Translations under genes and position numbers: made by a program
Part shown: positions 1-64,000 of the stretch, one piece after another
Layout: the number at the start of each line of letters is the position of its first letter
Numbering within the stretch: the stretch's first letter is position 1
Notes under the pieces: generated by a model
What the model saw: the letters and a program-made list of their open reading frames with translations, nothing else
Database searches by the model: none
What the model was told of the DNA's origin: nothing
Source: a virus
Reading direction: 5' to 3' (one strand)
DNA: 64,000 nt
IMG/VR virus record: IMGVR_UViG_3300025154_000061
Location: 1 to 64,000 of that record

Positions 1-87
1 GCCGGGAGCTTCTCGGCCCCGACGGCGCGCGCCGCCGCGATCGATCGCCTCGTCGCCTCTCTCGTCGCCGCGAAGCTCCCGGCTTGA
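1..87 (+). CDS. C-terminal end of an upstream gene (partial, possibly portal)
   Basis: Frame 1 is open from the left edge to a TGA at 85-87 and encodes 28 residues rich in Ala with the ending KLPA. The product cannot be identified from so little. In phages of this layout the gene directly before the prohead protease is usually the portal protein, so a portal C-terminus is a positional guess only. Confidence 0.35.
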   Translation, partial: AGSFSAPTARAAAIDRLVASLVAAKLPA

Positions 88-94
88 CCCCTCG

Positions 95-123
95 TTGACG
101 CTTTTCGTGCTCTAGGCTAGTCT
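95..123 (+). promoter_or_regulatory. Candidate promoter for the head operon
   Basis: TTGACG (95-100), a 17-bp spacer and TAGTCT (118-123) lie between the end of the upstream gene and the protease start at 153. The -10 box resembles the TAGACT box at 5,151. It would drive the capsid genes. A half copy of the recurrent TAGGCTAG motif overlaps the -10 region. Confidence 0.5.
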
Positions 124-152
124 TTCCCCCGAAGACGCGGGGGGCTACCATC

Positions 153-1742
153 ATGACGACAATCGGGATCGCCCGCTACGCGGGGATCGACTTCGCCGCG
201 CCCGAGACGCTGCGCGAGATCGCTCGCGCCGCACTCGTGAAGGCGGCCGAGATCGCCCCGCCCCTCCCCGAGTTCGTGCTCTCGCTCGCCAAGAAGATCG
301 CCGACGAGGGCGCGCTCGATCCGATCGACGTCGCCTTCGCGTGCGAGTTCTTCGCGCAGCGCGGCGTCGAGAAGAGCGACAACGAGCGCCTGACGCTGAC
401 GACCGACCTCTTCGGGGGCGTCGGCTGTGCCGAGTGGGCGCGCGGGATCGTCGAGAAGATGCACGTCGCCGACGACGCCGCCTGCGCCGAGGCTGGCGCG
501 CCGCGTGCCGAGCCCGAGCCCGTCTCGAAGCGCCTCGCCACGATCACGCGGGCCGACCGCCGTCGCGTCGCCGAGGTGCTCGCCAAGCTCGCCGACTGCC
601 CGCCCGTCGACTTCGGCTTCGTCGAGGGGGACGTCGGGATCGGCGTCGTTCAGACGCACGAGGTCGGGCTCTCGTTCGCGCAGACGCTCTCGAAGCGCGC
701 GCATGGCGGGCAGCCGGTCGAGATCACCTCGCCCGAGTTCGTCGCGCTGGCGCAGATCGCGCCCGATCACGACTGGCCCGCACTCGCCAAGGCCGCCGCC
801 GAGGGCGATCCGGCCGGGCTCGCCGAGGCGTTCGACACGATCTCGGCGTTCGATCTCGCGGCTTCCGACTTCGATCTCGTCGCCCGCCTGCGGCCCGCCT
901 CGGTCTATACCAACCTGCGCTTTTTGAAGAAGAGCCCCGAGCCGGGCGCCGACGCGATCCGCGTCGAGATCCTGACCCCGGGCAATCAGTTCGAGCGCAA
1001 CGGCGTTCTCGACGGCTCGGGCGGCTTCGTCAATCTGCGGTGCCCGATCGCGAAGACCTCGGCCGCGTGGTTGAAGGTCGGAACCGAGGCCCCCGAGATC
1101 GTCGACGTCGACGGCCGCGTCGACCGCTACCGCGCCCGCGACGTCTTCAAGTGGGCGGCGGGGGCGCAGGGCGACGACCTGCGCGAGTTCTACTTCGAGG
1201 GGAAGATCGTCAAGGGGCGGCACCTCTTCGAGCGCGACGCCGACGGGGTTTGGAAGTTCTACCGCCCCGCCGATCAAGAAATGGCTTCCGACGTGCTCGA
1301 AGACGACCCGGCCGCGATCGTCAAGTGCGCGATCGAGAAGGTCGACGAAGATCGCCGTCTCGTGACCGGCGCCGTGCTCGTGCCCGGGATGCTTCGCGAC
1401 GACGGCAGCGTCGACGGGAAGGTCGACGCGCAGGGCGACGTGATCGACGCGGCGACGATCGAAAAGGCCGCGCACGAGTTCCTTTCGGGCTACAACCGAT
1501 CGACGAAGCTCGGGCTTATGCATAAGTCTTGGCCCGCCTATCTGCAACTCGTCGAAAGCTATGTCGCCCCGCACGAGATCACGCTCGGCGCGAAGACCTA
1601 CCCGGCCGGGACTTGGATCGCGACGAGCAAGGTTCTTGACGACGAGAAGTGGGGGCTTGTAAAGTCGGGCCGTCTCACGGGGTATTCCATCGGGGGGATA
1701 CTTCGCGCGGGTCGAATGATTCAAGGGGGATCCAATGGCTGA
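153..1742 (+). CDS. Prohead serine protease, XkdF-like (Peptidase_S78_2), with long N-terminal domain
   Basis: This 529-residue protein probably matures the capsid during assembly. The last ~150 residues have the XkdF-type pattern: a conserved strand with an AQGDVIDA core, His457 in GLMHKSW, ESYVAP, GTWIATSKV, and a terminal GRLTGYSIGG with Ser512. His457 and Ser512 are candidate catalytic residues. The first ~380 residues match nothing I recognise; XkdF-type proteases are normally shorter, so this is an added domain or a fusion. The ATG at 153 follows GGGGGGCTACC. Its stop overlaps the start of the next gene by 8 bases, as expected for a protease-scaffold pair directly before the major capsid gene. 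The protease call is good; the N-terminal role is unknown. Confidence 0.75.
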   Translation: MTTIGIARYAGIDFAAPETLREIARAALVKAAEIAPPLPEFVLSLAKKIADEGALDPIDVAFACEFFAQRGVEKSDNERLTLTTDLFGGVGCAEWARGIVEKMHVADDAACAEAGAPRAEPEPVSKRLATITRADRRRVAEVLAKLADCPPVDFGFVEGDVGIGVVQTHEVGLSFAQTLSKRAHGGQPVEITSPEFVALAQIAPDHDWPALAKAAAEGDPAGLAEAFDTISAFDLAASDFDLVARLRPASVYTNLRFLKKSPEPGADAIRVEILTPGNQFERNGVLDGSGGFVNLRCPIAKTSAAWLKVGTEAPEIVDVDGRVDRYRARDVFKWAAGAQGDDLREFYFEGKIVKGRHLFERDADGVWKFYRPADQEMASDVLEDDPAAIVKCAIEKVDEDRRLVTGAVLVPGMLRDDGSVDGKVDAQGDVIDAATIEKAAHEFLSGYNRSTKLGLMHKSWPAYLQLVESYVAPHEITLGAKTYPAGTWIATSKVLDDEKWGLVKSGRLTGYSIGGILRAGRMIQGGSNG

Positions 1743-2844
1743 CCGCACGGCGAAGCGTGCCCTCGACGATATCCGGGTCGACGAACTGTCGATCGTCGAT
1801 CTGCCCGCGAACGAAGAGCCCTTCGCGATCGTGAAGAACGCGGCGCCCGAGCCCACCCCGGCGCCCGCCCCCGACACCACCAAGGCCGAGCCGCCCGCGC
1901 CGCCCGCGCCCGAGCCCGATCCCAAGCCCGCCGACGCGGGCGACAAGCCCGGGTGCTTCGGCATGAACGGCGAGCCCCTCGACGGCCTCGACTGCGCTTC
2001 GTGCCCCTTCGGCGGCGACTGCCTCGCGGCGACGCCCGAAGAGAAGCGCAAGCCGAAGGCGCCCGCCAAGACCGACGAGCCCGAGCCCACCCCGGCGCCC
2101 GAGCCCACGACCAAGGCTGTCGGCACGCCCGCTCACGACGCGCTGCTCGCCGAGAAGCTCGGGATGATCTCGGGTGTCGCCGCGCAGATCGCGAGCATGG
2201 CGCCCGACGCGACCCCCGAGGGGCTCGCGAAGCTCCGCTCGCAGGTCGACGCCCTCGGCGATCTGACGTGGTCGGTGCGCAACCTGCCCGTCGAGGCTAT
2301 GGCGCTCTCGAAGCGCTACACCGAGGCGCTCGGCAAGAACGACGCGAAGGGCGCTCTCGCCGTCGTGGGCGAGGCGATCGCGAAGGTCACGGGCACCGAC
2401 CCGACGATCGTCGCCGCGCCCGCCCCGGCGCCGACCCCCGCCGCCGAGCCCGAGCCCGTGAAGAAGAACGCCGCCGCTCGCCTCGACGCCGCCCTCGGCA
2501 AGATCGAAGCGGTCATGACCAAGCGGGGCGCGACGCAGTTCGGCGAGATCGCCGGGCTGCTCGACAAGCGCCTCGAAGACGATCCCGACGCGGTCGACCT
2601 GCGCGCCGCGCTCGAAGAGGTGCGCGAGGTCGTGAAGTCGCTCGAAGGCGTGCCCGACCTGTCGAGCCTCTTCGAGAACCTGACGAAGCGCGCCGATCCG
2701 GCCGCCGTCGCGGCCGCCGAGGTCGCCGATCTGCGCAAGCGGATCGAGCGGATCGAGGGCGCGGGCCTCACGAAGAGCACGGGCGGCGATCCCGCCCCGG
2801 CCCCCGCGCCGCGTTCGGTGTGGGAAGGATCGCCGATCGGCTAG
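1735..2844 (+). CDS. Probable capsid scaffold / XkdF C-terminal-like protein
   Basis: 369 residues. Residues 10-35 (DELSIVDLPANEEPF) match the motif that follows the catalytic part in XkdF-like proteins, so this looks like the protease's second half encoded separately. The rest is low complexity: Pro/Ala/Glu-rich linkers around residues 38-70, 105-130 and 230-245, and charged, probably helical stretches towards the C-terminus. A Cys cluster (CASCPFGGDC and an upstream Cys, residues ~75-97) could bind metal. Position between protease and major capsid protein, helical character and the 8-bp overlap with the protease suggest a scaffold cleaved during maturation. That role is inferred from context. 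Confidence 0.6.
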   Translation: MADRTAKRALDDIRVDELSIVDLPANEEPFAIVKNAAPEPTPAPAPDTTKAEPPAPPAPEPDPKPADAGDKPGCFGMNGEPLDGLDCASCPFGGDCLAATPEEKRKPKAPAKTDEPEPTPAPEPTTKAVGTPAHDALLAEKLGMISGVAAQIASMAPDATPEGLAKLRSQVDALGDLTWSVRNLPVEAMALSKRYTEALGKNDAKGALAVVGEAIAKVTGTDPTIVAAPAPAPTPAAEPEPVKKNAAARLDAALGKIEAVMTKRGATQFGEIAGLLDKRLEDDPDAVDLRAALEEVREVVKSLEGVPDLSSLFENLTKRADPAAVAAAEVADLRKRIERIEGAGLTKSTGGDPAPAPAPRSVWEGSPIG

Positions 2845-2897
2845 AGGCCGAACCGGCGTGCGAGCACGACCGCGAACGTGAACCAGGGGGAAAGAAG

Positions 2898-4091
2898 ATG
2901 CGCAACGAAGAACTCTTGAAGGCCGCGATCACGGCGGCGGGCGCGCTCGCCACGACCGGCAAGCTGTCGCCTGAGCAGAGCGACAAGTTCCTCGACTACA
3001 TCGTCGACGAGACGAGCCTCGCGAACAACGCCCGCGTGATCAAGATGCAGGCCGAGACGCGCGAGATCAACAAGATCGGCGTCGGGAAGCGCGTCATGCT
3101 GCCCGCGACCGAGGCGACCGACCCGGGCACCCGGCGCGGCGTCACGACCTCGAAGATCGAACTCACGACCCGCGAGTTCATGATCCCCTTCGAGATCTCG
3201 GATCGCTTCGCCGAACTCGCCGTCGGCGCGAAGGGCGACGTCAAGGATCTCATCGTCAAGATGATGGCGAAGCAGGGCGCCAACGACCTCGAAACCCTCT
3301 ACCTGCGCGGCGACGTGCTCGGCGAGGCGACCCTCGAAGGCGACGTCGTCGACGGCGGATCCGACACGCTCTTCGTCAAGGATCCGCTGCTCGCGACCTT
3401 CGACGGGTGGCTGCGCAAGGCCGACGCGGGCAACCTCTTCAACGCCAACGGCGCGAACATCGGCGCGAGCGTCTTCTCGGCGATGATCCGCAAGATGCCC
3501 ACCAAGTTCCGCCGCAACCGCAAGGATCTGCGGTGGTTCGTGCCGAGCGACCTCGCGCAGTTGTGGCGCGAACGCGTCTCGGCCCGCGCGACGACCGAGG
3601 GCGACAAGGCGCTCGGCGGCGACTCGGGCCTCGCGCCCTTCGGGATCCCGCTCGTCGAAGTGCCCCTCCTGCCCTTCGAGCCGCCGACGGTCCAGCACGT
3701 CACGCTCCCGGGCACGACCAAGGTCAGCCTGCGCTACGCGCCGATCTCGAACGTGGTCGTGACCCCGACGACGCTCGGCTCGACGCCGACCGCGAAGTTC
3801 GTCGAGAACACCGACTACGAGGTCGACCTCGTCGCGGGCACGATCAACCGCAAGGCGGGCGGCGCGATCGGCGACGGCGTCACCGTCAAGGTGACGTTCC
3901 TCGCGCAGCCGCAGATCCTCCTGACGCACTTCGAGAACTTCATCGTCGGCCTCGGCCGCGATATCCGCGTCGAGAAGGATCGGAACATCTACACCCGCAT
4001 GGACCAGTACGCCGTGACCCTCACGGCGTCGGTCGCGTGCGAAGAGCCGACGGCGATCGTCAAGGGCTACAACGTCGGCCTCGGCGTCTAG
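2898..4091 (+). CDS. Major capsid protein (HK97 fold)
   Basis: 397 residues beginning MRNEELLKAA after a GGGGGAAAG ribosome binding site. It forms the icosahedral shell. The pattern is that of HK97-type capsid proteins found beside XkdF proteases: a helical N-terminus, a YLRGD turn near residue 138, a central A-domain, an inserted beta-rich segment (~270-340, VTPTTLGSTPTAKF through VKVTF), and a P/A-domain end with HFENFIVGLGRDIRVEKDRN. No delta domain of the HK97 gp5 type is evident, consistent with a separate scaffold gene upstream. A perfect 12-bp stem follows the stop and probably ends or attenuates transcription. Confidence 0.85.
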   Translation: MRNEELLKAAITAAGALATTGKLSPEQSDKFLDYIVDETSLANNARVIKMQAETREINKIGVGKRVMLPATEATDPGTRRGVTTSKIELTTREFMIPFEISDRFAELAVGAKGDVKDLIVKMMAKQGANDLETLYLRGDVLGEATLEGDVVDGGSDTLFVKDPLLATFDGWLRKADAGNLFNANGANIGASVFSAMIRKMPTKFRRNRKDLRWFVPSDLAQLWRERVSARATTEGDKALGGDSGLAPFGIPLVEVPLLPFEPPTVQHVTLPGTTKVSLRYAPISNVVVTPTTLGSTPTAKFVENTDYEVDLVAGTINRKAGGAIGDGVTVKVTFLAQPQILLTHFENFIVGLGRDIRVEKDRNIYTRMDQYAVTLTASVACEEPTAIVKGYNVGLGV

Positions 4092-4099
4092 TTCCGGGT

Positions 4100-4139
4100 G
4101 GGGGCGATAGGCGGGCCTAGCGCCTGACCTATCGCCCCC
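4100..4139 (+). terminator. Hairpin after the major capsid gene
   Basis: A perfect 12-bp stem, GGGGGCGATAGG (4100-4111) and CCTATCGCCCCC (4128-4139), flanks a 16-nt loop nine bases after the capsid stop. There is no U-tract, so it may act as an mRNA stabiliser rather than a terminator. The arms contain the CGATAGG/CCTATCG element found elsewhere in the window. Confidence 0.55.
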
Positions 4140-4176
4140 TGCTCGGTTCTTGCGCACGGCGACGAAGGGGGAACGC

Positions 4177-4467
4177 ATGGCGCGGTTGATCGTCCCGAAG
4201 GTGAACGTCGAACTCGACGCGAGCACGCTCGCGCAGGTCGCCGACCGCTCGACGGCGGGATCGCTGCGTCTCTTCGCCGGGCAGCCTGCCCGGTTGACCG
4301 ACGGCGAGATCGAGGCGCTGCGCGTCGCTGGCGTTCGCTTCGTCGAGCACGTCGCCAAGAAGGCCCCCGTCAAGCCCGCCCCGGCGCTCGTCGAGGCCCC
4401 GAAGCCTGCGCCGAGGAAGCGCGGGGGCGACGCCCCGACGAGCGATCCCGAAACCGCGACCAAGTAA
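4177..4467 (+). CDS. Small protein after capsid, function unknown
   Basis: 96 residues starting MARLIVPKVNVELD. The ATG at 4177 is preferred over an in-frame TTG at 4150 because AAGGGGGA sits just before it. The first ~60 residues form a compact region with a DGEIEALRVAGVRF segment; the rest is Lys/Pro/Ala-rich and probably disordered. It lies where head-tail joining or head completion genes are found, but I recognise no family. Confidence 0.6.
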   Translation: MARLIVPKVNVELDASTLAQVADRSTAGSLRLFAGQPARLTDGEIEALRVAGVRFVEHVAKKAPVKPAPALVEAPKPAPRKRGGDAPTSDPETATK

Positions 4468-4476
4468 GGGGGAACC

Positions 4477-5010
4477 ATGATCCGCAAGCTCTCGAACAAC
4501 GACGTCGCGGGATCGGGTGTGGCGGCCGACCACGCGGCCGCGCTGCTCTCGAAGTTCAATTCGCTCGTCAACGGCGCCTCGAAGCTCGACGCCGACGTCG
4601 TGCTCGTGAACGACGACCCCTACGGCCCGCACGACTTCCTCGTCGTGTTCGGCTTCACGGGCGACGCCGCGAAGTTCCTCGGCGCCGCCGTCTACGAGCG
4701 CGCGCTCGTCGCGGGCGGCGGCCCCGGCTTCGTCGGTGCCGACGTGACGATCGGCGTCGTCGACGTCGCGACCTCGACCTTCGTCGGCGTCAGCAAGACC
4801 GCGACGCTCGCCGCCGACGACAAGGTCGGCGTGATCGAGTTCGACGACACGGCCGAGAAGACCACGGCGATCACCGACGAGGCGTTCGCCGCGCTCGCCG
4901 GGGGCGGCGGCTCGCTGCCGTCGCACTATTGGGCCGCCGTCGTCACCGTCCCGGCCTCGAAGACCTTCGCCGCCCGCATCGTCGGCGCCGTCGAACTCGC
5001 GACCCGCTAA
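4477..5010 (+). CDS. Putative structural (head decoration or minor head) protein, unknown
   Basis: 177 residues; ATG preceded by AAGGGGGAACC and 9 bases from the previous stop. Composition is Ala/Val/Asp-rich with alternating hydrophobic strands (VVLVNDD, FLVVFGF, VTIGVVDV) and no Cys, a beta-rich profile typical of virion surface proteins. A Gly-rich GGGGS hinge lies near residue 150. The position after the capsid gene suggests a decoration or minor head protein; no family-specific motif is seen. Confidence 0.6.
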   Translation: MIRKLSNNDVAGSGVAADHAAALLSKFNSLVNGASKLDADVVLVNDDPYGPHDFLVVFGFTGDAAKFLGAAVYERALVAGGGPGFVGADVTIGVVDVATSTFVGVSKTATLAADDKVGVIEFDDTAEKTTAITDEAFAALAGGGGSLPSHYWAAVVTVPASKTFAARIVGAVELATR

Positions 5011-5127
5011 CGCGCGAGAAGCCCCGCCGTTCGCTTCTGCGCCTTCGCCCCTCACGAAGACACCCCTTCGCCTCTCGAAACGCGTCTGCGTCGATCCTCG
5101 TGCGAGCGGAGGGCCGATCGGCCGAAC

Positions 5128-5156
5128 TTGCACGAACACAATCGCGGCGGTAGACT
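5128..5156 (+). promoter_or_regulatory. Candidate promoter for the connector operon
   Basis: TTGCAC (5128-5133), 17 bp, then TAGACT (5151-5156), in the 179-bp gap before the gene at 5190. A perfect 12-bp palindrome, GGCCGATCGGCC (5112-5123), lies five bases before the -35 box and could be an operator. The rest of the gap shows no gene. Confidence 0.55.
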
Positions 5157-5189
5157 TCGCCGCGTCAATTCGTCTCGTCGGGGGAAGGA

Positions 5190-5561
5190 ATGTCGAACAC
5201 GCTGCGCCCGGGGCTTTGGTCGGTCTGTCGCACCGAGAAGGGGGCGCCTGTCGCCGCCGACGGCTCGACGAGCGGGGTCTTCCCGAACCGTCAGGGGTTG
5301 ACGAACTGCGACGGCTACGACTCGATCCTCGTCGGGGCGAAGCTCGCGGGCGGCGTCGCTCCCGACGTCGACGTCGAGATCCTCGCCTACGACGGCACGC
5401 TCGACGCCTTCTTCGTGCTCGGCACGCTCGCGGGGCTGGCCGACTCGGAAGTCGCCGAGGCGACCGTCTACGGCGCCCGGGTCTTCGCGCGGATCGTGCA
5501 GGTCACGGGCAACCCGACGAACGTCGCGCTCTACGTCATGCCCGGGAGGGCTCACCCGTGA
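5190..5561 (+). CDS. Putative small virion protein, unknown
   Basis: 123 residues starting MSNTLRPGLW after GGGGAAGG. Mostly beta-strand pattern (DVDVEILAYDGTLDAFFVLG, then ARVFARIVQV). It is first in the connector operon, four bases overlapping the next gene. No recognised family; a head fibre or head decoration role is possible given its place between head and connector genes. Confidence 0.55.
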   Translation: MSNTLRPGLWSVCRTEKGAPVAADGSTSGVFPNRQGLTNCDGYDSILVGAKLAGGVAPDVDVEILAYDGTLDAFFVLGTLAGLADSEVAEATVYGARVFARIVQVTGNPTNVALYVMPGRAHP

Positions 5562-6643
5562 TCGTTCTGCCGCTGCAAGGCGAAGACTTCCGCGCGAAGA
5601 ACGAGCCCGCGCTCGCCGTCTGCGACGAGTTCGGCCGCCTCGTCGACGCCGACGCCGTCGATGCCTGCGTCGAGTATCTCGACGGGGGCGCGTGGCGCGT
5701 GGTCTTCGATTGGGCGAGCGTGCTCCCGTCGCGGTTCGACCGTGGGTGCTACGCGGCCGCCTTCGGGGGTCAATCGCCCTACGAAGACCCCGGCGAGATC
5801 ACGGCCGGGCTCTTCCGTTGGATCTTCCGCTACAAGCCCGCCTCGTCGCGCAGTTTCGCCACGCCCCCGAGCGTGGGCGCCGACTACGTCTACGTCGAGC
5901 GCTACTTCTTCCTCGCCGCCGACGCGCAGAAGAAGTCGCGCTCGATCCTCGGGAACCCCGTCGCCGTTCGCGAGGCCCTCGGCGTCAGTGAATCGCGCCT
6001 TTCGTGGGCGGCGATCGTCGAGGCTCTCGATCTCTGGTCGAGCATGATCGAGCGCGTCGCGCGCCAGCGCTTCCGGCTCTACCGGGCCGCGAAGCCCCTG
6101 CGCGTCGACCGCAACCGATCGCGGATCCTGCACCTCGACGAGCCCGTGCGCCTGCTCTCGCTCGTCGACTCGACGGGCTACGAGTTCGACGTCGCCGGGA
6201 TGATCGCGCAGCGCGTGTCGCCGTTCGCCGTCTACGGCGTCGAGGGCGACGAGCGTTTCAACCCCCGGATCGAGTTCTTGCAGACCCTTTCGACGGGCTC
6301 GATCTTCACCCCGTCGAGCCTCGACTCGTTCCTCTCGGGGATCACCTACACCGCGATCGGGCTGTGGGGCTTCGTCGACCCCGAGACGCTCGACGCCCCG
6401 ATCGAGATCAACGAGGCAGCGAACCGTGGCGCCGTGCTCTCGTTGAAAGACGCGCTTCGCCGCCCCGAGTTCGCCCGGGTCGGCCCCGTCACGAGCGAGA
6501 CGACCGACGGTCACTCGATCTCGTTCGGGATGGGCTTCGCCCCTCTGCGATCGGGGATGCTTGCCTATCTGCGCGACCCCGCGATCCGCGACGCCGTGCG
6601 CCTCTATACCGGCCCCGTGAAACTCCGCTCGCCCGGGGGTTAG
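5558..6643 (+). CDS. Putative head-tail connector (adaptor) protein
   Basis: 361 residues from a GTG that overlaps the previous stop (GTGA), with GGGAGGG upstream; an ATG-less frame extends further upstream but overlaps the preceding gene. The middle (~140-200) has the helical run and strand pattern of gp6/gp15-like adaptors: a helix with LWSSMIERVARQRFRLYR followed by strands with LHLDEPVRLLSLVDSTG. A preceding beta-rich segment (DWASVLPSRFDRGCY) and a C-terminal extension are not assigned. Location between the head genes and neck/tail completion genes supports a ring adaptor below the portal. The family assignment is inferred from pattern, not a search. Confidence 0.5.
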   Translation: MIVLPLQGEDFRAKNEPALAVCDEFGRLVDADAVDACVEYLDGGAWRVVFDWASVLPSRFDRGCYAAAFGGQSPYEDPGEITAGLFRWIFRYKPASSRSFATPPSVGADYVYVERYFFLAADAQKKSRSILGNPVAVREALGVSESRLSWAAIVEALDLWSSMIERVARQRFRLYRAAKPLRVDRNRSRILHLDEPVRLLSLVDSTGYEFDVAGMIAQRVSPFAVYGVEGDERFNPRIEFLQTLSTGSIFTPSSLDSFLSGITYTAIGLWGFVDPETLDAPIEINEAANRGAVLSLKDALRRPEFARVGPVTSETTDGHSISFGMGFAPLRSGMLAYLRDPAIRDAVRLYTGPVKLRSPGG

Positions 6644-6645
6644 AC

Positions 6646-7056
6646 GTGCCTATTCCCCGCCTCGTTCACCCCGTGCCCGTGCGCGTCGTGCCGCTCGCGA
6701 AGGCCGACTCGGCGTTCGACGAAGACCTGCGCGAGCCCATGCGCGAGGTCGAGGGCGGCGACACGATCGAGACGGTCGCGCAGGTATCCTACAACGTCGA
6801 CGCGCGCAGCCTGCCGATCGGGATCGTCGAGGGCGTGTCGGGATACCTGCTTTTCTTGCGGGCGGATCTTGAAGCTGACGGCTACGCCCCGAAGATCGGC
6901 GACCGCATCGTCGAGATCGGTAACTCGGGCGAGACGCTGCTCTTCGTGGTCTTCGTTCGCGACGGGGCGCACTACCCCGACGCGGGCGGCGCGACGACCC
7001 GCTATGTCTACTTCAACGATCGGCGGCCGAGCGCGCAGATCCCGAGCATGATCTAG
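6646..7056 (+). CDS. Putative head closure / neck protein
   Basis: 136 residues from GTG 6646, two bases after the previous stop, with GGGGG upstream. A beta-rich protein with strands around VSGYLLFLRADLEA, IGDRIVEIG and ETLLFVVFV and a YVYFNDRRPSAQIPSMI tail. Size, order (adaptor, this gene, then a tail-completion-like gene) and beta content fit a head-closure (stopper) protein. No diagnostic motif was seen. Confidence 0.5.
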   Translation: MPIPRLVHPVPVRVVPLAKADSAFDEDLREPMREVEGGDTIETVAQVSYNVDARSLPIGIVEGVSGYLLFLRADLEADGYAPKIGDRIVEIGNSGETLLFVVFVRDGAHYPDAGGATTRYVYFNDRRPSAQIPSMI

Positions 7057-7065
7057 GGGGCTGGC

Positions 7066-7707
7066 GTGGCGAAGACTGGCGTCAAGAAGGGGCCGGGGTG
7101 GGACGCGTTGAAGGTGAAGCTCGGCGCCCTCGGCATGACCTCGGCCGACGCGACCTTGAAGACCGAGGTCGCCAAGGCGACCCGCTTGAACTGCCTGCTC
7201 GGCGTGCGCTATATGCGCGACTACATAGCGAAATCGACCGGCCTCGACCCGAACGCCGTCTTGACCCGCCTCGTCAAGCGCTCGTCGCGCGCGCTCGTCG
7301 ACACGGGTCAAATGCGGCAGGCGGTCACGTTCCGAATCAAAGAATGGAAGACCGGCTTCGCTGGGATCGCGCGCAATGCGGGCGTCGGCGGGGCGACGTT
7401 CAACGTCGCGATCATCGTTCACGACGGGGCGACGATCCCCGTTACCGCAAAAATGCGAACGCTCTTCGAGCTTCTCGCGCAGGCGAGCGAGGGGAAGCGC
7501 GATCCTGCGAAGCTCACGGGGCGCGCGGCCGACCTTTGGAAACGAACGAAGCGCTTCAAGTGGCGGCGTCTCTCGAAGGGCACGACGCAGATCGTGATCC
7601 CCGCCCGGCCGTTCGTGTCCTACACCGTGCTCGACCTGAACTTGCAAGAGGCCGTGCGCGAGAACTACGAGATCGCCGTCAAGAACGCGATCGCGAAGGG
7701 GATCTAG
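7066..7707 (+). CDS. Virion morphogenesis / tail completion protein (HK97 gp10 / Mu gpG-like)
   Basis: 213 residues from GTG 7066 after AGGGGGC. The pattern of the phage virion morphogenesis family is visible: a basic N-terminal helix, the central LVDTGQMRQAVTFRIK segment (strong TG turn then strand), a conserved-type MRTLFELLAQAS helix, and IPARPFVSYT near the end. Such proteins join the tail to the neck or complete the tail tip. Neighbours (head closure upstream, terminator-like and sheath downstream) agree. Confidence 0.6.
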   Translation: MAKTGVKKGPGWDALKVKLGALGMTSADATLKTEVAKATRLNCLLGVRYMRDYIAKSTGLDPNAVLTRLVKRSSRALVDTGQMRQAVTFRIKEWKTGFAGIARNAGVGGATFNVAIIVHDGATIPVTAKMRTLFELLAQASEGKRDPAKLTGRAADLWKRTKRFKWRRLSKGTTQIVIPARPFVSYTVLDLNLQEAVRENYEIAVKNAIAKGI

Positions 7708-7708
7708 G

Positions 7709-8992
7709 ATGAAGCGCACGATCTCGCACGCCTTCGACGCGGGGGAAGACTCGCTCGCGAAGTGGGATCGCGGCGCCTCGGTCGTCGAGTGGGTGTCGAC
7801 GCCGACGGCGAGCTTCTTCCGCTTGCAGGCCGCCGCCGACGGCACCTACGCCACGGGCTCGATCGTGCGCTTGGCGTGCCCCGAGATCACGATCTCGCGT
7901 CACAAGGCCGAGATCTTGGGCGGTTGGGTCACGGCTGGCGATCAACCTCGGGGAACGATGATTCGCGCCCGCCTGTGCGCCGACGGGGTCGATCTCTTCT
8001 ACTCGGGCGGGGTATGGCGCGCGGCGGGCGCCGACGAGTGGTTCGACGACCTCGTCGCGCTGAATACCGCCCTCGCCGTCACGCCGATCTCGTTCGAGCG
8101 CGTGCGCCTTGTGCTCGGCTTGGGCACGGCCGACGCGCGTCGCACCCCGAAGATCACGGCCGCAGCGATCGCCGTCGTCGTCGACGGGCTCGGGAGTGTC
8201 GTCGAGGAACTCGTCGCCCGCGATCTCTTCGCCCGGTTGCGCGAAGACGTCGCCGCCGAGGCGAGCGTCGTCGTGAAGTGGCCCGCTACGGGGGGATCTC
8301 TTGTCGTTGGCGACGTGATCGACGGCGCAGGCGCCGAGCCCCTGTCGATCGTCGACGTGCTCGGGATCTATCTCGACTTCGGCGGGCACGGCGAGACGGG
8401 CGAGAATCTGCTCGTCGTCTACGACCCCGGCATGAAGACAGCCCAAACGACCGAGTCGATCACCGCTGGCGTGCGCGTGCTCGTGCGCGTGCGCGCCGCT
8501 GTCGAGTTCGCGATCGTGACGCATCCCGACTTCTACGAGATTGCCAAGACCCCCGCGATCGTCGTCGAGGCGATCGACGAAGAGACGACCGGCGAGCCGA
8601 TCGCCGAGACGCACTTCCCCTATCTGTCGACGGCCGGGGGCTACGACCCCGGGGGCGCGCCCCTCGCCCTTGTCGTGCCGCCGCCCGTCGAGATCGATCT
8701 CGTGCTGCGACTGCGTGTGCTCGGGTCGCGCTCGCTCGAAGTGCTTCGACTCGTCGAAGATGTCGAATCTTCCCTTCGATCCCGACCCGTGCTAGGTTGT
8801 GGCGGGACCGGGGAAGAGGTCATTTTGCAGATCGCCGAAGGGCAAGCCTATTCGCCGAGGCCCGACAACGGGCACGCGCAAGACGCGACGATCTCGGTGC
8901 GGCTTGGCGGCGTGAAGCGTTGGATCTCTCGTGACGGGCGCGCAGGGCGTCACGTCGCGACGCTGAACGCGCGGGTAGGAACGCAGACGTAA
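7709..8992 (+). CDS. Putative neck / tail terminator-region protein, unknown
   Basis: 427 residues, ATG one base after the previous stop. N-terminal ~150 residues are a beta-sandwich-like region (ATGSIVRLACPEITIS, LGGWVTAGDQPRG); the middle has a helix with VVEELVARDLFARLREDVAAE followed by strands, similar in general layout to tail terminator proteins; the end (VSVRLGG-type strands) is also beta-rich. Its position directly before the sheath gene supports a tail terminator or neck role, perhaps fused to an extra N-terminal domain. No catalytic motif was seen. Confidence 0.5.
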   Translation: MKRTISHAFDAGEDSLAKWDRGASVVEWVSTPTASFFRLQAAADGTYATGSIVRLACPEITISRHKAEILGGWVTAGDQPRGTMIRARLCADGVDLFYSGGVWRAAGADEWFDDLVALNTALAVTPISFERVRLVLGLGTADARRTPKITAAAIAVVVDGLGSVVEELVARDLFARLREDVAAEASVVVKWPATGGSLVVGDVIDGAGAEPLSIVDVLGIYLDFGGHGETGENLLVVYDPGMKTAQTTESITAGVRVLVRVRAAVEFAIVTHPDFYEIAKTPAIVVEAIDEETTGEPIAETHFPYLSTAGGYDPGGAPLALVVPPPVEIDLVLRLRVLGSRSLEVLRLVEDVESSLRSRPVLGCGGTGEEVILQIAEGQAYSPRPDNGHAQDATISVRLGGVKRWISRDGRAGRHVATLNARVGTQT

Positions 8993-9003
8993 GGGGGATC
9001 ATC

Positions 9004-11799
9004 ATGGCGATCGTTCGTCGGTGGGGCGTCACCCACGCAGCCGGGACCGCAGTCGTCGAGCAGCCCGCGCAGGAAGCGATCAATGCGAGCGCCCTCGGGT
9101 GGTTCGCGCCGATCGGCAAGTTCGAGCGCGGCGAGATCTCGAAGCCCGGCACGCCCGCGATCAACAAGTGCTACACCGCTGACGACCTCGCGCGCAAGAT
9201 GGGCTCGCGGATCGACGGGAGCTTCGCCCCCGACGTCTGCGAAGACTTCTTCGCCTACGGGCAGGGCGCGGGCGGGCTCGTGCCGATCCGTATCACCGAC
9301 GGCACCGAGATCACCCCCCACGTCGACCTTTACTCGCGCCATTGGGGCACCGACTACACCGCCCCGCACGGCACCGCCCCGACGCAGCGCTCGAAGGTTC
9401 CCGTGCTGCGTGTCAGCGCGAAGAACGCGGGTCGGTGGGGTGGTCGCAAGCGCCTCTTCTTCAAGACGATCGCGCTCGCCGACGTCGCCGCCGCCTTCAC
9501 CGAAACGACCGTCACCTTCGCGGGCGAGGCGTTCGTCGTCGACGAGTTCAAGGGCGCGCTGCTCGTGCTCGTCGCGGGCGCCGTCGCCGTCTCTTACCGC
9601 GTGATCTCGAACACCGCGACCGTGATCACCGTCGAGGCCGATTCGATGATGGAATCGGATCTCGGCGCGGCTGCCGACACGTCGTGCGTGCTCGTCGAGC
9701 CGAACGAACTGCTCGACAGCGGCGCCCGCTACGCCCTCGGCGTCAAGGTCGTCGGCGCCGAGGTCGATCCGTCGACGAACTTCGGCCTCGAAGTCTACGT
9801 CAACGAGGCGCTCGTCAAGCCGTTCCGCACGCTGTCGCTCGACCCCGCCTCGCCCTACTACGTCGAGAAGGTGATCAACGACGACGCGAGCAACGACTAC
9901 GTCGTCGTCGACGACCTGTGGGCGGGGCTCTCGCTGCCCGTCACCCCCGAGGCCCGCCCGGCGAACTTCTACGGCAAGCTCGCCGCGCTGACCGCGACGA
10001 AGGCGACGTTCAACGTCTGCCAGATCGTCGACGTCGAAGATGCGAACGTGCAAGTCGTCGACGTCGACACGAGCGGCGTCGTCGCCCCGAGCGTCGGGCA
10101 CAACGACGAGATCTTCGCGGGGCCGGTGCGCCTGACCTTTACGTGGGTGCTCGCCTCGAACAAGTACACCGTCGCCGCGACGGCGATCCGCGACAAGAGC
10201 GTCGTCTTCAAGACCCTTCCCGACTTCGCGGTCGGCGCGGGCGCGCAGGCGAACAAGGTCTACACCGCGAACTCGTTCCTGCCCGCGATCACGATCGACC
10301 ACAAGGGCGCGGTCGCGAACACGAAGACGTTCGTCGTCGACTTCCTGCCCGTCCCGGTGCTCGAAGCGACCTTCAACGGGCACGTCATGCCCGACGTCGC
10401 CGGGAAGCCCCTCGCCCGGCTGCGCGTGAAGAGCGCCACGGTCGACAGCGTGACGATCGAAAGCGGCGACCTGACGACCTACGGGCAGGCCCCGACGCAG
10501 GCGAGCGTCACGGGCACGGCGATCGGCGCCGGGGCGACGTTCACCTTCGTCGTCGGCGCGGGCACGAGCGACGCCTTCGCGTTCAACGTCGACGGTCGCG
10601 GCGCGATCGTCGGGACGCTGCCCGCTGGCGGCGCGATCACGCTGGCGGCGATCGTCGCCGCGATCAACGCAGTTGCGAACCCGATCCTGGGCTACAACCC
10701 CGCGAGCGCGACGGCCGACGGCAAGGTCAAGATCACCTCGGGGTGGTTCGAGGGCGGCGGCCCCGCCTCGTCGGTCGAGGTCGCGACGGCCGCGAACGAC
10801 TGCTACACCGTGCTCGGCCTCACGGTCGCCACGACGCGCGGCACCGAGGGCAAGCTCGCCGGGCTCTCGTTCCCCGAGCAACTCGGCGGCGGGCACGACG
10901 GCGGCACCCCGAGCGATAACGACTACCTCGAAGCCCTCGCGGTCGACGACGGCCCCTTCTCGCTCGTCACCCCCGAAGACGGGATCGGCACGCTGCGAAT
11001 CTCGCTCGCGGGCGTGACCTCGACGACCGTCCAGAAGGCCGCGATCACGCTGGCCGAGGCGCACAATCACCAATACCTGACGAACATCCCGGCCGCGAAC
11101 GTCACGACGCAGGCGATCGTCGACTACGTCAACGACACGATCGGCCGCAGCGACTTCGCGGCGCCCTTCTTCCCGTCGTGGGTCGACGTGCCCGATCCCG
11201 ACAAGTCGGGGATCGTCTTGAAGCGCATCCCGATCGACGGGCAGATCGCGGGCTTGATCGCCCGCTACGCCCACGCGAACGAGGGCTACCACGTTCCGGC
11301 CGCAGGGCTCGACGCGAAGCTCTCGCGCGTGGTCGCGCTGCCCCTCGACGTGAAGTTGATCAACGCCGAGGCGCTCACGCCGCAGGGGATCAACCCGATC
11401 CAGAAGAAGCGCGGCTCGTTCGTCGTGTGGGGGATGCGCTCGCAGAACGCGACCGCCGCGTTCAAGCAGTTGACCCACCGAATGCAACTCTCGCACTACG
11501 AATGGACGTTCCTCTCGTCGCTCGATTGGGTGATCTTCATGCTGAACGTGCCGACGACGCGCGGGAACGTCGTCACCGCGTTCCGCGAGTTCTTCAAGCC
11601 CGAGTTCGCCAAGGGCGCGATCACGGGCAGCGACTTCGACGACGCCTGCTCGATCAAGTGCGACGCGGGCAACAACTCGCAGGCGAGCGTCGACGACGGC
11701 GAACTCTACGCCGACGTCGCGGTGCGCATTCCGAGCTTCGTCGAGCGCTTCGTGATCCGGGTGTCGAAGGCTGGCGTCTTCGAGGGGACGTCGAACTAG
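9004..11799 (+). CDS. Contractile tail sheath protein
   Basis: 931 residues after AAGGGGGATC. It forms the contractile outer tail layer. The N-terminal and C-terminal parts match sheath architecture: an early AINKCYTADDLARKMG region, a helix-rich segment (ITLAEAHNHQYLTN), and the characteristic ending where LDWVIFMLNVPTTRG leads to a large DDACSIKCDAGNNSQ strand and a final VAVRIPSFVERFVIRVS beta extension that links subunits. Typical sheaths are ~390-660 residues, so ~300 extra residues form inserted beta domains (roughly 130-700), likely projecting outward. The tube gene follows. Confidence 0.85.
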   Translation: MAIVRRWGVTHAAGTAVVEQPAQEAINASALGWFAPIGKFERGEISKPGTPAINKCYTADDLARKMGSRIDGSFAPDVCEDFFAYGQGAGGLVPIRITDGTEITPHVDLYSRHWGTDYTAPHGTAPTQRSKVPVLRVSAKNAGRWGGRKRLFFKTIALADVAAAFTETTVTFAGEAFVVDEFKGALLVLVAGAVAVSYRVISNTATVITVEADSMMESDLGAAADTSCVLVEPNELLDSGARYALGVKVVGAEVDPSTNFGLEVYVNEALVKPFRTLSLDPASPYYVEKVINDDASNDYVVVDDLWAGLSLPVTPEARPANFYGKLAALTATKATFNVCQIVDVEDANVQVVDVDTSGVVAPSVGHNDEIFAGPVRLTFTWVLASNKYTVAATAIRDKSVVFKTLPDFAVGAGAQANKVYTANSFLPAITIDHKGAVANTKTFVVDFLPVPVLEATFNGHVMPDVAGKPLARLRVKSATVDSVTIESGDLTTYGQAPTQASVTGTAIGAGATFTFVVGAGTSDAFAFNVDGRGAIVGTLPAGGAITLAAIVAAINAVANPILGYNPASATADGKVKITSGWFEGGGPASSVEVATAANDCYTVLGLTVATTRGTEGKLAGLSFPEQLGGGHDGGTPSDNDYLEALAVDDGPFSLVTPEDGIGTLRISLAGVTSTTVQKAAITLAEAHNHQYLTNIPAANVTTQAIVDYVNDTIGRSDFAAPFFPSWVDVPDPDKSGIVLKRIPIDGQIAGLIARYAHANEGYHVPAAGLDAKLSRVVALPLDVKLINAEALTPQGINPIQKKRGSFVVWGMRSQNATAAFKQLTHRMQLSHYEWTFLSSLDWVIFMLNVPTTRGNVVTAFREFFKPEFAKGAITGSDFDDACSIKCDAGNNSQASVDDGELYADVAVRIPSFVERFVIRVSKAGVFEGTSN

Positions 11800-11808
11800 C
11801 AGGCGCTA

Positions 11809-11826
11809 CGATAGGCTAGCCTATCG
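11809..11826. repeat. 18-bp perfect palindrome CGATAGGCTAGCCTATCG
   Basis: Perfect 18-bp palindrome in the 48-bp gap between sheath and tube genes. The identical palindrome recurs at 60,733-60,750, a one-mismatch copy at 27,092-27,109, and the arms alone at 4,105-4,134 and 25,384-25,401. It could be a protein-binding site (operator or stoperator) or a bidirectional hairpin. Confidence 0.6.
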
Positions 11827-11847
11827 ACAACGAGAAAGGGGGCTCGC

Positions 11848-12291
11848 ATGACCGCCAAGGGAACGATCAAGGCCGACCATATCTCGACGAACGCGATCAA
11901 GCTGCTCGTGATCGGGCTGCCCGAGTTCGTGATCACCGAGCTTTCGGGGCTCGAAGAGGAACTCGAAACCGTCGAGCTTCCCGACCGCACGGTCGCGTCG
12001 GGCGGGAACACCAAGGCTTCCGAGTTCACCGTCAAGACCCCCATGCACCACCTCGTCGAGCAGGCCGCGTGGGAAGCGTGGTTCAAAGAGGGGCAGGATC
12101 CCGTGTCGCCCCTCTACAAGAAGGCGGGCACGCTCGTTCACCCGTCGATCTCGGGCGGGACGCTGCGCACCTACTCGGTCGTCGGCGTCTTCGTCAAGAA
12201 GCGCAAGCTCCCCGACCTCAACATGAAGGGCGAGGGCGAAATGGCCGTCGTCGAGTGGACGCTCTCGGTCGACGACGTGCTGCCGATCTAG
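11848..12291 (+). CDS. Tail tube protein
   Basis: 147 residues after GAAAGGGGGC. It forms the inner tail tube. The features of Mu/P2-type and T4-type tubes are present: a beta-rich fold, an ELSGLEEELETVELPDRT segment near residue 40 similar to the tube loop/strand, a KTPMHHLVEQAAWEAWFKE helix near 70-90, and ends with strands VVEWTLSVDDVLPI. Position directly after the sheath and before the chaperone is diagnostic. Confidence 0.8.
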   Translation: MTAKGTIKADHISTNAIKLLVIGLPEFVITELSGLEEELETVELPDRTVASGGNTKASEFTVKTPMHHLVEQAAWEAWFKEGQDPVSPLYKKAGTLVHPSISGGTLRTYSVVGVFVKKRKLPDLNMKGEGEMAVVEWTLSVDDVLPI

Positions 12292-12330
12292 TCGGCGAGG
12301 CACCAAGAGGGCATTGGAAGGCAGGCCAAA

Positions 12331-13236
12331 ATGAGACGGGCTACCGTTGCCGAACTTCGCGACCGCCTACCCGTGGGCAAGGTCGCGGCCGACGGCACCC
12401 GCGCTCGGTCGTTCTCGTTCAAGCGCTGGCGCGGCGCCGACGAACGAGTGATCGGCGCGATCCGAGAAGAGAACCGTTCGATCTCGGCGGGCGCGTTCGC
12501 CGCCGAGGTGCTCGCGCACTTCCTCGCCGACTGGCAGGGCGAGAGCTTCGAGGGGCTGTCGAAGGGCGAGAAGCGCCTTCGGATCTCGCAGTCGTGGGCG
12601 GCCGACGTCTACGCCGCTTGGTTCGAGCTTCGTCGTCGGGCGCTCTCGAACGAGTTCGACTCGCGCCTGCACTGCGCGCAGTGTCGCACGCCGTTCGACT
12701 ACATCGTTGACGTGGGCTCGATCGACTCGCTCGAACTCGAAGACGGCGAGGCGATCTCGACGCCCTTCGCGTTGCGCGACGGGTTGTCGTGGCAGGGGCA
12801 GGATCGCAAGCTCTTGACCCTCGAACCGCTGCGATGGGAAGCCTACGAGGCACTCGCCCCGGGGAACGAGGTCAACCTCGGGACGGTCAAGCTCGCGGTC
12901 TGTGCGAGCGCGATCGTCGGGCTCGAAGGGATCGCCTCGCGGGTGAAGCTCCCGACGACCGCCCTCGACGACCTGTCGAAGTTCGATCTCGAATCGCTCT
13001 CGGCGTGGGTCAACGAGAACCAGCCCGGCCCCGTGCTCTTGATCGAGACGCACTGCCCGAAGTGCAAGGCCCCGATCGCCCGGTCGTTCCCGTGGGTGTA
13101 TGACGTTTTTTTCTCGGCGAAGACTTCTTCGACCTCCGCACCCCTGAGCGGTGGCGCCGGGAAGTCTTCGCCCTTGCCTACGGCGTGCCCGGCTTCACCG
13201 TCGATCTCGACGGGGCAACCCCCGCCGACCGAATAG
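12331..13236 (+). CDS. Tail assembly chaperone, unshifted product (gpG-like)
   Basis: 301 residues; the unshifted product of a two-frame tail chaperone that helps fold or load the tape measure. Position between tube and tape measure and a slippery T TTT TTC at 13,107 define it. Residues ~20-110 are helical (FKRWRGADERVIG, AAEVLAHFLADW); two Cys pairs (CAQC near 113 and CPKC near 243) suggest a zinc ribbon, unusual in lambda-type chaperones. After the slip site the zero frame runs into a 40-residue Ser/Pro/Thr-rich tail and stops at 13,236, which looks like non-conserved read-on. A zinc-ribbon baseplate-hub assembly factor is the alternative. Confidence 0.65.
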   Translation: MRRATVAELRDRLPVGKVAADGTRARSFSFKRWRGADERVIGAIREENRSISAGAFAAEVLAHFLADWQGESFEGLSKGEKRLRISQSWAADVYAAWFELRRRALSNEFDSRLHCAQCRTPFDYIVDVGSIDSLELEDGEAISTPFALRDGLSWQGQDRKLLTLEPLRWEAYEALAPGNEVNLGTVKLAVCASAIVGLEGIASRVKLPTTALDDLSKFDLESLSAWVNENQPGPVLLIETHCPKCKAPIARSFPWVYDVFFSAKTSSTSAPLSGGAGKSSPLPTACPASPSISTGQPPPTE

Positions 13237-13307
13237 CGTGGTTGAAGCTCTTGCGCGAGCAGCAGGCCCGCGAAGAGCGGGCGCGGGCCGACGCCGCGAA
13301 GAAGTGA
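12331..13307 (+). CDS. Tail assembly chaperone, -1 frameshift product (gpGT-like)
   Basis: If ribosomes slip back one base at 13,107-13,113, translation continues LGEDFFDLRTPERWRREV and ends with a charged helix (LREQQAREERARADAAKK) at the TGA 13,305-13,307. The product is 325 residues. This second frame has no start codon, spans 64 codons and stops 11 bases before the tape measure, exactly the arrangement of lambda G/GT and other tail chaperones. The frameshift itself is inferred. Confidence 0.65.
13107..13113 (+). promoter_or_regulatory. Programmed -1 ribosomal frameshift slippery site
   Basis: Zero-frame codons GTT TTT TTC contain the heptamer T TTT TTC, a canonical X XXY YYZ slip site, in a window where such T-runs are rare. 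Slippage places TTT TTT in the -1 frame and opens the downstream chaperone frame. Confidence 0.7.
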
Positions 13308-13317
13308 GGGGGCTACC

Positions 13318-15678
13318 TTGGAACGCCTCGGCCTCGAAGCGGTCTTCGAATTCGACCCCTCGCACGGGATCTCGGGCGCGAAGCGCGCCGAAGTCGCAAT
13401 GAGAGCCCTCGAACGCGGCGTCGACAAGGTCGGCAGCGGCGTTGGAAAGATGGGCGAGGGCTTCCGACAGGCGACCACGGCACTTGCCCCGGCCCTTCTC
13501 GCGGTCGGCGCCGCGACCGCCTTCGCGGTCAAGAACTTCGTCGATTTCAATTCCGAGTTCGCCAAGATCGGGACGCTGCTCGACGGGGGCACTCGCGAGG
13601 CCCGGGGGTTCACCCGGGACGTCGAGCGCCTCGCCTTGCAGTTCGGCAAGGGCACGAAAGACATTCAGGCCGCCATGTTCCAAACCCTGTCGGCGGGTGG
13701 GTCGGCGGCGAAGCACCCGATCGAGGTCTTGAAGGCTGCGGGCATGGCGGCGACGGCGGGCTTCACCACGATCGAGACGGCGGCCGACGGCTTGACGAAT
13801 GTCCTGAACGCCTACGGGATGAACGTCAGCGAGGTTGGGCGGATCAACGACGCCTTCTTCATTGCCAACCGCGAAGGCAAGACCACGGTCGACGAACTCG
13901 CGAAGTCGATAGGGCAGGCCGCCCCGACCGCCGCGCTCGTGGGGGTGCCGCTCGAAGAACTCACGAGCGCGATCGCCCTTATGACCACGCAGGGCATTGA
14001 CACGCAAATGTCGGTCGTGTCGATCAATCAAGCGCTGCTCTCGTTCGTCAAGCCCTCGCGCGAGGCCGCGAAACTGGCCGAACAATACGGGATCGATCTC
14101 TCGCTGTCGGCCTTGAAAGCCAAGGGGTTCCGACAGGCCCTCGCCGACGTGAACGACAAGATCGGCGACAACGAAGACGCGCTCGCCATGCTCTTCGGGA
14201 ACGTGCGCGCCTTCCGCGCCGCCGCCTCGCTGGCAGCCGAGGGCGGCGCCGCCTTCTCGCGCGTGCTCGAAGCGACGCGCACCGAGACGGGGATCACCGC
14301 CGAGAAGTTCCGCGACGTGACGGGCGATATCGGCTTCCAGTTCAAGCGGCTTCTACCTGCGGCCGGGATCGCCGCGAACCGGATCGGGAAGGCGTTCGCC
14401 GAGGTCTTCAACCTCGCTGAAGCGAGCGGGGGCGCTGATTGGATCGAGGCGAACCTCGACCGGATCGAGCAGAAGGCGAAGGCGTTCTTCGCCTCGGTCA
14501 AGCGGGGGTTCAACGAGCTTCGGATCGGCGAGAAGATCGAGGCCGCCCGCGCCGCGTTCGAGCGCCTCGGCAGGTCGATCGACGCGACCTTCGGCAGCGA
14601 GTCGGGGCGGCGCGTCGCCGATATGGCGCTCGCGATCGGTGCGATTGGGATCGTGGCCGCCCCGTTGTTGTTCGCGCTGTCGCCGATCGTCGGGATGATT
14701 GGCGGGATCGGCAAGGCGGCGCTCGGCCTCGGCGAAGCGTTGGGGGGGATCGCGACCACCGTCTCGGGGCTCGGCGCCTCGATCCTCGGTGTCGCTGACG
14801 CGTCGGCGATTCTCGCCGGGGCGGTTGGCGGGGCTGCCGTCGTGGGCGCCGTTGCCGTGGGCGCCGCTGCCGTCGAAGCCTACCAAGACAAGTCGACCGG
14901 GCTCTCGCTGGCGATCGACAACCTGTGGGGCTCGATCAAGAACCTTTGGACCGTGATCGCCGAGTCGGCCGCGTTCATTTCCGCGCAGGCCCCGGGCGCG
15001 TGGCAGGGGTTCGTGAACGTGATCGGCGAGGTCGCTCGCGGCGCGGTTCACCTTCTGACGATCGGGATCGAGCTTCTCGGCGTCGCGTTGAAGGGGGTTG
15101 GGCTCGTGATCGCCGGGATCGTTTGGTTCCTCGACGAGATCGCGCAGTCGATCTCGGCCGTGATTCGCGAGGTGCGCGACGCCTACTACGCCGTCGGGAC
15201 TATGACCGGCCTATGGGAAGACAACCGGGCCGCCGTCGAGCACTACAACCGCGAGGTCGAGCGCACCGTCGCCGCCGCCGAGACGCACCGACAGCAGGTC
15301 GAGATCGACGCGCGCGCCTACCAATCGCTCGCCGCAGCGACCGAGGCCGCCGCGAACGCCGAGAACGCCCTCGCCCGTGCGAAAGACTCGCGCCGGGCGA
15401 GCGAAGCGGGCTACGGCGACGCGCTGACCGACGAGATCCTCTCGGATATCGCCGGGGCGAAGAAGAGCGAGATCGTCGCGACGTCGAACGCAGTTGCCAA
15501 CGCGACGAGCAAGCAGAAGATCGAGGTCACGGCGAACTTGAAGGTCGACGGGCAGACGATGAACGCCGCGACCGGGCGCGCGCAGGTCGAGCTTTCCGAG
15601 CGCGCCGGGGCGAACGTCACCCCGTGGCAGCGTCGAACCATGATCGAGCGCGGCGCGCAGGCCGCGACTGCGGGGTAG
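13318..15678 (+). CDS. Tail tape measure protein (TP901-type)
   Basis: 786 residues from TTG 13,318, after GTGAGGGGGCTACC. It sets tail length and occupies the tube lumen. The TP901 core is visible at ~70-330: FNSEFAKIGTLLDGGTREA, GKGTKDIQAAMFQTLSAGG, AADGLTNVLNAYGM, TTVDELAKSIGQAAPTAA. Gly/Ala-rich hydrophobic segments follow at ~430-560 and ~590-640, as usual for these proteins, then a helical charged region. At the family rule of about 0.15 nm per residue a tail near 115-120 nm is expected (inference). Confidence 0.85.
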   Translation: MERLGLEAVFEFDPSHGISGAKRAEVAMRALERGVDKVGSGVGKMGEGFRQATTALAPALLAVGAATAFAVKNFVDFNSEFAKIGTLLDGGTREARGFTRDVERLALQFGKGTKDIQAAMFQTLSAGGSAAKHPIEVLKAAGMAATAGFTTIETAADGLTNVLNAYGMNVSEVGRINDAFFIANREGKTTVDELAKSIGQAAPTAALVGVPLEELTSAIALMTTQGIDTQMSVVSINQALLSFVKPSREAAKLAEQYGIDLSLSALKAKGFRQALADVNDKIGDNEDALAMLFGNVRAFRAAASLAAEGGAAFSRVLEATRTETGITAEKFRDVTGDIGFQFKRLLPAAGIAANRIGKAFAEVFNLAEASGGADWIEANLDRIEQKAKAFFASVKRGFNELRIGEKIEAARAAFERLGRSIDATFGSESGRRVADMALAIGAIGIVAAPLLFALSPIVGMIGGIGKAALGLGEALGGIATTVSGLGASILGVADASAILAGAVGGAAVVGAVAVGAAAVEAYQDKSTGLSLAIDNLWGSIKNLWTVIAESAAFISAQAPGAWQGFVNVIGEVARGAVHLLTIGIELLGVALKGVGLVIAGIVWFLDEIAQSISAVIREVRDAYYAVGTMTGLWEDNRAAVEHYNREVERTVAAAETHRQQVEIDARAYQSLAAATEAAANAENALARAKDSRRASEAGYGDALTDEILSDIAGAKKSEIVATSNAVANATSKQKIEVTANLKVDGQTMNAATGRAQVELSERAGANVTPWQRRTMIERGAQAATAG

Positions 15679-15681
15679 CGC

Positions 15682-16467
15682 ATGGGGATCGCTCTCGGCA
15701 AGTGGCCGTTCCCGAAGCCGCCCCTCTGGTCGCTCGTCTGCCTCGAAGGCGTCTTCGAGGATCAAGAGATCAAGGGGCAGTTCCCGCCCGAGGCGTTCAC
15801 CGAGAACGTCTCGACGAGTTGGTCCGACCTCGCGATCGCGAAGCGGCGCGAGCCGATCTTGCAGTGGTCGAGGGGCGAGGCCGAGACGGCGAGCTTCTCG
15901 GCGAAGCTGTGGGCTGAACGGCTTTCCGACGATATTCTCTCGCAAGTGACGATGATCCGCGCCACGGTCGAGCCCGACGCCGACCTCGGGCGGCCGCCCC
16001 TGTGGCGTTTCGCGTGGGGGCCGATCGAGTTCGACTGCGTCGTCGTCGAAGTGGGCGGGATCGTCTACGACGGGCTATGGTCTGACGGCAGGATCAAGGG
16101 CGTGACGTTCGCGCTGCGCCTGCGAAAAGTCGTCGACAAGCTCTCGCTCGAACCGATCGACCCGGCCGCCCCGGTTCACGATTCGCTTTACTCGCCGGTC
16201 GTCGCTGGCGAGACGTTCGAGAGCATGGCGGGCCGACAGTATGGCGAGCCTATGATCGGGGTTCTCTTGCGCCAGCGTTCGAAAGTGGCGTTCCCAAGGC
16301 CCGGCGAGATCGTGCGACTGCCCGAGGCGGGCCGCTTCGCGGGCAAGCCCTACAAGCCCCTCGCCTACGCCCTCGGCGATTCGCCCGCCGCCGTTGCCGT
16401 GCGCTCGGCGCGCCTCGACGAAGCCGCACGCGACGCCGAAGTTCCCCTCGTGAGGGCGGATCAATGA
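15682..16467 (+). CDS. Baseplate protein with C-terminal LysM-like domain (Pvc7/gp53-like)
   Basis: 261 residues. The N-terminal two thirds resemble the contractile-injection-system tube initiator type: LVCLEGVFEDQEIKGQFPPE, then strands ending YDGLWSDGRIKGVTFALRLRK. The C-terminal 60 residues have a LysM-like repeat pattern, VVAGETFESMAGRQYGEP through VRLPEAGRF. Proteins of this architecture sit between tape measure and hub in eCIS and myophages and join tube to baseplate. ATGA overlap with the next gene indicates coupled translation. Confidence 0.65.
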   Translation: MGIALGKWPFPKPPLWSLVCLEGVFEDQEIKGQFPPEAFTENVSTSWSDLAIAKRREPILQWSRGEAETASFSAKLWAERLSDDILSQVTMIRATVEPDADLGRPPLWRFAWGPIEFDCVVVEVGGIVYDGLWSDGRIKGVTFALRLRKVVDKLSLEPIDPAAPVHDSLYSPVVAGETFESMAGRQYGEPMIGVLLRQRSKVAFPRPGEIVRLPEAGRFAGKPYKPLAYALGDSPAAVAVRSARLDEAARDAEVPLVRADQ

Positions 16468-17744
16468 CCGCTCGCGATTTCATGGCGCCCGCCTTCCGGC
16501 TCTTCGTCGAAGGGCACGAGGTCGGCGAAGAGGTCACGCAGCACGTTGTCGAGATCGACGTCGAGCACACCGTCGACGTGATCTCGAAGACGTCGATCGT
16601 CGTGCAAGACGCCGACAACCGTTGGACTGACTCGATCCTGTGGGAACCGGGGAACGAGGTTGACGTCTTCATGGGCTACGGGAACGCCCTCGGGCACGTC
16701 GGGCGCTTCGAGATCCTGCGGCACCTTCCCGACTACCCCGAAGACGGGGTTCCGACGTTGAAGATCTCGGGCTACGATCGCGCCTACCGAATGACCCGCC
16801 AATCGGTCGACGTCACGGGTGCAAAGCGCGCCCCGAAGAAGAAAGACAAGCTCGCCGAGGCGGGCCGGGTGTGGGCGAACACCTCGATCGGCGAGGTCGT
16901 GTCGTTCGTCTGCGCGAAATACGGGATCACGCCCGACATTGACCCCGAGATCGCGACCAAGCAGATCGGAACCTTCGTGCAAAAGAAGGGAACGAGCGAC
17001 TACAAGATTCTTCGTTATCTCGCGAACATATACGGCGCCGAGTTCTTCGTCGAGTTCGTGCCCGAGTTCGCAGCGATCGAGGGCGTGTCGTTCGGCGCGA
17101 TCAAGGCGAAGGGCGCGGGGGTCGCGCCGTCGTCGAGCGCGCCCGGGTGGGTCTGCCGTTTCCGCCTGCCGAAGAACGCCAAGCAAGAAAAGACCTACGA
17201 GTTCGAGCGCGGCACCCCGACGGCGACGATCCTGTCGGCCTCGGTCGATTGGGGGATCGATTCGAGCGTAGTCGACGTGCAAGTCTCGGTCTTCGATCGG
17301 GCGAAGGGCGAGTTCGTGGTCGTCAACGCCGAGGCCCCCGAGCCGAAGGGCAAGCCGAAGCGCTTCTCGCCGGGGCTTTTCGCGCAGGGCGGCACGCTCG
17401 GCGAGGTGAAGACCGACGCCACGACCGCCGACGCGATCGAGAGCCCTTCGGCGATCAAGATCGCGGCGCAGGGGCACTCGATCGACGTGCCGACGAGGTC
17501 GTTCAAGAACGCCGAAGAGGCGATCGCGTTCGCGCAAACGTGGTTGGAACGGCACCGCGACGCCTTCCTCGTCGCGCGGGCGACCCTCCCGGGCGTCGAA
17601 ACGCTGCGGGGAGGGCAGACGCACCGCTTGAAGGGGCTCGGGCGGCGCTACGACGGCGACTTCTACTTCGCGGCCGTGCGGCACCGCTACGATTCGAACA
17701 CCTACCGAACCGAAGTGATCGCCCGAAAGGTCGTCGAGGTCTAG
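16464..17744 (+). CDS. Baseplate hub protein (gpD / gp27-like, late control D family)
   Basis: 426 residues, ATGA overlap with the LysM gene. It forms the central hub that carries the spike. The gpD/gp27 pattern is clear: an N-terminal barrel (EEVTQHVVEIDVEHTVDVIS), the VDVFMGYGNALGHVGRFEIL strand pair, the helix TSIGEVVSFVCAKYGI, KGTSDYKILRYLANIYG, and a C-terminal barrel ending with HRLKGLGRRYDGDFYFAAVR and HRYDSNTYRTEVIARK. Gene order hub then OB-fold spike is standard. Confidence 0.8.
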   Translation: MTARDFMAPAFRLFVEGHEVGEEVTQHVVEIDVEHTVDVISKTSIVVQDADNRWTDSILWEPGNEVDVFMGYGNALGHVGRFEILRHLPDYPEDGVPTLKISGYDRAYRMTRQSVDVTGAKRAPKKKDKLAEAGRVWANTSIGEVVSFVCAKYGITPDIDPEIATKQIGTFVQKKGTSDYKILRYLANIYGAEFFVEFVPEFAAIEGVSFGAIKAKGAGVAPSSSAPGWVCRFRLPKNAKQEKTYEFERGTPTATILSASVDWGIDSSVVDVQVSVFDRAKGEFVVVNAEAPEPKGKPKRFSPGLFAQGGTLGEVKTDATTADAIESPSAIKIAAQGHSIDVPTRSFKNAEEAIAFAQTWLERHRDAFLVARATLPGVETLRGGQTHRLKGLGRRYDGDFYFAAVRHRYDSNTYRTEVIARKVVEV

Positions 17745-17746
17745 CA

Positions 17747-18466
17747 ATGGGGCACACCTTCCGCGATATCTTCGCCGCGATCGTCGTCGACGTGAACGAT
17801 CCCGAGAAGCGGGGTCGGATCAAGGTCAAGAGCGGGGCTCTTCTCGCCGAGGGGACCGATTACCCCGATTGGATCGAGCCTGCCTTCCCCTACGCGGGCA
17901 ACTCGGCGGGGTGGTTCGCCGTTCCTCCCGTCGAATCGGCTGTCGAGATCGAGATCGTCACGGGTTCGAGTGACGACGACGCGCCCGGTGAGTCGTTCGC
18001 GATCGACGCCCAACCCCGTTGGCGCTGCGGGCTCTACAAGACGACCGAAGACGTGCCCGCCGACCTCGCCAAGAACTACCCGCAGCGCGTCGGGATCGCG
18101 ACGCCGGGCGGGCAAGTGCTCGTTTTCGACGACAAGCTCTCGGAAACGATCTTGAAGTTCGGGAAGTTGCGCCTCGGCGGCGACGCCAGCGATCAACCGC
18201 TCGTGCTCGGGACGGTCTTTCTCTCGTTCGCCGGGGCGTTGATCGACGCGATCGTGTCGCATTTGCATATGGTCGACCTGTCGATCCTCGTTCCGGCCCT
18301 CGCCCTCTACTTCCTCCCGATGGTTCCGCCGCCTGCGCCGCCGCCCCCGGGGGCTGGCCCGTCGACGACCCCGCCGTTGAACGCCCCCGCCTTCGTCGCG
18401 TTGAAGGCTTCCCCGATCACCGATCGGGTGATAGTCTCCGACGTGGCGTTCACGCAGAAGTCGTGA
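17747..18466 (+). CDS. Baseplate spike protein with OB fold (gpV / gp5-like)
   Basis: 239 residues from ATG 17,747, two bases after the hub stop. The first ~90 residues have the OB-fold spike pattern: GHTFRDIFAAIVVDVNDPEK, RGRIKVKSG, PYAGNSAGWFAVPPVESAVEIEI (dissected by turns). A Thr/Gly region QRVGIATPGGQVLVFDDK follows and could begin a beta-helix. The C-terminus holds a hydrophobic helix and a Pro-rich PPPAPPPPGAG linker, so the tip is short compared with P2 gpV. It pierces the host envelope. Confidence 0.7.
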   Translation: MGHTFRDIFAAIVVDVNDPEKRGRIKVKSGALLAEGTDYPDWIEPAFPYAGNSAGWFAVPPVESAVEIEIVTGSSDDDAPGESFAIDAQPRWRCGLYKTTEDVPADLAKNYPQRVGIATPGGQVLVFDDKLSETILKFGKLRLGGDASDQPLVLGTVFLSFAGALIDAIVSHLHMVDLSILVPALALYFLPMVPPPAPPPPGAGPSTTPPLNAPAFVALKASPITDRVIVSDVAFTQKS

Positions 18467-18479
18467 GGGGAGGGGCACC

Positions 18480-18839
18480 GTGCGGGGTTTGGCGCTTCCG
18501 ATTGTGGTCGTGCAAGGGCGGGCGAGGATCTGCGACGGCGAAGAGCAGGTCGCGAAGCTCGTTCTTCTGTCAATGCTCGACGGCGAGAGCGCAAATCCGT
18601 TTAACGGCGACGTCGGCCTCTCGGCGCCCGTCTTCTCGCTCGATAGCGGGGCGACGCGGGCGAAGATCTCGCGATCGATCACCCGGAATTTCGCGCGTCT
18701 GCAAGCTGGCGGCCGGGCGAAGCTCTTGTCGATCTCGTTCGACACCCCGAAGGGCGACGAGGCGGTCGTTCGGGTGCGCTACCGCGATCTCGAAACCGAC
18801 GAAGAGCGCGAGGTCGTGCGCGACGTGCGGAGGGCTTGA
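18480..18839 (+). CDS. Baseplate wedge protein (gp25 / gpW family)
   Basis: 119 residues from GTG 18,480 after GAGGGGAGGGG. Near residue 40-45 lies the family pattern NPFNGDVGLSAPVFSLDS; the C-terminal half alternates strand and helix (ISFDTPKGDEAVVRVRYRDL). The protein contacts sheath initiator and J-like wedge. Its stop lies just before the ATG of the J-like gene, matching the W-J order of P2. Confidence 0.7.
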   Translation: MRGLALPIVVVQGRARICDGEEQVAKLVLLSMLDGESANPFNGDVGLSAPVFSLDSGATRAKISRSITRNFARLQAGGRAKLLSISFDTPKGDEAVVRVRYRDLETDEEREVVRDVRRA

Positions 18840-18841
18840 AA

Positions 18842-21016
18842 ATGGCGAAGCTAGCTGCAACCACCTTTAGATTCAGTGGTCTCTACTACCCGGAAATTCT
18901 TCAAGATCTGACGGTTCACGGTCGGATCAACACCCCCGAGATTACCGACGAGGATCCGCACGAGCCCTTCGTTCAGTTTCGCCGCGAAACCGCCTACGCG
19001 TTGCACAACGCGAACGTCTTGCTCGACCATATCGCCCTTGAAGCCTTGCTCCCGACGGCCCGCCTGCGCGAGACGGTGCGCGGGCAACTCGCCTTGATCG
19101 GCTACCGCCTCGCGCAGCCCTCGCCCGCCGTCGCCGAACTCGTCGCGAAGCTGTCGAGCCCGCTCTCGGGGGCGACGACGTTCGCGCGGGGGGCGCGCTA
19201 TGCCGTCCCGGGCACCAAGACGACCGCCGAGATCCGCTTCGAGCAGAGCGCCGACCTCGTCGCGAGCGCGTCGCGTTACCCGACGAAGGTGCTCGAAGAC
19301 GACGCGGGCGTCGTGACCGACCGCACGAGCGCCGCCACGACCCCGGGGGCCTTGTGGGTGCCGTGGGGCGCCGGTCCCGTCAGCGGCGACGCGCTTTACG
19401 TCGGGCACGATTCGGTCGAGTGGGTGAAGACGTCGTTCGTTCTCGGCGGGCTTGGGCTCACGGGCTCGCCCGACTTCGTGATCGAATACTACGACGGGGG
19501 CGTCGACGATTGCGCCCCTGACGCCGTCGCCGTTGCGGGCGGCGGGCTCGTCGTCGACCTGACGACCCTTCTCGGCCCGCTACACCGGCACGGCGCGACC
19601 GTGCGCGTGCGCTGCGTGGCGACGGGTGTCTACGAAGACGTCGTGTCGACGTGGAACGGCGGCACCTCGACGAACGAGGCGACGACGTCGACTTTTCTCG
19701 GGCAGGCGATCGCCTCGGTTGCCCCCGGCGACTACGTCGTCGGCGCCCCGTGGAAAGAGTTCGAGGGGCTCGTCACCGAGATCTCGGCCGATCACCTCAC
19801 CGTTTCGCTAGAAACGCCCCTTCCCGAGTCGACGTCGCGTCAGTGGCAGAAGACCACGGTCGCCGCGACGATCGACGCCTATTGGTGGCGCCTGCGTTGG
19901 TTGGCGACCTTCGGCTCGGCCCTCACGTTCGACACGATCGAGATCGACGACGGCGAGCAGTTCGTCAAGTTCGAGGCGATCCAAGGCGAGAGCGTCACCG
20001 ACAACCCGGCCGGGTCGTCTTCGGGCGATTCCGACCAAGTGATCTTGACCTCGCGGGAAGACGTGATCGACGGCTCGCTCGTCGTCTACGTCGACGAGGG
20101 ATCGGGGTGGGTCGCGTGGGGCAGCGTCGACGACTTCCTCTCGTCGACGAGCACCTCTCGGCACGCGGTCGTCGACTACGACGAGAGCGGGCGCGCGATC
20201 GTCATGTTCGGCGACGGGGCGCACGGGATGATCCCGCCGACCGGGACCGACAACTATCGCCTCGACTACCGCGTCGGCGCGTCGGCCGACGGCAACGTCG
20301 GCGCGGGCGAGATCTCGCGCAACCTCTCGGGCTCTTCTCGCGTGCGCAGCGTGACGAACCCCCGGGCGGCCGTCGGTTGGCAGCCCGCCGAGGGCGGGAC
20401 CGACGCCGATCTCGCCCGGGTGAAGATCGCAGGCCCCGCGACGCTGCGCACTATGGGGCGGGCGCTGACCGCCGACGACTGCGAAGCCCTCGCCGTCGCC
20501 TACAAGACCGCGAACGGCTCGCGGCCCGCGCTGCGCGCGAACTCGATCGAGGAAGCCTTCGGCGTGAAGACGATCGGGCTCTACCTCGTCGGGGCGGGCG
20601 GGGGTGCGCTGACGGTCGATCAACTCGACGAGTTCGATCTCTACTTCAACGGCGACCCGATCGAGAACCTCTCGGGGGTTCTCGTGCTGAACTCCGAATT
20701 GACCTCGGCGAACTACTCGCCCAAGACGATCGATGTCGTGATCACGACCAAGGGCGGGACGCAGGCGGTAGTCGAGCAGGCGATCGCCGCCTACCTGTCG
20801 CCTGTGGCGAAGGTAGCGAGCGGGCCGAACGTCGGCGCGTGGTTGCACGAGTTCGACTCGGCCGTCTACCTGTCGAAGATCGACGCGATCGTTCACGACG
20901 CCGATCCCGACGTGCGGGGCGTCGTCGCGCTGACGCTGAACGGCGCCGCCCTCGACGTCACCTACGGGCCGACCGAACTCCCGACGCTTGGAACTCTCGC
21001 CGTCATCGTTACTTAA
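18842..21016 (+). CDS. Baseplate wedge protein (gpJ / gp6-like, Baseplate_J)
   Basis: 724 residues. ATG 18,842 is chosen over an in-frame TTG at 18,836 because GGAGGG lies at a suitable distance. It forms the main wedge ring. The C-terminal third carries the Baseplate_J signature: DLARVKIAGPATLRTMGRAL followed by TADDCEALAVAY and a final strand-rich region. The N-terminus (FSGLYYPEILQDLTVHGRIN) and large central beta-rich insert (~150-480) extend it beyond the ~300 residues of P2 gpJ, closer to large-myophage wedges. Confidence 0.75.
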   Translation: MAKLAATTFRFSGLYYPEILQDLTVHGRINTPEITDEDPHEPFVQFRRETAYALHNANVLLDHIALEALLPTARLRETVRGQLALIGYRLAQPSPAVAELVAKLSSPLSGATTFARGARYAVPGTKTTAEIRFEQSADLVASASRYPTKVLEDDAGVVTDRTSAATTPGALWVPWGAGPVSGDALYVGHDSVEWVKTSFVLGGLGLTGSPDFVIEYYDGGVDDCAPDAVAVAGGGLVVDLTTLLGPLHRHGATVRVRCVATGVYEDVVSTWNGGTSTNEATTSTFLGQAIASVAPGDYVVGAPWKEFEGLVTEISADHLTVSLETPLPESTSRQWQKTTVAATIDAYWWRLRWLATFGSALTFDTIEIDDGEQFVKFEAIQGESVTDNPAGSSSGDSDQVILTSREDVIDGSLVVYVDEGSGWVAWGSVDDFLSSTSTSRHAVVDYDESGRAIVMFGDGAHGMIPPTGTDNYRLDYRVGASADGNVGAGEISRNLSGSSRVRSVTNPRAAVGWQPAEGGTDADLARVKIAGPATLRTMGRALTADDCEALAVAYKTANGSRPALRANSIEEAFGVKTIGLYLVGAGGGALTVDQLDEFDLYFNGDPIENLSGVLVLNSELTSANYSPKTIDVVITTKGGTQAVVEQAIAAYLSPVAKVASGPNVGAWLHEFDSAVYLSKIDAIVHDADPDVRGVVALTLNGAALDVTYGPTELPTLGTLAVIVT

Positions 21017-21028
21017 TAGGGGGCGAAC

Positions 21029-22321
21029 GTGGCAGGGCTTGAAGAGCGCGCGCTAGGCTGGCCCGACGAGACGGGCGTCGCCGCGAATATCGTTGGCCCG
21101 GTTGCAACCGACGTTCCGCCCGTGGGGGTTTACGACTCGCTGCCCGAGTCGCTGCGCATGATCGACGAGACGCTCGGGAACGGGCTGCTCGCGCGCTACT
21201 TCGCGCGAATCGACGAGCACTTCGCCCGCTTCGCGCAGAAGGCTTGGAAGATCCCCCGCCTGACCGACGTCGCCAACGTCCCGCCCGAGATCGTCGACGC
21301 GCTGCGCTACCTCGTCGGCCTCGGTGACGACGCGATCCCCGCCTCGGTCTATGAGCAGATCGCGGGCGACGATCGCGCGACGGCCCGAAAGCTCGTGAAG
21401 GGCGCGTGTCGTTTTTGGGCGCGACGTGGGCGACGCGACGCGCTCTACGATCTTTGCCGCTTGATCGTCAACGACAGGCCCGCGATCGATTCGTGGTTCG
21501 ACGTGCGCTTCCTCGTCGGCGAGGTCTTCGTCGGTGTGACCGCGCTACCGGGCGCCGACCCGTGGGCGCTGATCGCCGACGTTGGGCTCGCGACCCCCGG
21601 GATCACCTCGGGCGAAGTCGCCGTGTCGATACGCCTGCCTATCGCCTCGGGCGATCTGACCGAGGCCCTCGCCGCGATCGTGGTCCTGACGCTCGCCCGG
21701 CCGGTCGCCGAGCGCTACGAGGTCGCCCTCGTCGACTTCCTCGACACCTTCGCGATCGAGCGGGGCTCGAACTGGCAGACCAAGTCGGGGCCGCAGACGA
21801 CTTGGATCGCGGGCGACTCGTCGATCCCGCAACTCCCGGGCTTGCTCTTCACCGAGAACGGGCAGCGTGAAGGCGCGGCGCCCCCTCTCGCGTCGACGTG
21901 GGCTCAATACCACGTCTCGGCCGTGATCGATTGGCTTGCGTCGCAAGAGGCCGTTTTGCGCTTCTACGTGCTCGACGATTCGAACTACTACTTCGCGCGG
22001 TTCGCACCCCCGGGGACGGTCGAGATCGGGAAGGTGATCCTCGGCGTGTCGACTGTGCTCGCGACGACCGCCGTCGTCGACCTGTCGACGCCCGCCCCTC
22101 GGGGGATCCGGGTCAACGTCGAGGAAGACAACGTCGGCGTGAATCAGATCGACGTGTGGGTCGACGGGGATCTCGTGCTTTCTCACCACGGCGACAGCGA
22201 TCGTCGCAGTGGCGCGATCGAGTTCGAGGCGACGAGCGCCCCTGTCGGCGGCGCGGGCTTCATCCTGCAACGGGTCGAACTTTTCACGCACCCGCTCACC
22301 GTGCTACACTTGACCCCGTAG
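21029..22321 (+). CDS. Tail protein I-like (baseplate periphery / fibre attachment)
   Basis: 430 residues from GTG 21,029 after GGGGGCGAAC. The N-terminal ~200 residues match the gpI-like pattern: LPESLRMIDETLGNGLLARY, a helix ending KIPRLTDVANVPPEIVDALRYL, and ARKLVKGACRFWARRGRRDALYD. The C-terminal ~200 residues are beta-rich (a lectin/LamG-like jelly-roll pattern with YHVSAVIDWLASQEA, FYVLDDSNYYFARF), unusual for gpI and perhaps a receptor-binding or structural addition. The order J, I, fibre is conserved in P2-like tails. Confidence 0.65.
   Translation: MAGLEERALGWPDETGVAANIVGPVATDVPPVGVYDSLPESLRMIDETLGNGLLARYFARIDEHFARFAQKAWKIPRLTDVANVPPEIVDALRYLVGLGDDAIPASVYEQIAGDDRATARKLVKGACRFWARRGRRDALYDLCRLIVNDRPAIDSWFDVRFLVGEVFVGVTALPGADPWALIADVGLATPGITSGEVAVSIRLPIASGDLTEALAAIVVLTLARPVAERYEVALVDFLDTFAIERGSNWQTKSGPQTTWIAGDSSIPQLPGLLFTENGQREGAAPPLASTWAQYHVSAVIDWLASQEAVLRFYVLDDSNYYFARFAPPGTVEIGKVILGVSTVLATTAVVDLSTPAPRGIRVNVEEDNVGVNQIDVWVDGDLVLSHHGDSDRRSGAIEFEATSAPVGGAGFILQRVELFTHPLTVLHLTP
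22282..22310 (+). promoter_or_regulatory. Weak candidate promoter for the tail fibre gene
   Basis: TTTCAC (22,282-22,287), 17 bp and TACACT (22,305-22,310) lie at the end of the I-like gene, 25 bp before the fibre start. The spacing equals the TTGCAC/TAGACT pair at 5,128. It overlaps coding sequence, so confidence is low. Confidence 0.3.
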
Positions 22322-22334
22322 GGGAGGCGCGACT

Positions 22335-25085
22335 ATGGCAACCGAGCAAAGATCCGTTCGGCTTTACGATAAAAAGCTCTTGGGCCTCGCCGACTTGAAG
22401 GATCGTTGGTTCGATTACTTGAAGTCGAACGTCGAGACGATCTTCGCCCGGGTGTGGGGGCGCGTTCCGGGGCTCTTCGCCGCCCTCGATCTCGATATCA
22501 CGGTCGCGAATGCCTTCTCGCTCGACCCCGTGTCGTTTGCGGCGCTCGACGGGAACGGCGGTTGCATCGTCAACACCGCTTCCGACTACACCTCGAACGT
22601 CACCTTCAAGAACACCGTCGCGACGAGCTATGAGGTCGGGCTCTTGAACGTCACGATCCCGAGCGGGGTCGAGCGCAACCCGCGCACGGGCGACGCCGCC
22701 TACTCGGCGAACGAAGAGATCCTCGGGTTCGTGAAGCAGCCGACGTCGATCCTCGGCTACTCGGGGCCGGGGCTTTCGATTCGCGTCGATAGCCTCTTTC
22801 AAGCGGGCGTGTCGAACTCGGGGCGCGCCGTGCGCGTCTACCTCGTGACGCCTCGAAGCGCGGTTTCGACGGTCGCGTTCGAAGACTGTTACGTCACCTA
22901 CGCCAGCGGGCAGAACCGGATCACGACGACGGGCACGCTCGGGCAGGGGATCCCGTCGAGTATGGTCGCCGCCGACTACCGCGTCGCGCTGCTCGGGCCG
23001 ATCGTGGCCGAGGGCGTCGGCGCGCTTGCCGCGATCGAGCCCCTCGCGACCTACGTCGGGACCGTGGTCGGCGGCGGGGCTGGCAACCCGCCCGCCTCGA
23101 AAGACACGAGCGCGCAAAACGTCTTCTCGACGACGGGGATCGGCTTCCTCGGCGAAGTGATCGAGATCGACGCCCACGGGCACGCGAAGATCTGCGTCAA
23201 GGCCGACGCCAGCGACGCGGACACGCCGCAGATTTCGGTGAAGTCGGCGGCGGGCGCGCGCCTCTTCACGGTCGACGAAGACGGCGACGCGACGATCGGC
23301 GACGGCACCGCTGCGACGTCGCCCCTCTTCAAGCTCGACGGCCTCGCGGCCGATCTCGATCTGCTCGTCGATGCGGGGGTTCCGACCGTGCGCTCGGTGG
23401 GCGCCGACAAGGATCTTCAACTCTTGGCGACAGGCACGGGCGCGGCCGTCGTGGCGGCGCGCTTGCGTGCCCTCTCGACGTTGAAGATCTTCGACGTCAA
23501 CGCGGCGGCCGGGGTCGACTTCTCGTCGGCGAGTGACACCGCGATCGACGCCGCGCTACCGTCGAACCTGCTCGGCGCGATCAACGTCATGGGCGAGCAC
23601 GCTACCGCGTTGCAATGGGCGTTTTCGACCGTGCTCTTGACGGGCGGGCTCGTCAGCGGCGAGGGGGCGGCGACGCTCGACGCGCCGATCTCGGCGTCGT
23701 TCTATCTCTACAACGGGCGTCGCTACTACAGGGCGGGCACGACGATCGCGCTGCCCGACAACGCGACGAGCTACGTCTACTGGAATGCGGCGACGAACGC
23801 CTATGCTTGGACGGCGTCGATCACGTTCGGCGGGACGGCGCGCGTCTACCTCGCCCGGGTGACGACGACGGCGGGCGGGATCGACTTCGGCGATATCGCC
23901 GACCTGCGGGCGCCGCTGAATATGCTCGGTTCGCGTGACGAGATCCTCGTCGGCCCGACCGGGACTGACGGGGTGCAGTTCAACACGATCGGGCGCGCTC
24001 TCGAATACGTGCGCGAGCACCTCGATCCGACGTCGGGAACGGCGACGCGGGCGTTCAAGATCAAGCTCGTCGGCCCCGTGGTCGAAACGACCCTCCCCCT
24101 CACGATCCCCTGTAGTGGGATCACGATTGAGGGCTCGTCGACCGACCCCGCGCGACCCGCGTCGGTGACGTGGTCGGGAGATACGCTGCTCTTTGACCTG
24201 AACGCGAAGAGCTATCTCGTCTTCCGCGATCTCGCGCTGCGATTCTCGTCGGCGACCCCCGCTTCGGCTGCCGCGCTGCGTGCGCCGTTTGGGGGTACGG
24301 GCCTCTCGCAGTTCTGCGTTTTCGACAACGTGCGCCTCGAAAACGTAGGGTTGACCGCCAATGGCCCGCATTTCTTCCTCGCGGGTGCTTGGGCGCCGGG
24401 GTCGGGGCTCTCGCACACCGTTTTCCGCAAGTGCTCGGCCGAGTTCGTCGCCAACGGCGGGATCGAGTGCTACTCGTTCAGCGATTCGACGGTTGTCGAC
24501 TGCGAGTTCTACTCGGATCTCGCCCTCTACAACGCGGCCGTTGGCGGCCGAGACGGGATCCACGCGGCGACGGGCGCGCTCGTTCGCGTCATGCGGACCC
24601 GTCTCGAAAAGTTCGAGTTGCGGGGGGTGTGGTTGACGGGCGTCGACGACGCCCTCGTCGACGGCAACTTCGTTTTCGGGTGCGGGTATGAGGGGATCTC
24701 GTTCCCGTTGGGCGGCGGCGTGCGCTGCAAGGTGACGAACAACACCGTCATGGGCTGCGCGACGCAGTTCACAGCGGCCCAAGACGCCTATGCGATCGTG
24801 GTCGAGCAAGACGACGCGTCCGTCAGCGACAACTACGCGCCCGTTGTCAACAATGCCCCTGCGGGCGGGAAGTATGTCGCCGGGCTGCTCGCCAACGGGC
24901 ACCGCATGACGATCACGGGGAACAACGTCGTCGGCGTCGGCGGCGGTGGCGCGACACAAGCGGGGATGGTTCTTGGCGCGAACGCGAACGCCTGTATCGC
25001 GACGGGCAATCACTTCAACGGGCGGGGAGTCACCGATCTCGGCGCGGCTAATCTCTGCGACCTCTTGGTCGCGAATCAGCCCTAG
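22335..25085 (+). CDS. Tail fibre / tailspike with right-handed beta-helix
   Basis: 916 residues, ATG after GGGGAGGCG. Probable receptor-binding fibre or polysaccharide-degrading spike. The N-terminal ~100 residues probably attach to the baseplate; ~300-480 has repeated DVDEDGDATIGDGT-type short strands; ~525-900 shows the stacked-turn pattern of pectate-lyase-like beta-helices (GITIEGSS, VDCEFYSD, VDGNFVFGCGYEGISFP, VTNNTVMGC, ITGNNVVGVGG, ATGNHFNG). No catalytic motif can be assigned by eye and no separate chaperone gene follows. Confidence 0.75.
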   Translation: MATEQRSVRLYDKKLLGLADLKDRWFDYLKSNVETIFARVWGRVPGLFAALDLDITVANAFSLDPVSFAALDGNGGCIVNTASDYTSNVTFKNTVATSYEVGLLNVTIPSGVERNPRTGDAAYSANEEILGFVKQPTSILGYSGPGLSIRVDSLFQAGVSNSGRAVRVYLVTPRSAVSTVAFEDCYVTYASGQNRITTTGTLGQGIPSSMVAADYRVALLGPIVAEGVGALAAIEPLATYVGTVVGGGAGNPPASKDTSAQNVFSTTGIGFLGEVIEIDAHGHAKICVKADASDADTPQISVKSAAGARLFTVDEDGDATIGDGTAATSPLFKLDGLAADLDLLVDAGVPTVRSVGADKDLQLLATGTGAAVVAARLRALSTLKIFDVNAAAGVDFSSASDTAIDAALPSNLLGAINVMGEHATALQWAFSTVLLTGGLVSGEGAATLDAPISASFYLYNGRRYYRAGTTIALPDNATSYVYWNAATNAYAWTASITFGGTARVYLARVTTTAGGIDFGDIADLRAPLNMLGSRDEILVGPTGTDGVQFNTIGRALEYVREHLDPTSGTATRAFKIKLVGPVVETTLPLTIPCSGITIEGSSTDPARPASVTWSGDTLLFDLNAKSYLVFRDLALRFSSATPASAAALRAPFGGTGLSQFCVFDNVRLENVGLTANGPHFFLAGAWAPGSGLSHTVFRKCSAEFVANGGIECYSFSDSTVVDCEFYSDLALYNAAVGGRDGIHAATGALVRVMRTRLEKFELRGVWLTGVDDALVDGNFVFGCGYEGISFPLGGGVRCKVTNNTVMGCATQFTAAQDAYAIVVEQDDASVSDNYAPVVNNAPAGGKYVAGLLANGHRMTITGNNVVGVGGGGATQAGMVLGANANACIATGNHFNGRGVTDLGAANLCDLLVANQP

Positions 25086-25111
25086 TCGAGCGATCACCCA
25101 CGGGGGCAGCC

Positions 25112-26086
25112 GTGACAACCGAGCAGTTCTACAAGGCGGCGGCGCAGTTCAACGAGAAGGCGGCGGGTAAGATCTGGCCCGTCGCCCTTCTGCCTTGGTG
25201 GGTGCGCGGGATCGACCCGCTTTCGCACGCCTTCGTCGACGCCGTCGCGGGCTACCAACGCGCGCACGGGCTCGACGTCGACGGCAAGCTCGGGGGCGAC
25301 ACTTGGGGCGCGATCGTGGCGACCGAGCACGTTCGCGAGCCCGACGTCACGCAGGCCGCCCCGCGCTTCGAGCCGTGCCTCGGCGATAGGTACGCCTATC
25401 GACCGACGGCGCGCGTCGAGAAGGCCCGCACGAAGCCCGTCAAGGGGCTCGGGCTGCATACCACGGGGATCGGGATCTTCAACGCGGCGACGAAGCGCGG
25501 GATCTCGGTGCGCGCCGTGCTCGATTCGTTGATCTCGCAGCCGAGCGCCTACTCGCCGAACGCCTACGTCGTGCCCGGGGGCGACGTGATCGTCGTCGTG
25601 CCGCCGAACGAGCAGGCCCTTCATGGGGGCTACGGCTCGACGCGCGCTCTCTACGCGCAGGGGTTCGAGGCGTGGTCGCGCTACGTCGGGAACGGTGGGG
25701 CCGAGTCGGTTCGCCCCGGGGCGAAGCCGGGCCGATACGATGCCTGGGCCGCGCTCGCGAAGCGCTACGGCTTCAAGAGCCCGCTCGAACTCACGGCCGA
25801 CCCGAACAACGAGCTTTACGCGGTCGACCTCGTGCCCGTCTACGCCGACGGGATCAAGGGCGAGCACTACGACGACGCGCAGATCGATCGGTTGGCCGAG
25901 ATCGCGGTATGGGCGGCCGGGCGATTCGGGTTTCCGCTCGCCTTCCCGCGTGTCTTGCAGCATATGCATTGGAATCCGCTGACGCGGTGGGCTTGGGATG
26001 TCGGGGGCGACTTCTCATTCGCCCGGCTCGGCGCTGCGATTCGCGCGCGGGGCGTCGACGTGAAGCTCGGCGCGGGCGACGACTAG
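25112..26086 (+). CDS. Endolysin: peptidoglycan-binding domain plus amidase-like domain
   Basis: 324 residues from GTG 25,112 after GGGGGCAGCC. It probably cleaves cell-wall peptidoglycan at lysis. An N-terminal PG_binding_1 repeat (~40-70: FVDAVAGYQRAHGLDVDGK then LGGDTWGAI) precedes an amidase-2-like region: GLHTTG (~112), NAYVVPGGDVIVVVPPNEQ (~150), LHGGYG, and a C-terminal HMHWNPLTRWAWDVGG. The His residues of GLHTT and HMHW are candidate zinc ligands. Two membrane-protein genes follow, completing a lysis cassette. A CGATAGG/CCTATCG element lies inside the gene. Confidence 0.7.
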   Translation: MTTEQFYKAAAQFNEKAAGKIWPVALLPWWVRGIDPLSHAFVDAVAGYQRAHGLDVDGKLGGDTWGAIVATEHVREPDVTQAAPRFEPCLGDRYAYRPTARVEKARTKPVKGLGLHTTGIGIFNAATKRGISVRAVLDSLISQPSAYSPNAYVVPGGDVIVVVPPNEQALHGGYGSTRALYAQGFEAWSRYVGNGGAESVRPGAKPGRYDAWAALAKRYGFKSPLELTADPNNELYAVDLVPVYADGIKGEHYDDAQIDRLAEIAVWAAGRFGFPLAFPRVLQHMHWNPLTRWAWDVGGDFSFARLGAAIRARGVDVKLGAGDD

Positions 26087-26097
26087 GGGGAGGGGGG

Positions 26098-26589
26098 ATG
26101 CCTAAATTCGTGAAGCGCCGGGGGGCTCTTCTCGTGCTCGTGATCGTGGCCGTCGCGGGGGTCATGCTCGCGGCGGGCGCCGCGTTCGCGCAAGGCGAGG
26201 CCGCAGCGATTCCGGCCGGGCTGCCTTGGAACGCGATCGCGTTCGGGGGCATGGCGGGGTTGCAGATCTTGACGCTCGCCGTTCAGTTCGCGAAGGGCAG
26301 CGCGCAGCGGATTGACGGGATCAACGACCAAATGGTCGCGCAGGTCGAGACGGTCGAGGCCGCTATCGAGGCGCGAATCGTCGGCGTCGAGAGCGCCTTC
26401 GGCGAACTGAACTCGAACCTCGCTGCGGTCGCGAACGCCTTCGCCGACGTCATGAACGACGATCGCATTCACCGCTACTATCACGACGTCGAATGCGCTC
26501 GGCGACACGAAGAGCCTACGCCGCCTGAGCCGAAGCGGATCTCTCTGCCGAAATTCGCCGAGATCACCACGGGAAGGAAGCCGTCATGA
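26098..26589 (+). CDS. Membrane protein of the lysis cassette
   Basis: 163 residues, ATG 26,098 after AGGGGGAGGGGGG. An N-terminal basic region then hydrophobic stretch (LLVLVIVAVAGVMLAAGAAF, ending AFAQ) looks like a signal anchor or cleavable signal; a second hydrophobic stretch covers ~45-65. The remainder is helical with a likely short coiled coil (~75-125) and a Pro-rich tail. Possible holin partner, spanin or antiholin. It overlaps the next gene by four bases. Confidence 0.5.
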   Translation: MPKFVKRRGALLVLVIVAVAGVMLAAGAAFAQGEAAAIPAGLPWNAIAFGGMAGLQILTLAVQFAKGSAQRIDGINDQMVAQVETVEAAIEARIVGVESAFGELNSNLAAVANAFADVMNDDRIHRYYHDVECARRHEEPTPPEPKRISLPKFAEITTGRKPS

Positions 26590-27107
26590 AGCGCCTTTGC
26601 GCCGCCCTCGCCCTTTCGCTGCTCGCGTTCCTCGTCGTTCCGCACCTCGCCGCGCAGACCGCCGGGGCGTTCGACACCCCGGGGGCTGCCTCGACGGCGA
26701 CCCCTGCGCCCTCGCCGACGGCCGAGCCCTCGTTCGACGACGTCACGACTACGACGACGGTCGTCTCGACCTCGACGGCGCCGCTCACCCCGGGCGAGAT
26801 CGAGTCAATGCTCGTTTCGATCCTCGCCGGGCTCGTGCTCGGGCTTGTGATCGCGATCGGGAAGGCGATCCCCGTCTTCTCGGCGTCGGCCTCGAAGGGG
26901 TCGTTCGCGAACAAGGCGATCGTCCCGGTCGCGCTGCTCGTCGGGATTGGCTTCGCAGCGGTCAAGTCGGCTGCGATCGGGCCGCCGATCGTCGACGAAG
27001 CCTCTTGGAACGCCCTTCTCTTGCGGGGCGTCGAGATCTCGGCAATGGCGGCGGGCTTCCGGTCGTGGGTGAAGACCTTCGGGCGCCCGACCGATAGGCT
27101 AGCCTAA
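26586..27107 (+). CDS. Putative holin
   Basis: 173 residues. A signal-like N-terminus (LCAALALSLLAFLVV, AAQ) is followed by a Thr/Pro-rich segment and two or three membrane segments (~80-100, ~115-135 and ~145-160). This topology and place after the endolysin fit a phage holin. No family-specific motif is seen. The gene ends within a near-perfect copy of the CGATAGG palindrome. Confidence 0.45.
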   Translation: MKRLCAALALSLLAFLVVPHLAAQTAGAFDTPGAASTATPAPSPTAEPSFDDVTTTTTVVSTSTAPLTPGEIESMLVSILAGLVLGLVIAIGKAIPVFSASASKGSFANKAIVPVALLVGIGFAAVKSAAIGPPIVDEASWNALLLRGVEISAMAAGFRSWVKTFGRPTDRLA

Positions 27108-27109
27108 CG
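27092..27109. repeat. Near-perfect copy of the CGATAGG palindrome
   Basis: CGATAGGCTAGCCTAACG differs at one base from the palindrome at 11,809. It overlaps the stop of the putative holin gene, again at a gene end. Confidence 0.5.
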
Positions 27110-27235
27110 TTACGCCTCGCGAATCGCCCTCGTATAGCGCCAATCCAGCGCGCACCCCTCCCCGAGAATCTTCAATCGCGCCAACGACTTGCGAGAATGG
27201 CCCTTTATACGCCCGAGAAGGCCCCTTCCTGCGTT

Positions 27236-27253
27236 CCGCCCCCGCGGGGGCGG
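27236..27253 (+). terminator. 18-bp GC palindrome at the late/early boundary
   Basis: CCGCCCCCGCGGGGGCGG is a perfect palindrome in the 256-bp gap between the lysis genes and the helicase. No U-tract follows. Its place at the junction of structural and replication modules suggests a terminator. The rest of the gap holds no gene; a 14-bp palindrome GACGGTCGACCGTC (27,330-27,343) overlaps the promoter before the helicase. Confidence 0.4.
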
Positions 27254-27328
27254 TCGTCGTAGCCCCGAGGCCCTAGAAACGTCGCGGCGACCCCGCCGCG
27301 TTGGCCGTCGACGGGCTCTCTTCGTGCG

Positions 27329-27357
27329 CGACGGTCGACCGTCAGGCGGCGTAGAGT
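27329..27357 (+). promoter_or_regulatory. Candidate promoter of the CGACGC-N17-TAGA class, before the helicase
   Basis: CGACGG (27,329-27,334), 17 bp, TAGAGT (27,352-27,357), followed by CGGGCGA. This is one base off the -35 consensus shared by six sites further right. The 14-bp palindrome at 27,330-27,343 overlaps the -35 box and could be an operator. Transcription from this box would begin near or at the helicase ATG. Confidence 0.4.
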
Positions 27358-27363
27358 CGGGCG

Positions 27364-29760
27364 ATGATACGAGCGACCCAAACCGACGCCCGCGTGACCC
27401 TCGATCGCTTCGCCGACGATCGCGACGAGGTCTATCGCCTGCTCGATCGGCGCTTCCGCTACAAGGTCGAGGGCTACGAATACGCCCCCGCCTACCAAGC
27501 TCACCGTTGGGATGGTTGGACGCACCTCGTCAAGAAGGCGAGCGGGGTCGCGCTCGTCGTTCCGCTCGGGATCTGGCCCGAGTGCGCCGAGGTGCTCGCC
27601 GAGAACGGGGTCGAGTTCGAGCACGTCGACGAGCGCCGCCCGGTCGCGCCGCTCGACGGCGACGTCGAGTGGGTCGGCCCGACGCTGCGCGACTACCAAC
27701 GCGAGGCCCGCGACGCCGCGATCGCCTCGGGCTCGGGGGTCTTGAAGCTCCCGACCCGCGCGGGGAAGACCTTGATCGCCGCCTCGATCGCGCACGCCCT
27801 ACGCCTGCGGTCGATCTTCGTCGTGCCTTCCGAAATGCTGCTACGTCAGACCGCCGCCGCGTTCGCGAAGGCCCTCTCGGGGCTGCGCGTCTCGACGATC
27901 GGCGACGGCGAGTGGGATAGTTCGGGCGACGTGGTCGTCGCGACGATTCAAACCTTGTCGGCCGTGATAGAGACGAGGCGCTTTCGCACGCTCTCGCGCT
28001 CGTTCGATATTGCTTTTATTGACGAATGCTTTCCGGCCGGGACGCTCGTTGACGGCGTCCCGATTGAGGCGATCCGTGAGGGCGATCTCGTGACAGCCTA
28101 CGATCCCGACTCGGGATCGTTCTCTTCGCGGCGTGTCGCACGCACGTTCAAGCGTCCGGCCCCCGGGGGGCTCGTGACGATCGCCACGACGGCCGGGACT
28201 GTCTCTTGCACGCCGAATCACCCGTTCTTCACCCGGCGTGGTTGGGCGGCCGCCGGGGTGCTTGACGTTGGCGAAATGGTGGCTTACGCTACCGGCCCGA
28301 CGGGGTTAGATGAAAGGGGCGGGGATGAAGCGCAAGGTGATTCAGGGGAAGTGCGTCGAGTGCGGCTCGCAGATCGAGATCGTGGGATACAATCGGTGTC
28401 ACCTTTACGAGACGACGGGCCGGGGGTACTGCTCGGAAGTCTGCAAAAAGACTTGGATGTCCCGCCGTTGGTCAGAAACGATGGCCCGCACGAATCGAGT
28501 TTACGCGTCGGCGAGGATGCGCAAGCACAACCCGATGCACGACCCCGAAGTGCGCGAGGCCGTGACTGCGAAAGCTCGGGCTCGTGGTTGGCCTGTCGGC
28601 GTGCCGCGAGGGGGGAACGGGCACGGGCCGACGAGCGCGCAATCGACGTTGGCACTCGCTCTTGGCTGGGCGATCGAAGTAGCTGTGCCGACGGGCAGGG
28701 GGGCTCGCGCGAAGGGATTCCCGCCTTGCTACAAGATCGACGTAGCGAATCCGGCCGCGAAGATAGCCGTCGAGATCGATGGATCGGGGCACACCTCGAC
28801 GCGCGTCAAGCTAGCCGACGAGCGCAAGGCCGCGTTCTTGCGTGGGCTCGGGTGGAAAGTATTACGATTCAAGAATCAGGAAGTGATATCGGATCTTCCG
28901 ACGGTGATTGCCTCGATTATGTCTACAATTTAGAAGTCGAGGGCGTGCATACATATACGGCGAATGGCTTTGTCGTGCATAATTGCCACCACCTCTCGGG
29001 GCAGGGCGACGCGTGGCGCGCCGCCGCGAATGCGATCGAGGCCCGGCACCGCTTCGGGCTGTCGGCAACGGTCGGGCTCGACCCCGTCGGCGAGAACGAT
29101 GCAACCGACGTTTGGCTTCGCGCCGTCTGCGGCCCGATCGTCTACGAGGTTGCGATCTCGACCTTGATCGAGGCGGGTTACCTCGTGCGGCCGACGATCC
29201 GCTTTTTGCGCCACGGGGCGCCCGATCTGCCTTACGACCGTTGGTCGACGCGCGCCTACGCCGACGGGATCTCGAAGTGCGAGAAGCGCAACGAGAGGAT
29301 CGTCGCCGAGGCTGCGCGCTACGCGGGGCGCGGGCTGCGCGTGCTCGTCGACGTCGCCCGCGTGGGGCACGCCCGAGCCCTCGCCAACGCCTGCGCAAAG
29401 GCCCTTCCGCCCGGCCGGGTCGCCCTACTGCTCGGCACCTCGTCGGGCGACGAGCGCGCGGCCGTCGTGGCGTCGTGGCGTCGTGGCGAAGTGCTCGTCG
29501 TGGTCGGGACGATCCTCGGCGAAGGCGTCGACATTCCCGAACTCTCGGTCGTGATCAACGCCGAGGGGGGCAAGGCGAACGTCTCGGGGCTTCAACGCCT
29601 GCGCAACCTGACGCTCTCGCCCGGTAAGACCGAGGCGATCGTCGTCGAGTTTCTCGACACGCATCACCCGCACCTCTGCGATTGGACGGCACGCCGCCTC
29701 GCGCTCTACAGGCGTGAACGCGCCTTCAAGATCGAGGCTGAACCGAAGGGGGCAACGTGA
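27364..29760 (+). CDS. SF2 (UvsW-like) DNA helicase interrupted by an intein
   Basis: A 798-residue precursor: 479 residues of helicase plus a 319-residue intein (222-540). The helicase probably unwinds branched DNA or drives branch migration. Walker A is LPTRAGKTLIAAS (~128-140); the DECH box is split as FIDE|CHHLSG around the intein; motif III-like FGLSATVG follows; the C-terminal lobe has LGEGVDIPELSVVI and QRLRNL (motif VI, lacking the usual Gly-Arg). The ~105 N-terminal residues resemble the UvsW DNA-binding domain (YKVEGYEYAPAYQAHRWDG). No clear ribosome binding site precedes the ATG. Splicing is needed to rebuild the ATPase site. Confidence 0.8.
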   Translation: MIRATQTDARVTLDRFADDRDEVYRLLDRRFRYKVEGYEYAPAYQAHRWDGWTHLVKKASGVALVVPLGIWPECAEVLAENGVEFEHVDERRPVAPLDGDVEWVGPTLRDYQREARDAAIASGSGVLKLPTRAGKTLIAASIAHALRLRSIFVVPSEMLLRQTAAAFAKALSGLRVSTIGDGEWDSSGDVVVATIQTLSAVIETRRFRTLSRSFDIAFIDECFPAGTLVDGVPIEAIREGDLVTAYDPDSGSFSSRRVARTFKRPAPGGLVTIATTAGTVSCTPNHPFFTRRGWAAAGVLDVGEMVAYATGPTGLDERGGDEAQGDSGEVRRVRLADRDRGIQSVSPLRDDGPGVLLGSLQKDLDVPPLVRNDGPHESSLRVGEDAQAQPDARPRSARGRDCESSGSWLACRRAARGERARADERAIDVGTRSWLGDRSSCADGQGGSREGIPALLQDRRSESGREDSRRDRWIGAHLDARQASRRAQGRVLAWARVESITIQESGSDIGSSDGDCLDYVYNLEVEGVHTYTANGFVVHNCHHLSGQGDAWRAAANAIEARHRFGLSATVGLDPVGENDATDVWLRAVCGPIVYEVAISTLIEAGYLVRPTIRFLRHGAPDLPYDRWSTRAYADGISKCEKRNERIVAEAARYAGRGLRVLVDVARVGHARALANACAKALPPGRVALLLGTSSGDERAAVVASWRRGEVLVVVGTILGEGVDIPELSVVINAEGGKANVSGLQRLRNLTLSPGKTEAIVVEFLDTHHPHLCDWTARRLALYRRERAFKIEAEPKGAT
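28262..28290 (+). promoter_or_regulatory. Candidate internal promoter for the nested endonuclease
   Basis: TTGACG (28,262-28,267), 17 bp, TACGCT (28,285-28,290), 34 bp before the endonuclease ATG at 28,325. It lies inside intein coding sequence. It would let the endonuclease be made independently of the helicase. Confidence 0.4.
28325..28933 (+). CDS. Vsr/DUF559-like homing endonuclease nested in the intein in another frame
   Basis: 202 residues. ATG 28,325 has AAAGGGGCGGGG directly upstream; an ATG at 28,310 is an alternative. The N-terminus is a zinc-finger-like Cys cluster (CVECGSQ, GYCSEVCKK), then a basic DNA-binding region, then a PD-(D/E)XK fold of the very-short-patch-repair type: KIDVANPAAKIAVEIDGSGH (Glu, Asp and His candidate catalytic residues) with ADERKAAFLRGLGWKVLRF. 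This matches the EDxHD homing endonucleases known from fractured inteins. Its reading frame differs from the helicase-intein frame, and its stop overlaps the intein block F codons. It probably mobilises the intein. Confidence 0.75.
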   Translation: MKRKVIQGKCVECGSQIEIVGYNRCHLYETTGRGYCSEVCKKTWMSRRWSETMARTNRVYASARMRKHNPMHDPEVREAVTAKARARGWPVGVPRGGNGHGPTSAQSTLALALGWAIEVAVPTGRGARAKGFPPCYKIDVANPAAKIAVEIDGSGHTSTRVKLADERKAAFLRGLGWKVLRFKNQEVISDLPTVIASIMSTI

Positions 29761-30002
29761 AGAACCTTCTCGCTTGGTTGGGATTGAAGCCGAGGCCCGC
29801 GAACGGACACGCGACCAATCCTCGCGCGACGCTTCCGGGGGTGCCCGACGTAGATCCGGCGCTCGCGCACTTCCGCCGCGACGACTCGGGGCGCCGCCTC
29901 TGCGCCTGCGGGAACGTGGCGAAGGGCGGGCGGGCGCAGTGTGGGCCGTGCTCGCGCGGCGAGCGCTTCGTTCGCTTCGGGGGAGGCGAACCGAATTTCT
30001 AG
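29757..30002 (+). CDS. Small zinc-ribbon-like protein
   Basis: 81 residues from a GTG overlapping the helicase stop (GTGA). The C-terminal half contains LCACGNVAKGGRAQCGPC, a four-Cys zinc-ribbon candidate. The N-terminus is a short hydrophobic helix (LLAWLGL). Translation is coupled to the helicase, so it may be a helicase partner or DNA-binding accessory. No family recognised. Confidence 0.55.
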   Translation: MKNLLAWLGLKPRPANGHATNPRATLPGVPDVDPALAHFRRDDSGRRLCACGNVAKGGRAQCGPCSRGERFVRFGGGEPNF

Positions 30003-30016
30003 GCTCGGGGGATCCA

Positions 30017-30772
30017 ATGCCGACGCGGGAAGAGATCGTCGCGGGTATCGATCAAGCTCGGGGCCTTACGCCGCCCCTCGAAGTGCTGCGCGCGTGCCGC
30101 CGACTGACGCTGTCGGGGGTGTCGAGCGTTCCGGCGCTCGTTGACGGGCGTTGGTTCGCGGTCGTGTCGACGGCGACCTCGACGTTTGCAATGCCGATCG
30201 CCGGGTCGACCTCGCGCGTCGGCCGCCTCTACGACCGGATCTTCCCGGTCGGGACGCGCTCGGTGCTCTTCGGGGTTCACCATTGGGCGTTGCACCCCGT
30301 GCTCGTCGCGCTGGCGTGGCGCAAGCTCTACGGGGCATGGCCGACGCCTCGCGAGGCCGCCTGTATCTTCGTTCACGATCTCGGCTACCTCGGGAAGCGC
30401 ACGATCGACGGCGCCGACGGCAAGCGTCACCCGGTCGCCGGGGCGACGATCGCCGAGCGCCTCTTCGGCGCCGAGTGGGGGGCGCTCGTGCTCTTCCATT
30501 CGGGCGACTTCGCGAAGGCGAAGGGCGGCGCGATCTCGAAGCTCTACGCCCCCGACAAGCTCTCGTTCTCGCTCTACCCGCGCGCCCTCTATCTCGCCCT
30601 CGCCCGGTTGACGGGCGAGCTTCACGAGTATCGGGCGACGGCCGCGATCGCGGGGGTCGTCGACGAGCACCTTCCCGACGTCGTTTGGTTCGACGTGATC
30701 TCTGCGCGCATGGCGGCGAAGGCTTCAAGATCGGCCGCTGCGTTCAGGGCGGCAGGGGGCGACAGGGGTTGA
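30017..30772 (+). CDS. HD-domain-like protein (putative phosphohydrolase)
   Basis: 251 residues, ATG 30,017 preceded by GGGGGATCC. The order H...HD...H of the HD superfamily can be traced: VHHWALHP (~95), CIFVHDLGYLG (~118), HPVAGATIAERLFG (~140) and LFHSGDFAK (~160). Phage HD proteins act on nucleotides or nucleotide signals; the substrate here is unknown. Downstream Asp ligand is not certain. It is the last gene before a 160-bp gap. Confidence 0.5.
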   Translation: MPTREEIVAGIDQARGLTPPLEVLRACRRLTLSGVSSVPALVDGRWFAVVSTATSTFAMPIAGSTSRVGRLYDRIFPVGTRSVLFGVHHWALHPVLVALAWRKLYGAWPTPREAACIFVHDLGYLGKRTIDGADGKRHPVAGATIAERLFGAEWGALVLFHSGDFAKAKGGAISKLYAPDKLSFSLYPRALYLALARLTGELHEYRATAAIAGVVDEHLPDVVWFDVISARMAAKASRSAAAFRAAGGDRG

Positions 30773-30798
30773 CGATGCGCGTCGATCGCTGCTACCTT
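30769..30798 (+). promoter_or_regulatory. Candidate promoter before the replication genes
   Basis: TTGACG (30,769-30,774), an 18-bp spacer and TACCTT (30,793-30,798) at the start of the 160-bp gap before 30,933. The remainder of the gap contains nothing I can assign. Confidence 0.35.
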
Positions 30799-30932
30799 CG
30801 AGCCCGCCTTCCGTTTCCTTCCCATTCGCTCGGGGTCGGCCGGGAGATCGCGCGGGCTGCCTCTCGCGTGATCGCCCACGGGGGCCGACCCTCGCCACGA
30901 TTCGGCCGCACAACGTTACCGCAGGGCGCCGC

Positions 30933-31847
30933 ATGAAGCGCCCCGCCTTCTGCCCGCTCGACGCGCTGCGCGCCTACCTTGGCGCGATTGCGAGCGGGCT
31001 CGGGGGCGACGGGGCGATCGAGCAGATCGCGCGCGTGACGCAGTGTTCCCGGGCTGGCGTCTACCGCCTGCTCGACGATCTTCGCGGGGTGGGGCTCGTG
31101 AACGGCGATCGCCTCGTGCTCTTCGCAAAGGGGTTGACGGTTCATTCTCATGCGCCGGGCGAAGAGTGCGCGGGCGAGATCGTGCTGACGCTCGCCGAGT
31201 CGGCCGATATGCTCGCCTGCGCTGCCGCCGGGCCGCTGCCGTGCGCCAACCTTCCGCTTGCGCTGTTGCCCGAAGAGCGCGCCAAGCTCGCCGCCGAGCT
31301 TCGACAAGGGGCGGCCGAGATCTGCGTCGTGCGCGAGAGGCGCCGCGAGAAGATCACGCCCGACGACGAATACCTCTTTCGGCTCTACTCGGCCCGTCGC
31401 GTGCGGATCGACGTGGCGTGGTCGGGCGGTCGCTGCCCGAAGAAGATCGCCGACGCCCGGCGCCTGCTCGTGCGACACCACGTCGAGAAGCCGCAGTTCG
31501 CCGCCTATCTCGATTGGCTTTTCGAGAACTTCCCGAAGTGGTCGAAAGAGAAATTGCACTACCCGCCGATCGGGATCGTGGCGTCGCAGTCGGTGATCGA
31601 CTCGTTTGTCGCGACGCTCGGGGAACGCCCGTTGAACTGGCGACGCGCCGTCGAGATTCTCGCCGAGGGGGGCTTCGCCGACGTCAACGTCTTCGTCGCC
31701 CTCGACGTCGCCAAGATCGCTCGCGCCAAGAACCGCGACCCGCGCACGCTGCGCGGGCTCGACGGGCGCTACCCCGACGCGGTCGCCTACCTGCTCGAAC
31801 GCTACGCCGAGATCGGGATCCTACCCACCGAAGAGGCCGCCCTATGA
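30933..31847 (+). CDS. Winged-helix protein, possible replication initiator or helicase loader
   Basis: 304 residues. The N-terminal ~65 residues have a winged-helix pattern: GAIEQIARVTQCSRAGVYRL then LDDLRGVGLVNGDRLVLFA. The rest is mostly helical and unassigned (KITPDDEYLFRLYSARRV, PKWSKEKLHYPPIGIVASQ). It overlaps the DnaB-like gene by four bases and heads the helicase-primase operon, where origin-binding proteins or loaders are common. That role is contextual; a transcription regulator is the alternative. Confidence 0.5.
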   Translation: MKRPAFCPLDALRAYLGAIASGLGGDGAIEQIARVTQCSRAGVYRLLDDLRGVGLVNGDRLVLFAKGLTVHSHAPGEECAGEIVLTLAESADMLACAAAGPLPCANLPLALLPEERAKLAAELRQGAAEICVVRERRREKITPDDEYLFRLYSARRVRIDVAWSGGRCPKKIADARRLLVRHHVEKPQFAAYLDWLFENFPKWSKEKLHYPPIGIVASQSVIDSFVATLGERPLNWRRAVEILAEGGFADVNVFVALDVAKIARAKNRDPRTLRGLDGRYPDAVAYLLERYAEIGILPTEEAAL

Positions 31848-33169
31848 CCACGACGATCGACGTAGAGTTCGAGCGAGACGTTGTCGCCTCGTGCCTGCGC
31901 GACGAAGACTTCGTGCGCGCTGCGCTGCCTACGCTCTCGCGGCACAATTTCTCGTCGAAGCCCCTCGCGTTCCTGTGGGATGCGATCTCGACGAACTTCG
32001 TCGGCTCGCGCGAGCTTGTGACGCCGCGCCTGCTCTTCGCCAGGATCGATCGCGACTTCGCCCGCGAGGAAGAGCGCGACTTCATGCTCGACGTCGTGCG
32101 CGGGCTCTACGCCCGCAAGCCTGCCGCGCCGCGATCGTCGCTCGACCAGATCCGCGAGTTCGTGCGCCTGACCTCGGCCCGCGACACCGTCGGCGAGATC
32201 CTCGAAGGGCTTGACTCGGGGGATCTCGCGCGGGCCGAGGCCGCCATGATTGCCGGGATCGAGCGCGCGAGGAAGGTCGTCGACGACGACGAGCCCGTCG
32301 AGTGGGCGACGTCGGCCTCGGCCCGCCTCGATCGCTACCGCCGCGAGAAGTCGATCGCCTCGATCAAGACGCCGCTCGAATCGCTGAACCGCTTCCTCGG
32401 GGGCGGGATGCGCCCCGGGCACCTTGGCTTGATCGTGGCGACGACGAACGTCGGCAAGTCGTCGCTCGCGACTGACTTCGGCTACTGCGCCGCCTTCCAT
32501 TCCGACGCCGCCGTGATTCACCTCACGACCGAAGAGCCCGAATTCGAGCAGTCGGCCCGCTACGACAGCCGCTTCACGGGGATCGAGCGTTCGAAGTTCT
32601 TGCGGGGGGATCTGAGCGAGGCCGAAGAGATCTTCTACCTCGACCGCTTCAAGAGGCGCGAGGCCGAGATCAACCGGATCGCCGTGAAGGAAATCGGGAC
32701 CGGGGGAAGCGCCGTTGTCGTGCGCCTGCTCGCCGAGTGGGCGAGAAGGAAGCACCCGACGCGGCCCCTGCTCGTGATCGTCGACACGCCCGATCAATTG
32801 AAGATGCCGGGCAAGAGCGAGTCGAAGCGCCTCGACGCGACCGACGTCTATCTCGGGCTGCGTGGCATGGCGTTAGACAAGTCTTTAGCCCCGATCGCGG
32901 TGTGGGCAGTCACCCACGCCCCGGCCGCGTTCGAGGGGAAGAGCTTGACCCCGAAGGCCGTCAGCGAGTCTTACGACAAGGCGCGCTGTGCCTCGGTCAT
33001 GGTAGGCGCCGAGGAAAAGGGCGATCTGCCGTCGGGCAAGAAGACGATCGTCGTGCGAATCGTGAAGAACCGTCTCGGCCCCGTGAAGCATTACCGGATT
33101 TACACCGAGGCAGACTTCGGGATCTGCAAGTTCGAAGAGGTCGCGGGATGCGAGGAAGACGAGGAATAG
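31844..33169 (+). CDS. DnaB-like replicative helicase
   Basis: 441 residues from ATGA 31,844. It should unwind DNA ahead of the polymerase. The N-terminal ~130 residues match the DnaB N domain (SCLRDEDFVRAALPTLSRHNFS, LWDAI). The RecA-like core starts near 180: LESLNRFLGGGMRPGHLGLI, Walker A ATTNVGKSS (~200), HLTTEEPE, Walker B PLLVIVDTPDQL (~310), and SESYDKARCASVMVG. The C-terminus ends with an acidic CEEDEE tail. No intein is inserted here, unlike the two other ATPases. It overlaps the primase by 22 bases. Confidence 0.8.
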   Translation: MTTTIDVEFERDVVASCLRDEDFVRAALPTLSRHNFSSKPLAFLWDAISTNFVGSRELVTPRLLFARIDRDFAREEERDFMLDVVRGLYARKPAAPRSSLDQIREFVRLTSARDTVGEILEGLDSGDLARAEAAMIAGIERARKVVDDDEPVEWATSASARLDRYRREKSIASIKTPLESLNRFLGGGMRPGHLGLIVATTNVGKSSLATDFGYCAAFHSDAAVIHLTTEEPEFEQSARYDSRFTGIERSKFLRGDLSEAEEIFYLDRFKRREAEINRIAVKEIGTGGSAVVVRLLAEWARRKHPTRPLLVIVDTPDQLKMPGKSESKRLDATDVYLGLRGMALDKSLAPIAVWAVTHAPAAFEGKSLTPKAVSESYDKARCASVMVGAEEKGDLPSGKKTIVVRIVKNRLGPVKHYRIYTEADFGICKFEEVAGCEEDEE

Positions 33170-34179
33170 CCCGCGCCTTCGACGTCGAGGGCTACGTCGA
33201 TCGCGAGATCGGGGTCGTCTCTCGCTCGACCGGGAAGCACGGCGCCGAGTTGATCTGCGTCTGCCCGTTCTGCGGGCGCCCGAAGCTCTACGTCAACGTC
33301 GAGTCGGGGCTTTGGGTCTGCTACCGCTGCGCGCCGAAGGGCGGCACCGTGATCGACCTCGTCGCCAAGACGCAGGGGATCCCGCGATCGCAGGCTCGCG
33401 AGATCGTCGCCGACCCGAAGAGCGCCCCGGGCGAGTCGCTCGAACGGATCGCCGAGCGGGCCGCCGCCTCGCTCGACGAAGAGGCCCGGCACGAGCGGCG
33501 GATCGACGCCCCGCGCGTCTCGCTCGACGTGGGGCTGCCCGACGAGTTCGTGCCGATCTTCGACGCCGCCTCGGGGACGTGGCGGATCCCCGACTACTGC
33601 CGCGAGAGGGGCATTCGCGGCCGCACCGCCCGCGCCTACGGCCTCGGCTATTGCACGGGCGGCCGCTACGGCGGGCGGTTGATCTTCCCGGCGCACGTCT
33701 TCGGCGAGACGGTCACGTTCCAAGGGCGGATCATGCGCCCGCTGGCAGACGACGAGCACGTTCCGAAGTATCTCGGCCCGTCGGTCGAGAAGAGCGTCGC
33801 CGTCTACGGGCTCGACGAGGCGATCGGGGTGCGCCGCGTGGCGCTCGTCGAGGGGCCGATTGACGTCGTGAAGCTCTATCAATTCGGCGTGCCTGCGGTC
33901 GCCCTTATGGGCAAGTCGGCGAGCATGGGGCAGGCGACCACGCTTTCGCGAGCGGGGTTCAGGTCGATCGACCTACTGCTTGACGCCGACGATCCGGGGA
34001 TAGAAGCTCGCGCCGACGCCGTCGCGGTCTTGGGTCTGACCTTCGACGTTAGACTTGCCTTTCTACCCTACGGGGTCGATCCGGGGTCTGCGACCCGCGA
34101 CCAAGTCGAAGACGCTCTCGCCCTCGCCCGTGCCCCGAAACTTAGCGAAACGATTGGCCGATCTAGAAAAGCGACGTGA
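33148..34179 (+). CDS. DNA primase (zinc-binding and TOPRIM domains)
   Basis: 343 residues from ATG 33,148, overlapping the helicase end. It synthesises RNA primers. A CHC2-type zinc motif lies at ~38-62 (CVCPFCGRPK, WVCYRCAPKGG), then a linker helix, a DnaG-like catalytic-core part (YCRERGIRGRTARAYGLGY, YGGRLIFPAHVFGE) and TOPRIM at ~225-290 (VALVEGPIDVVKLYQFGV, VALMGKSAS, LLLDADDPG with Glu and Asp-x-Asp). It lacks a C-terminal helicase-binding domain, so interaction with the DnaB-like protein must be by other means. Confidence 0.8.
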   Translation: MRGRRGIARAFDVEGYVDREIGVVSRSTGKHGAELICVCPFCGRPKLYVNVESGLWVCYRCAPKGGTVIDLVAKTQGIPRSQAREIVADPKSAPGESLERIAERAAASLDEEARHERRIDAPRVSLDVGLPDEFVPIFDAASGTWRIPDYCRERGIRGRTARAYGLGYCTGGRYGGRLIFPAHVFGETVTFQGRIMRPLADDEHVPKYLGPSVEKSVAVYGLDEAIGVRRVALVEGPIDVVKLYQFGVPAVALMGKSASMGQATTLSRAGFRSIDLLLDADDPGIEARADAVAVLGLTFDVRLAFLPYGVDPGSATRDQVEDALALARAPKLSETIGRSRKAT

Positions 34180-34194
34180 TCTTTTCAAAAAGTA

Positions 34195-34223
34195 TTGACG
34201 TGCCTATCCTCCCCGACTATACC
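34195..34223 (+). promoter_or_regulatory. Strong promoter with UP-like A tract (AAA+ gene)
   Basis: TTGACG (34,195-34,200), 17 bp, TATACC (34,218-34,223), directly preceded by TCAAAAAGTA. The same block TCAAAAAGTATTGAC...CCCCGACTATACCTGT recurs at 35,285. Closest to a sigma-70 consensus of all sites in the window, so probably used early by host polymerase. Confidence 0.75.
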
Positions 34224-34261
34224 TGTAGTCGACCGCCACGACGGCGGGGAAGGGGCACCCA

Positions 34262-35194
34262 ATGACGACCGAACGACCGACGCTGCGATTCGGGGTTGCG
34301 ACCGTTGCAGTTCGTGACGACCTGACGCCTTACGACGAAGTCTTCGTTCCCGAGTGGGACGAGAATTTCCAAGTCGACGACCGGCTCTTCGAGACGCTCG
34401 CCGTCTGCGCCGCCGACGATATCCCCGCGCTGCTCGTCGGCCCGGCCGGGTGTGGCAAGACGCAGGGCGTCAGAATGATCGCCGCCCTTCTGAATCAGCC
34501 CGTGCGCAAGATCTCGCTGAACGCCGACGTGCGGTCGAGCGACTTCGTCGGGCAGAAGTCGATCGACGTCGACGAGGCGACGGGCACCTCGATCGTCACC
34601 TTCAAAGACGGGATCCTTCCCGACGCTATGCGGCGCGGTCATTGGTTGGTTCTCGACGAGTTCGACGCCACGCCCCCGGGGATCGCCTTCGTGCTGCAAA
34701 GCGTGCTCGAACCCGGTCACGTCTTGACGCTGCTCGACAACTACGGCGAAGTCGTGACCCCGCACCCGAGCTTCCGCCTCTTCGCCACGGGCAACACGAT
34801 CGGCAAGGGCGACGAGTCGGGACTCTACACCGGAACGAACGTCATGAACGAGGCGACGCTTGATCGCTTCGTCACGATCGAATGCACCTACGTTGTCCCG
34901 TCGGTCGAGTGCGAGATCCTGACCTCGAAGACGGGCGTCGCCGCGCAGATCGCGAAGCGCCTCGTCGACGTGGCGACGCTCGTTCGGCAGGGGTTCGACA
35001 AGAACGAGTGTTTCTGCACCTTCTCGACGCGCCGCCTGCTCGCGTGGGCTGCCTTCACGACCCGGTTCGGCGCCAACGACGCCGCCGTCGTGCGGGGCTA
35101 CAAGCTCGCGGTCGCCTCGAAGCTCGGCCGCGAGGATCGGCTCTACGTCGCCGGGGTCGTTCAGCGTGTGATCGGCCTCGACGTCGCTCGCTAA
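34262..35194 (+). CDS. MoxR/CobS-like AAA+ ATPase
   Basis: 310 residues, ATG 34,262 after GGGGAAGGGGCACCC. Walker A is LLVGPAGCGKTQG (~60), Walker B WLVLDEFDATPPG (~127), sensor 1 FATGNTIGKGDESG (~175) with the GLYTGTNVMNEATLDRF arginine-finger region typical of CobS/MoxR. It should work as a hexameric remodelling ATPase with the VWA protein encoded next. Both genes have near-identical promoters. In cells such pairs insert metals or activate enzymes; the target in phage infection is unknown. Confidence 0.75.
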   Translation: MTTERPTLRFGVATVAVRDDLTPYDEVFVPEWDENFQVDDRLFETLAVCAADDIPALLVGPAGCGKTQGVRMIAALLNQPVRKISLNADVRSSDFVGQKSIDVDEATGTSIVTFKDGILPDAMRRGHWLVLDEFDATPPGIAFVLQSVLEPGHVLTLLDNYGEVVTPHPSFRLFATGNTIGKGDESGLYTGTNVMNEATLDRFVTIECTYVVPSVECEILTSKTGVAAQIAKRLVDVATLVRQGFDKNECFCTFSTRRLLAWAAFTTRFGANDAAVVRGYKLAVASKLGREDRLYVAGVVQRVIGLDVAR

Positions 35195-35230
35195 CCCCGC
35201 CCCGTCGGTGTGCATCATGAAGAAAATCGA

Positions 35231-35260
35231 CCCTCGCCCCGGCCGCCCTCGGGGCGGGGC
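35231..35260 (+). terminator. GC hairpin after the AAA+ gene
   Basis: CGCCCCG (35,235-35,241) pairs with CGGGGCG (35,250-35,256), extendable by three more pairs, with an 8-nt loop. An outer AAATCGAC/GTCGATTT pair brackets it and a TTTC follows. It separates two units driven by twin promoters. Confidence 0.5.
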
Positions 35261-35294
35261 TGCGCCTCTCGTGTCGATTTCTAGTCAAAAAGTA

Positions 35295-35323
35295 TTGACC
35301 CGTTGCGGCGCCCCGACTATACC
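35295..35323 (+). promoter_or_regulatory. Strong promoter with UP-like A tract (VWA gene)
   Basis: TTGACC (35,295-35,300), 17 bp, TATACC (35,318-35,323), preceded by TCAAAAAGTA. Near copy of the promoter at 34,195. It would also read into the sigma-like gene and following genes. Confidence 0.75.
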
Positions 35324-35359
35324 TGTGGGCGAGGGCACGACGCCCGAGGGGTTGACGAA

Positions 35360-37645
<2,286 letters not shown>

Positions 37646-37649
37646 GGTC

Positions 37650-38291
37650 ATGGGGCAGATCGCGAAGGCAGTCGCGCTCGAAGTTCGTCAGTTCGCCCGC
37701 ACGGCTACCCGGGCGATTCTCTTCCGGTTCCCGTGCGAGGCCGATCGGGAAGACCTCGAACAAGAGGCGGCGATCGGGATCCTGCGCGCGCTCGGGAAGC
37801 TCGACGACGCGCGGCCCGAGGCCGAGCGCCGCTCGTTCTTGATCTGCGCGGGGCGTCGAGCCGCGATCGACGCGCTGCGGCACCGCAAGCGGCACGCGCG
37901 CGACGTTCTCGGGTTCGTGCCCGTAGAAGAGTCGGTCGATTGGAACGGCGCCGCCTTCGTGGGCTGCCGCGACGGCGTGCCGTCAACGGATCCGTGGGGC
38001 GAGTTCGCCTCGGCCGACGACCCCGACGGCGCGTTCGTGACCGCCGAGATCGCGGCGCGGATCGTTGACGTGCTCGAACTGGCCGAGTCGCGCATGACCC
38101 CGGGGCAGCGGGCGATCTTCCGCGCCCGCGTCTACGGCGAGATCGTGCCCGAGCAGTTCGCGCACGTCTCGCAGTCGGGGGTTCGGGATTTGGCGGCGCG
38201 TGCCCGTGCGTGCGTGAACGCGGCTTCGAGGGATCTAGGATGCGTCGATTTGATTGGTCCCGTCGAGTGCGTCGACTTGCTCGCGATCTAG
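37650..38291 (+). CDS. Sigma-factor-like protein (ECF-type regions 2 and 4)
   Basis: 213 residues, ATG 37,650 with GAGGGGGTGAGG before it. Region 2 is seen at ~28-75: FRFPCEADREDLEQEAAIGI, a helix, then RSFLICAGRRAAIDALRHRK, the DLxQ and AIDxLR patterns of ECF sigma factors. A region-4-like helix-turn-helix follows at ~155-200 (MTPGQRAIFRARVYG, VSQSGVRDLAARAR). It would direct RNA polymerase to phage promoters. Downstream of the strong 35,295 promoter, it would be made early. The CGACGC-N17-TAGAA motif is a candidate target. Confidence 0.65.
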   Translation: MGQIAKAVALEVRQFARTATRAILFRFPCEADREDLEQEAAIGILRALGKLDDARPEAERRSFLICAGRRAAIDALRHRKRHARDVLGFVPVEESVDWNGAAFVGCRDGVPSTDPWGEFASADDPDGAFVTAEIAARIVDVLELAESRMTPGQRAIFRARVYGEIVPEQFAHVSQSGVRDLAARARACVNAASRDLGCVDLIGPVECVDLLAI

Positions 38292-39013
38292 GCGACCGGC
38301 CCGAGTGCGTGGGGCACTACGAGGCGGGCAATCTAGAGTGCGACGGCTCGCCCTCGTGCGCGTGGCGCGCGCCGTGCCGTGCCTATCGCGATCACTGCGC
38401 GATCCGGGGGATCAACCCCGAGGTCGAGAAGGCCGCGACGCCGCCCGACGCGCTCAATGCGTTGATCTTCGCCGTGCTTCGGCAAGCCCCGCCCGAGGGT
38501 GGGTATGCCCGTGCCCACAATTCAACGCGGGGCTGGCGCCGCTTCCTCGACGCCTACGTCGACGCGCTGCCCGAGGGCGTGGTCGTGCAAGCGTCGCGCG
38601 ACGTCGCCCTCGTTGGCGAACTCTACGTCGTGACGTGGGCAGGGCGCCGCGAGGGGCGCATTCGCGCGGGCGGGATCCGGGTGCGAACGACGATGAAGGG
38701 GAACGAGATCCCGATCGTGCGTTACTGGCCGACGCGTTACGACCGCATGACGCCCGAGATCGAGATTCGGGCAGATCTCGCACGCCTGCTCGAAGTCTTT
38801 CCGGCCGCCCGGGGGATCCCGTGGCGTTGGTCGGAAAAGCACGCGAACGGCGAGGCGAAACGCCCGCTCGGCTCGCTTGCGTCGAAGGTGCCGTCGGAAC
38901 GGATCGAGGATATCGCCCGGCTCGCCGCCCGCGCTCTCGGGGCAGGCTTGATCCGCGACTGCCGCGTTCGCGGTTCGGGCGTCGAAGTCAAAGGGAAGGG
39001 GGAACGATCATGA
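38240..39013 (+). CDS. Unknown protein with N-terminal Cys cluster
   Basis: 257 residues. ATG 38,240, immediately after GGATCTAGG, is preferred although it overlaps the sigma-like gene by 52 bases; upstream starts overlap more. A four-Cys N-terminal motif (CVGHYEAGNLECDGSPSC then WRAPC, ~23-45) could bind zinc or resemble a small DNA-binding module. The centre is strand-rich (VVVQASRDVALVGELYVVTW); the C-terminus is basic. No family recognised. Confidence 0.5.
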   Translation: MRRFDWSRRVRRLARDLGDRPECVGHYEAGNLECDGSPSCAWRAPCRAYRDHCAIRGINPEVEKAATPPDALNALIFAVLRQAPPEGGYARAHNSTRGWRRFLDAYVDALPEGVVVQASRDVALVGELYVVTWAGRREGRIRAGGIRVRTTMKGNEIPIVRYWPTRYDRMTPEIEIRADLARLLEVFPAARGIPWRWSEKHANGEAKRPLGSLASKVPSERIEDIARLAARALGAGLIRDCRVRGSGVEVKGKGERS

Positions 39014-39393
39014 CCAAGCTCGAAGACGCTCGCGCCCGGTTCGCCGCGAAGAACGGCGCCGCGAAGCCCGCGTCGACGCCGTCGCCCGAGCCCGCGCGCC
39101 CGAAGCAAAACGTCGCCGCCATGCTAGGCAAGGGGGGCGGTTCGACGGGGATCGACCCTGCCGCCATGCGCACCGCACGGGGGCGGGGTGGGCGGTTCAC
39201 GCTCGACCGCGCCCACGACGACGCGACGATCGGCTTCGGCAAGTATTCGGGAACGCGCGTTTCGGTTCTCGCGAATGACGAGGAAGGGCGGGGGTATCTG
39301 CGTTGGATGCTCACCCAAGAGTTCCCCGAGGCGCTGCTCGAAATCGTGCGGCACGCTCTCGACTCGACGCCTGAACTCGGGGGCCGACGGTGA
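39010..39393 (+). CDS. DUF3820-like protein (exonuclease-X C-terminal-like module)
   Basis: 127 residues, ATGA overlap. Residues ~70-105 have the small module IGFGKYSGTRVSVLANDEE then YLRWMLTQEFP, the GKY...YLxW pattern found C-terminal to exonuclease X and in stand-alone DUF3820 proteins. The N-terminus (TKLEDARARFAAKNG) resembles the N-termini of genes at 59,399-60,743. Probably a DNA-processing accessory; it precedes the polymerase gene. Confidence 0.55.
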   Translation: MTKLEDARARFAAKNGAAKPASTPSPEPARPKQNVAAMLGKGGGSTGIDPAAMRTARGRGGRFTLDRAHDDATIGFGKYSGTRVSVLANDEEGRGYLRWMLTQEFPEALLEIVRHALDSTPELGGRR

Positions 39394-39656
39394 TCGACGT
39401 CGCCCGTCTGCGCGCTCGACGCGAGGGCTCGATCCGCTTCCCGGTCGAGAACGCCGGGAGGCTCGACGTCGTGCTCGGCTTCGGCCCGTTCAAGGGCTAC
39501 GCTGCGAGCGCGATCGCGCTGACGTCGAGGGGGCGCGCCTACCTGTCGCGCCTTTGGTGCGAGCACGGGCTACCGCACGCGGTCAAGAGCGCGATCGCGT
39601 GGCAACTAGAGTTCGCGCTCGACGAGCCCGACTCACTCTTCGGCGAGGTGTGCTGA
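39390..39656 (+). CDS. Second DUF3820-like small protein
   Basis: 88 residues from a GTG overlapping the previous stop. LGFGPFKGYAASAIALTSRG followed by YLSRLWCEHGLP keeps the same strand-turn-helix pattern as the upstream gene, suggesting tandem duplication and divergence. It ends one base before the polymerase ATG region and is probably translationally coupled to it. Confidence 0.5.
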   Translation: MIDVARLRARREGSIRFPVENAGRLDVVLGFGPFKGYAASAIALTSRGRAYLSRLWCEHGLPHAVKSAIAWQLEFALDEPDSLFGEVC

Positions 39657-42600
39657 ATGCCCGAGAACTTCGTTCACTGCCACGTTCACACCCACGCGAG
39701 CGCCTTCGACGGGCTCGGCACCGCGAGCGACTTCTTCAAGCGGGCTGCCGAAATGGGGCAAGTCGCCCTCGCGACGACCGAACACGGCACGCTGCGCGGG
39801 CTCTACGAGGCGACGACGGCCGCGAAAGAGACGGGGGTCAAGTTCATCCCCGGGTGTGAGTTCTACCTCGCCGACGACGCCCTCGCGCGGGGGTTGACGA
39901 AGGAAGAGAAAGCCGCGATCGAAGGGGCGGCCGCCCGTGACGGCGGCGATCCGAAGGAACTCGCCAAGGCGGCCGAGCGCCTGCGCCGCGAGCGCGATCA
40001 CGTCACGGTTTGGGCGCTCGACGACGAGGGGCTCGGGAACTTGATCGCGCTCTCGTCGTGGTCGTGGCGAGAGGGCTTCTATTACAAGCCGCGCGTCGAC
40101 GTCGCCCGGTTGACGTCCCGTTCGCGCGGGCTCGCGATCTCGACGGGCTGTCTCGGGGGCGTCGTTTCGGCGCCGCTGCGAGTCGGCGACGTGCGCGTCG
40201 CGTTCGACCGCCTCGACCGCCTCGTCGCTGCGTTCCCCGGGCGAGTCTACGTCGAGCTTCAACCGCACTGCCCGCCCGGGGCCGAGGGGCTCGCCGAGAA
40301 GCTCGCCCGGCTCGCGCGCGACTACGATTTACCCGTGATCGCGACGCAGGATGCGCACTACCCCCGCCGCGACGACAGCGTCGCGCAAGAGGCCCTCTTG
40401 TGCGTGGGGACGCGCGACAAGATCGCGAACCCCGATCGCTTCCGCTTCGACTCTCGCGAGTATTGGCTTCGCTCGCGCGCTGAAATGGCCGAGGCGTTCG
40501 CCGCGAACTGCCCCGGGCTCTCGTCGCTCGTCGTCGAGAAGGCTCTCGACGAGACGGTCGCCTTCGCTGAACGGTGCTCGGCCCGGCTTGCCCTCCCCGG
40601 CGCGGGCGCCTACCTCGCCGCGCCCGCGTTGCCCGAGGGCGTGACGACCTACGATGCTTGGTTGCTCCACCTCTGCGCGATCGGTTCGATCGCGAGATAT
40701 GGCAAGTCTATTTCCGATCTTCCGACCGAGCACCTCGCCCGGCTGCGCGCCGAACTCACGACGATCAAGAGCCTCGGCTTCGCTGCTTACTTCGCAATGG
40801 TCTACGACCTGCGGGCGTGGGCTCGCGCGCAAGGGATCTTCGTCGGCCCGGGGCGTGGGTCGGCCGCAGGCTCGCTCGTTGCCTACCTCGCGAGGATCGT
40901 CGACGTCGACCCGATCCGACACGGGCTGTCGTTCGATCGCTTCCTCGCACCCGGCCGCGTCGACCTGCCCGATATCGATCTCGACTTTGAAGACGAGCGC
41001 CGCGACGAGGTGCTCGTCTACCTGCGCGAGCGCTACGGCGAAGACCGGGTCGCGCATATCTCGACGGTGGGAACGATGCGGGGGAAGAGCCTCGCCCGCG
41101 ACCTCGGCCGGATCTATGGCGTGCCCGATCGCGACGTCTCGGCCGTCGCCTCGGTGCTACCCGACGCGACAGAAGACGTGCCTATGATCGAGGCCCTCGC
41201 CTCGACCGCGATCGGCCGCGAGTTTGCCGAGCGCTACCCCGACGTCGTCGACGTGGCGACGCGCCTCGAAGGTCAAATGCGCGGGGTGGGGCTTCACCCC
41301 GCAGGCGTGGTCGTCTCGCGCGTTCCTGTCGCCACGATCGCCCCGGTCGAGACTCGCCCGCGCAAGGGCGGGGAACGGGTCGCCGCTGTCGCGTGGGATA
41401 TGGTGGCGGTAGAGAAGGCGGGGTTCGTCAAGATCGACGTGCTCGGGCTGCGCGCGCTCTCGTTCTTGCGGCGCGCCTGCCTGCTCGCCGGGATCGCCGA
41501 CCCGACGACGATCGAACTCGAAGACGCCGAGGCCCTCGACGCCTTCACTGCGCACCGCTTCGGCGGGATTTTCCAGTTCGACACGCCCTCGGCCCGCAAG
41601 GCTTGTCGGGGGTTCGTCTTCCGCCGCTTCGCCGATATCGCCGCCATGACCGCGCTCGACCGCCCCGGCCCTATGCAGACCGGCATGGTTGCCGAGTTCG
41701 TGAAGCGCAGTGAAGATCCGTCGCTCGTGCCCGCGTTCAATCCCGTCTACGATAGGATCACCGCCGAGACGTTCGGGGTCGTGGTCTACCAAGAGCAGAT
41801 CGTCGCGCTGGCCCGCGAGCTTGCAGGCTTCACGCCCGAGGCCGCCGACAAGTTCCGCAAGGCGATCTCGAAGAAGAAGCGGGAAGAGGTCGATGCGATC
41901 CTGCCCGTCTTCGTGAAGGGCTGCGTCGACGTGGGCGGGATGGATCGGGGCGACGCCGAGAAGTTTGCAGAATCATTGGAGGGCTTCGCCGAGTATTGTT
42001 TCAACAAGGCGCACGCGATCTCGTATGCCGCGATCGCGCTTTGGTCAATGCACTTGAAGGTTCACTATCCCGAGGCGTTCTTCGCCGCGTTCTTGCAGAC
42101 CGAGCCGAACGCCCAAGTTCAATTGAGAGTCGCCGCCGAGGCCCGGCACCTCGGGATCCCGGTCATGCCGCCCGACGTCAACGCCGCCGCCGAAGGGCTT
42201 ACGCTTGCCTATTCCTCGACCGGGGCCGCGCAGATCGTGAACGGGATCGCCGAGATCAAGGGGATCGGCAAGCCGACCGCCGCCTCGATCGCGGCCCGCG
42301 CGCCGTTCAAGTCGCTTGTCGACTTCTACGATCGCACGGCTGGCGACGGGCTGCGCGTCACGGTCGCGACGTTCGAGCTTCTCGCCCGCGCTACCGCCTT
42401 CCGCTCGCTCTTCCCGAGCGTGCGCTTCCTCGTCGAGAACGCCCGCGAGGTGTGGGATTGGTTGAAGGTGGGGGTCGAGCCCGTGCTCGACGTCGACTAC
42501 GACTACGACGGCGACACGATCGCTCGAATCGCTGGCGAGGTGTGCCCGCTCTACGTCGACGCGAAGGGGCGTTCTGCGTTCACGGTCGTCGAGCGCCTAC

Positions 42601-43259
42601 TTCGAGAGGGGACACGCCGCGAGATCGCTACCGTGGGCGAAATCGCCGACGCTGGCGCCTACGTCGTGCTCGCCCGCGTCAGCGCCGCCCGGCTCTTCTC
42701 GGAAGACGGGGGCGGGAAGACGCTTCGAGTGCTGCTATCCGACAACGAGGGCGCCGAGGTCGCCGCGAAAGTCGATCAAGACGTGACCGAGGCGACGCTC
42801 GGGGTGCTCGACGATCCCGGTCGGCTCGTGCTCGTCGTGTTGCGCGTCTCGAATCGCGGGATGATCACGGTTGAAGTCGGGCTCGACGCGAACGCAGCGA
42901 TCACCACGTCTTCGCCGCTCGCCGACGCGATCTTGCGCCCGAAGCGCACGAGCCCCCGCGACCCGGGCGCCGCCCTCGAACGCACCCCGCCCGACGCGTC
43001 GTTCGCTGCCGAGGGCGTGGTCGTGCGATCCTTGAAGCGCCGCGACAAGTCGGGGGGCAAGCTGCGCGTCGTGACCCTTGCCGGTTCGGCGGGCTTCGCG
43101 CGCTTCTTCGTCTTCGATCGTCGGCACCGCGCCGACGTCAAGGCGCTGACCGTCGGCGCTCGGGTGCGCGTCAAGTTGACGCGCCTCGAAGGCGACGCCG
43201 CCTGCCTCGCCGACGCGGCCGTCGAGGTGTGCGCGACGCTTGCGCCCGCCGTTTCGTAA
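39657..43259 (+). CDS. dnaE: DNA polymerase III alpha subunit (DnaE-like)
   Basis: 1200 residues, ATG 39,657 directly after the previous stop. Replicative polymerase of the bacterial C family. PHP domain at the N-terminus (HCHVHTHASAFDGLGTASDF, TTEHGTLRGLYEAT), palm with GPGRGSAAGSLVAYL (~397) and the catalytic LPDIDLDFEDERRDEV (~437), then GVGLHPAGVVVS, PGPMQTGMVAEFV, YQEQIVALARELAGF and the FNKAHAISYAAIALW fingers motif. A helix-hairpin-helix (EIKGIGKPTAASIAAR) and C-terminal OB fold follow. PHP His residues are largely intact, so a proofreading PHP is possible; no separate epsilon subunit is seen. Confidence 0.9.
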   Translation: MPENFVHCHVHTHASAFDGLGTASDFFKRAAEMGQVALATTEHGTLRGLYEATTAAKETGVKFIPGCEFYLADDALARGLTKEEKAAIEGAAARDGGDPKELAKAAERLRRERDHVTVWALDDEGLGNLIALSSWSWREGFYYKPRVDVARLTSRSRGLAISTGCLGGVVSAPLRVGDVRVAFDRLDRLVAAFPGRVYVELQPHCPPGAEGLAEKLARLARDYDLPVIATQDAHYPRRDDSVAQEALLCVGTRDKIANPDRFRFDSREYWLRSRAEMAEAFAANCPGLSSLVVEKALDETVAFAERCSARLALPGAGAYLAAPALPEGVTTYDAWLLHLCAIGSIARYGKSISDLPTEHLARLRAELTTIKSLGFAAYFAMVYDLRAWARAQGIFVGPGRGSAAGSLVAYLARIVDVDPIRHGLSFDRFLAPGRVDLPDIDLDFEDERRDEVLVYLRERYGEDRVAHISTVGTMRGKSLARDLGRIYGVPDRDVSAVASVLPDATEDVPMIEALASTAIGREFAERYPDVVDVATRLEGQMRGVGLHPAGVVVSRVPVATIAPVETRPRKGGERVAAVAWDMVAVEKAGFVKIDVLGLRALSFLRRACLLAGIADPTTIELEDAEALDAFTAHRFGGIFQFDTPSARKACRGFVFRRFADIAAMTALDRPGPMQTGMVAEFVKRSEDPSLVPAFNPVYDRITAETFGVVVYQEQIVALARELAGFTPEAADKFRKAISKKKREEVDAILPVFVKGCVDVGGMDRGDAEKFAESLEGFAEYCFNKAHAISYAAIALWSMHLKVHYPEAFFAAFLQTEPNAQVQLRVAAEARHLGIPVMPPDVNAAAEGLTLAYSSTGAAQIVNGIAEIKGIGKPTAASIAARAPFKSLVDFYDRTAGDGLRVTVATFELLARATAFRSLFPSVRFLVENAREVWDWLKVGVEPVLDVDYDYDGDTIARIAGEVCPLYVDAKGRSAFTVVERLLREGTRREIATVGEIADAGAYVVLARVSAARLFSEDGGGKTLRVLLSDNEGAEVAAKVDQDVTEATLGVLDDPGRLVLVVLRVSNRGMITVEVGLDANAAITTSSPLADAILRPKRTSPRDPGAALERTPPDASFAAEGVVVRSLKRRDKSGGKLRVVTLAGSAGFARFFVFDRRHRADVKALTVGARVRVKLTRLEGDAACLADAAVEVCATLAPAVS

Positions 43260-43262
43260 CAC
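43234..43262 (+). promoter_or_regulatory. CGACGC-class promoter before HU
   Basis: CGACGC (43,234-43,239), exactly 17 bp, TAACAC (43,257-43,262). The TAA is also the polymerase stop codon. It would give independent, stronger expression of the HU-like gene. Confidence 0.5.
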
Positions 43263-43285
43263 TGGCAGACCTGGGGGAACGAAGC

Positions 43286-43567
43286 ATGAAGAGCACGAAC
43301 CAATCGACCCTTGCAGACGTCGCCCGCCGAGCGGGCGTCGACGCAGAGGTCGCCGAGAAGATCGTCGAAGCGCTGCTCGAAGAGGCGAAGCTCGGCCGCA
43401 AGGTTTGGATCCGCTCGCTTGGGATCTTCCGGGTGACGCATACCAAGGCCCGCGAGCACGCGACGCCGCTCGTGCCCGGGGGGATCGCCAAGATTCCCGC
43501 GCGCTGCGTGCTGCGCTTCCGCAGTTCCGAGGCCGCGCAAGAGTTCTTGAATCGGGGGCAGGCGTGA
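43286..43567 (+). CDS. HU/IHF-like DNA-binding protein
   Basis: 93 residues, ATG 43,286 after GGGGGAACGAAGC. It bends DNA and may assist replication or packaging. The HU fold is clear: STLADVARRAGVDAEVAEKI helices, EALLEEAKLGRKVWIRSLGI with the GxxVxIxxxGxF pattern, then a DNA-arm region and PARCVLRFRSSEAAQEFL. An in-frame GTG/ATG-like extension upstream is rejected because it would run into the polymerase gene. Confidence 0.8.
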   Translation: MKSTNQSTLADVARRAGVDAEVAEKIVEALLEEAKLGRKVWIRSLGIFRVTHTKAREHATPLVPGGIAKIPARCVLRFRSSEAAQEFLNRGQA

Positions 43568-44172
43568 CGACGTCGCCCGCTGCCCGGCACAAGGCCGTCG
43601 GCCGCACGTTCACGCTCGACGGGGGCGAACGCGTGACGCTGCTCGTTGGGGATCTCTTCCCGGGCGAGGATCTCGACGAGGAAGCCGGTTGGTTGTCGTC
43701 GACGATCGGGCTCGTCGGGGAACTGCTCGGGCAGACGACGCACGCGCTCGAACGCGAAGACGCCGCCTATCGACGTTGGCGCGCGGGGGCTTCGCGCGAC
43801 GTGCTCGCCAGCGAGCCGAAGACCCCCGAATGGAAGATCAAGCACGAGGTCGAGAACGACCCGAAGTTCGAGGCGTTCAAGAACCGGGTCGCCGCGCTCG
43901 AAGGCGACAGCGAGTTCTTGCGCGCCTATCACGACGCGCTGCGCACCAAGTCGAGCATGATCCGCGCCCGGGTGGAACTGCGCGGGGGCGAGCGCCGCTC
44001 GCAGCACGAGCCCGACACGCGCGGGGACGAGGAACGAGGATCGGCCGGGGGTGTCACCCGGCCGCGCTTCTACGAGCCCGAGGTTCGCGAGCCGACCGCC
44101 GATCGTGCGGCCCGCGTGCGAGAGGCTCTCGCGAACGGCAGGAAATCACCGAAGGAAGGGGAACGGCAATGA
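43564..44172 (+). CDS. Unknown protein between HU and SSB
   Basis: 202 residues from a GTG overlapping the HU stop. A basic N-terminus, a middle helical region (DLDEEAGWLSSTIGLVGELL, then KIKHEVENDPKFEAFKNRV) and YHDALRTKSSMIRARVELRG near 120-140; the C-terminus is charged and disordered. It is coupled to HU and SSB, so a recombination or replication accessory is likely, but I do not recognise it. Confidence 0.5.
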   Translation: MTTSPAARHKAVGRTFTLDGGERVTLLVGDLFPGEDLDEEAGWLSSTIGLVGELLGQTTHALEREDAAYRRWRAGASRDVLASEPKTPEWKIKHEVENDPKFEAFKNRVAALEGDSEFLRAYHDALRTKSSMIRARVELRGGERRSQHEPDTRGDEERGSAGGVTRPRFYEPEVREPTADRAARVREALANGRKSPKEGERQ

Positions 44173-45461
44173 GTCTCGATCTTGGCAAGCTGCGCGATCG
44201 CCACGCGCAGGGGAAGCGTTTCGCTGGCGGCGACAAGGGGTCGTTCTTGAAGATCCCCGACGGCCTCTCGACCTACTACCTCGTCGCGCCGACCGAGGCA
44301 ATGGGGGGGATCCCGTTCGTCGAGTTCCTCGTTCACCGCGAGGTCGGCCCCGAAGGCAAGATGACCGTGTGTCTCGCCGACGAGAACGAGATCTTGCGCG
44401 ACCCGAGCGTCGCGCCCGCGCTGCGCGAGAAGGGCGTCGACGTCGGTCGCTGCCCGGTCGACGACTTCCTCGCCGACGACGCGGCGGCCGCGTCGCTGCC
44501 CGAGGTGAAGCTCGCGAAGATGGTCGCGAAGCCGCAATATCTCTTCGCGGTCGTGCCGTGGGAAATCCAGAACGCGGCGGGCGAACTCGTGCCCCTGCCC
44601 GACGGCGATCGCGTGCCCCGCCCGCTCTTCTGCGGCCCGCAGATATGGGATGGGATCTGCGACGTGATCGAGGCCGAGGGCAACGTCACCGATCCGAACG
44701 CCGCGATCTTGATCCGCATCAAGAAGAGCGTCGTCAAGAAGCGCACGAGCTACAAGGTCGAGGTCGACACCCGCTGCATTCGCGAGCCGATTCGGATCTC
44801 GAAGTCGACCAAGGCCGCGATCGCCGCCGCCTGCGCCTCGACGGGCGACTGCAACCTCTTCCGCATCGTCGTCAACATGACGAAGAGCGCCGACGTCGTC
44901 GACGCCTTCCTGCGCGGCGACACGGTCGAGACGCGCACGACGACCACGGGCGACGCCAAGCCGCACTGTTACTCGAAGGATCACGACCACGACGACGACG
45001 AGTGTCGCGTCTGCGTCTACGAGGTCGACTGCGCGAAGGCGTGCGGCACCGCGCCGTTCAAGGGCGCCGACAAGCCCGCGCCGCGTGGCGCCGTGACCGC
45101 CGCGCCCGCCACGAAGCCCGCCCCGGCCGCTGCCGCCGTCAAGGCGCCCGCCGCCCGCGCGGCCGCCCGGCCCGCGACGCCGCCGCCCCCGCCGCCCGAA
45201 GAGGAAGAACCCGAGTTCGACGCCGACCCGCCCGCGCCCGAACCGCCCCCGCCGCCGCCGCCCGCGCGTCGTCGTGCGGCGACGCCCCCGCCGCCGCCCG
45301 AGCCCGAGAGCAGCGTCGACGACGCGTTCCCCGACGAGCCCGAGCCCGGCGACGAGCCCGAGCCCGCCGAGGCCCCCGCCGCCGCGCCCGTCGACGAGGA
45401 TCCCCTCGCCGAGATCGACCGCGAACTCGAAGCCCGCCGCGCGCGCAAGGGCGCCCGTTAG
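44169..45461 (+). CDS. gp32-like single-stranded DNA-binding protein
   Basis: 430 residues, ATGA overlap. It would coat ssDNA during replication and recombination. The N-terminal ~300 residues resemble phage gp32-type SSBs: basic start (GKLRDRHAQGKRFAGGDKGS), a long OB-like region and a His/Cys cluster (HCYSKDHDHDDDECRVCVYE, CAKACG) that could hold zinc. The last ~130 residues are Pro/Ala/Glu/Asp-rich with an acidic stretch, as in SSB tails, then a basic end. It directly precedes RecA. The family call is from architecture and context. Confidence 0.6.
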   Translation: MSLDLGKLRDRHAQGKRFAGGDKGSFLKIPDGLSTYYLVAPTEAMGGIPFVEFLVHREVGPEGKMTVCLADENEILRDPSVAPALREKGVDVGRCPVDDFLADDAAAASLPEVKLAKMVAKPQYLFAVVPWEIQNAAGELVPLPDGDRVPRPLFCGPQIWDGICDVIEAEGNVTDPNAAILIRIKKSVVKKRTSYKVEVDTRCIREPIRISKSTKAAIAAACASTGDCNLFRIVVNMTKSADVVDAFLRGDTVETRTTTTGDAKPHCYSKDHDHDDDECRVCVYEVDCAKACGTAPFKGADKPAPRGAVTAAPATKPAPAAAAVKAPAARAAARPATPPPPPPEEEEPEFDADPPAPEPPPPPPPARRRAATPPPPPEPESSVDDAFPDEPEPGDEPEPAEAPAAAPVDEDPLAEIDRELEARRARKGAR

Positions 45462-45496
45462 AACCTTCAACCCGGGAACTTGATCGAGGTCTTTCA

Positions 45497-46633
45497 ATGT
45501 CGCACCGTGGCGCGTTCAGCACGAAGAAGGCGAAGTCGATCGCGAGCGCCCTCGCCCGCGATAAGGCGTTCGCCGAGTTCGACGATATCGTCGCGACGCG
45601 ACGACGCACGACCTCGATCTCGACGGGGTCGCCAACCCTCGATCTCGCAATCGGGATCGGGGGTTGGCCCCTCGCCCGGCTCTCGATCCTTCACGGGGGC
45701 GAGGCGACCGGCAAGACGACGATCGCTCTCGAAGCGGTCGCGCAGTGGCAGCGCGCCGGGGGCGTCGTGCTCTACGCCGACGTCGAGCACGCGCTCGATC
45801 TCGACTACCTCGCCCGCGTCGTGCCCGATCCCGAGGGGATCATTCTGACGCACCCGCCCTATATCGAGAAGGGCTTCGAGTTGTTCGCCGCCTTCATCGA
45901 TCGGGCGCGTGCCGCGAGCGTCGACGCGCCGCTCTTGATCGTGCTCGACTCGTTGCAGGCGTGGCCCGCAATGCGCACGTTCAACGGCGAGTATGATCGC
46001 CAGGACTACGGCCCCGAGGCGAACGCCTATTCGCGCGTGCTGCGCAAGTTCACCCCCAAGCTCTCGACGAGCAACACCGCCATGATCGCGATCTCGCAAG
46101 TGCGAACCAAAATGGACGGGTGGGGGAACTCGAAAGAGAAGGTCGGCGTCGGTCAAGCGCCGCTCTTCTATGCCAGCGTGATCGCCGACGTGAAGTCGAA
46201 GACCTTGCGCGGCACGACCGCCGAGGGCGTGACCGGGAATCACCTTCGGGTTCGCGTCGTCAAGAACAAGGTCGCCCCGCCGTTCCGCACGGCCGAGTTC
46301 GAGATCATCTTCGGCAAGGGCTTCGACCGCGTGCGCGCGCTCGTCGACTGCGCCAAGACGATCGGCGTCGCCCGTGCCTTGAAGGGGAAGATCCTTTGGA
46401 CGATCGACGGCGCCAAGGCCGACGCCTCGGGGCGAGCCTACGAGTGGGCGGCCGACGATCTGTCGAGTCTGCTCGTGAAGGCGCCCGACCTCTACGACGG
46501 GCTCTTCGATCACGTTCACGATCTGCTAGTCGCCCGGCCCGACTTGATCGCGGTCGAGGTCGACGCCAGCCCCGCCGAGATCGACCTCGACGCGCCGCCC
46601 GCCGACGCGCCCGAAGACGAGGGCGACGCGTGA
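45497..46633 (+). CDS. RecA-like recombinase
   Basis: 378 residues, ATG 45,497. Forms filaments on ssDNA for strand exchange. STGSPTLDLAIGIGGWPLAR opens the core; Walker A HGGEATGKTT (~77), the VLYADVEHALDLDY catalytic-Glu strand, Walker B LLIVLDSLQAW (~150), the loop region RVLRKFTPKLSTSNTAMIAI and the QVRTKMDG motif follow. The C-terminal ~30 residues are acidic. No intein, although RecA is a frequent intein site. Confidence 0.8.
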   Translation: MSHRGAFSTKKAKSIASALARDKAFAEFDDIVATRRRTTSISTGSPTLDLAIGIGGWPLARLSILHGGEATGKTTIALEAVAQWQRAGGVVLYADVEHALDLDYLARVVPDPEGIILTHPPYIEKGFELFAAFIDRARAASVDAPLLIVLDSLQAWPAMRTFNGEYDRQDYGPEANAYSRVLRKFTPKLSTSNTAMIAISQVRTKMDGWGNSKEKVGVGQAPLFYASVIADVKSKTLRGTTAEGVTGNHLRVRVVKNKVAPPFRTAEFEIIFGKGFDRVRALVDCAKTIGVARALKGKILWTIDGAKADASGRAYEWAADDLSSLLVKAPDLYDGLFDHVHDLLVARPDLIAVEVDASPAEIDLDAPPADAPEDEGDA

Positions 46634-47439
46634 CGCTACCGCACGACAAGCCCAAGAAGCCCGCGAAGCGCAAGCGCCCGGCCCGGCCCGAGGTCTTCGC
46701 GCGGTCTGCGGGGATCACCGCGCCGCGCCGCGATTGGGAAGCCGTGGGGCTAGACGTGTCTATCAATCACGCCGGGGCGGTCAAGCTCGACGGCGTCGAC
46801 GGGGAGCTTCTCGACTTCGCGTTCTTGACGCCCCTCGTCGGGCTCGCGAAGTCGAGCCGCTCGTTCGGCACGCGGATCCCCGCGTTCAAGCAGGCCGACG
46901 TCGAGCGGCACCAATCCGAGATCGACCGCCTGCGTTGGTTGCGCGAGTGGTTCGGCCGCCTCGCCGACCGCCTCTTCCCGCTCGACGGGGTCGACTACTT
47001 CGTCGCGATCGAAGACTACGCTCTCGACGCCGCCCGGGGGGCTCACCAAATGGGCGAGGTCGGGGGAGCGCTGCGGTTGGCGTTGTTCGACTTCGCCGCC
47101 CGGCACCCCGGCCGCTCGATCAACCTGCGCTTTTGGGAACCGGGTTCAGTCAAGATCTTCGCGACCGGCAACGGCAACGCCGAGAAGGAACTCGTCGGCG
47201 AGTGCGCTCGCGCCAAGTGGCGCACCGCGCCGCTATTCGGCGACGACGACGTCGACGGGGATCTCGCCGACGCGCACACCCTCGCCCGCATGGTTTGGCG
47301 CGAGTGCCGCGTTCGCCTCGGTCGCGACGCGCTCGCCGACCTGCCCGACGAAGAGCGCCGGATCTTCCTGCGCACCACGAAGAGCGAGCCCGTCGCGGTA
47401 TGCGACAGGCCGTTCGCGAGCTACCATGCCCCCGCGTAA
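46630..47439 (+). CDS. RuvC-like Holliday junction resolvase
   Basis: 269 residues from a GTG overlapping the RecA stop. RNase-H-fold acidic residues can be traced: VGLDVSINHAG (first Asp), FVAIEDYALDAARGAH (Glu), and DLADAHTLARMVW (Asp near the C-terminus). A basic N-terminal extension (KPKKPAKRKRPARPE) may bind DNA. It would resolve recombination junctions made by RecA and the SF2 helicase. Confidence 0.65.
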   Translation: MTLPHDKPKKPAKRKRPARPEVFARSAGITAPRRDWEAVGLDVSINHAGAVKLDGVDGELLDFAFLTPLVGLAKSSRSFGTRIPAFKQADVERHQSEIDRLRWLREWFGRLADRLFPLDGVDYFVAIEDYALDAARGAHQMGEVGGALRLALFDFAARHPGRSINLRFWEPGSVKIFATGNGNAEKELVGECARAKWRTAPLFGDDDVDGDLADAHTLARMVWRECRVRLGRDALADLPDEERRIFLRTTKSEPVAVCDRPFASYHAPA

Positions 47440-48295
47440 CCTTCGAGAACTCGGCGCCGAGTGGGCGACGTGCGCGCGTTGCCCGTTGCACGAGCGGCGC
47501 TCGTGCGTGATCGTGGGGGCTGCGGTCAAGAACGCGCCGACCGTCGACGATCCCCTTCTGCTCGTGATCGGCGAGGCGCCCGGCAGCGAGGAAGACGCCG
47601 AGGGCGTGCCGTTCGCCGGGAAGGCCGCCCGGGTCTTGCACGACGAGATCTTCGCGGGGGCTGGCGTTAGGCTTGCCTATGTCTCGAACTGCGTCGGCTG
47701 TCGCCCGCCCGGCAACCGCACCCCGGCACGCGCCGAGATCGAGGCGTGCGCGCCGCGTGTCGCTGCGTTGATCGAACTCACCGCGCCCGACGCGATCGTC
47801 GTGGTCGGCCCGGTCGCCGAGGAAGCCCTCGCCTCGGGGGTGTGGGGCGAGGGGGCCTCGACGCTGCCTTCCTGCGCGATCCTTCACCCGGCGACCCTTC
47901 TACACCGGGGGCACCCGACCGACGCAACGCGCCGGGCTTTGCGCGCCGAGGTCGCCAAGATCTCGCGCCTGCTCGTGCGCCTCGGGGCGAAGAGGCCCGC
48001 CAAAGCCGAGCCCGTGCCCGAGGTCGCCGAGGTCGTCGCGCCCGAGTGCGCGCACGTCGGGGTTCCGCTCGGTCGGCTCGTCGCTCGCGACGGCCGCGAG
48101 GCGCCCCTCGTAGTTTGTCGCGAGTGCGGCGTCGCCCTCTCGGATCCCAAGGCGGCAGGATTGACGCCAAGGCGTTCCGGCCGTCGAGGGGATACGACGT
48201 CAGGGGGCGCGCGCTCGAAACGCGCCACAATCGATCCTCGTGCGTCAGGCGACGAACGGGAGGGGGTAGACGATGCGACTCGCAACGATCGGTGA
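47426..48295 (+). CDS. Family-4 uracil-DNA glycosylase-like protein
   Basis: 289 residues, overlapping the resolvase by 14 bases. It should remove uracil from DNA. CARCPLHERR and NCVGCRPPGNRTP carry the four Cys of an Fe-S cluster (with spacing typical of family 4), GEAPGSEEDAEGVPFAGKAA is the catalytic water-coordinating motif, and ILHPA the C-terminal motif. A ~90-residue extension with CAHVGV and CREC may be a zinc knuckle. UDG in a phage suggests uracil control or base-excision during its own replication. Confidence 0.7.
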   Translation: MPPRNLRELGAEWATCARCPLHERRSCVIVGAAVKNAPTVDDPLLLVIGEAPGSEEDAEGVPFAGKAARVLHDEIFAGAGVRLAYVSNCVGCRPPGNRTPARAEIEACAPRVAALIELTAPDAIVVVGPVAEEALASGVWGEGASTLPSCAILHPATLLHRGHPTDATRRALRAEVAKISRLLVRLGAKRPAKAEPVPEVAEVVAPECAHVGVPLGRLVARDGREAPLVVCRECGVALSDPKAAGLTPRRSGRRGDTTSGGARSKRATIDPRASGDEREGVDDATRNDR

Positions 48296-49523
48296 TCTTC
48301 ACGTCGTCGACGGTGAACTCGACACGCAAGGCCCCGTGCTCGACGAGATCGCCGCAGGGGTCGAAGAGGCCCGGCCCGATCTCGTGCTCGTCGTGGGCGA
48401 TCTGTCGGGACACCGCGTCCCGCACAAGGCGACGCCCCGCGAGCGAAACGCGCTCGTCGGCTTCTTCGCGAAGCTGGCGCAGTGTGCGCCCGTCGTGATC
48501 GTGCGGGGGAATCACGACTACCCGCGCGATTGGGAGTTCCTGAACGCGATCGGCGGGCATTCGTTCTACTCGATCGGGTTCGTCGACGAGCCTTCGACGC
48601 TGACCGCTGGCAAGGCGGGGGCGCTCGCGCTCGTCGCGTGCTTCCCGTGGGTCGACCGTTCCCGGTTCGGTCCCGACGTCGACTACGGCGAGGCCGTGCG
48701 CACGCTCTACGACGCCGTCGTCGACGAGGCGCGCTCGACGATCGCCACGCTGCCCGACGACGAGTTGCCGAACGCCGTGGTCGCCCTCGGTCACTGCGCG
48801 ATCGCCGGGGGCATGATCGGGATCTTCGGTCAACCGTCGGTCCCGACCGCCGATCCCGTGGTCGCGATCGACGACGTCTGCCCGAGCGACGTCTTCGACG
48901 CGGGGTTCTTCGGGCACTACCACGCGCCGCAGGAACTACCCCGAGAGGGCGAGAGCGGGGGCGCCGCGTGCCGCTACGTGGGAAGCGCTTTCGTGTCGCA
49001 GCACGGCGAAGCGACCGCGAAGTCGTGGGGCGTGGTCGATATCTCGGGCGAGGGCAAGGCCCGAGCGCGAGAGATCCCGATCCCGCAGGCCCCGCGCGTG
49101 CTCTTGCGCGTCGACGGCGTCGCCCGTCGCATCGTCGAGATCGTGCCCGCCGCCCTTGTCGGGCTCTCGGCCGGGACGTTGATCGACGAGTGCAAGCCGA
49201 TCGCCTTACCTCGGGGCGCGCCGAGCGCGAGCGTGAAGGTGCGGATCGAGGGGGCGATCTCGATCACCGAGGCGGCCCGCGCGTTCGATGAGATCGCCGC
49301 GTTGGTCGCCCCGGCTGCGCACTCGATCAAGCGCGAGTTCGCGATCGAGCGCGTCGCCCGTGCTCGCGAGGGCGCCGACGAGATCGCCAAGGCGACGACG
49401 ACGGCCGACAAGCTCGCGCGCTACCTCGACACGATCAACCCCGCGCCGAGAGGCGTGATCCGCAAGCGGGCGATCGCGTTGCTGGCCGAAATCGAAGCGA
49501 CGCTCGACGCCCCGATCGCGTAG
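48273..49523 (+). CDS. SbcD/Mre11-like nuclease
   Basis: 416 residues, ATG inside the end of the UDG gene. Calcineurin-like metallophosphoesterase motifs are in order: IGDLHVVDG, LVVGDLSGH, VIVRGNHDYPRDW, LGHCAIAGG and GFFGHYHAP. The C-terminal ~150 residues form the capping region. Together with the SbcC-like ATPase encoded three genes later it should process DNA ends and hairpins (T4 gp47/gp46 equivalent). Confidence 0.75.
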   Translation: MRLATIGDLHVVDGELDTQGPVLDEIAAGVEEARPDLVLVVGDLSGHRVPHKATPRERNALVGFFAKLAQCAPVVIVRGNHDYPRDWEFLNAIGGHSFYSIGFVDEPSTLTAGKAGALALVACFPWVDRSRFGPDVDYGEAVRTLYDAVVDEARSTIATLPDDELPNAVVALGHCAIAGGMIGIFGQPSVPTADPVVAIDDVCPSDVFDAGFFGHYHAPQELPREGESGGAACRYVGSAFVSQHGEATAKSWGVVDISGEGKARAREIPIPQAPRVLLRVDGVARRIVEIVPAALVGLSAGTLIDECKPIALPRGAPSASVKVRIEGAISITEAARAFDEIAALVAPAAHSIKREFAIERVARAREGADEIAKATTTADKLARYLDTINPAPRGVIRKRAIALLAEIEATLDAPIA

Positions 49524-49526
49524 TTC
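49498..49526 (+). promoter_or_regulatory. CGACGC-class promoter before the ParB-Dam and SbcC cluster
   Basis: CGACGC (49,498-49,503), 17 bp, TAGTTC (49,521-49,526), then GGGCGA. The TAG is the SbcD stop codon. It precedes the operon from 49,557 to 54,615. Confidence 0.5.
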
Positions 49527-49556
49527 GGGCGAGGCGCGCACACCACGGGGGCGATC

Positions 49557-49895
49557 ATGACGACCGACGGCAAGCTCGACGTCACCAAGTCGACGAAGAA
49601 GCGGGGCGATCTCGCCCCGGGCGCAGCGAGTGAGGCCGTGCCGGTCCCCTCGGGGCTGGCGCCTTCGGCGCACGAGCCCGAACATAGGTTCGCGCGGATC
49701 CGCGTGAACAAGGGGGCGACGATCAACATTGGCCGAATGGAGTTCCTTCGCTGCGACGTCGCGGTCGAACTCCCGTGCAAGCCCGATCTCGCCTCGCTCG
49801 ACCGGGCGATCGATATCGCCGATACGATCGCGAACGACCGCCTCGTCGCTGAGATCGAGAACGCCCGCAAGCAGTCGGGCGGGGGCGACAAGTGA
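49557..49895 (+). CDS. Small protein before the ParB-Dam fusion, unknown
   Basis: 112 residues, ATG after GGGGGCGATC. The N-terminal ~45 residues are low complexity; the rest contains a strand (RIRVNKGATINIGRMEFLRC) and a helix (LDRAIDIADTIANDRLVAEI). First gene of a CGACGC-class operon, GTGA overlap with the next. No family recognised. Confidence 0.5.
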   Translation: MTTDGKLDVTKSTKKRGDLAPGAASEAVPVPSGLAPSAHEPEHRFARIRVNKGATINIGRMEFLRCDVAVELPCKPDLASLDRAIDIADTIANDRLVAEIENARKQSGGGDK

Positions 49896-51718
49896 AGACC
49901 TACCCCTCGCTCTTGCGCGCCGCGAAGATCGAAATGCACGGGGCCTTTCAGCCCCGCAAGATCGACGGGCTCTTCTCGGCCGACGACGTCGAGAAGATGC
50001 GCCAAGGCGGCCGCGACGCGGGCCGCCCCTCGGGGTGGGATCCCGCGCGCTACGAGCCGATCAAGGTGTGGAACCCCGACAGCAACGACGCGACCTGCCC
50101 GGCCGCGCTGCGCGATCGCTTCGCCGAGTGGTTCGTGATCAAGGGCTTTCACCGCCTCGCGCTGGCGAGGGCGTGCGGGATCGAGTCGCTCGACGTGATC
50201 GTCTGCGCGGGCTCGTTCGACGAGGCGGTCGCCGCGAGCAAGCGCTCGAACTTCGAGACGCGCGCGCTTCACCCGATCGACGAAGCCGCCGTCTATCGCG
50301 ATCGCCTTGAAGCGGGCGACACGCCCGAGCAGATCTCGCGCGACCTCGACCGCCGCGCGCCCGCCTACTACCGCAAGCGGGCCGCCGTCGCCTACCTGTC
50401 GCCCTCGTTGATCGCCGACGTGCGCTCGGGGCTTCTGCGCCTCGACTACGCCGAGCACGTCGGCCGCGCCGCGCAAGTCGGGGCGAGCCCGGCCGCGCAG
50501 GTCGCGATCGCCTCGGTCGCTGCCCGAACTTCCATGCGCGCCGAGCTTTTCGGGCGTTACGTCGACAAGGTGATCGCCGCAATTGCCGCCGCGAAACCGG
50601 GCGAAGACGTGGTCGACGTCGCCGCCCGCGAGGGGAAGACGCTTGATCTCTTCCCGCCGACGTTCGACGCGGGGGTCGCTGCCGTCGAGTCGATCACGAT
50701 CGGCGAGGCTCGACGCGAGAGCGTGCGCGACGGGTGGGCGTCGATCGGGCACGCCGCCCGAGCGCAGTTGAAGCGCCTCGAAACCGAGGGGGTTCCGCCC
50801 CCGCCCGCCCTTGGAAGGTTGATCGCCATGATCGATAAGCAGCGCGCAGGGGAAGACAGGGCGGTCGCCGCGAGCGTCGGGGCAACCGACACGCGCGAAG
50901 CGCTGCCGTTGATCAAGTGGGTCGGGTCGAAGCGCACCGAGGCCCCGACGCTCGCCGCGATCATTCGCGCACGCCTGCGGCCCGGCGCCGAATACTTCGA
51001 GCCCTTCTTCGGATCGGGCTCGGTCTTCTTCGCCGTCGCCCCCGAAACCGCCGTGATCGGCGACGTGCTCGAACCCGTGGTAAACCTTTACAAGTCGACC
51101 CGAGACGACCCCCGCGCGGTCTTCGCCGCCATGCGGGCGATCGTCGAGAAGGGGCTCGACAAGGCGTCGTTCCTCGCCGCCCGTGACGCCGACCCGCCCG
51201 CCGATCGCTTCGAGCGCGCGGGGTGGTTTCTCTACCTGAACCGCACGGGGTTCAACGGGCTGTGGCGCACGAACAAGTCGGGCAAGCTGAACGCCCCCTT
51301 CGGCACGCCGAAGACCGTCGCCGCCTTCCCGACGCTCGATCGCTTCGAGCGCTGCGCCGAGATTCTCTCGGGCGCCGTGCTCTACTGCGGCGACTACTCG
51401 AAGGGCGTCGCCCGCGCCAAGGCTGGCGACGTGGTCTTCGCCGACCCGCCCTACCCCGGCACGTTCAGCGACTACGCCAAGCGCACGGGGCCGATCGACT
51501 ACGCCAAGCTCGCCGCCGACCTGCGCGCCGCGCACGATCGGGGGGCGCACGTCGTGACGACCCTCGCCGCGAGCGAAGACCTCGACGCGCTCTTCTCGCC
51601 TTGGTGCTACCGCGTCGACCTTTCGCGCACCTCGAACGTCTCTTGCAAGGCGTCGACGAGGGGCGAGTTCAAGCAGGTCGTTTGGTGCTCGCACGAGCGA
51701 GAGGGGGCCGCCGAATGA
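49892..51718 (+). CDS. ParB-like domain fused to Dam-type adenine methyltransferase
   Basis: 608 residues from GTG 49,892. Residues ~1-200 follow the ParB/Spo0J order: a nuclease-like KVWNPDSNDAT, ALRDRFAEWFVIKGFHRLAL region with the R-x-x-x-x motif, then RALHPIDEAAVYRDRLEAGDTPEQISRDLDRR (helix-turn-helix) and SPSLIADVRSGLLRLDYAEH. Residues ~335-600 are a Dam-like enzyme: LIKWVGSKRTE, YFEPFFGSGSVFFA (SAM site), FLYLNRTGFNGLWR and VVFADPPYPGTF (DPPY catalytic). It probably methylates adenine in DNA; the ParB part may guide or clamp it. Confidence 0.7.
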   Translation: MKTYPSLLRAAKIEMHGAFQPRKIDGLFSADDVEKMRQGGRDAGRPSGWDPARYEPIKVWNPDSNDATCPAALRDRFAEWFVIKGFHRLALARACGIESLDVIVCAGSFDEAVAASKRSNFETRALHPIDEAAVYRDRLEAGDTPEQISRDLDRRAPAYYRKRAAVAYLSPSLIADVRSGLLRLDYAEHVGRAAQVGASPAAQVAIASVAARTSMRAELFGRYVDKVIAAIAAAKPGEDVVDVAAREGKTLDLFPPTFDAGVAAVESITIGEARRESVRDGWASIGHAARAQLKRLETEGVPPPPALGRLIAMIDKQRAGEDRAVAASVGATDTREALPLIKWVGSKRTEAPTLAAIIRARLRPGAEYFEPFFGSGSVFFAVAPETAVIGDVLEPVVNLYKSTRDDPRAVFAAMRAIVEKGLDKASFLAARDADPPADRFERAGWFLYLNRTGFNGLWRTNKSGKLNAPFGTPKTVAAFPTLDRFERCAEILSGAVLYCGDYSKGVARAKAGDVVFADPPYPGTFSDYAKRTGPIDYAKLAADLRAAHDRGAHVVTTLAASEDLDALFSPWCYRVDLSRTSNVSCKASTRGEFKQVVWCSHEREGAAE

Positions 51719-54615
51719 AGATCGAACGCGTGCGCCTCGACGGGATCACCCGCTACCGCAGGCCGATCGAACTCGCGCTTCCCGAGGGGGTCGTCGCGAT
51801 CGTCGGGCCGAACGGGTGCCTACAGGGCGACGTAGAGATTTACGATCCAACGGACGGATCGTCCGTCGCCGTTCGCGATCGTTACAATCGGGGCGTGCCG
51901 TTTCACGTATGGGCGTTAGGGCCGCATGGGGTCGTAACGACGGCCGCAATGCCCCCTTGCAAGTATCCGCCCGCTCAAATGCTGCGATTGCGGTTCGCGG
52001 ACGGGAAGTCGATTACGGTGACTCCGGCGCACAAGTTTTGGAGCGGCGCCGAGTGGTTGACAGCTTCCGCCATTTTTCAAGCCCTGCGAGAGAACGGGCG
52101 CGTCCGGCTGCCGTCCAGTTCGGCCGCTTACCTGTCAACTCATGCCGAAGATGATCTGCGTTGGTGCGAAATAATTCCAGATTCTCCGGGCGGTTGTCGG
52201 CGTGTTCCCCGTTGCGATGATGCACGACTTCTTCCGGCAGAAGTCGGCGCCCGAGAATCCGTTCCATTACGAGGCGATGCTCCCGAACTAGCCCTTTGCG
52301 ATCTGCGTCGGGGTGATACGGAAGCCGTAGAAGAATGTAGCCGTCGGCGTCAATCACCCGACCGCCGCGCCACGACCCATTGCGAGCGCCCGGCGCTCCC
52401 CGGTCACGAATCGCTCCTCCGACGTTGCGGATTGCCTTCGCGATCCGGCTTTGATTCGAGTGCATTGACCGGGCGATCTCCGCGAGACTCGCCCCGCTCT
52501 CGTAGCGTGCAAGAGCTTCGCGCCTCCGCTCATCCGTCCAATTCTGACGCATCGACGCCCCCCGGGGTTATGGTTCCTTTCGAAACATACCCCGCGATTG
52601 ACCCGTCGACAATCGAAATTGTCGCGGTTGGCGAGCTACCGTGCGAGCCTTACTACGACTTCCACGTCCCGGTTCACCTAAACTATTGGGCCGCCGGGGT
52701 CTGGAATCACAACTCCGGCAAGACGACGCTTCTCGAATGCCTCGGCCCGGCCGTCTTCTTCCGCGAGTTGCCGACCCGCGAGCCCTCGGGAATCCAGAAT
52801 TGGATCGGGCCGAAGGGCGGCCGGATCGAACTCGACTTCGTGCGGGGCTCGCGCCGCTACGAAGCGATCGTCGAGATCGACGGGTCGGGCAGGCAAGCCG
52901 CGTTCCTGACGTGCGACGGGGTCAAGCTCGCGTCGGGCAAGGTGCGCGACTACGACGTCGAGATCGCGAAGGTGGTCGGCAACCGCGACGCCTTCTACGC
53001 CTCGGTCTTCGGGATGCAGGGCGGGGGCGGGCGCTTCGAGTCGCTCGAAGTCACCGACCGCAAGGCGATCTTTCGCTACTACCTCGGGCTCGACCGGGTC
53101 GACAAGGCGCACCGCGCCGCCCGCGCCCGCCTCGAAGCGCTCGACGTCTCGAAGATCGCCACGCTGCGCGCCGATCTCGAAGCCTGCGAGACGGCGATCG
53201 CCGAGGCCGAGGCCGACGTCAAGGCTGCGGTCTTCGCGGCCGACGCCGAGCGCGAGGTAAGTCGCAAGGCGCGCGCCAAGCTCGACGACCTGCTCGCGCT
53301 CTCGTCGACGGCCGAACTCGTCGACGCCTACGACACCGCTCTCGACGCGGCGGGCGAGGCGCAAGACGCGCTCACCGCCCTACCTGCCCGCCCGGCCGCC
53401 GCGCCTGCGCCGACGGGCGACAAGGGCGCCGCTACGATCGCCTTAGAGGCCGCGAGGAAGAAGAACGAGGGCTACCTCGTCAAGAGCGCCGAGATCGCCC
53501 GCGTCGGCTCTTCGCTGGCGACGGCGAACGCCGACCTCGTGCGGGCGAACAAGGCGACCGAGCGTCTCGCGCGCGTGCCGTGCAAGGGCGAGGGCGCCTT
53601 CGCCGGGTGCGAGTTGCTGCGCGACGCGATCGCCGCGCGCGAATCGATCGCTGCGCTGCGCGACGTGTGCGCCAAGGCCGAGCAGGCGCACGAGACGTTG
53701 AAGGTCGAGGTCGCCGCGCTCGTCGTGCCCCGCGAGAAGCTCGACGCACTGCGCGCCAAGGTCGCCGAGGCCGAGCGGGAACTTGAAGCGCACCGCCTCG
53801 GGGCCGAGCGCTGCCGCGCCTACGACGAGAAGCGCGATCGACTGAACCGTGCGCTCGCTGACGCGAAGAGGCAGGCCGCCGCGCTGCGTGCCCGGCTGCC
53901 GAAGGTGATCGACGACGTGCCGTCGCTGGCGCAGATCGACGCCGCTCGCGAGGCGAGCGCCGCCGCGAGTGCCGCCTACGAGAAGGCGATCCGCGAGCAC
54001 GAGGCGGGCGTCGCTGCGTTCGGCGGCGCCCTCGATCGCAAGGCCGGGATCGAGAAGGCCCTCGCCGCCGAGGAAGCTCGCGCCGCCGACGCGCCCGCGC
54101 TCGAACTGCTCGCCCGCGCTCTCGGGGCGAACGGGATCCAAGCCTACGAGATCGACGCCGCAGGCCCCCGCGTCTCGGCCCTCGCGAACTCGCTCTTGCA
54201 TGCCTGCTACGGGCCGCGCTTCGACGTCGAGGTGCGCACGACGAAGGCGTTGAAGAGTGGCAAGGGCGAGAAGGAAGACTTCGACGTCGTCGTCTACGAC
54301 AACGACAGCGGGATCGAGAACACGATCGCCGGGCTGTCGGGGGGCGAGAAGGTGATCGTCGACGAGGCGCTTCGGCTGTCGCTCGTGATCTTCGCCGACG
54401 AGCGCCTCTCGGTTCCGTTCCGGGTGCTCTACCGCGACGAGACGATCGGCGGGCTCACCCGGGACAACCGCGCCGCCTATGCGCGAATGCTTCACCGCGC
54501 CCGCGATCTCGGCGACTTCGGGCAGATCTTCCAAGTGACCCACGACGAAGAGTCGAGCGAGAGCGCCGATGTCGTGATCGCGATCGACGAGTCGGGCAAT
54601 GTCTCGGTCGCATGA
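51715..54615 (+). CDS. SbcC/Rad50-like ATPase interrupted by an intein
   Basis: A 966-residue precursor: 667 residues of SMC-type ATPase plus a 299-residue intein (35-333). ATG 51,715 overlaps the methylase stop (ATGA). Walker A is split as IVGPNG|SGKTTLLE. After the intein come Q-loop FGMQGGGGRFES, long helical coiled coils (~480-860) around a short hook with VPCKGEGAFAGCELL (two Cys, spaced wider than the Rad50 CXXC), then AGLSGGEKVIVDEALRLSL (signature) and YRDETIGGL (Walker B region). Partner of the SbcD-like nuclease. Splicing is needed for ATP binding. Confidence 0.8.
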   Translation: MKIERVRLDGITRYRRPIELALPEGVVAIVGPNGCLQGDVEIYDPTDGSSVAVRDRYNRGVPFHVWALGPHGVVTTAAMPPCKYPPAQMLRLRFADGKSITVTPAHKFWSGAEWLTASAIFQALRENGRVRLPSSSAAYLSTHAEDDLRWCEIIPDSPGGCRRVPRCDDARLLPAEVGARESVPLRGDAPELALCDLRRGDTEAVEECSRRRQSPDRRATTHCERPALPGHESLLRRCGLPSRSGFDSSALTGRSPRDSPRSRSVQELRASAHPSNSDASTPPGVMVPFETYPAIDPSTIEIVAVGELPCEPYYDFHVPVHLNYWAAGVWNHNSGKTTLLECLGPAVFFRELPTREPSGIQNWIGPKGGRIELDFVRGSRRYEAIVEIDGSGRQAAFLTCDGVKLASGKVRDYDVEIAKVVGNRDAFYASVFGMQGGGGRFESLEVTDRKAIFRYYLGLDRVDKAHRAARARLEALDVSKIATLRADLEACETAIAEAEADVKAAVFAADAEREVSRKARAKLDDLLALSSTAELVDAYDTALDAAGEAQDALTALPARPAAAPAPTGDKGAATIALEAARKKNEGYLVKSAEIARVGSSLATANADLVRANKATERLARVPCKGEGAFAGCELLRDAIAARESIAALRDVCAKAEQAHETLKVEVAALVVPREKLDALRAKVAEAERELEAHRLGAERCRAYDEKRDRLNRALADAKRQAAALRARLPKVIDDVPSLAQIDAAREASAAASAAYEKAIREHEAGVAAFGGALDRKAGIEKALAAEEARAADAPALELLARALGANGIQAYEIDAAGPRVSALANSLLHACYGPRFDVEVRTTKALKSGKGEKEDFDVVVYDNDSGIENTIAGLSGGEKVIVDEALRLSLVIFADERLSVPFRVLYRDETIGGLTRDNRAAYARMLHRARDLGDFGQIFQVTHDEESSESADVVIAIDESGNVSVA
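51817..52713 (+). mobile_element. Intein inside the SbcC Walker A motif
   Basis: Starts at Cys35 (CLQGDVEIYDPTDGS, block A), has block B-like VTPAHKFWSG (Thr, His), and ends HLNYWAAGVWNHN before Ser+1 (52,714). Splicing joins GPNG to SGKTT and rebuilds the P-loop. Between blocks the intein frame is Arg/Ser/Pro-rich and carries an endonuclease gene on the reverse strand. The precursor frame stays open throughout. Lower GC than neighbours. Confidence 0.85.
52013..52552 (-). CDS. HNH homing endonuclease nested antisense in the SbcC intein
   Basis: 179 residues on the reverse strand, the only supported minus-strand gene in the window. An N-terminal helix-turn-helix (WTDERRREALARYESGASLA, EIARSMHSNQSRIAKAI) precedes an HNH_3-type core: GRVIDADGYILLRLPYH, VREHRLVMERILGRRLL, VVHHRNGEHADNRPENLELF with the His-His, Asn and Asn/Glu residues of the motif. 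A GGGGGG ribosome binding site lies a few bases before its ATG (52,552). It would cut intein-free sbcC alleles and spread the intein. Confidence 0.75.
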   Translation of the reverse strand: MRQNWTDERRREALARYESGASLAEIARSMHSNQSRIAKAIRNVGGAIRDRGAPGARNGSWRGGRVIDADGYILLRLPYHPDADRKGLVREHRLVMERILGRRLLPEEVVHHRNGEHADNRPENLELFRTNADHLRHELTGKRPNWTAAGRARSLAGLEKWRKLSTTRRRSKTCAPESP

Positions 54616-55618
54616 CCTCGCCGCCGCCAACGCCGAGAGCGCGAGGCGCTACGATTGGACGCCTCGCGACTTCGGCGCGCTCGACTTCGACGACGTGCTC
54701 GCCGAGAAGGTGCGCGCGTTTCAGCGCGATCGCCTGCTCGACGAGACGGGCTTCGTCGACGCCCGCACGTTCAAGGCGTTCCTGCAATGGCAGGTCGCCT
54801 ACGACGACGGCTCGAAGGATCGCGAGCGCGAGGCGAACCCGCCGCCCGTCGCCGACGTCAGCGTCTATCCCGACAACGATCCGCGAGTGCTCGCGACGCG
54901 CGTCTTCCGCGCGTCGAACTGCGTCGTCTCGGCTCTCGATCCCGCGATCTGCGACGTGCTGACGGGCTGCGGAAAGAGGGCGAACGTGATCACCTCGCCC
55001 CGTGCGTGGGAAGGGGCCGCCCGCGCGTTCGAGGGCGCGCCCCTCGTCGACGTAGGGGCCGCGCTCTCGACCCGCATCCTAGACGAAGGTCGAGCGTCAG
55101 GCGCCAAGGGTTGCGCGTTCGCCGTCTTCGCCCTCTCGTCGGCCGACTTCGACACGAACGAGCGCGCGCCGACGTGGGCGGGCGACACCGTCGCGCGAAT
55201 CAAGGCGCTCGTCGGCGACGTGCCCGTCGGCGTGCTCACTGCGATCTGCGTGCGTGACGCCCGCCGCGTTGAACGTCGCCGCGCGTGGGCTCGGCTCGCC
55301 GCGTTCGACGCCGCGCTGCCCCTCGTGCCCGGCCCCTATACCGGGGTCGAGACTGCGACGGGGCTCGCCTCGTTCGAGTGGGCGATCTATGGGCAGATCC
55401 GCGCGCCGTTTCAATTCCCCGTCTACGCTGGCCCCGCGAACGCCCCGATCGAGCAGCAAGAGCAAGAGCTTTTCCGTCTGCGCGATTGGCTTGCCCGGTG
55501 GGGGTTTCGGGGTTACGGTGCCCGGGTGTCGAGCGATAGGCTAGTCAAAGCCCTTGTCGGGGACGTCCCCCGCGAGGTGGTTCGGATCGACGTGCGCCGT
55601 GAAGGCGCCCAAGACTGA
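54599..55618 (+). CDS. Peptidoglycan-binding-domain protein, possible second lysin
   Basis: 339 residues; ATG overlaps the SbcC end by 17 bases. Residues ~10-70 look like a PG_binding_1 domain (VLAEKVRAFQRDRLLDETGF, VDARTFKAFLQ). The C-terminal ~250 residues (PNTDARVLATRV region onward) show alternating strands and helices like a TIM-barrel hydrolase, with GPYTGVETATG and FEWAIYGQ; catalytic residues cannot be named. It is far from the lysis cassette, so a virion-associated or early cell-wall enzyme is possible. Moderate confidence in the domain only. Confidence 0.4.
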   Translation: MSRSHDLAAANAESARRYDWTPRDFGALDFDDVLAEKVRAFQRDRLLDETGFVDARTFKAFLQWQVAYDDGSKDREREANPPPVADVSVYPDNDPRVLATRVFRASNCVVSALDPAICDVLTGCGKRANVITSPRAWEGAARAFEGAPLVDVGAALSTRILDEGRASGAKGCAFAVFALSSADFDTNERAPTWAGDTVARIKALVGDVPVGVLTAICVRDARRVERRRAWARLAAFDAALPLVPGPYTGVETATGLASFEWAIYGQIRAPFQFPVYAGPANAPIEQQEQELFRLRDWLARWGFRGYGARVSSDRLVKALVGDVPREVVRIDVRREGAQD

Positions 55619-55628
55619 GGGGGATCCC

Positions 55629-56120
55629 ATGTTGGTATTCATGCAGCCCAACGTGATCGACGCGATCAAGTCGTGCGTCGGGAAGGTGGTCGTGATCGAG
55701 ACGGCCGAGGGTGTGACGCGCCGGGGCAAGCTGACGCAGATCCGCACGCGGGCGATCAACGTCGGGGTGCGCACGGGCGAGCCCCGCGAGTTCGTGCCCG
55801 GCATTCGCGCGACTCGCTCGCGCGACTTCAACTTCCCGATCGAGTTCATCCTCGACGGCGACGCGGCCGATCCGATCCCGTTCGCGACCTGCTCGCGCTT
55901 CGACGTCGACGGGGTCGCCGAGAAGATCGACGTCGTCGCCGAACTCGCCGAGATCGAGAAGGCCGAGAAGAAGGGCGCCGAGCCCGCGAAGAAGCCCGCG
56001 CCCGAGGCGCCCGCCAAGGCCGAGCCCAAGACGTCGGCCGTCGACGACGCCTTCCCCGATCCACCCCCGGCCGAGGGCAAGAAGGGCGTGGGCGCGACGC
56101 CCAAGGCGCCCAAGGCGTAG
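55629..56120 (+). CDS. Sm/LSm-like protein with Ala/Lys/Pro tail
   Basis: 163 residues, ATG 55,629 after AGGGGGATCCC; an upstream in-frame ATG would overlap the previous gene. Residues 10-60 have the Sm-fold order: a helix (MQPNVIDAIKSC), GKVVVIETAEGVTRRGKLTQ and strands ending in an Asn-containing loop (INVGVRTG). Phage Sm-like or Hfq-like proteins are rarely noted. The last ~65 residues are low complexity. It may bind RNA, but structure comparison is required to decide. Confidence 0.4.
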   Translation: MLVFMQPNVIDAIKSCVGKVVVIETAEGVTRRGKLTQIRTRAINVGVRTGEPREFVPGIRATRSRDFNFPIEFILDGDAADPIPFATCSRFDVDGVAEKIDVVAELAEIEKAEKKGAEPAKKPAPEAPAKAEPKTSAVDDAFPDPPPAEGKKGVGATPKAPKA

Positions 56121-56123
56121 AAG
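56095..56123 (+). promoter_or_regulatory. CGACGC-class promoter before the XRE regulator
   Basis: CGACGC (56,095-56,100), 17 bp, TAGAAG (56,118-56,123), then GGGCGAA. The TAG is also the stop codon of the upstream gene. Confidence 0.55.
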
Positions 56124-56158
56124 GGGCGAACGCACCAACGCAACGACAGGGGGCGAAC

Positions 56159-56704
56159 GTGGGCGAAGAGCAGAGGGCAACGCAGGCGGCGGGGCGCAAG
56201 CTCGTGATCGCGGATCTCGGGCTCGTGAACCGGGCGATCTCGGCCGCCTTCAAGGCGGGCAGCGACTACAAGCTGCTCGAAGTGGGCGCGCGCTTGCAGG
56301 AAGACAAGCGGCTTCCGCCGAAAGACGTGCTCTTGCAGCGCGCCATGAACCAAGCGGGGATCCCGAACGGGCTGCCCGTCTTCGACGTGGCGTCGGGGGC
56401 CGACCCCGCGACGGTGGCGCTGCGCGTCAAGCACGAGGTCGCCGAGGGCGAGGGGCGCCCGACGCCCACGATCGGCGACTACCTGCGCCGGGCTCGCGCC
56501 GGGCGGCCGCAGGGCGAGATCGCCAAGGCGGCCGGGATCTCGGTCGAGACGCTCGCGCGCTACGAGAGCGACGGCGTCGCGCAGAAGGGCGAGATCCTGG
56601 CCAAGATCGGCGACGCCCTCGGGGTGCCGAAGGCGCACGCCGCCCTTTGGATCAAGCTCGCCGACGCGACCAAGGGCGCCAAGACCCCCGCTGCCGCCGC
56701 CTGA
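56159..56704 (+). CDS. XRE-type transcription regulator
   Basis: 181 residues from GTG 56,159 after GGGGGCGAAC. A C-terminal helix-turn-helix (~110-170) is clear: TIGDYLRRARAGRPQGEIAK, AAGISVETLARYESDG, then ILAKIGDALGVPKAHAALW. The N-terminal ~100 residues are helical and unassigned. Transcribed from a CGACGC-class promoter. It may be the repressor that binds one of the recurrent palindromes (inference). Confidence 0.65.
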   Translation: MGEEQRATQAAGRKLVIADLGLVNRAISAAFKAGSDYKLLEVGARLQEDKRLPPKDVLLQRAMNQAGIPNGLPVFDVASGADPATVALRVKHEVAEGEGRPTPTIGDYLRRARAGRPQGEIAKAAGISVETLARYESDGVAQKGEILAKIGDALGVPKAHAALWIKLADATKGAKTPAAAA

Positions 56705-56707
56705 CCC

Positions 56708-56748
56708 GTCCCCGGGGCTGCCTGCGTTGGGGCGGGCGCTCCGGGGGC
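56708..56748 (+). terminator. Hairpin after the XRE gene
   Basis: GTCCCCGG (56,708-56,715) can pair with CCGGGGGC (56,741-56,748), one G-U pair, across a 25-nt GC-rich loop. No U-tract. It lies in the 75-bp gap before the transglycosylase gene. Confidence 0.35.
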
Positions 56749-56779
56749 TTGGGTCTTCGCCTCGTCGAAAGGCCCGCCT

Positions 56780-57256
56780 ATGACTTCGATTGTCGTTTCA
56801 ATCCTCGCCGCCCTCGCGCTGCAACCGACGAGCAAGATCTCGAAGCCCGAGGCCGTCGCCTTCGCGATCGTGGCGCACGTCTGCGCCTGCCTTCATGACG
56901 TGCCGCCCGTCGAAGCGATCGCGAACGCCTACGTCGAGAGCCGCTTCGACAACGCCGCCGAGGCCGGGCACGGTCGGGGGCGCTTCCAAGTTCTCTGCGG
57001 CCCGGGTCGGCGTTGGTGCTCGCCGTTGGTTTGGGCGTTCAAGCTCGACGTGCGCGGCCCGATCCTGAACGCCTACGAAGGGGCGCGTCGCATGGGCGCG
57101 TTCTTGCACGACTGGCGCCCGGCCGTGCGCGCCCGCTACCTTTGCCACTACAACGCGGGCTCGCGCTGCGACGCCGACGGGCGCCGCCACGAAAGGCGCG
57201 TGAAGGCCGTTCTCGCGAGGCTCGCCGATCGCCTGCCCGATTCCCGCGCCTTCTGA
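56780..57256 (+). CDS. Lytic transglycosylase-like protein (SLT-type)
   Basis: 158 residues, ATG 56,780. An N-terminal hydrophobic stretch may be a signal (SIVVSILAALALQP). The SLT order is visible: VEAIANAYVESRFD (candidate catalytic Glu), AGHGRGRFQV, ILNAYEGARRMGAFL and RYLCHYNAGSRC. It should cleave peptidoglycan, perhaps as an accessory lysin. Neighbours are small unknown genes, not tail genes, so it is likely not a tail-tip enzyme. Confidence 0.6.
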   Translation: MTSIVVSILAALALQPTSKISKPEAVAFAIVAHVCACLHDVPPVEAIANAYVESRFDNAAEAGHGRGRFQVLCGPGRRWCSPLVWAFKLDVRGPILNAYEGARRMGAFLHDWRPAVRARYLCHYNAGSRCDADGRRHERRVKAVLARLADRLPDSRAF

Positions 57257-57264
57257 CCTGCGAG

Positions 57265-57293
57265 CGACGCACGGGCACGCCGACGCGTAGAAC
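57265..57293 (+). promoter_or_regulatory. CGACGC-class promoter
   Basis: CGACGC (57,265-57,270), 17 bp, TAGAAC (57,288-57,293), then CGGGCGAA, entirely intergenic. Clearest member of this class, upstream of the gene at 57,319. Confidence 0.6.
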
Positions 57294-57318
57294 CGGGCGA
57301 ACAAGCAAGGGGTCGAGA

Positions 57319-58173
57319 ATGTCGAAGCCCGTTCCGCCCGAATTCAAAGAGAGCGTGCTCGGTCTGCTCGTCGACCGGATCAAGGCGGCCCGGCCCGAGG
57401 TCGTGGTCGTGGGGGTCGTCGACGCGACCTACAAGTCGCCCGTCTGCTCGATCGTCTTCGACGCCGACCCGCTCGATCCCGAGGGCACGACCCGCAAGAC
57501 GATCGCGCAGGCCGAACAAGACAACGCGCCCGGCCCGATCGCGTTCGACCTGGGCTTCGCCAAGCCCTACGGCAGCGACAAGACGAAGGTCACGCTTCAT
57601 TCGCGCAAGTGGTCGTTCGGCGCCGACGAGTCGAAGACGTTGACGCAGAGGCGCGACGGCGACTTCAACCTCTCGCTCGGCGCGGTGTGGGTGCTCGACG
57701 TGCTCGACGACGTCAAGCGCTGCCGCCTCGCCAAGAAGAAGGCGGCCGAGGATCGCGCCGTGATCGTCGAGGCGGTCTTCGAGAAGCTCGGCTCGAAGTT
57801 CTGCGACCCCTCGACGGGCGCGCCCTTCGCCCGCCGCGAAGACGGCACGGCCCCGGGTTCCTACCGTATGAACGCCGCGAGCGATCGAACGCGCCTCGAC
57901 GTCGTGCGCGTCGACCCTTCGGGCGTCGACATTCCCTGCGTCAAGATCGAGGCCGTGCTTCACGGGGTGCCCCTCGACGCCGCCGAGCGCATCTTGCGCC
58001 GCCTCGTGCTCGAAGGCTTCGTCGACGAGGCGCCGCGCTGCCCGCCGAACGAGGTCTTGCGCAAGGCGTTCGCGCACGCCGACGCGACCCACGAAGAGCG
58101 CCTCGCCGAGCACGACGCCGCGTTCCTGCCCGGGGTCGACGCGCGGCCCGACCTCACCGACCCGCGCGAATAG
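57319..58173 (+). CDS. Unknown protein
   Basis: 284 residues, ATG 57,319 after AAGGGG. Pattern: helix (ESVLGLLVDRIKAA), strands (EVVVVGVVDATYK, SIVFDADPLDP), a helical region with RAVIVEAVFEKLG, and a Cys-containing C-terminal part (CPPNEVLRKAF). No motif recognised. First gene after a CGACGC-class promoter. Confidence 0.45.
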   Translation: MSKPVPPEFKESVLGLLVDRIKAARPEVVVVGVVDATYKSPVCSIVFDADPLDPEGTTRKTIAQAEQDNAPGPIAFDLGFAKPYGSDKTKVTLHSRKWSFGADESKTLTQRRDGDFNLSLGAVWVLDVLDDVKRCRLAKKKAAEDRAVIVEAVFEKLGSKFCDPSTGAPFARREDGTAPGSYRMNAASDRTRLDVVRVDPSGVDIPCVKIEAVLHGVPLDAAERILRRLVLEGFVDEAPRCPPNEVLRKAFAHADATHEERLAEHDAAFLPGVDARPDLTDPRE

Positions 58174-58182
58174 GGGCGACCC

Positions 58183-58722
58183 ATGACGACGACCACGACA
58201 GCGCCCGAGACGGGCGCCGAAGAAGCGCTCGGTTGGCTTGGCGGCGACGCCGCCCGCCTGACCGCGCTCGCGAAGCGCTGCGCCCGCATCGTCGACAAGC
58301 TCGCCCCGATCGGCGACGAACTGCGCACGCAAGACAACCTCGGCACGAGCGATCCCGTCTTCATCGTTCAGCAGAAGCGCCGGATCTATGGCGGCGACGA
58401 GGGCTACGGCGATCACGTTTGGGTCAACGACGGGTGCGAGGCCGACGAGGAAGATCACAAGCGCTTCGACGAACTCGACCGGAACTTCGACGAGATCCCC
58501 GAGGGGTGGTCGCGCCTCGACTACGTCGACGTCTTCGACTTCGTGCGTGCGTGCTTCACCCGCAAGGCGGCCGAGCGCTACCTCGAAGAGAATCGCCACA
58601 ACCTGACCGAGCCCCGGATCTGGACCGACACCGCCTATCGCAATCGCGAATGGATCGAACTGCGGGCGCTCTTCGTCGAGTGCTCGCAGATCGTCGAGGA
58701 AGAGCGGGGCCGCCCGCTATGA
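58183..58722 (+). CDS. Unknown acidic protein
   Basis: 179 residues, ATG after GGGGCGACCC. Mostly helical and acidic, with a Thr-rich start (TTTTTAPETG) and a charged middle (CEADEEDHKRFDELD). No family recognised. ATGA overlap with the next membrane protein gene indicates an operon. Confidence 0.45.
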   Translation: MTTTTTAPETGAEEALGWLGGDAARLTALAKRCARIVDKLAPIGDELRTQDNLGTSDPVFIVQQKRRIYGGDEGYGDHVWVNDGCEADEEDHKRFDELDRNFDEIPEGWSRLDYVDVFDFVRACFTRKAAERYLEENRHNLTEPRIWTDTAYRNREWIELRALFVECSQIVEEERGRPL

Positions 58723-58934
58723 CGCTCGCGACCTGCAACCCCGCGCTCGCGACGGCCGTCGGTGCGGCGGTAGGGCTGGCGCTCTTTCTCGCTGCGATCG
58801 GCCTCGGCGCGCTCGTGCGTGGGCTCGTGCGGGATCGTGAGTTCCGACGTTGGGCGCTGCGCGAGAGCGCCGAGATCGCAGCATGGATCGCCCTCACCCT
58901 ATCCGCGCTCGCCCTTCTTCGGTCGTGCGCATGA
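58719..58934 (+). CDS. Small membrane protein
   Basis: 71 residues with two predicted membrane helices (~10-35, ATAVGAAVGLALFLAAIGLG; ~50-68, AAWIALTLSALALLR) and a basic loop between them. Part of the chain of overlapping genes from 58,183. Could be an antiholin or superinfection-related protein; no evidence decides. Confidence 0.5.
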   Translation: MTLATCNPALATAVGAAVGLALFLAAIGLGALVRGLVRDREFRRWALRESAEIAAWIALTLSALALLRSCA

Positions 58935-59194
58935 CGACCAAGGCCGAGGCCCGCGTAGGCGAGATCGTGGTTGCCGCCATGCGCGCGATCGCGGCCCGGG
59001 GCGACCGGGCGATCGTCTTCGTGACGCAGGGGCGCCGCGTCGAGAGCGATCTCGCGCCCGTCGTGGCGCGCGGGATCGACGACGTGCGCTTCGCCGAGGC
59101 CGTGCTCGTGCTGTCGGCGAACGGCTCGTCGATCGTCGTCGCCAAGAACAACCACGGGCGCCCCGAGGCGATCCCGCTCGACGAGCAATCGTGA
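58931..59194 (+). CDS. Small unknown protein
   Basis: 87 residues, ATGA overlap. Helical start (EARVGEIVVAAMRAIAARG) then strands around AIVFVTQGRR and SIVVAKNNHG. No family recognised. Confidence 0.45.
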   Translation: MTTKAEARVGEIVVAAMRAIAARGDRAIVFVTQGRRVESDLAPVVARGIDDVRFAEAVLVLSANGSSIVVAKNNHGRPEAIPLDEQS

Positions 59195-59370
59195 ACCGCG
59201 CCGACGACCTCGCCCTCGTGCTCGAAGTCTTCGCCGTGCGTTGGGTCGGGCAGACCTGCGCCCGCCTCGCTGGCGCGCAGACGTGGGCCTACGACCTCGA
59301 CGTTCGCGAAGTGGGCTACCTCGCCCGGGTCGTGACGTTGATCGCGACGCCTGCCCCGCCTGACGCGTAG
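59191..59370 (+). CDS. Very small unknown protein
   Basis: 59 residues from GTG 59,191 overlapping the previous stop. Helical, with one Cys and two Trp. Its stop codon forms part of the promoter at 59,345. Supported by overlap and spacing only. Confidence 0.4.
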   Translation: MNRADDLALVLEVFAVRWVGQTCARLAGAQTWAYDLDVREVGYLARVVTLIATPAPPDA

Positions 59371-59373
59371 AAG
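59345..59373 (+). promoter_or_regulatory. CGACGC-class promoter
   Basis: CGACGC (59,345-59,350), 17 bp, TAGAAG (59,368-59,373), then GGGCGAA, upstream of the KLADAR gene group. Confidence 0.55.
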
Positions 59374-59398
59374 GGGCGAACGCTTCGAGGGGATCGCC

Positions 59399-59608
59399 GT
59401 GAAGCTCGCCGACGCCCGCCAACGCCACGACGAACGCACGCCGCGCGAGGTGCCGATCGTGCATTGGGCGGATCCCGCGCCTGACGCGCCGGGCTTTCGT
59501 TCGGTGCTCGCCGTCTGCGGGAACCTCGCGGGCTTCGCTGCGACGCACGCCTACGACACGACCTGCCCCGAATGCCTCGCCCGGTTGCGCGAAAGGTCGG
59601 GGAAGTGA
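59399..59608 (+). CDS. KLADAR-group small protein 1
   Basis: 69 residues from GTG 59,399 after GAGGGGATCGCC. Starts KLADARQRHDERTPRE, the same N-terminal block as the next two genes. C-terminus has DTTCPECLARLRE, a half zinc-ribbon, plus a Cys at 40. Function unknown. Confidence 0.5.
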   Translation: MKLADARQRHDERTPREVPIVHWADPAPDAPGFRSVLAVCGNLAGFAATHAYDTTCPECLARLRERSGK

Positions 59609-60018
59609 AGCTCGCCGACGCCCGCGATCGCTTCGTGCGTGGCGTCCCGACGTCGACGCCGCCCTTCACCGCTTCCGAACTGCTCGCCGCGTTGAAGGCG
59701 GCCCGCCTTCCGCTGACCGCTGGCGAGTTCGACGCAACGCACGAGTGGGCGATCCGCTACGGGCTGCCGCTCGCAGACGTGGTCGAGCGCATGAAGAAGG
59801 CGACCGACGACAAGGCCCTCGAACGCGCACAACGCAAGCGCCTCGACGCCAGCGCTCGCGCGCAGATCGACGCCGCGTTCGAGGCCCGCGAGCATTCGCC
59901 CGAAGCGCACGAGAGCCGCACCGCTGCGGATCTCTACCGGGAGGGGCACACTGTAGCCGACGCGGTCGCGATCGTCGTGGAATCGGCCGCCGCGTTCGCC
60001 AAGAGGGGCAGGCCGTGA
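59605..60018 (+). CDS. KLADAR-group protein 2
   Basis: 137 residues from GTG 59,605 overlapping the previous stop. N-terminus KLADARDRFVRGVPTSTPP is nearly that of the following gene. The rest is helical, with a region like a short helix-turn-helix (RYGLPLADVVERMKK; EGHTVADAVAIVVE). Function unknown. Confidence 0.5.
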   Translation: MKLADARDRFVRGVPTSTPPFTASELLAALKAARLPLTAGEFDATHEWAIRYGLPLADVVERMKKATDDKALERAQRKRLDASARAQIDAAFEAREHSPEAHESRTAADLYREGHTVADAVAIVVESAAAFAKRGRP

Positions 60019-60743
60019 AGCTCGCCGACGTGCGCGCCCGCTTCGAGAAGGGGGTTCCGACCTCGACGCCCGAGGTCGAGGCCGTGACCGAGCCCGCCGA
60101 GCGCCCCGAAGACTACGGGCCGCACCTCTTCTCGACCCGCGAGCAACTCGAAAAGCTCGCCGACGCGTTCAAGGCTGGCGCGGTGTCGGCGAGTGCCTTC
60201 GGCGAGGCGTTCGCCCGCGTGGGTCGTTCGTTCGCCCACGGCTTCGGCACGCCGCCGACGTTCGTAATGTCGCTCGAACTGGCCGAGGCATACAAGAAGG
60301 CCGGGATCTCGGGCGTCAGCGTCGAGGGGCCGACGGTCGATCGCGTCGCCGGGATCAAGGTCGTGACGAGCCCGCACGTTCCAAAGGGGACCGTGCTAGT
60401 CGTCGGCGACGATCCATTCGCGGGGGTGAAGGGGATCTTCGACGACCCGCCCGCGCACCCCGCCTGTCGGTGCGGGATCGATCACGGCTTCATGGCCGAA
60501 GACGCGCTCGCGCTGTCGAGGATCTCGGCCGACCCGTGCGGCTTCGAGGCCCGCTTCCCGCGCCTCTTGAATCGCGACTTCAAGTTCGCCGCGCAGGCTC
60601 GCGCCGCAGGGCTCGCCGCCGCCGCGTGGGTCGTGCGCCTCTTCGCCTCGGTGGTCGGAGGCAGTCGACCGCCCGAACCCCGCGCCCGGTCGCCTACCTG
60701 CGCCCGGTTCGGGGCGCTTCTTGCGTGTCAACCGATAGGCTAG
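60015..60743 (+). CDS. KLADAR-group protein 3
   Basis: 242 residues from GTG 60,015 overlapping the previous stop. N-terminus KLADVRARFEKGVPTSTPE repeats the group block. The middle (~85-135) alternates strand and loop (TFVMSLELAEAYKKAGI; GIKVVTSPHVPKGTVLVV). A CRCG motif lies near 155. The Pro/Arg-rich C-terminus ends inside the palindrome at 60,733. Function unknown; middle resembles small structural proteins. Confidence 0.5.
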   Translation: MKLADVRARFEKGVPTSTPEVEAVTEPAERPEDYGPHLFSTREQLEKLADAFKAGAVSASAFGEAFARVGRSFAHGFGTPPTFVMSLELAEAYKKAGISGVSVEGPTVDRVAGIKVVTSPHVPKGTVLVVGDDPFAGVKGIFDDPPAHPACRCGIDHGFMAEDALALSRISADPCGFEARFPRLLNRDFKFAAQARAAGLAAAAWVVRLFASVVGGSRPPEPRARSPTCARFGALLACQPIG

Positions 60744-60750
60744 CCTATCG
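60733..60750. repeat. 18-bp perfect palindrome CGATAGGCTAGCCTATCG (second copy)
   Basis: Identical to 11,809-11,826. It overlaps the TAG stop of the preceding gene and lies 30 bp before the duplicated leader at 60,780, at an operon boundary. Confidence 0.6.
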
Positions 60751-60779
60751 CCAACCCCGCACGCCAAGCCGACCCGCGA

Positions 60780-60859
60780 ACAATCGACACAAGCCCTTCG
60801 CTTTTTTCTTGCGACGTTTACGCCCTAGACGTAAAAGGAAGGCGTCGGCAATGACGCCG
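60780..60859 (+). repeat. Duplicated 80-bp promoter/leader, copy 1
   Basis: Differs at one base from 62,248-62,327. It contains a T-run, TTGCGA (60,809-60,814), 17 bp and TAAAAG (60,832-60,837), then AAGGAAGG and an inverted repeat GGCGTC/GACGCC. A promoter for the gene at 60,874 fits. A mini-ORF MTPRRG with a good Shine-Dalgarno (ATG 60,851) is also present and could be a leader peptide. Confidence 0.6.
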
Positions 60860-60873
60860 CGCAGGGGTTGAAG

Positions 60874-61194
60874 ATGAACGCCGTTCAGACCGAGACGATT
60901 CGCCAGTTCGTGACCCTCACGCCCGAGAGCCTGCGCTCGAACGGCCGCACCTTCAAGCGCACGACGACGCTCTTCGGCGCCGGGACCGAGGTCGTCTTCG
61001 CGTGGGCGAGCAAGCGCAAGGGCGCCTTCTGCGCCGACAAGGTCGTCGCGACGGTCGCCTACGACCACGCGAGCGACACCTACGGGATCAAGGTCGTTCG
61101 GTTCGACGGCGTCACCTTCGCGACCGAGACGCTCGCCGACCTCGACGGCGCGACCTTCGAGGCGTTCGAGAACGTCGCCGCGATCGCGGCGTAG
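60874..61194 (+). CDS. Unknown small protein after leader copy 1
   Basis: 106 residues. ATG 60,874 is preferred over TTG 60,868 because CAGGGG sits at a normal distance. Strand-rich C-terminal half (VVATVAYDHASDTYGIKVV) with a basic middle (WASKRKGAFCADK). No family. The matching leader copy at 62,248 precedes a different gene. Confidence 0.55.
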   Translation: MNAVQTETIRQFVTLTPESLRSNGRTFKRTTTLFGAGTEVVFAWASKRKGAFCADKVVATVAYDHASDTYGIKVVRFDGVTFATETLADLDGATFEAFENVAAIAA

Positions 61195-61206
61195 GGGGGG
61201 GCGGCC

Positions 61207-61413
61207 ATGAAAGAGCACTGCGGGAACTGCGCGAAGACGCGCACCTTGTTCGACGTGACCGGGGCGCTCGCCTCTCACACGACCTGCGGCGTCGAGGCCG
61301 TGATCGGCGAGGCGACCGATCAACCCCCGAAGCGCTGCGTCTGTCAGAACGTCTACGACGAGACGAAGCCCGAGGGCTGCCCGGGTTGGGCGAAAGCGGC
61401 GGTGACGCGATGA
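61207..61413 (+). CDS. Small Cys-rich protein
   Basis: 68 residues, ATG after GGGGGGGGCGGCC. Seven Cys (HCGNCAKTR, TTCGVEA, RCVCQN, GCPGW) suggest zinc binding. Overlaps the next gene (ATGA). Unknown role. Confidence 0.5.
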   Translation: MKEHCGNCAKTRTLFDVTGALASHTTCGVEAVIGEATDQPPKRCVCQNVYDETKPEGCPGWAKAAVTR

Positions 61414-61625
61414 CCTGCGAGCGCCAGATCGACGGGCTGTATATGGTGCGTGGGCTCGGGGCGCCCTTCCTCATGGCCGACAAGCCCCGCAAGCTCGGGA
61501 TGACCGACCCCGCCCGTAAGGGGTGGGCGTTCGCCCGTACCAACGGGCTGTCGTTCGGTTGGGGGCACAAGACCCGCAAGGCGTGCTTGGTCGAGATTGA
61601 ACGCGTCATGAACCGCGACGCGTGA
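61410..61625 (+). CDS. Small unknown protein
   Basis: 71 residues, ATGA overlap with the Cys-rich gene. Aromatic/basic composition (FGWGHKTRKACLVEIERVM). No family recognised. Confidence 0.45.
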   Translation: MTCERQIDGLYMVRGLGAPFLMADKPRKLGMTDPARKGWAFARTNGLSFGWGHKTRKACLVEIERVMNRDA

Positions 61626-61635
61626 GGGGGCAGCC

Positions 61636-62205
61636 GTGATCGAACGACACGAGATCTTGATCGCCAGCGTGGCCGAGGGGGACGTCGTTACCTATTGGTC
61701 GAGGAAGAGAAAGCAAGTGCGCACGGGGCGCGTCGTGCTCGTGCGGCCGCGCAAGCATACCTTGAAGGTCGAGCACGCGCGCGGCTTCAACGAAGAGATC
61801 GACCCCGCCGACGTGCGCCGCGTCGAGCGCGAGGGGCCGCCGCCGTTGACCGAGGCGCAGGCCGCCGCGTTGAAGCACACCCTCGACGGGATCGACGCCT
61901 GCCTCGATTTGCTCGCCAGCGACGAGAAGGCCCCGCCCGCCGTTCACCCGTTCAAGGCTGCGGTCGAAGCCGCCCTCTCGCGTGGCGGCGTCTTGAAGGG
62001 CGATCTCTGCGACGCCCTCGGGCGGGGCTCGCGCCCGGCTTGGTTCACCGAGATCATGGGACGGGTCGAGAGGGGCACGGCGACGATCGACGAGATCGGA
62101 TCGATCGCTGTCGTCTGCGCCAAGCACGACCCCGAGGCGACTCGCCGCGCTCGCTACCTGCGGGATCTCGTGCTGCTCGCCTTCGACTTCGGCACCTACC
62201 AATAG
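61636..62205 (+). CDS. Unknown protein with SH3-like N-terminus
   Basis: 189 residues from GTG 61,636 after GAGGGGGCAGCC. Residues ~8-50 form a small barrel-like strand set (VAEGDVVTYWSRKRKQVRTG, RVVLVRPRKHTLKVE) like SH3/KOW-type beta barrels; the rest is helical. Possibly nucleic-acid-associated; unassigned. Confidence 0.45.
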   Translation: MIERHEILIASVAEGDVVTYWSRKRKQVRTGRVVLVRPRKHTLKVEHARGFNEEIDPADVRRVEREGPPPLTEAQAAALKHTLDGIDACLDLLASDEKAPPAVHPFKAAVEAALSRGGVLKGDLCDALGRGSRPAWFTEIMGRVERGTATIDEIGSIAVVCAKHDPEATRRARYLRDLVLLAFDFGTYQ

Positions 62206-62247
62206 ACAGCCCTATCGCTCGGCCTCGCCTGCCGTGCGGCCTTCCCG

Positions 62248-62327
62248 ACAATCGACACAAGCCCTTCGCTTTTTTCTTGCGACGCTTACGCCCTAGACGT
62301 AAAAGGAAGGCGTCGGCAATGACGCCG
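62248..62327 (+). repeat. Duplicated 80-bp promoter/leader, copy 2
   Basis: Near-identical to 60,780-60,859 (one difference, C at the fourth base of the spacer region). TTGCGA (62,277-62,282), 17 bp, TAAAAG (62,300-62,305). The mini-ORF also starts MTPRRG but here runs on 16 codons in a different frame from the gene at 62,344, which favours a promoter function over a conserved peptide. Confidence 0.6.
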
Positions 62328-62343
62328 AGGCGAGGGGCCGAAG

Positions 62344-62571
62344 ATGGAAATGGTTCAGGCGGTTCGTAGCGAGATCGTGAAAGACACGTTCCCCGGTTCG
62401 CGTCGCCCCTACGGCGTGCGCGTCTACCTGACCACGAACTACGGCACCGAGATCAAGGCCGTCGATACGTTCAACGGGGGCACGGGCTACAAGACGCGCC
62501 CCGAGGCCCTCACCGCCGCGCGCGGCTTCGTCGCCGCCTACGCGCCGCACGTCTCAAAGACCGGGAACTAG
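62344..62571 (+). CDS. Small unknown protein after leader copy 2
   Basis: 75 residues, ATG 62,344 preceded by GAGGGGCCGAAG. Beta-rich with Gly-Tyr turns (YGVRVYLTTNYGTEIKAVDT). No family recognised. Confidence 0.5.
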   Translation: MEMVQAVRSEIVKDTFPGSRRPYGVRVYLTTNYGTEIKAVDTFNGGTGYKTRPEALTAARGFVAAYAPHVSKTGN

Positions 62572-62580
62572 GGGATCAAG

Positions 62581-63042
62581 ATGGATCAAGCGACCTTCGA
62601 CACCCGCGCCGCCCTCTACGTCGACGTCGTCTCGCGGCTCCCCTTCGGCCGCGCCTTCCGCGCCCGGTTCGCTGGCGTCTCGCCCGTGACCGGGATCCGC
62701 TTCAACGTCGGCGACCCCTGCCGCATGATCGACGGCCTCGGCTGCGTGCCTGACGCCGATATGGGAACCGAGCGCCTCTCGATTCGACAGGGCGACACCG
62801 TCGCCCGCGTGCTCGACCGCTGCAACCTGCCGACCGTCGAGCGGGCGAAGGCGTGGGCGACCCGCGCCGACGTGCGCATCGTCGCGACGGTCAACGCGCA
62901 GGGGAAGGCGACGCCCTACGCGGCCGACGCGCAAGGTCGCTTCGGGCGCTCGGGTTGGGGCGGTCACGTCGAGCCCATGACCGACAAGCAGATCGCCGCC
63001 CGCATGAACGCCGCGACGCTGCTTGTCGCGTGGCCGAAGTAG
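62581..63042 (+). CDS. Unknown protein
   Basis: 153 residues, ATG after GGGGATCAAG. Alternates strands and turns (FNVGDPCRMIDGLGC; IVATVNAQGKATPYAADA). No motif recognised. Followed by short direct repeats GCACCTCCTG in the gap. Confidence 0.45.
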   Translation: MDQATFDTRAALYVDVVSRLPFGRAFRARFAGVSPVTGIRFNVGDPCRMIDGLGCVPDADMGTERLSIRQGDTVARVLDRCNLPTVERAKAWATRADVRIVATVNAQGKATPYAADAQGRFGRSGWGGHVEPMTDKQIAARMNAATLLVAWPK

Positions 63043-63098
63043 CACCTCCTGCACCTCCTGCCGATCTGCGTTGCGCCTGCACCTCCTGCCCCTTCCCG

Positions 63099-63127
63099 CG
63101 ACGCCCGACCCCTTCCTCTCGTAGAAC
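63099..63127 (+). promoter_or_regulatory. CGACGC-class promoter
   Basis: CGACGC (63,099-63,104), 17 bp, TAGAAC (63,122-63,127), then CGGCGAAG, in the 113-bp gap before 63,156. Three copies of GCACCTCCTG (63,042-63,092) precede it. Confidence 0.6.
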
Positions 63128-63155
63128 TCGGCGAAGACACCCCGCAGGGGCTACC

Positions 63156-63422
63156 ATGACCGACGCCGCGCCCGTCAGAACGATCCCGAAGCTGACCCCG
63201 GTCGACTCGTCGAACATCAAGGCGATCGGCTACGCCAAGGCCGCCCGCGAGTTGTTCGTCGAGTTCAACAAGGGCGGGCTCTACGTCTATCTCGACGTCC
63301 CGCCCGAAGAGGCGCTCGCCTTCGTGAAGGCCGAGAGCCTCGGCTCGCACCTCGCCAAGCGGATCAAGCCGACCTTCCGCTTCGAGAAGTGCCCGTCGCA
63401 GCCCGTCGAGGTGAGGCCGTGA
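63156..63422 (+). CDS. KTSC-domain protein
   Basis: 88 residues, ATG 63,156 after CAGGGGCTACC. KTSC pattern: VDSSNIKAIGYAKAARELFV, EFNKGGLYVYLDVPPEEALA, then SLGSHLAKRIKPTF. The Lys-x-Ser-x pattern and SSNI/GGLYVY are family hallmarks. Found in many phages and often near lysyl-tRNA or RNA-metabolism genes in cells; role unknown. Confidence 0.65.
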   Translation: MTDAAPVRTIPKLTPVDSSNIKAIGYAKAARELFVEFNKGGLYVYLDVPPEEALAFVKAESLGSHLAKRIKPTFRFEKCPSQPVEVRP

Positions 63423-63643
63423 AGCGCCAGCGCTGCGACGCCGACACGGGCGGCCCCGGGAAGCCTTGGAAGCATTGCACGCGGCCCGCCGTCGTGAAGA
63501 TCTGGACGAAGGGCGGCGTCGAGCTTTGCTACTGCGACGAGCACAAGGCGCGGGCTAACGACACGACGGGCCGCTACCATTCCGGCGCCGCCTCGACGCT
63601 GTCGCTCGTGCTCGAACCTGCGGGGGTTAACGATGCACTTTGA
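63419..63643 (+). CDS. Small Cys/His-rich protein
   Basis: 74 residues from GTG 63,419 overlapping the KTSC stop. CDADTGGPGKPWKHC, ELCYCDEHKAR form a probable zinc knuckle. Overlaps the next gene by 11 bases. Unknown. Confidence 0.45.
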   Translation: MKRQRCDADTGGPGKPWKHCTRPAVVKIWTKGGVELCYCDEHKARANDTTGRYHSGAASTLSLVLEPAGVNDAL

Positions 63644-64000
63644 GATCTGCCGCGAGACACTCTCGGCCGCGCTGCGTTCGCTCTCGACGGGGATCGAGGT
63701 CGTGCGGCTTGAAGCCGACAAGACCCAACCGAAGCGGATCGCCCTCGTCGCGCGCCTGTCGGGCGTCGAGGTGACGACCTTCGTTCGCGCCTTCGGCGTG
63801 CGTTGGTCGGGGGCTTGCAGCCTGCCGCGCGCGGTGCTCGCGCGAGTCGTCGGCGCCATGCCCGCCAATGCGATCGAGTTCGAGTCGGTCGCCGGGTGGC
63901 GCACGAGCCCCGCCTTGAGGTTCAAGCCCGATTCGCCATCGGCTTGCGAGGCGATCCCGGGTTGGAATGCGCGCCGGGGTGTGCTCGTCAGCGGCGGCAC
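63633..64000 (+). CDS. N-terminus of a possible DNA sliding clamp (partial)
   Basis: ATG 63,633 opens a frame to the right edge (122 codons, incomplete). It starts MHFEICRETLSAALRSLSTG, has RIALVARLSGVEVTTFVRAF, and SLPRAVLARVVGAMPANAIEFE. This strand-helix-strand order, with a helix ending in a two-Leu-like start and a pair of strands, resembles domain 1 of beta-clamp proteins (DnaN). A clamp would fit the DnaE-type polymerase. The call is from pattern only; the decisive C-terminal domains lie outside the window. Confidence 0.35.
   Translation, partial: MHFEICRETLSAALRSLSTGIEVVRLEADKTQPKRIALVARLSGVEVTTFVRAFGVRWSGACSLPRAVLARVVGAMPANAIEFESVAGWRTSPALRFKPDSPSACEAIPGWNARRGVLVSGG

Follow-up and report, generated by a model that had tools for sequence, protein, structure and literature searches.

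The gene directly ahead of the tape measure gene in this virus raises the question of what it makes: its 0-frame ORF carries two cysteine pairs, and an open -1 frame runs on from a string of T's near its 3' end. An earlier note had read the locus as a lambda-type chaperone with a frameshift, merged with or derived from a zinc-ribbon baseplate factor. We analyzed the first 64 kb (64,000 nucleotides; here called the window) of a 92,259-base IMG/VR virus record with a G+C content of 68%. The gene order is sheath, tube, chaperone gene, tape measure, CIS_tube-like protein, and, further along, genes of the tail and baseplate (Table 1), and the virus is one with a contractile tail, a myophage. We conclude that the gene very probably encodes a T4-type (PF12322, gp26/gp51-like) tail assembly chaperone expressed with programmed -1 ribosomal frameshifting. 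Elsewhere in the window, a 529-aa ORF (153 to 1742) has a C-terminal phage serine protease domain (PF14550), a ResIII helicase ORF (27364 to 29760) contains the intein splicing domain PF14890, and an 860-aa ORF (44051 to 46633) has a RecA domain at residues 519 to 758 only.

Table 1. Features of the chaperone locus and its neighbors in the window
Feature	Coordinates	Strand	Basis or remark
Tail sheath gene, 931 aa	9004..11799	+	phrog_23 tail sheath, E 8e-23
Tail tube gene	11848..12291	+	PF06841, E 8e-6, slightly under the curated cut-off
Short form, 0-frame ORF, 301 aa	12331..13236	+	ATG at 12331, stop at 13234-13236
First cysteine pair, CAQC (C115 and C118), codons 115-118	12673..12684	+	
Second cysteine pair, CPKC (C242 and C245), codons 242-245	13054..13065	+	
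Slippery heptamer, T TTT TTC	13107..13113	+	X XXY YYZ register, context GTT TTT TTC
-1-frame extension, 64 aa plus stop	13113..13307	+	Codon log-odds; extension profile
RNA hairpin, 14-bp outer stem, beginning 2 nt past the heptamer	13116..13172	+	Predicted folding
Tape measure protein gene, TTG start	13318..15678	+	PF10145, E 2e-28; phrog_991

The coordinates, the T TTT TTC site, the -1 frame, and the CAQC and CPKC pairs were all found as the earlier note had given them, and codon scores place the frame switch beyond chance. The -1 frame is open from 13104 to 13304, with a stop codon at 13305 to 13307, and the product after a shift would have 325 aa. Under codon log-odds, with 12 other genes of the window as the training set, the 0 frame scored +209 bits upstream of the site and -16 bits in its tail, and the -1 frame downstream of the site scored +52 bits over 64 codons. 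As a control, we scored 6,451 64-codon windows in the -1 frame of the 12 other genes; none reached +52 bits (maximum, -17). The last 40 codons of the 0-frame ORF (13114 to 13233) look noncoding; in the short form they would give a low-complexity tail of 40 residues, exceeding that of the IMG/VR relatives described below. Long open frames are abundant in high-GC DNA, and the -1 frame might in principle be open by chance, with the short protein alone being made and serving some other role in the hub. This reading is contradicted by the codon scores and also by the profile match and the family-wide conservation presented below, and we give it almost no weight.

Codon usage also sets the site itself apart. 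TTT is scarce in the 12 genes (15 TTT versus 267 TTC among 282 Phe codons) and absent from the 11 Phe codons of the chaperone gene ahead of the site, and the sole run of seven T's in the whole 64 kb starts at 13106. Two further copies of TTTTTTC, at 60802 and 62270, were rejected as shift sites because the ORFs that overlap them look noncoding (-110 and -215 bits, respectively). Both copies lie within a 105-nt direct repeat (60755 to 60859 and 62223 to 62327; 88% identity), and the stretches around it are likewise noncoding in appearance.

The heptamer is followed by a predicted RNA hairpin with a folding energy of -35.4 kcal/mol (z = -4.34), a value that none of 200 shuffled sequences equaled; 28 of 6,394 60-nt windows fold equally well. 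The hairpin may act as a frameshift stimulator. No comparable hairpin was present in three relatives, and Rfam had no match at the shift site.

The -1 frame might instead be a second gene, translated independently as a small protein. Such an arrangement has precedents, as a contractile injection system relative in S. clavuligerus has a separate overlapping -1 ORF and Synechococcus phage Bellamy is annotated in this way. In the window, however, the -1 frame has no ATG, GTG, or TTG before 13185, a position that already lies within the conserved motif of the extension, and separate initiation therefore cannot yield the whole extension. The same test is weak in the relatives because 32 of 54 of them carry some start codon upstream in the -1 frame. 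We regard two separate genes as very unlikely for the window and retain frameshifting as the explanation.

Relatives had to be reached through intermediates. Used directly as a query, the window core found no close relative in phage records, IMG/VR, or GTDB contigs, and the window tape measure and hub proteins found none in IMG/VR contigs; a DnaE query matched four contigs, none of them with a chaperone or PF10145 match. Sheath matches in Rhizobium phage IC12 and Prochlorococcus phage P-SSM7 were rejected, being located away from the tape measure gene, and Erwinia phage 2910A had no zinc-ribbon gene at its sheath-match locus. A scan of eight records with PF12322 gave two subthreshold matches only. 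Sheath matches on plasmids led to injection-system loci in which a tube-adjacent gene encodes two CxxC pairs and a C-terminal motif, and these proteins were assembled into an alignment (A1). Pairwise and single-sequence profile comparisons of the window protein with gp26, gp51, and A1 were weak. Searching with A1 matched 13 of 297 genomes in the phylum of an Acidobacteriota genome and 6 of 398 in the phylum of a Paracoccus genome. One match (L041) is probably due to chance, and in another (L039) the N-terminal part is divided between two frames, perhaps by an assembly error. Two Acidobacteriota loci have the extension in the -1 frame: L028, with nine T's past the second cysteine pair, and L040, with GGT TTT TTG and, by eye, a tape-measure-like ORF downstream. 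With the core of L040 as a query, we obtained 57 IMG/VR loci.

At 54 of these 57 loci, an in-register T TTT TTN follows the second cysteine pair and leads into a -1 extension. Two of the other three (L093 and L095) end at a contig edge before the site, and the third (L097) has a -1 extension without a T-run. The extension is 53 to 56 residues long in 53 of the 54 and is cut by the contig end in one. The 54 loci represent 43 distinct genes and, because they are related, their counts are not independent events. Selection on the heptamer is seen in codon choice. The first slip codon is TTT at 54 of 54 loci, compared with 54 of 217 Phe codons elsewhere; the codon before the slip site ends in T every time; and the Leu codons at the slip site are TTG or TTA in 52 of 52 cases, compared with 112 of 1,164 Leu codons elsewhere. 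The earlier note had staked the frameshift on whether relatives keep the -1 frame. The frame is conserved at these loci, and the codon switch, the conserved site, and the profile matches together bear out a -1 frameshift chaperone directly before the tape measure gene.

Two other ways of joining the frames can be weighed against the same loci. Slippage of the RNA polymerase rather than the ribosome on the T-run would agree with the seven T's at the window site and the nine T's in one injection-system relative. Nearly all loci of the large relative set, however, have just six T's, and six are too few for typical transcriptional slippage. What is constrained, moreover, is a heptamer in codon register, with a last base that can be G, A, or C. 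We therefore consider transcriptional slippage improbable. An assembly error, with a true sequence that encodes the long form in frame as in the injection systems, has in its favor the existence of relatives with in-frame fusions, but the out-of-frame layout recurs in the same register in 54 contigs and is also found in isolate phages, which makes such an error extremely improbable. Programmed ribosomal frameshifting remains our reading of the site.

The same relatives place the gene in a family. The conserved gp26/gp51-type core corresponds to residues 1 to 261 of the 0-frame ORF. All four cysteines (C115, C118, C242, and C245) are invariant in the 26 rows of the core alignment (A2), window included, as is E38; the cysteines plausibly bind zinc, which would hold the core together. 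The window protein had no match to PF12322 in Pfam at an E value of 10 or lower and no significant match in PHROG. We built profiles from 43 cores and their extensions, leaving the window out; the cores came from 21 of the 54 IMG/VR loci, L040, 11 other loci, and 10 injection-system proteins. Among 919 six-frame segments, the core profile ranked the window target first (E = 1e-12; next best, 0.6), and the extension profile ranked the window -1 segment first (E = 7e-4; next best, 1.1). All 10 relatives that were scanned exceeded the PF12322 cut-off and matched phrog_150 ("baseplate hub").

T4 gp26 and gp51 both belong to PF12322, and they were the top two of 121 T4 segments searched with the core profile (E = 4e-8 and 0.003, respectively). 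The extension profile did not find the gp51 tail directly among the T4 segments. It matched the extension of phage Bellamy (E = 3e-7 at Z = 100), which as a query in turn placed gp51 first of 121 segments (E = 0.0024); with the SRB7757 extension as the query, the gp51 tail ranked only fourth (E = 0.68). The link between the window extension and gp51 runs via Bellamy. Predicted structures are consistent with these results. An AlphaFold2 model of the window core, of moderate quality (mean pLDDT, 64.5), had 20 matches in BFVD with an E value of 0.001 or lower, several of them named as baseplate hub proteins. The best was a "baseplate hub assembly protein, bacteriophage T4-like" (E = 1e-8), and a "baseplate hub subunit" of SP-15 was also matched (E = 6e-5); TM scores of the top matches were about 0.55 to 0.65. 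Foldseek against the PDB and a PDB sequence search gave no credible solved structure resembling the core. For one injection-system relative, the long form yielded only a poor model (pLDDT, 42), which was left unused. Taken through the intermediates and the fold similarity, the window gene is probably a distant relative of PF12322 (gp26/gp51). The suspected kinship with a zinc-ribbon hub assembly factor thus holds up. The idea of a merger does not: the PF12322 protein with its cysteine pairs is itself the chaperone core, in many myophages and injection systems, to which the shift adds a short C-terminal extension, and therefore nothing was merged.

Next to the IMG/VR contigs, we examined nine named phages, one per group, plus Bellamy, among the 40 listed of 78 matching records. 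Together with L097, all 11 loci had, by eye, an extension out of frame with the core. By the same inspection, six of the extensions are in the -1 frame: those of the LR756511 phage, SRB7757, PA5oct, XacN1, and Bellamy are entered at T TTT TTC or T TTT TTT, and that of L097 has no clear shift site. The extension is in the +1 frame in SP-15, LIS04, GXN1, LuckySocke, and LR756508. At the point of entry into the +1 frame, LIS04, SP-15, and GXN1 (L101, L103, and L105) have NCC CGA TT in common, a possible +1 shift site, and LuckySocke has CTC TGA; these +1 sites were likewise read by eye and are weaker inferences. The annotated records either lack the extension or label it as a separate gene (Bellamy 11 and LuckySocke 91).

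Contractile injection system relatives include in-frame fusions of core and extension. In the S. clavuligerus injection system (L010:7170-7816), a gene with one CxxC is followed by a -1 ORF that overlaps it at GTGA and scores to DUF6760 (PF20546), a family of small ORFs. Two injection-system relatives have extensions that score to this family, at E values of 3e-4 and 0.006, which do not reach the curated cut-off; the window extension has no match to it. We lean, at somewhat better than even confidence, toward a single ancestral two-form chaperone, a zinc-ribbon core with a helical extension, behind both contractile phages and extracellular contractile injection systems. Its decoding would have switched repeatedly, between a -1 slip at T TTT TTN, a +1 slip, two genes as in T4, a separate overlapping ORF, and an in-frame fusion, with injection systems often having the long form only. 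A testable question follows: what makes phages retain both forms, when in many injection systems the long form seems to stand alone.

Frameshifted chaperones of the lambda G/GT type were reportedly described by Xu in 2004. The roles of the lambda short and long forms are given in PMC2147016 and PMC12846349. The window gene is like lambda G/GT in its organization, with a short and a long form related by a -1 shift directly before the tape measure gene, whereas a family search of the Pfam/PHROG type detected no sequence relation between its protein and lambda-type chaperone families. In the mechanism that we propose, most ribosomes would keep to the 0 frame, yielding the short core protein with its four cysteines, and slippage at T TTT TTC would lead a minority to the 325-residue long form. 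By analogy with lambda G/GT, the abundant short form would coat the tape measure protein through its core, and the rarer long form would recruit tube subunits through its 64-residue charged C-terminal extension. The mixed complex would template polymerization of the tail tube and depart before the virion is complete. We infer the production of both proteins and their ratio, as well as, from lambda, the tape measure and tube subunits as binding partners.

The tail assembly chaperones of T4-like phages were reportedly described by Vladimirov et al. in 2022. As paraphrased in PMC10274946, that study (Vladimirov et al. 2022) has T4-like phages carrying two chaperone genes, one short and one long, in place of frameshifting; we take the genes meant to be 26 and 51. 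In a T4 review (PMC3004832), gp26 and gp51 are classed as chaperones of hub assembly. Like the window protein, both have a core with two cysteine pairs, and gp26 is short and gp51 longer, with a C-terminal extension. One pair in each T4 protein is atypical (CxC in gp26 and CC in gp51), T4 uses two separate genes where the window has one gene with a -1 shift, and the window protein has diverged too far to match PF12322 itself. A very diverged myophage gene, with its missing half out of frame, is thereby placed in the gp26/gp51 chaperone family. Since the annotated phages that we surveyed have the extension unannotated or called as a separate gene, a simple rule would repair such annotations: seek a T-run or a +1 site past the second cysteine pair, ahead of the tape measure gene.

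Our literature search found no report of frameshifted or fused forms of a gp26/gp51-type chaperone in injection systems or of +1 forms in SP-15-like phages; as subscription papers were mostly outside its coverage, these results are no proof of novelty. Among systems in print, the Bacillus phage 0305phi8-36 has a two-gene chaperone in which, according to PMC2147016, the G and GT relation is achieved by paralogous genes with no frameshift. Set beside the window by description, it has paralogues where the window has a -1 shift, and zinc is nowhere mentioned in the paper. PMC12846349 describes conserved -1 frameshifting, at a GTTTTT motif, for the tail assembly chaperone of Vandenendeviridae and Andersonviridae. 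As described there, these phages are like the window in shifting by -1 on a T-run that lies at the short form's 3' end and in having an extension that runs up to the tape measure gene. T4-type chaperones are thus already in print, as is T-run frameshifting for other myophages, and the window gene is a diverged relative.
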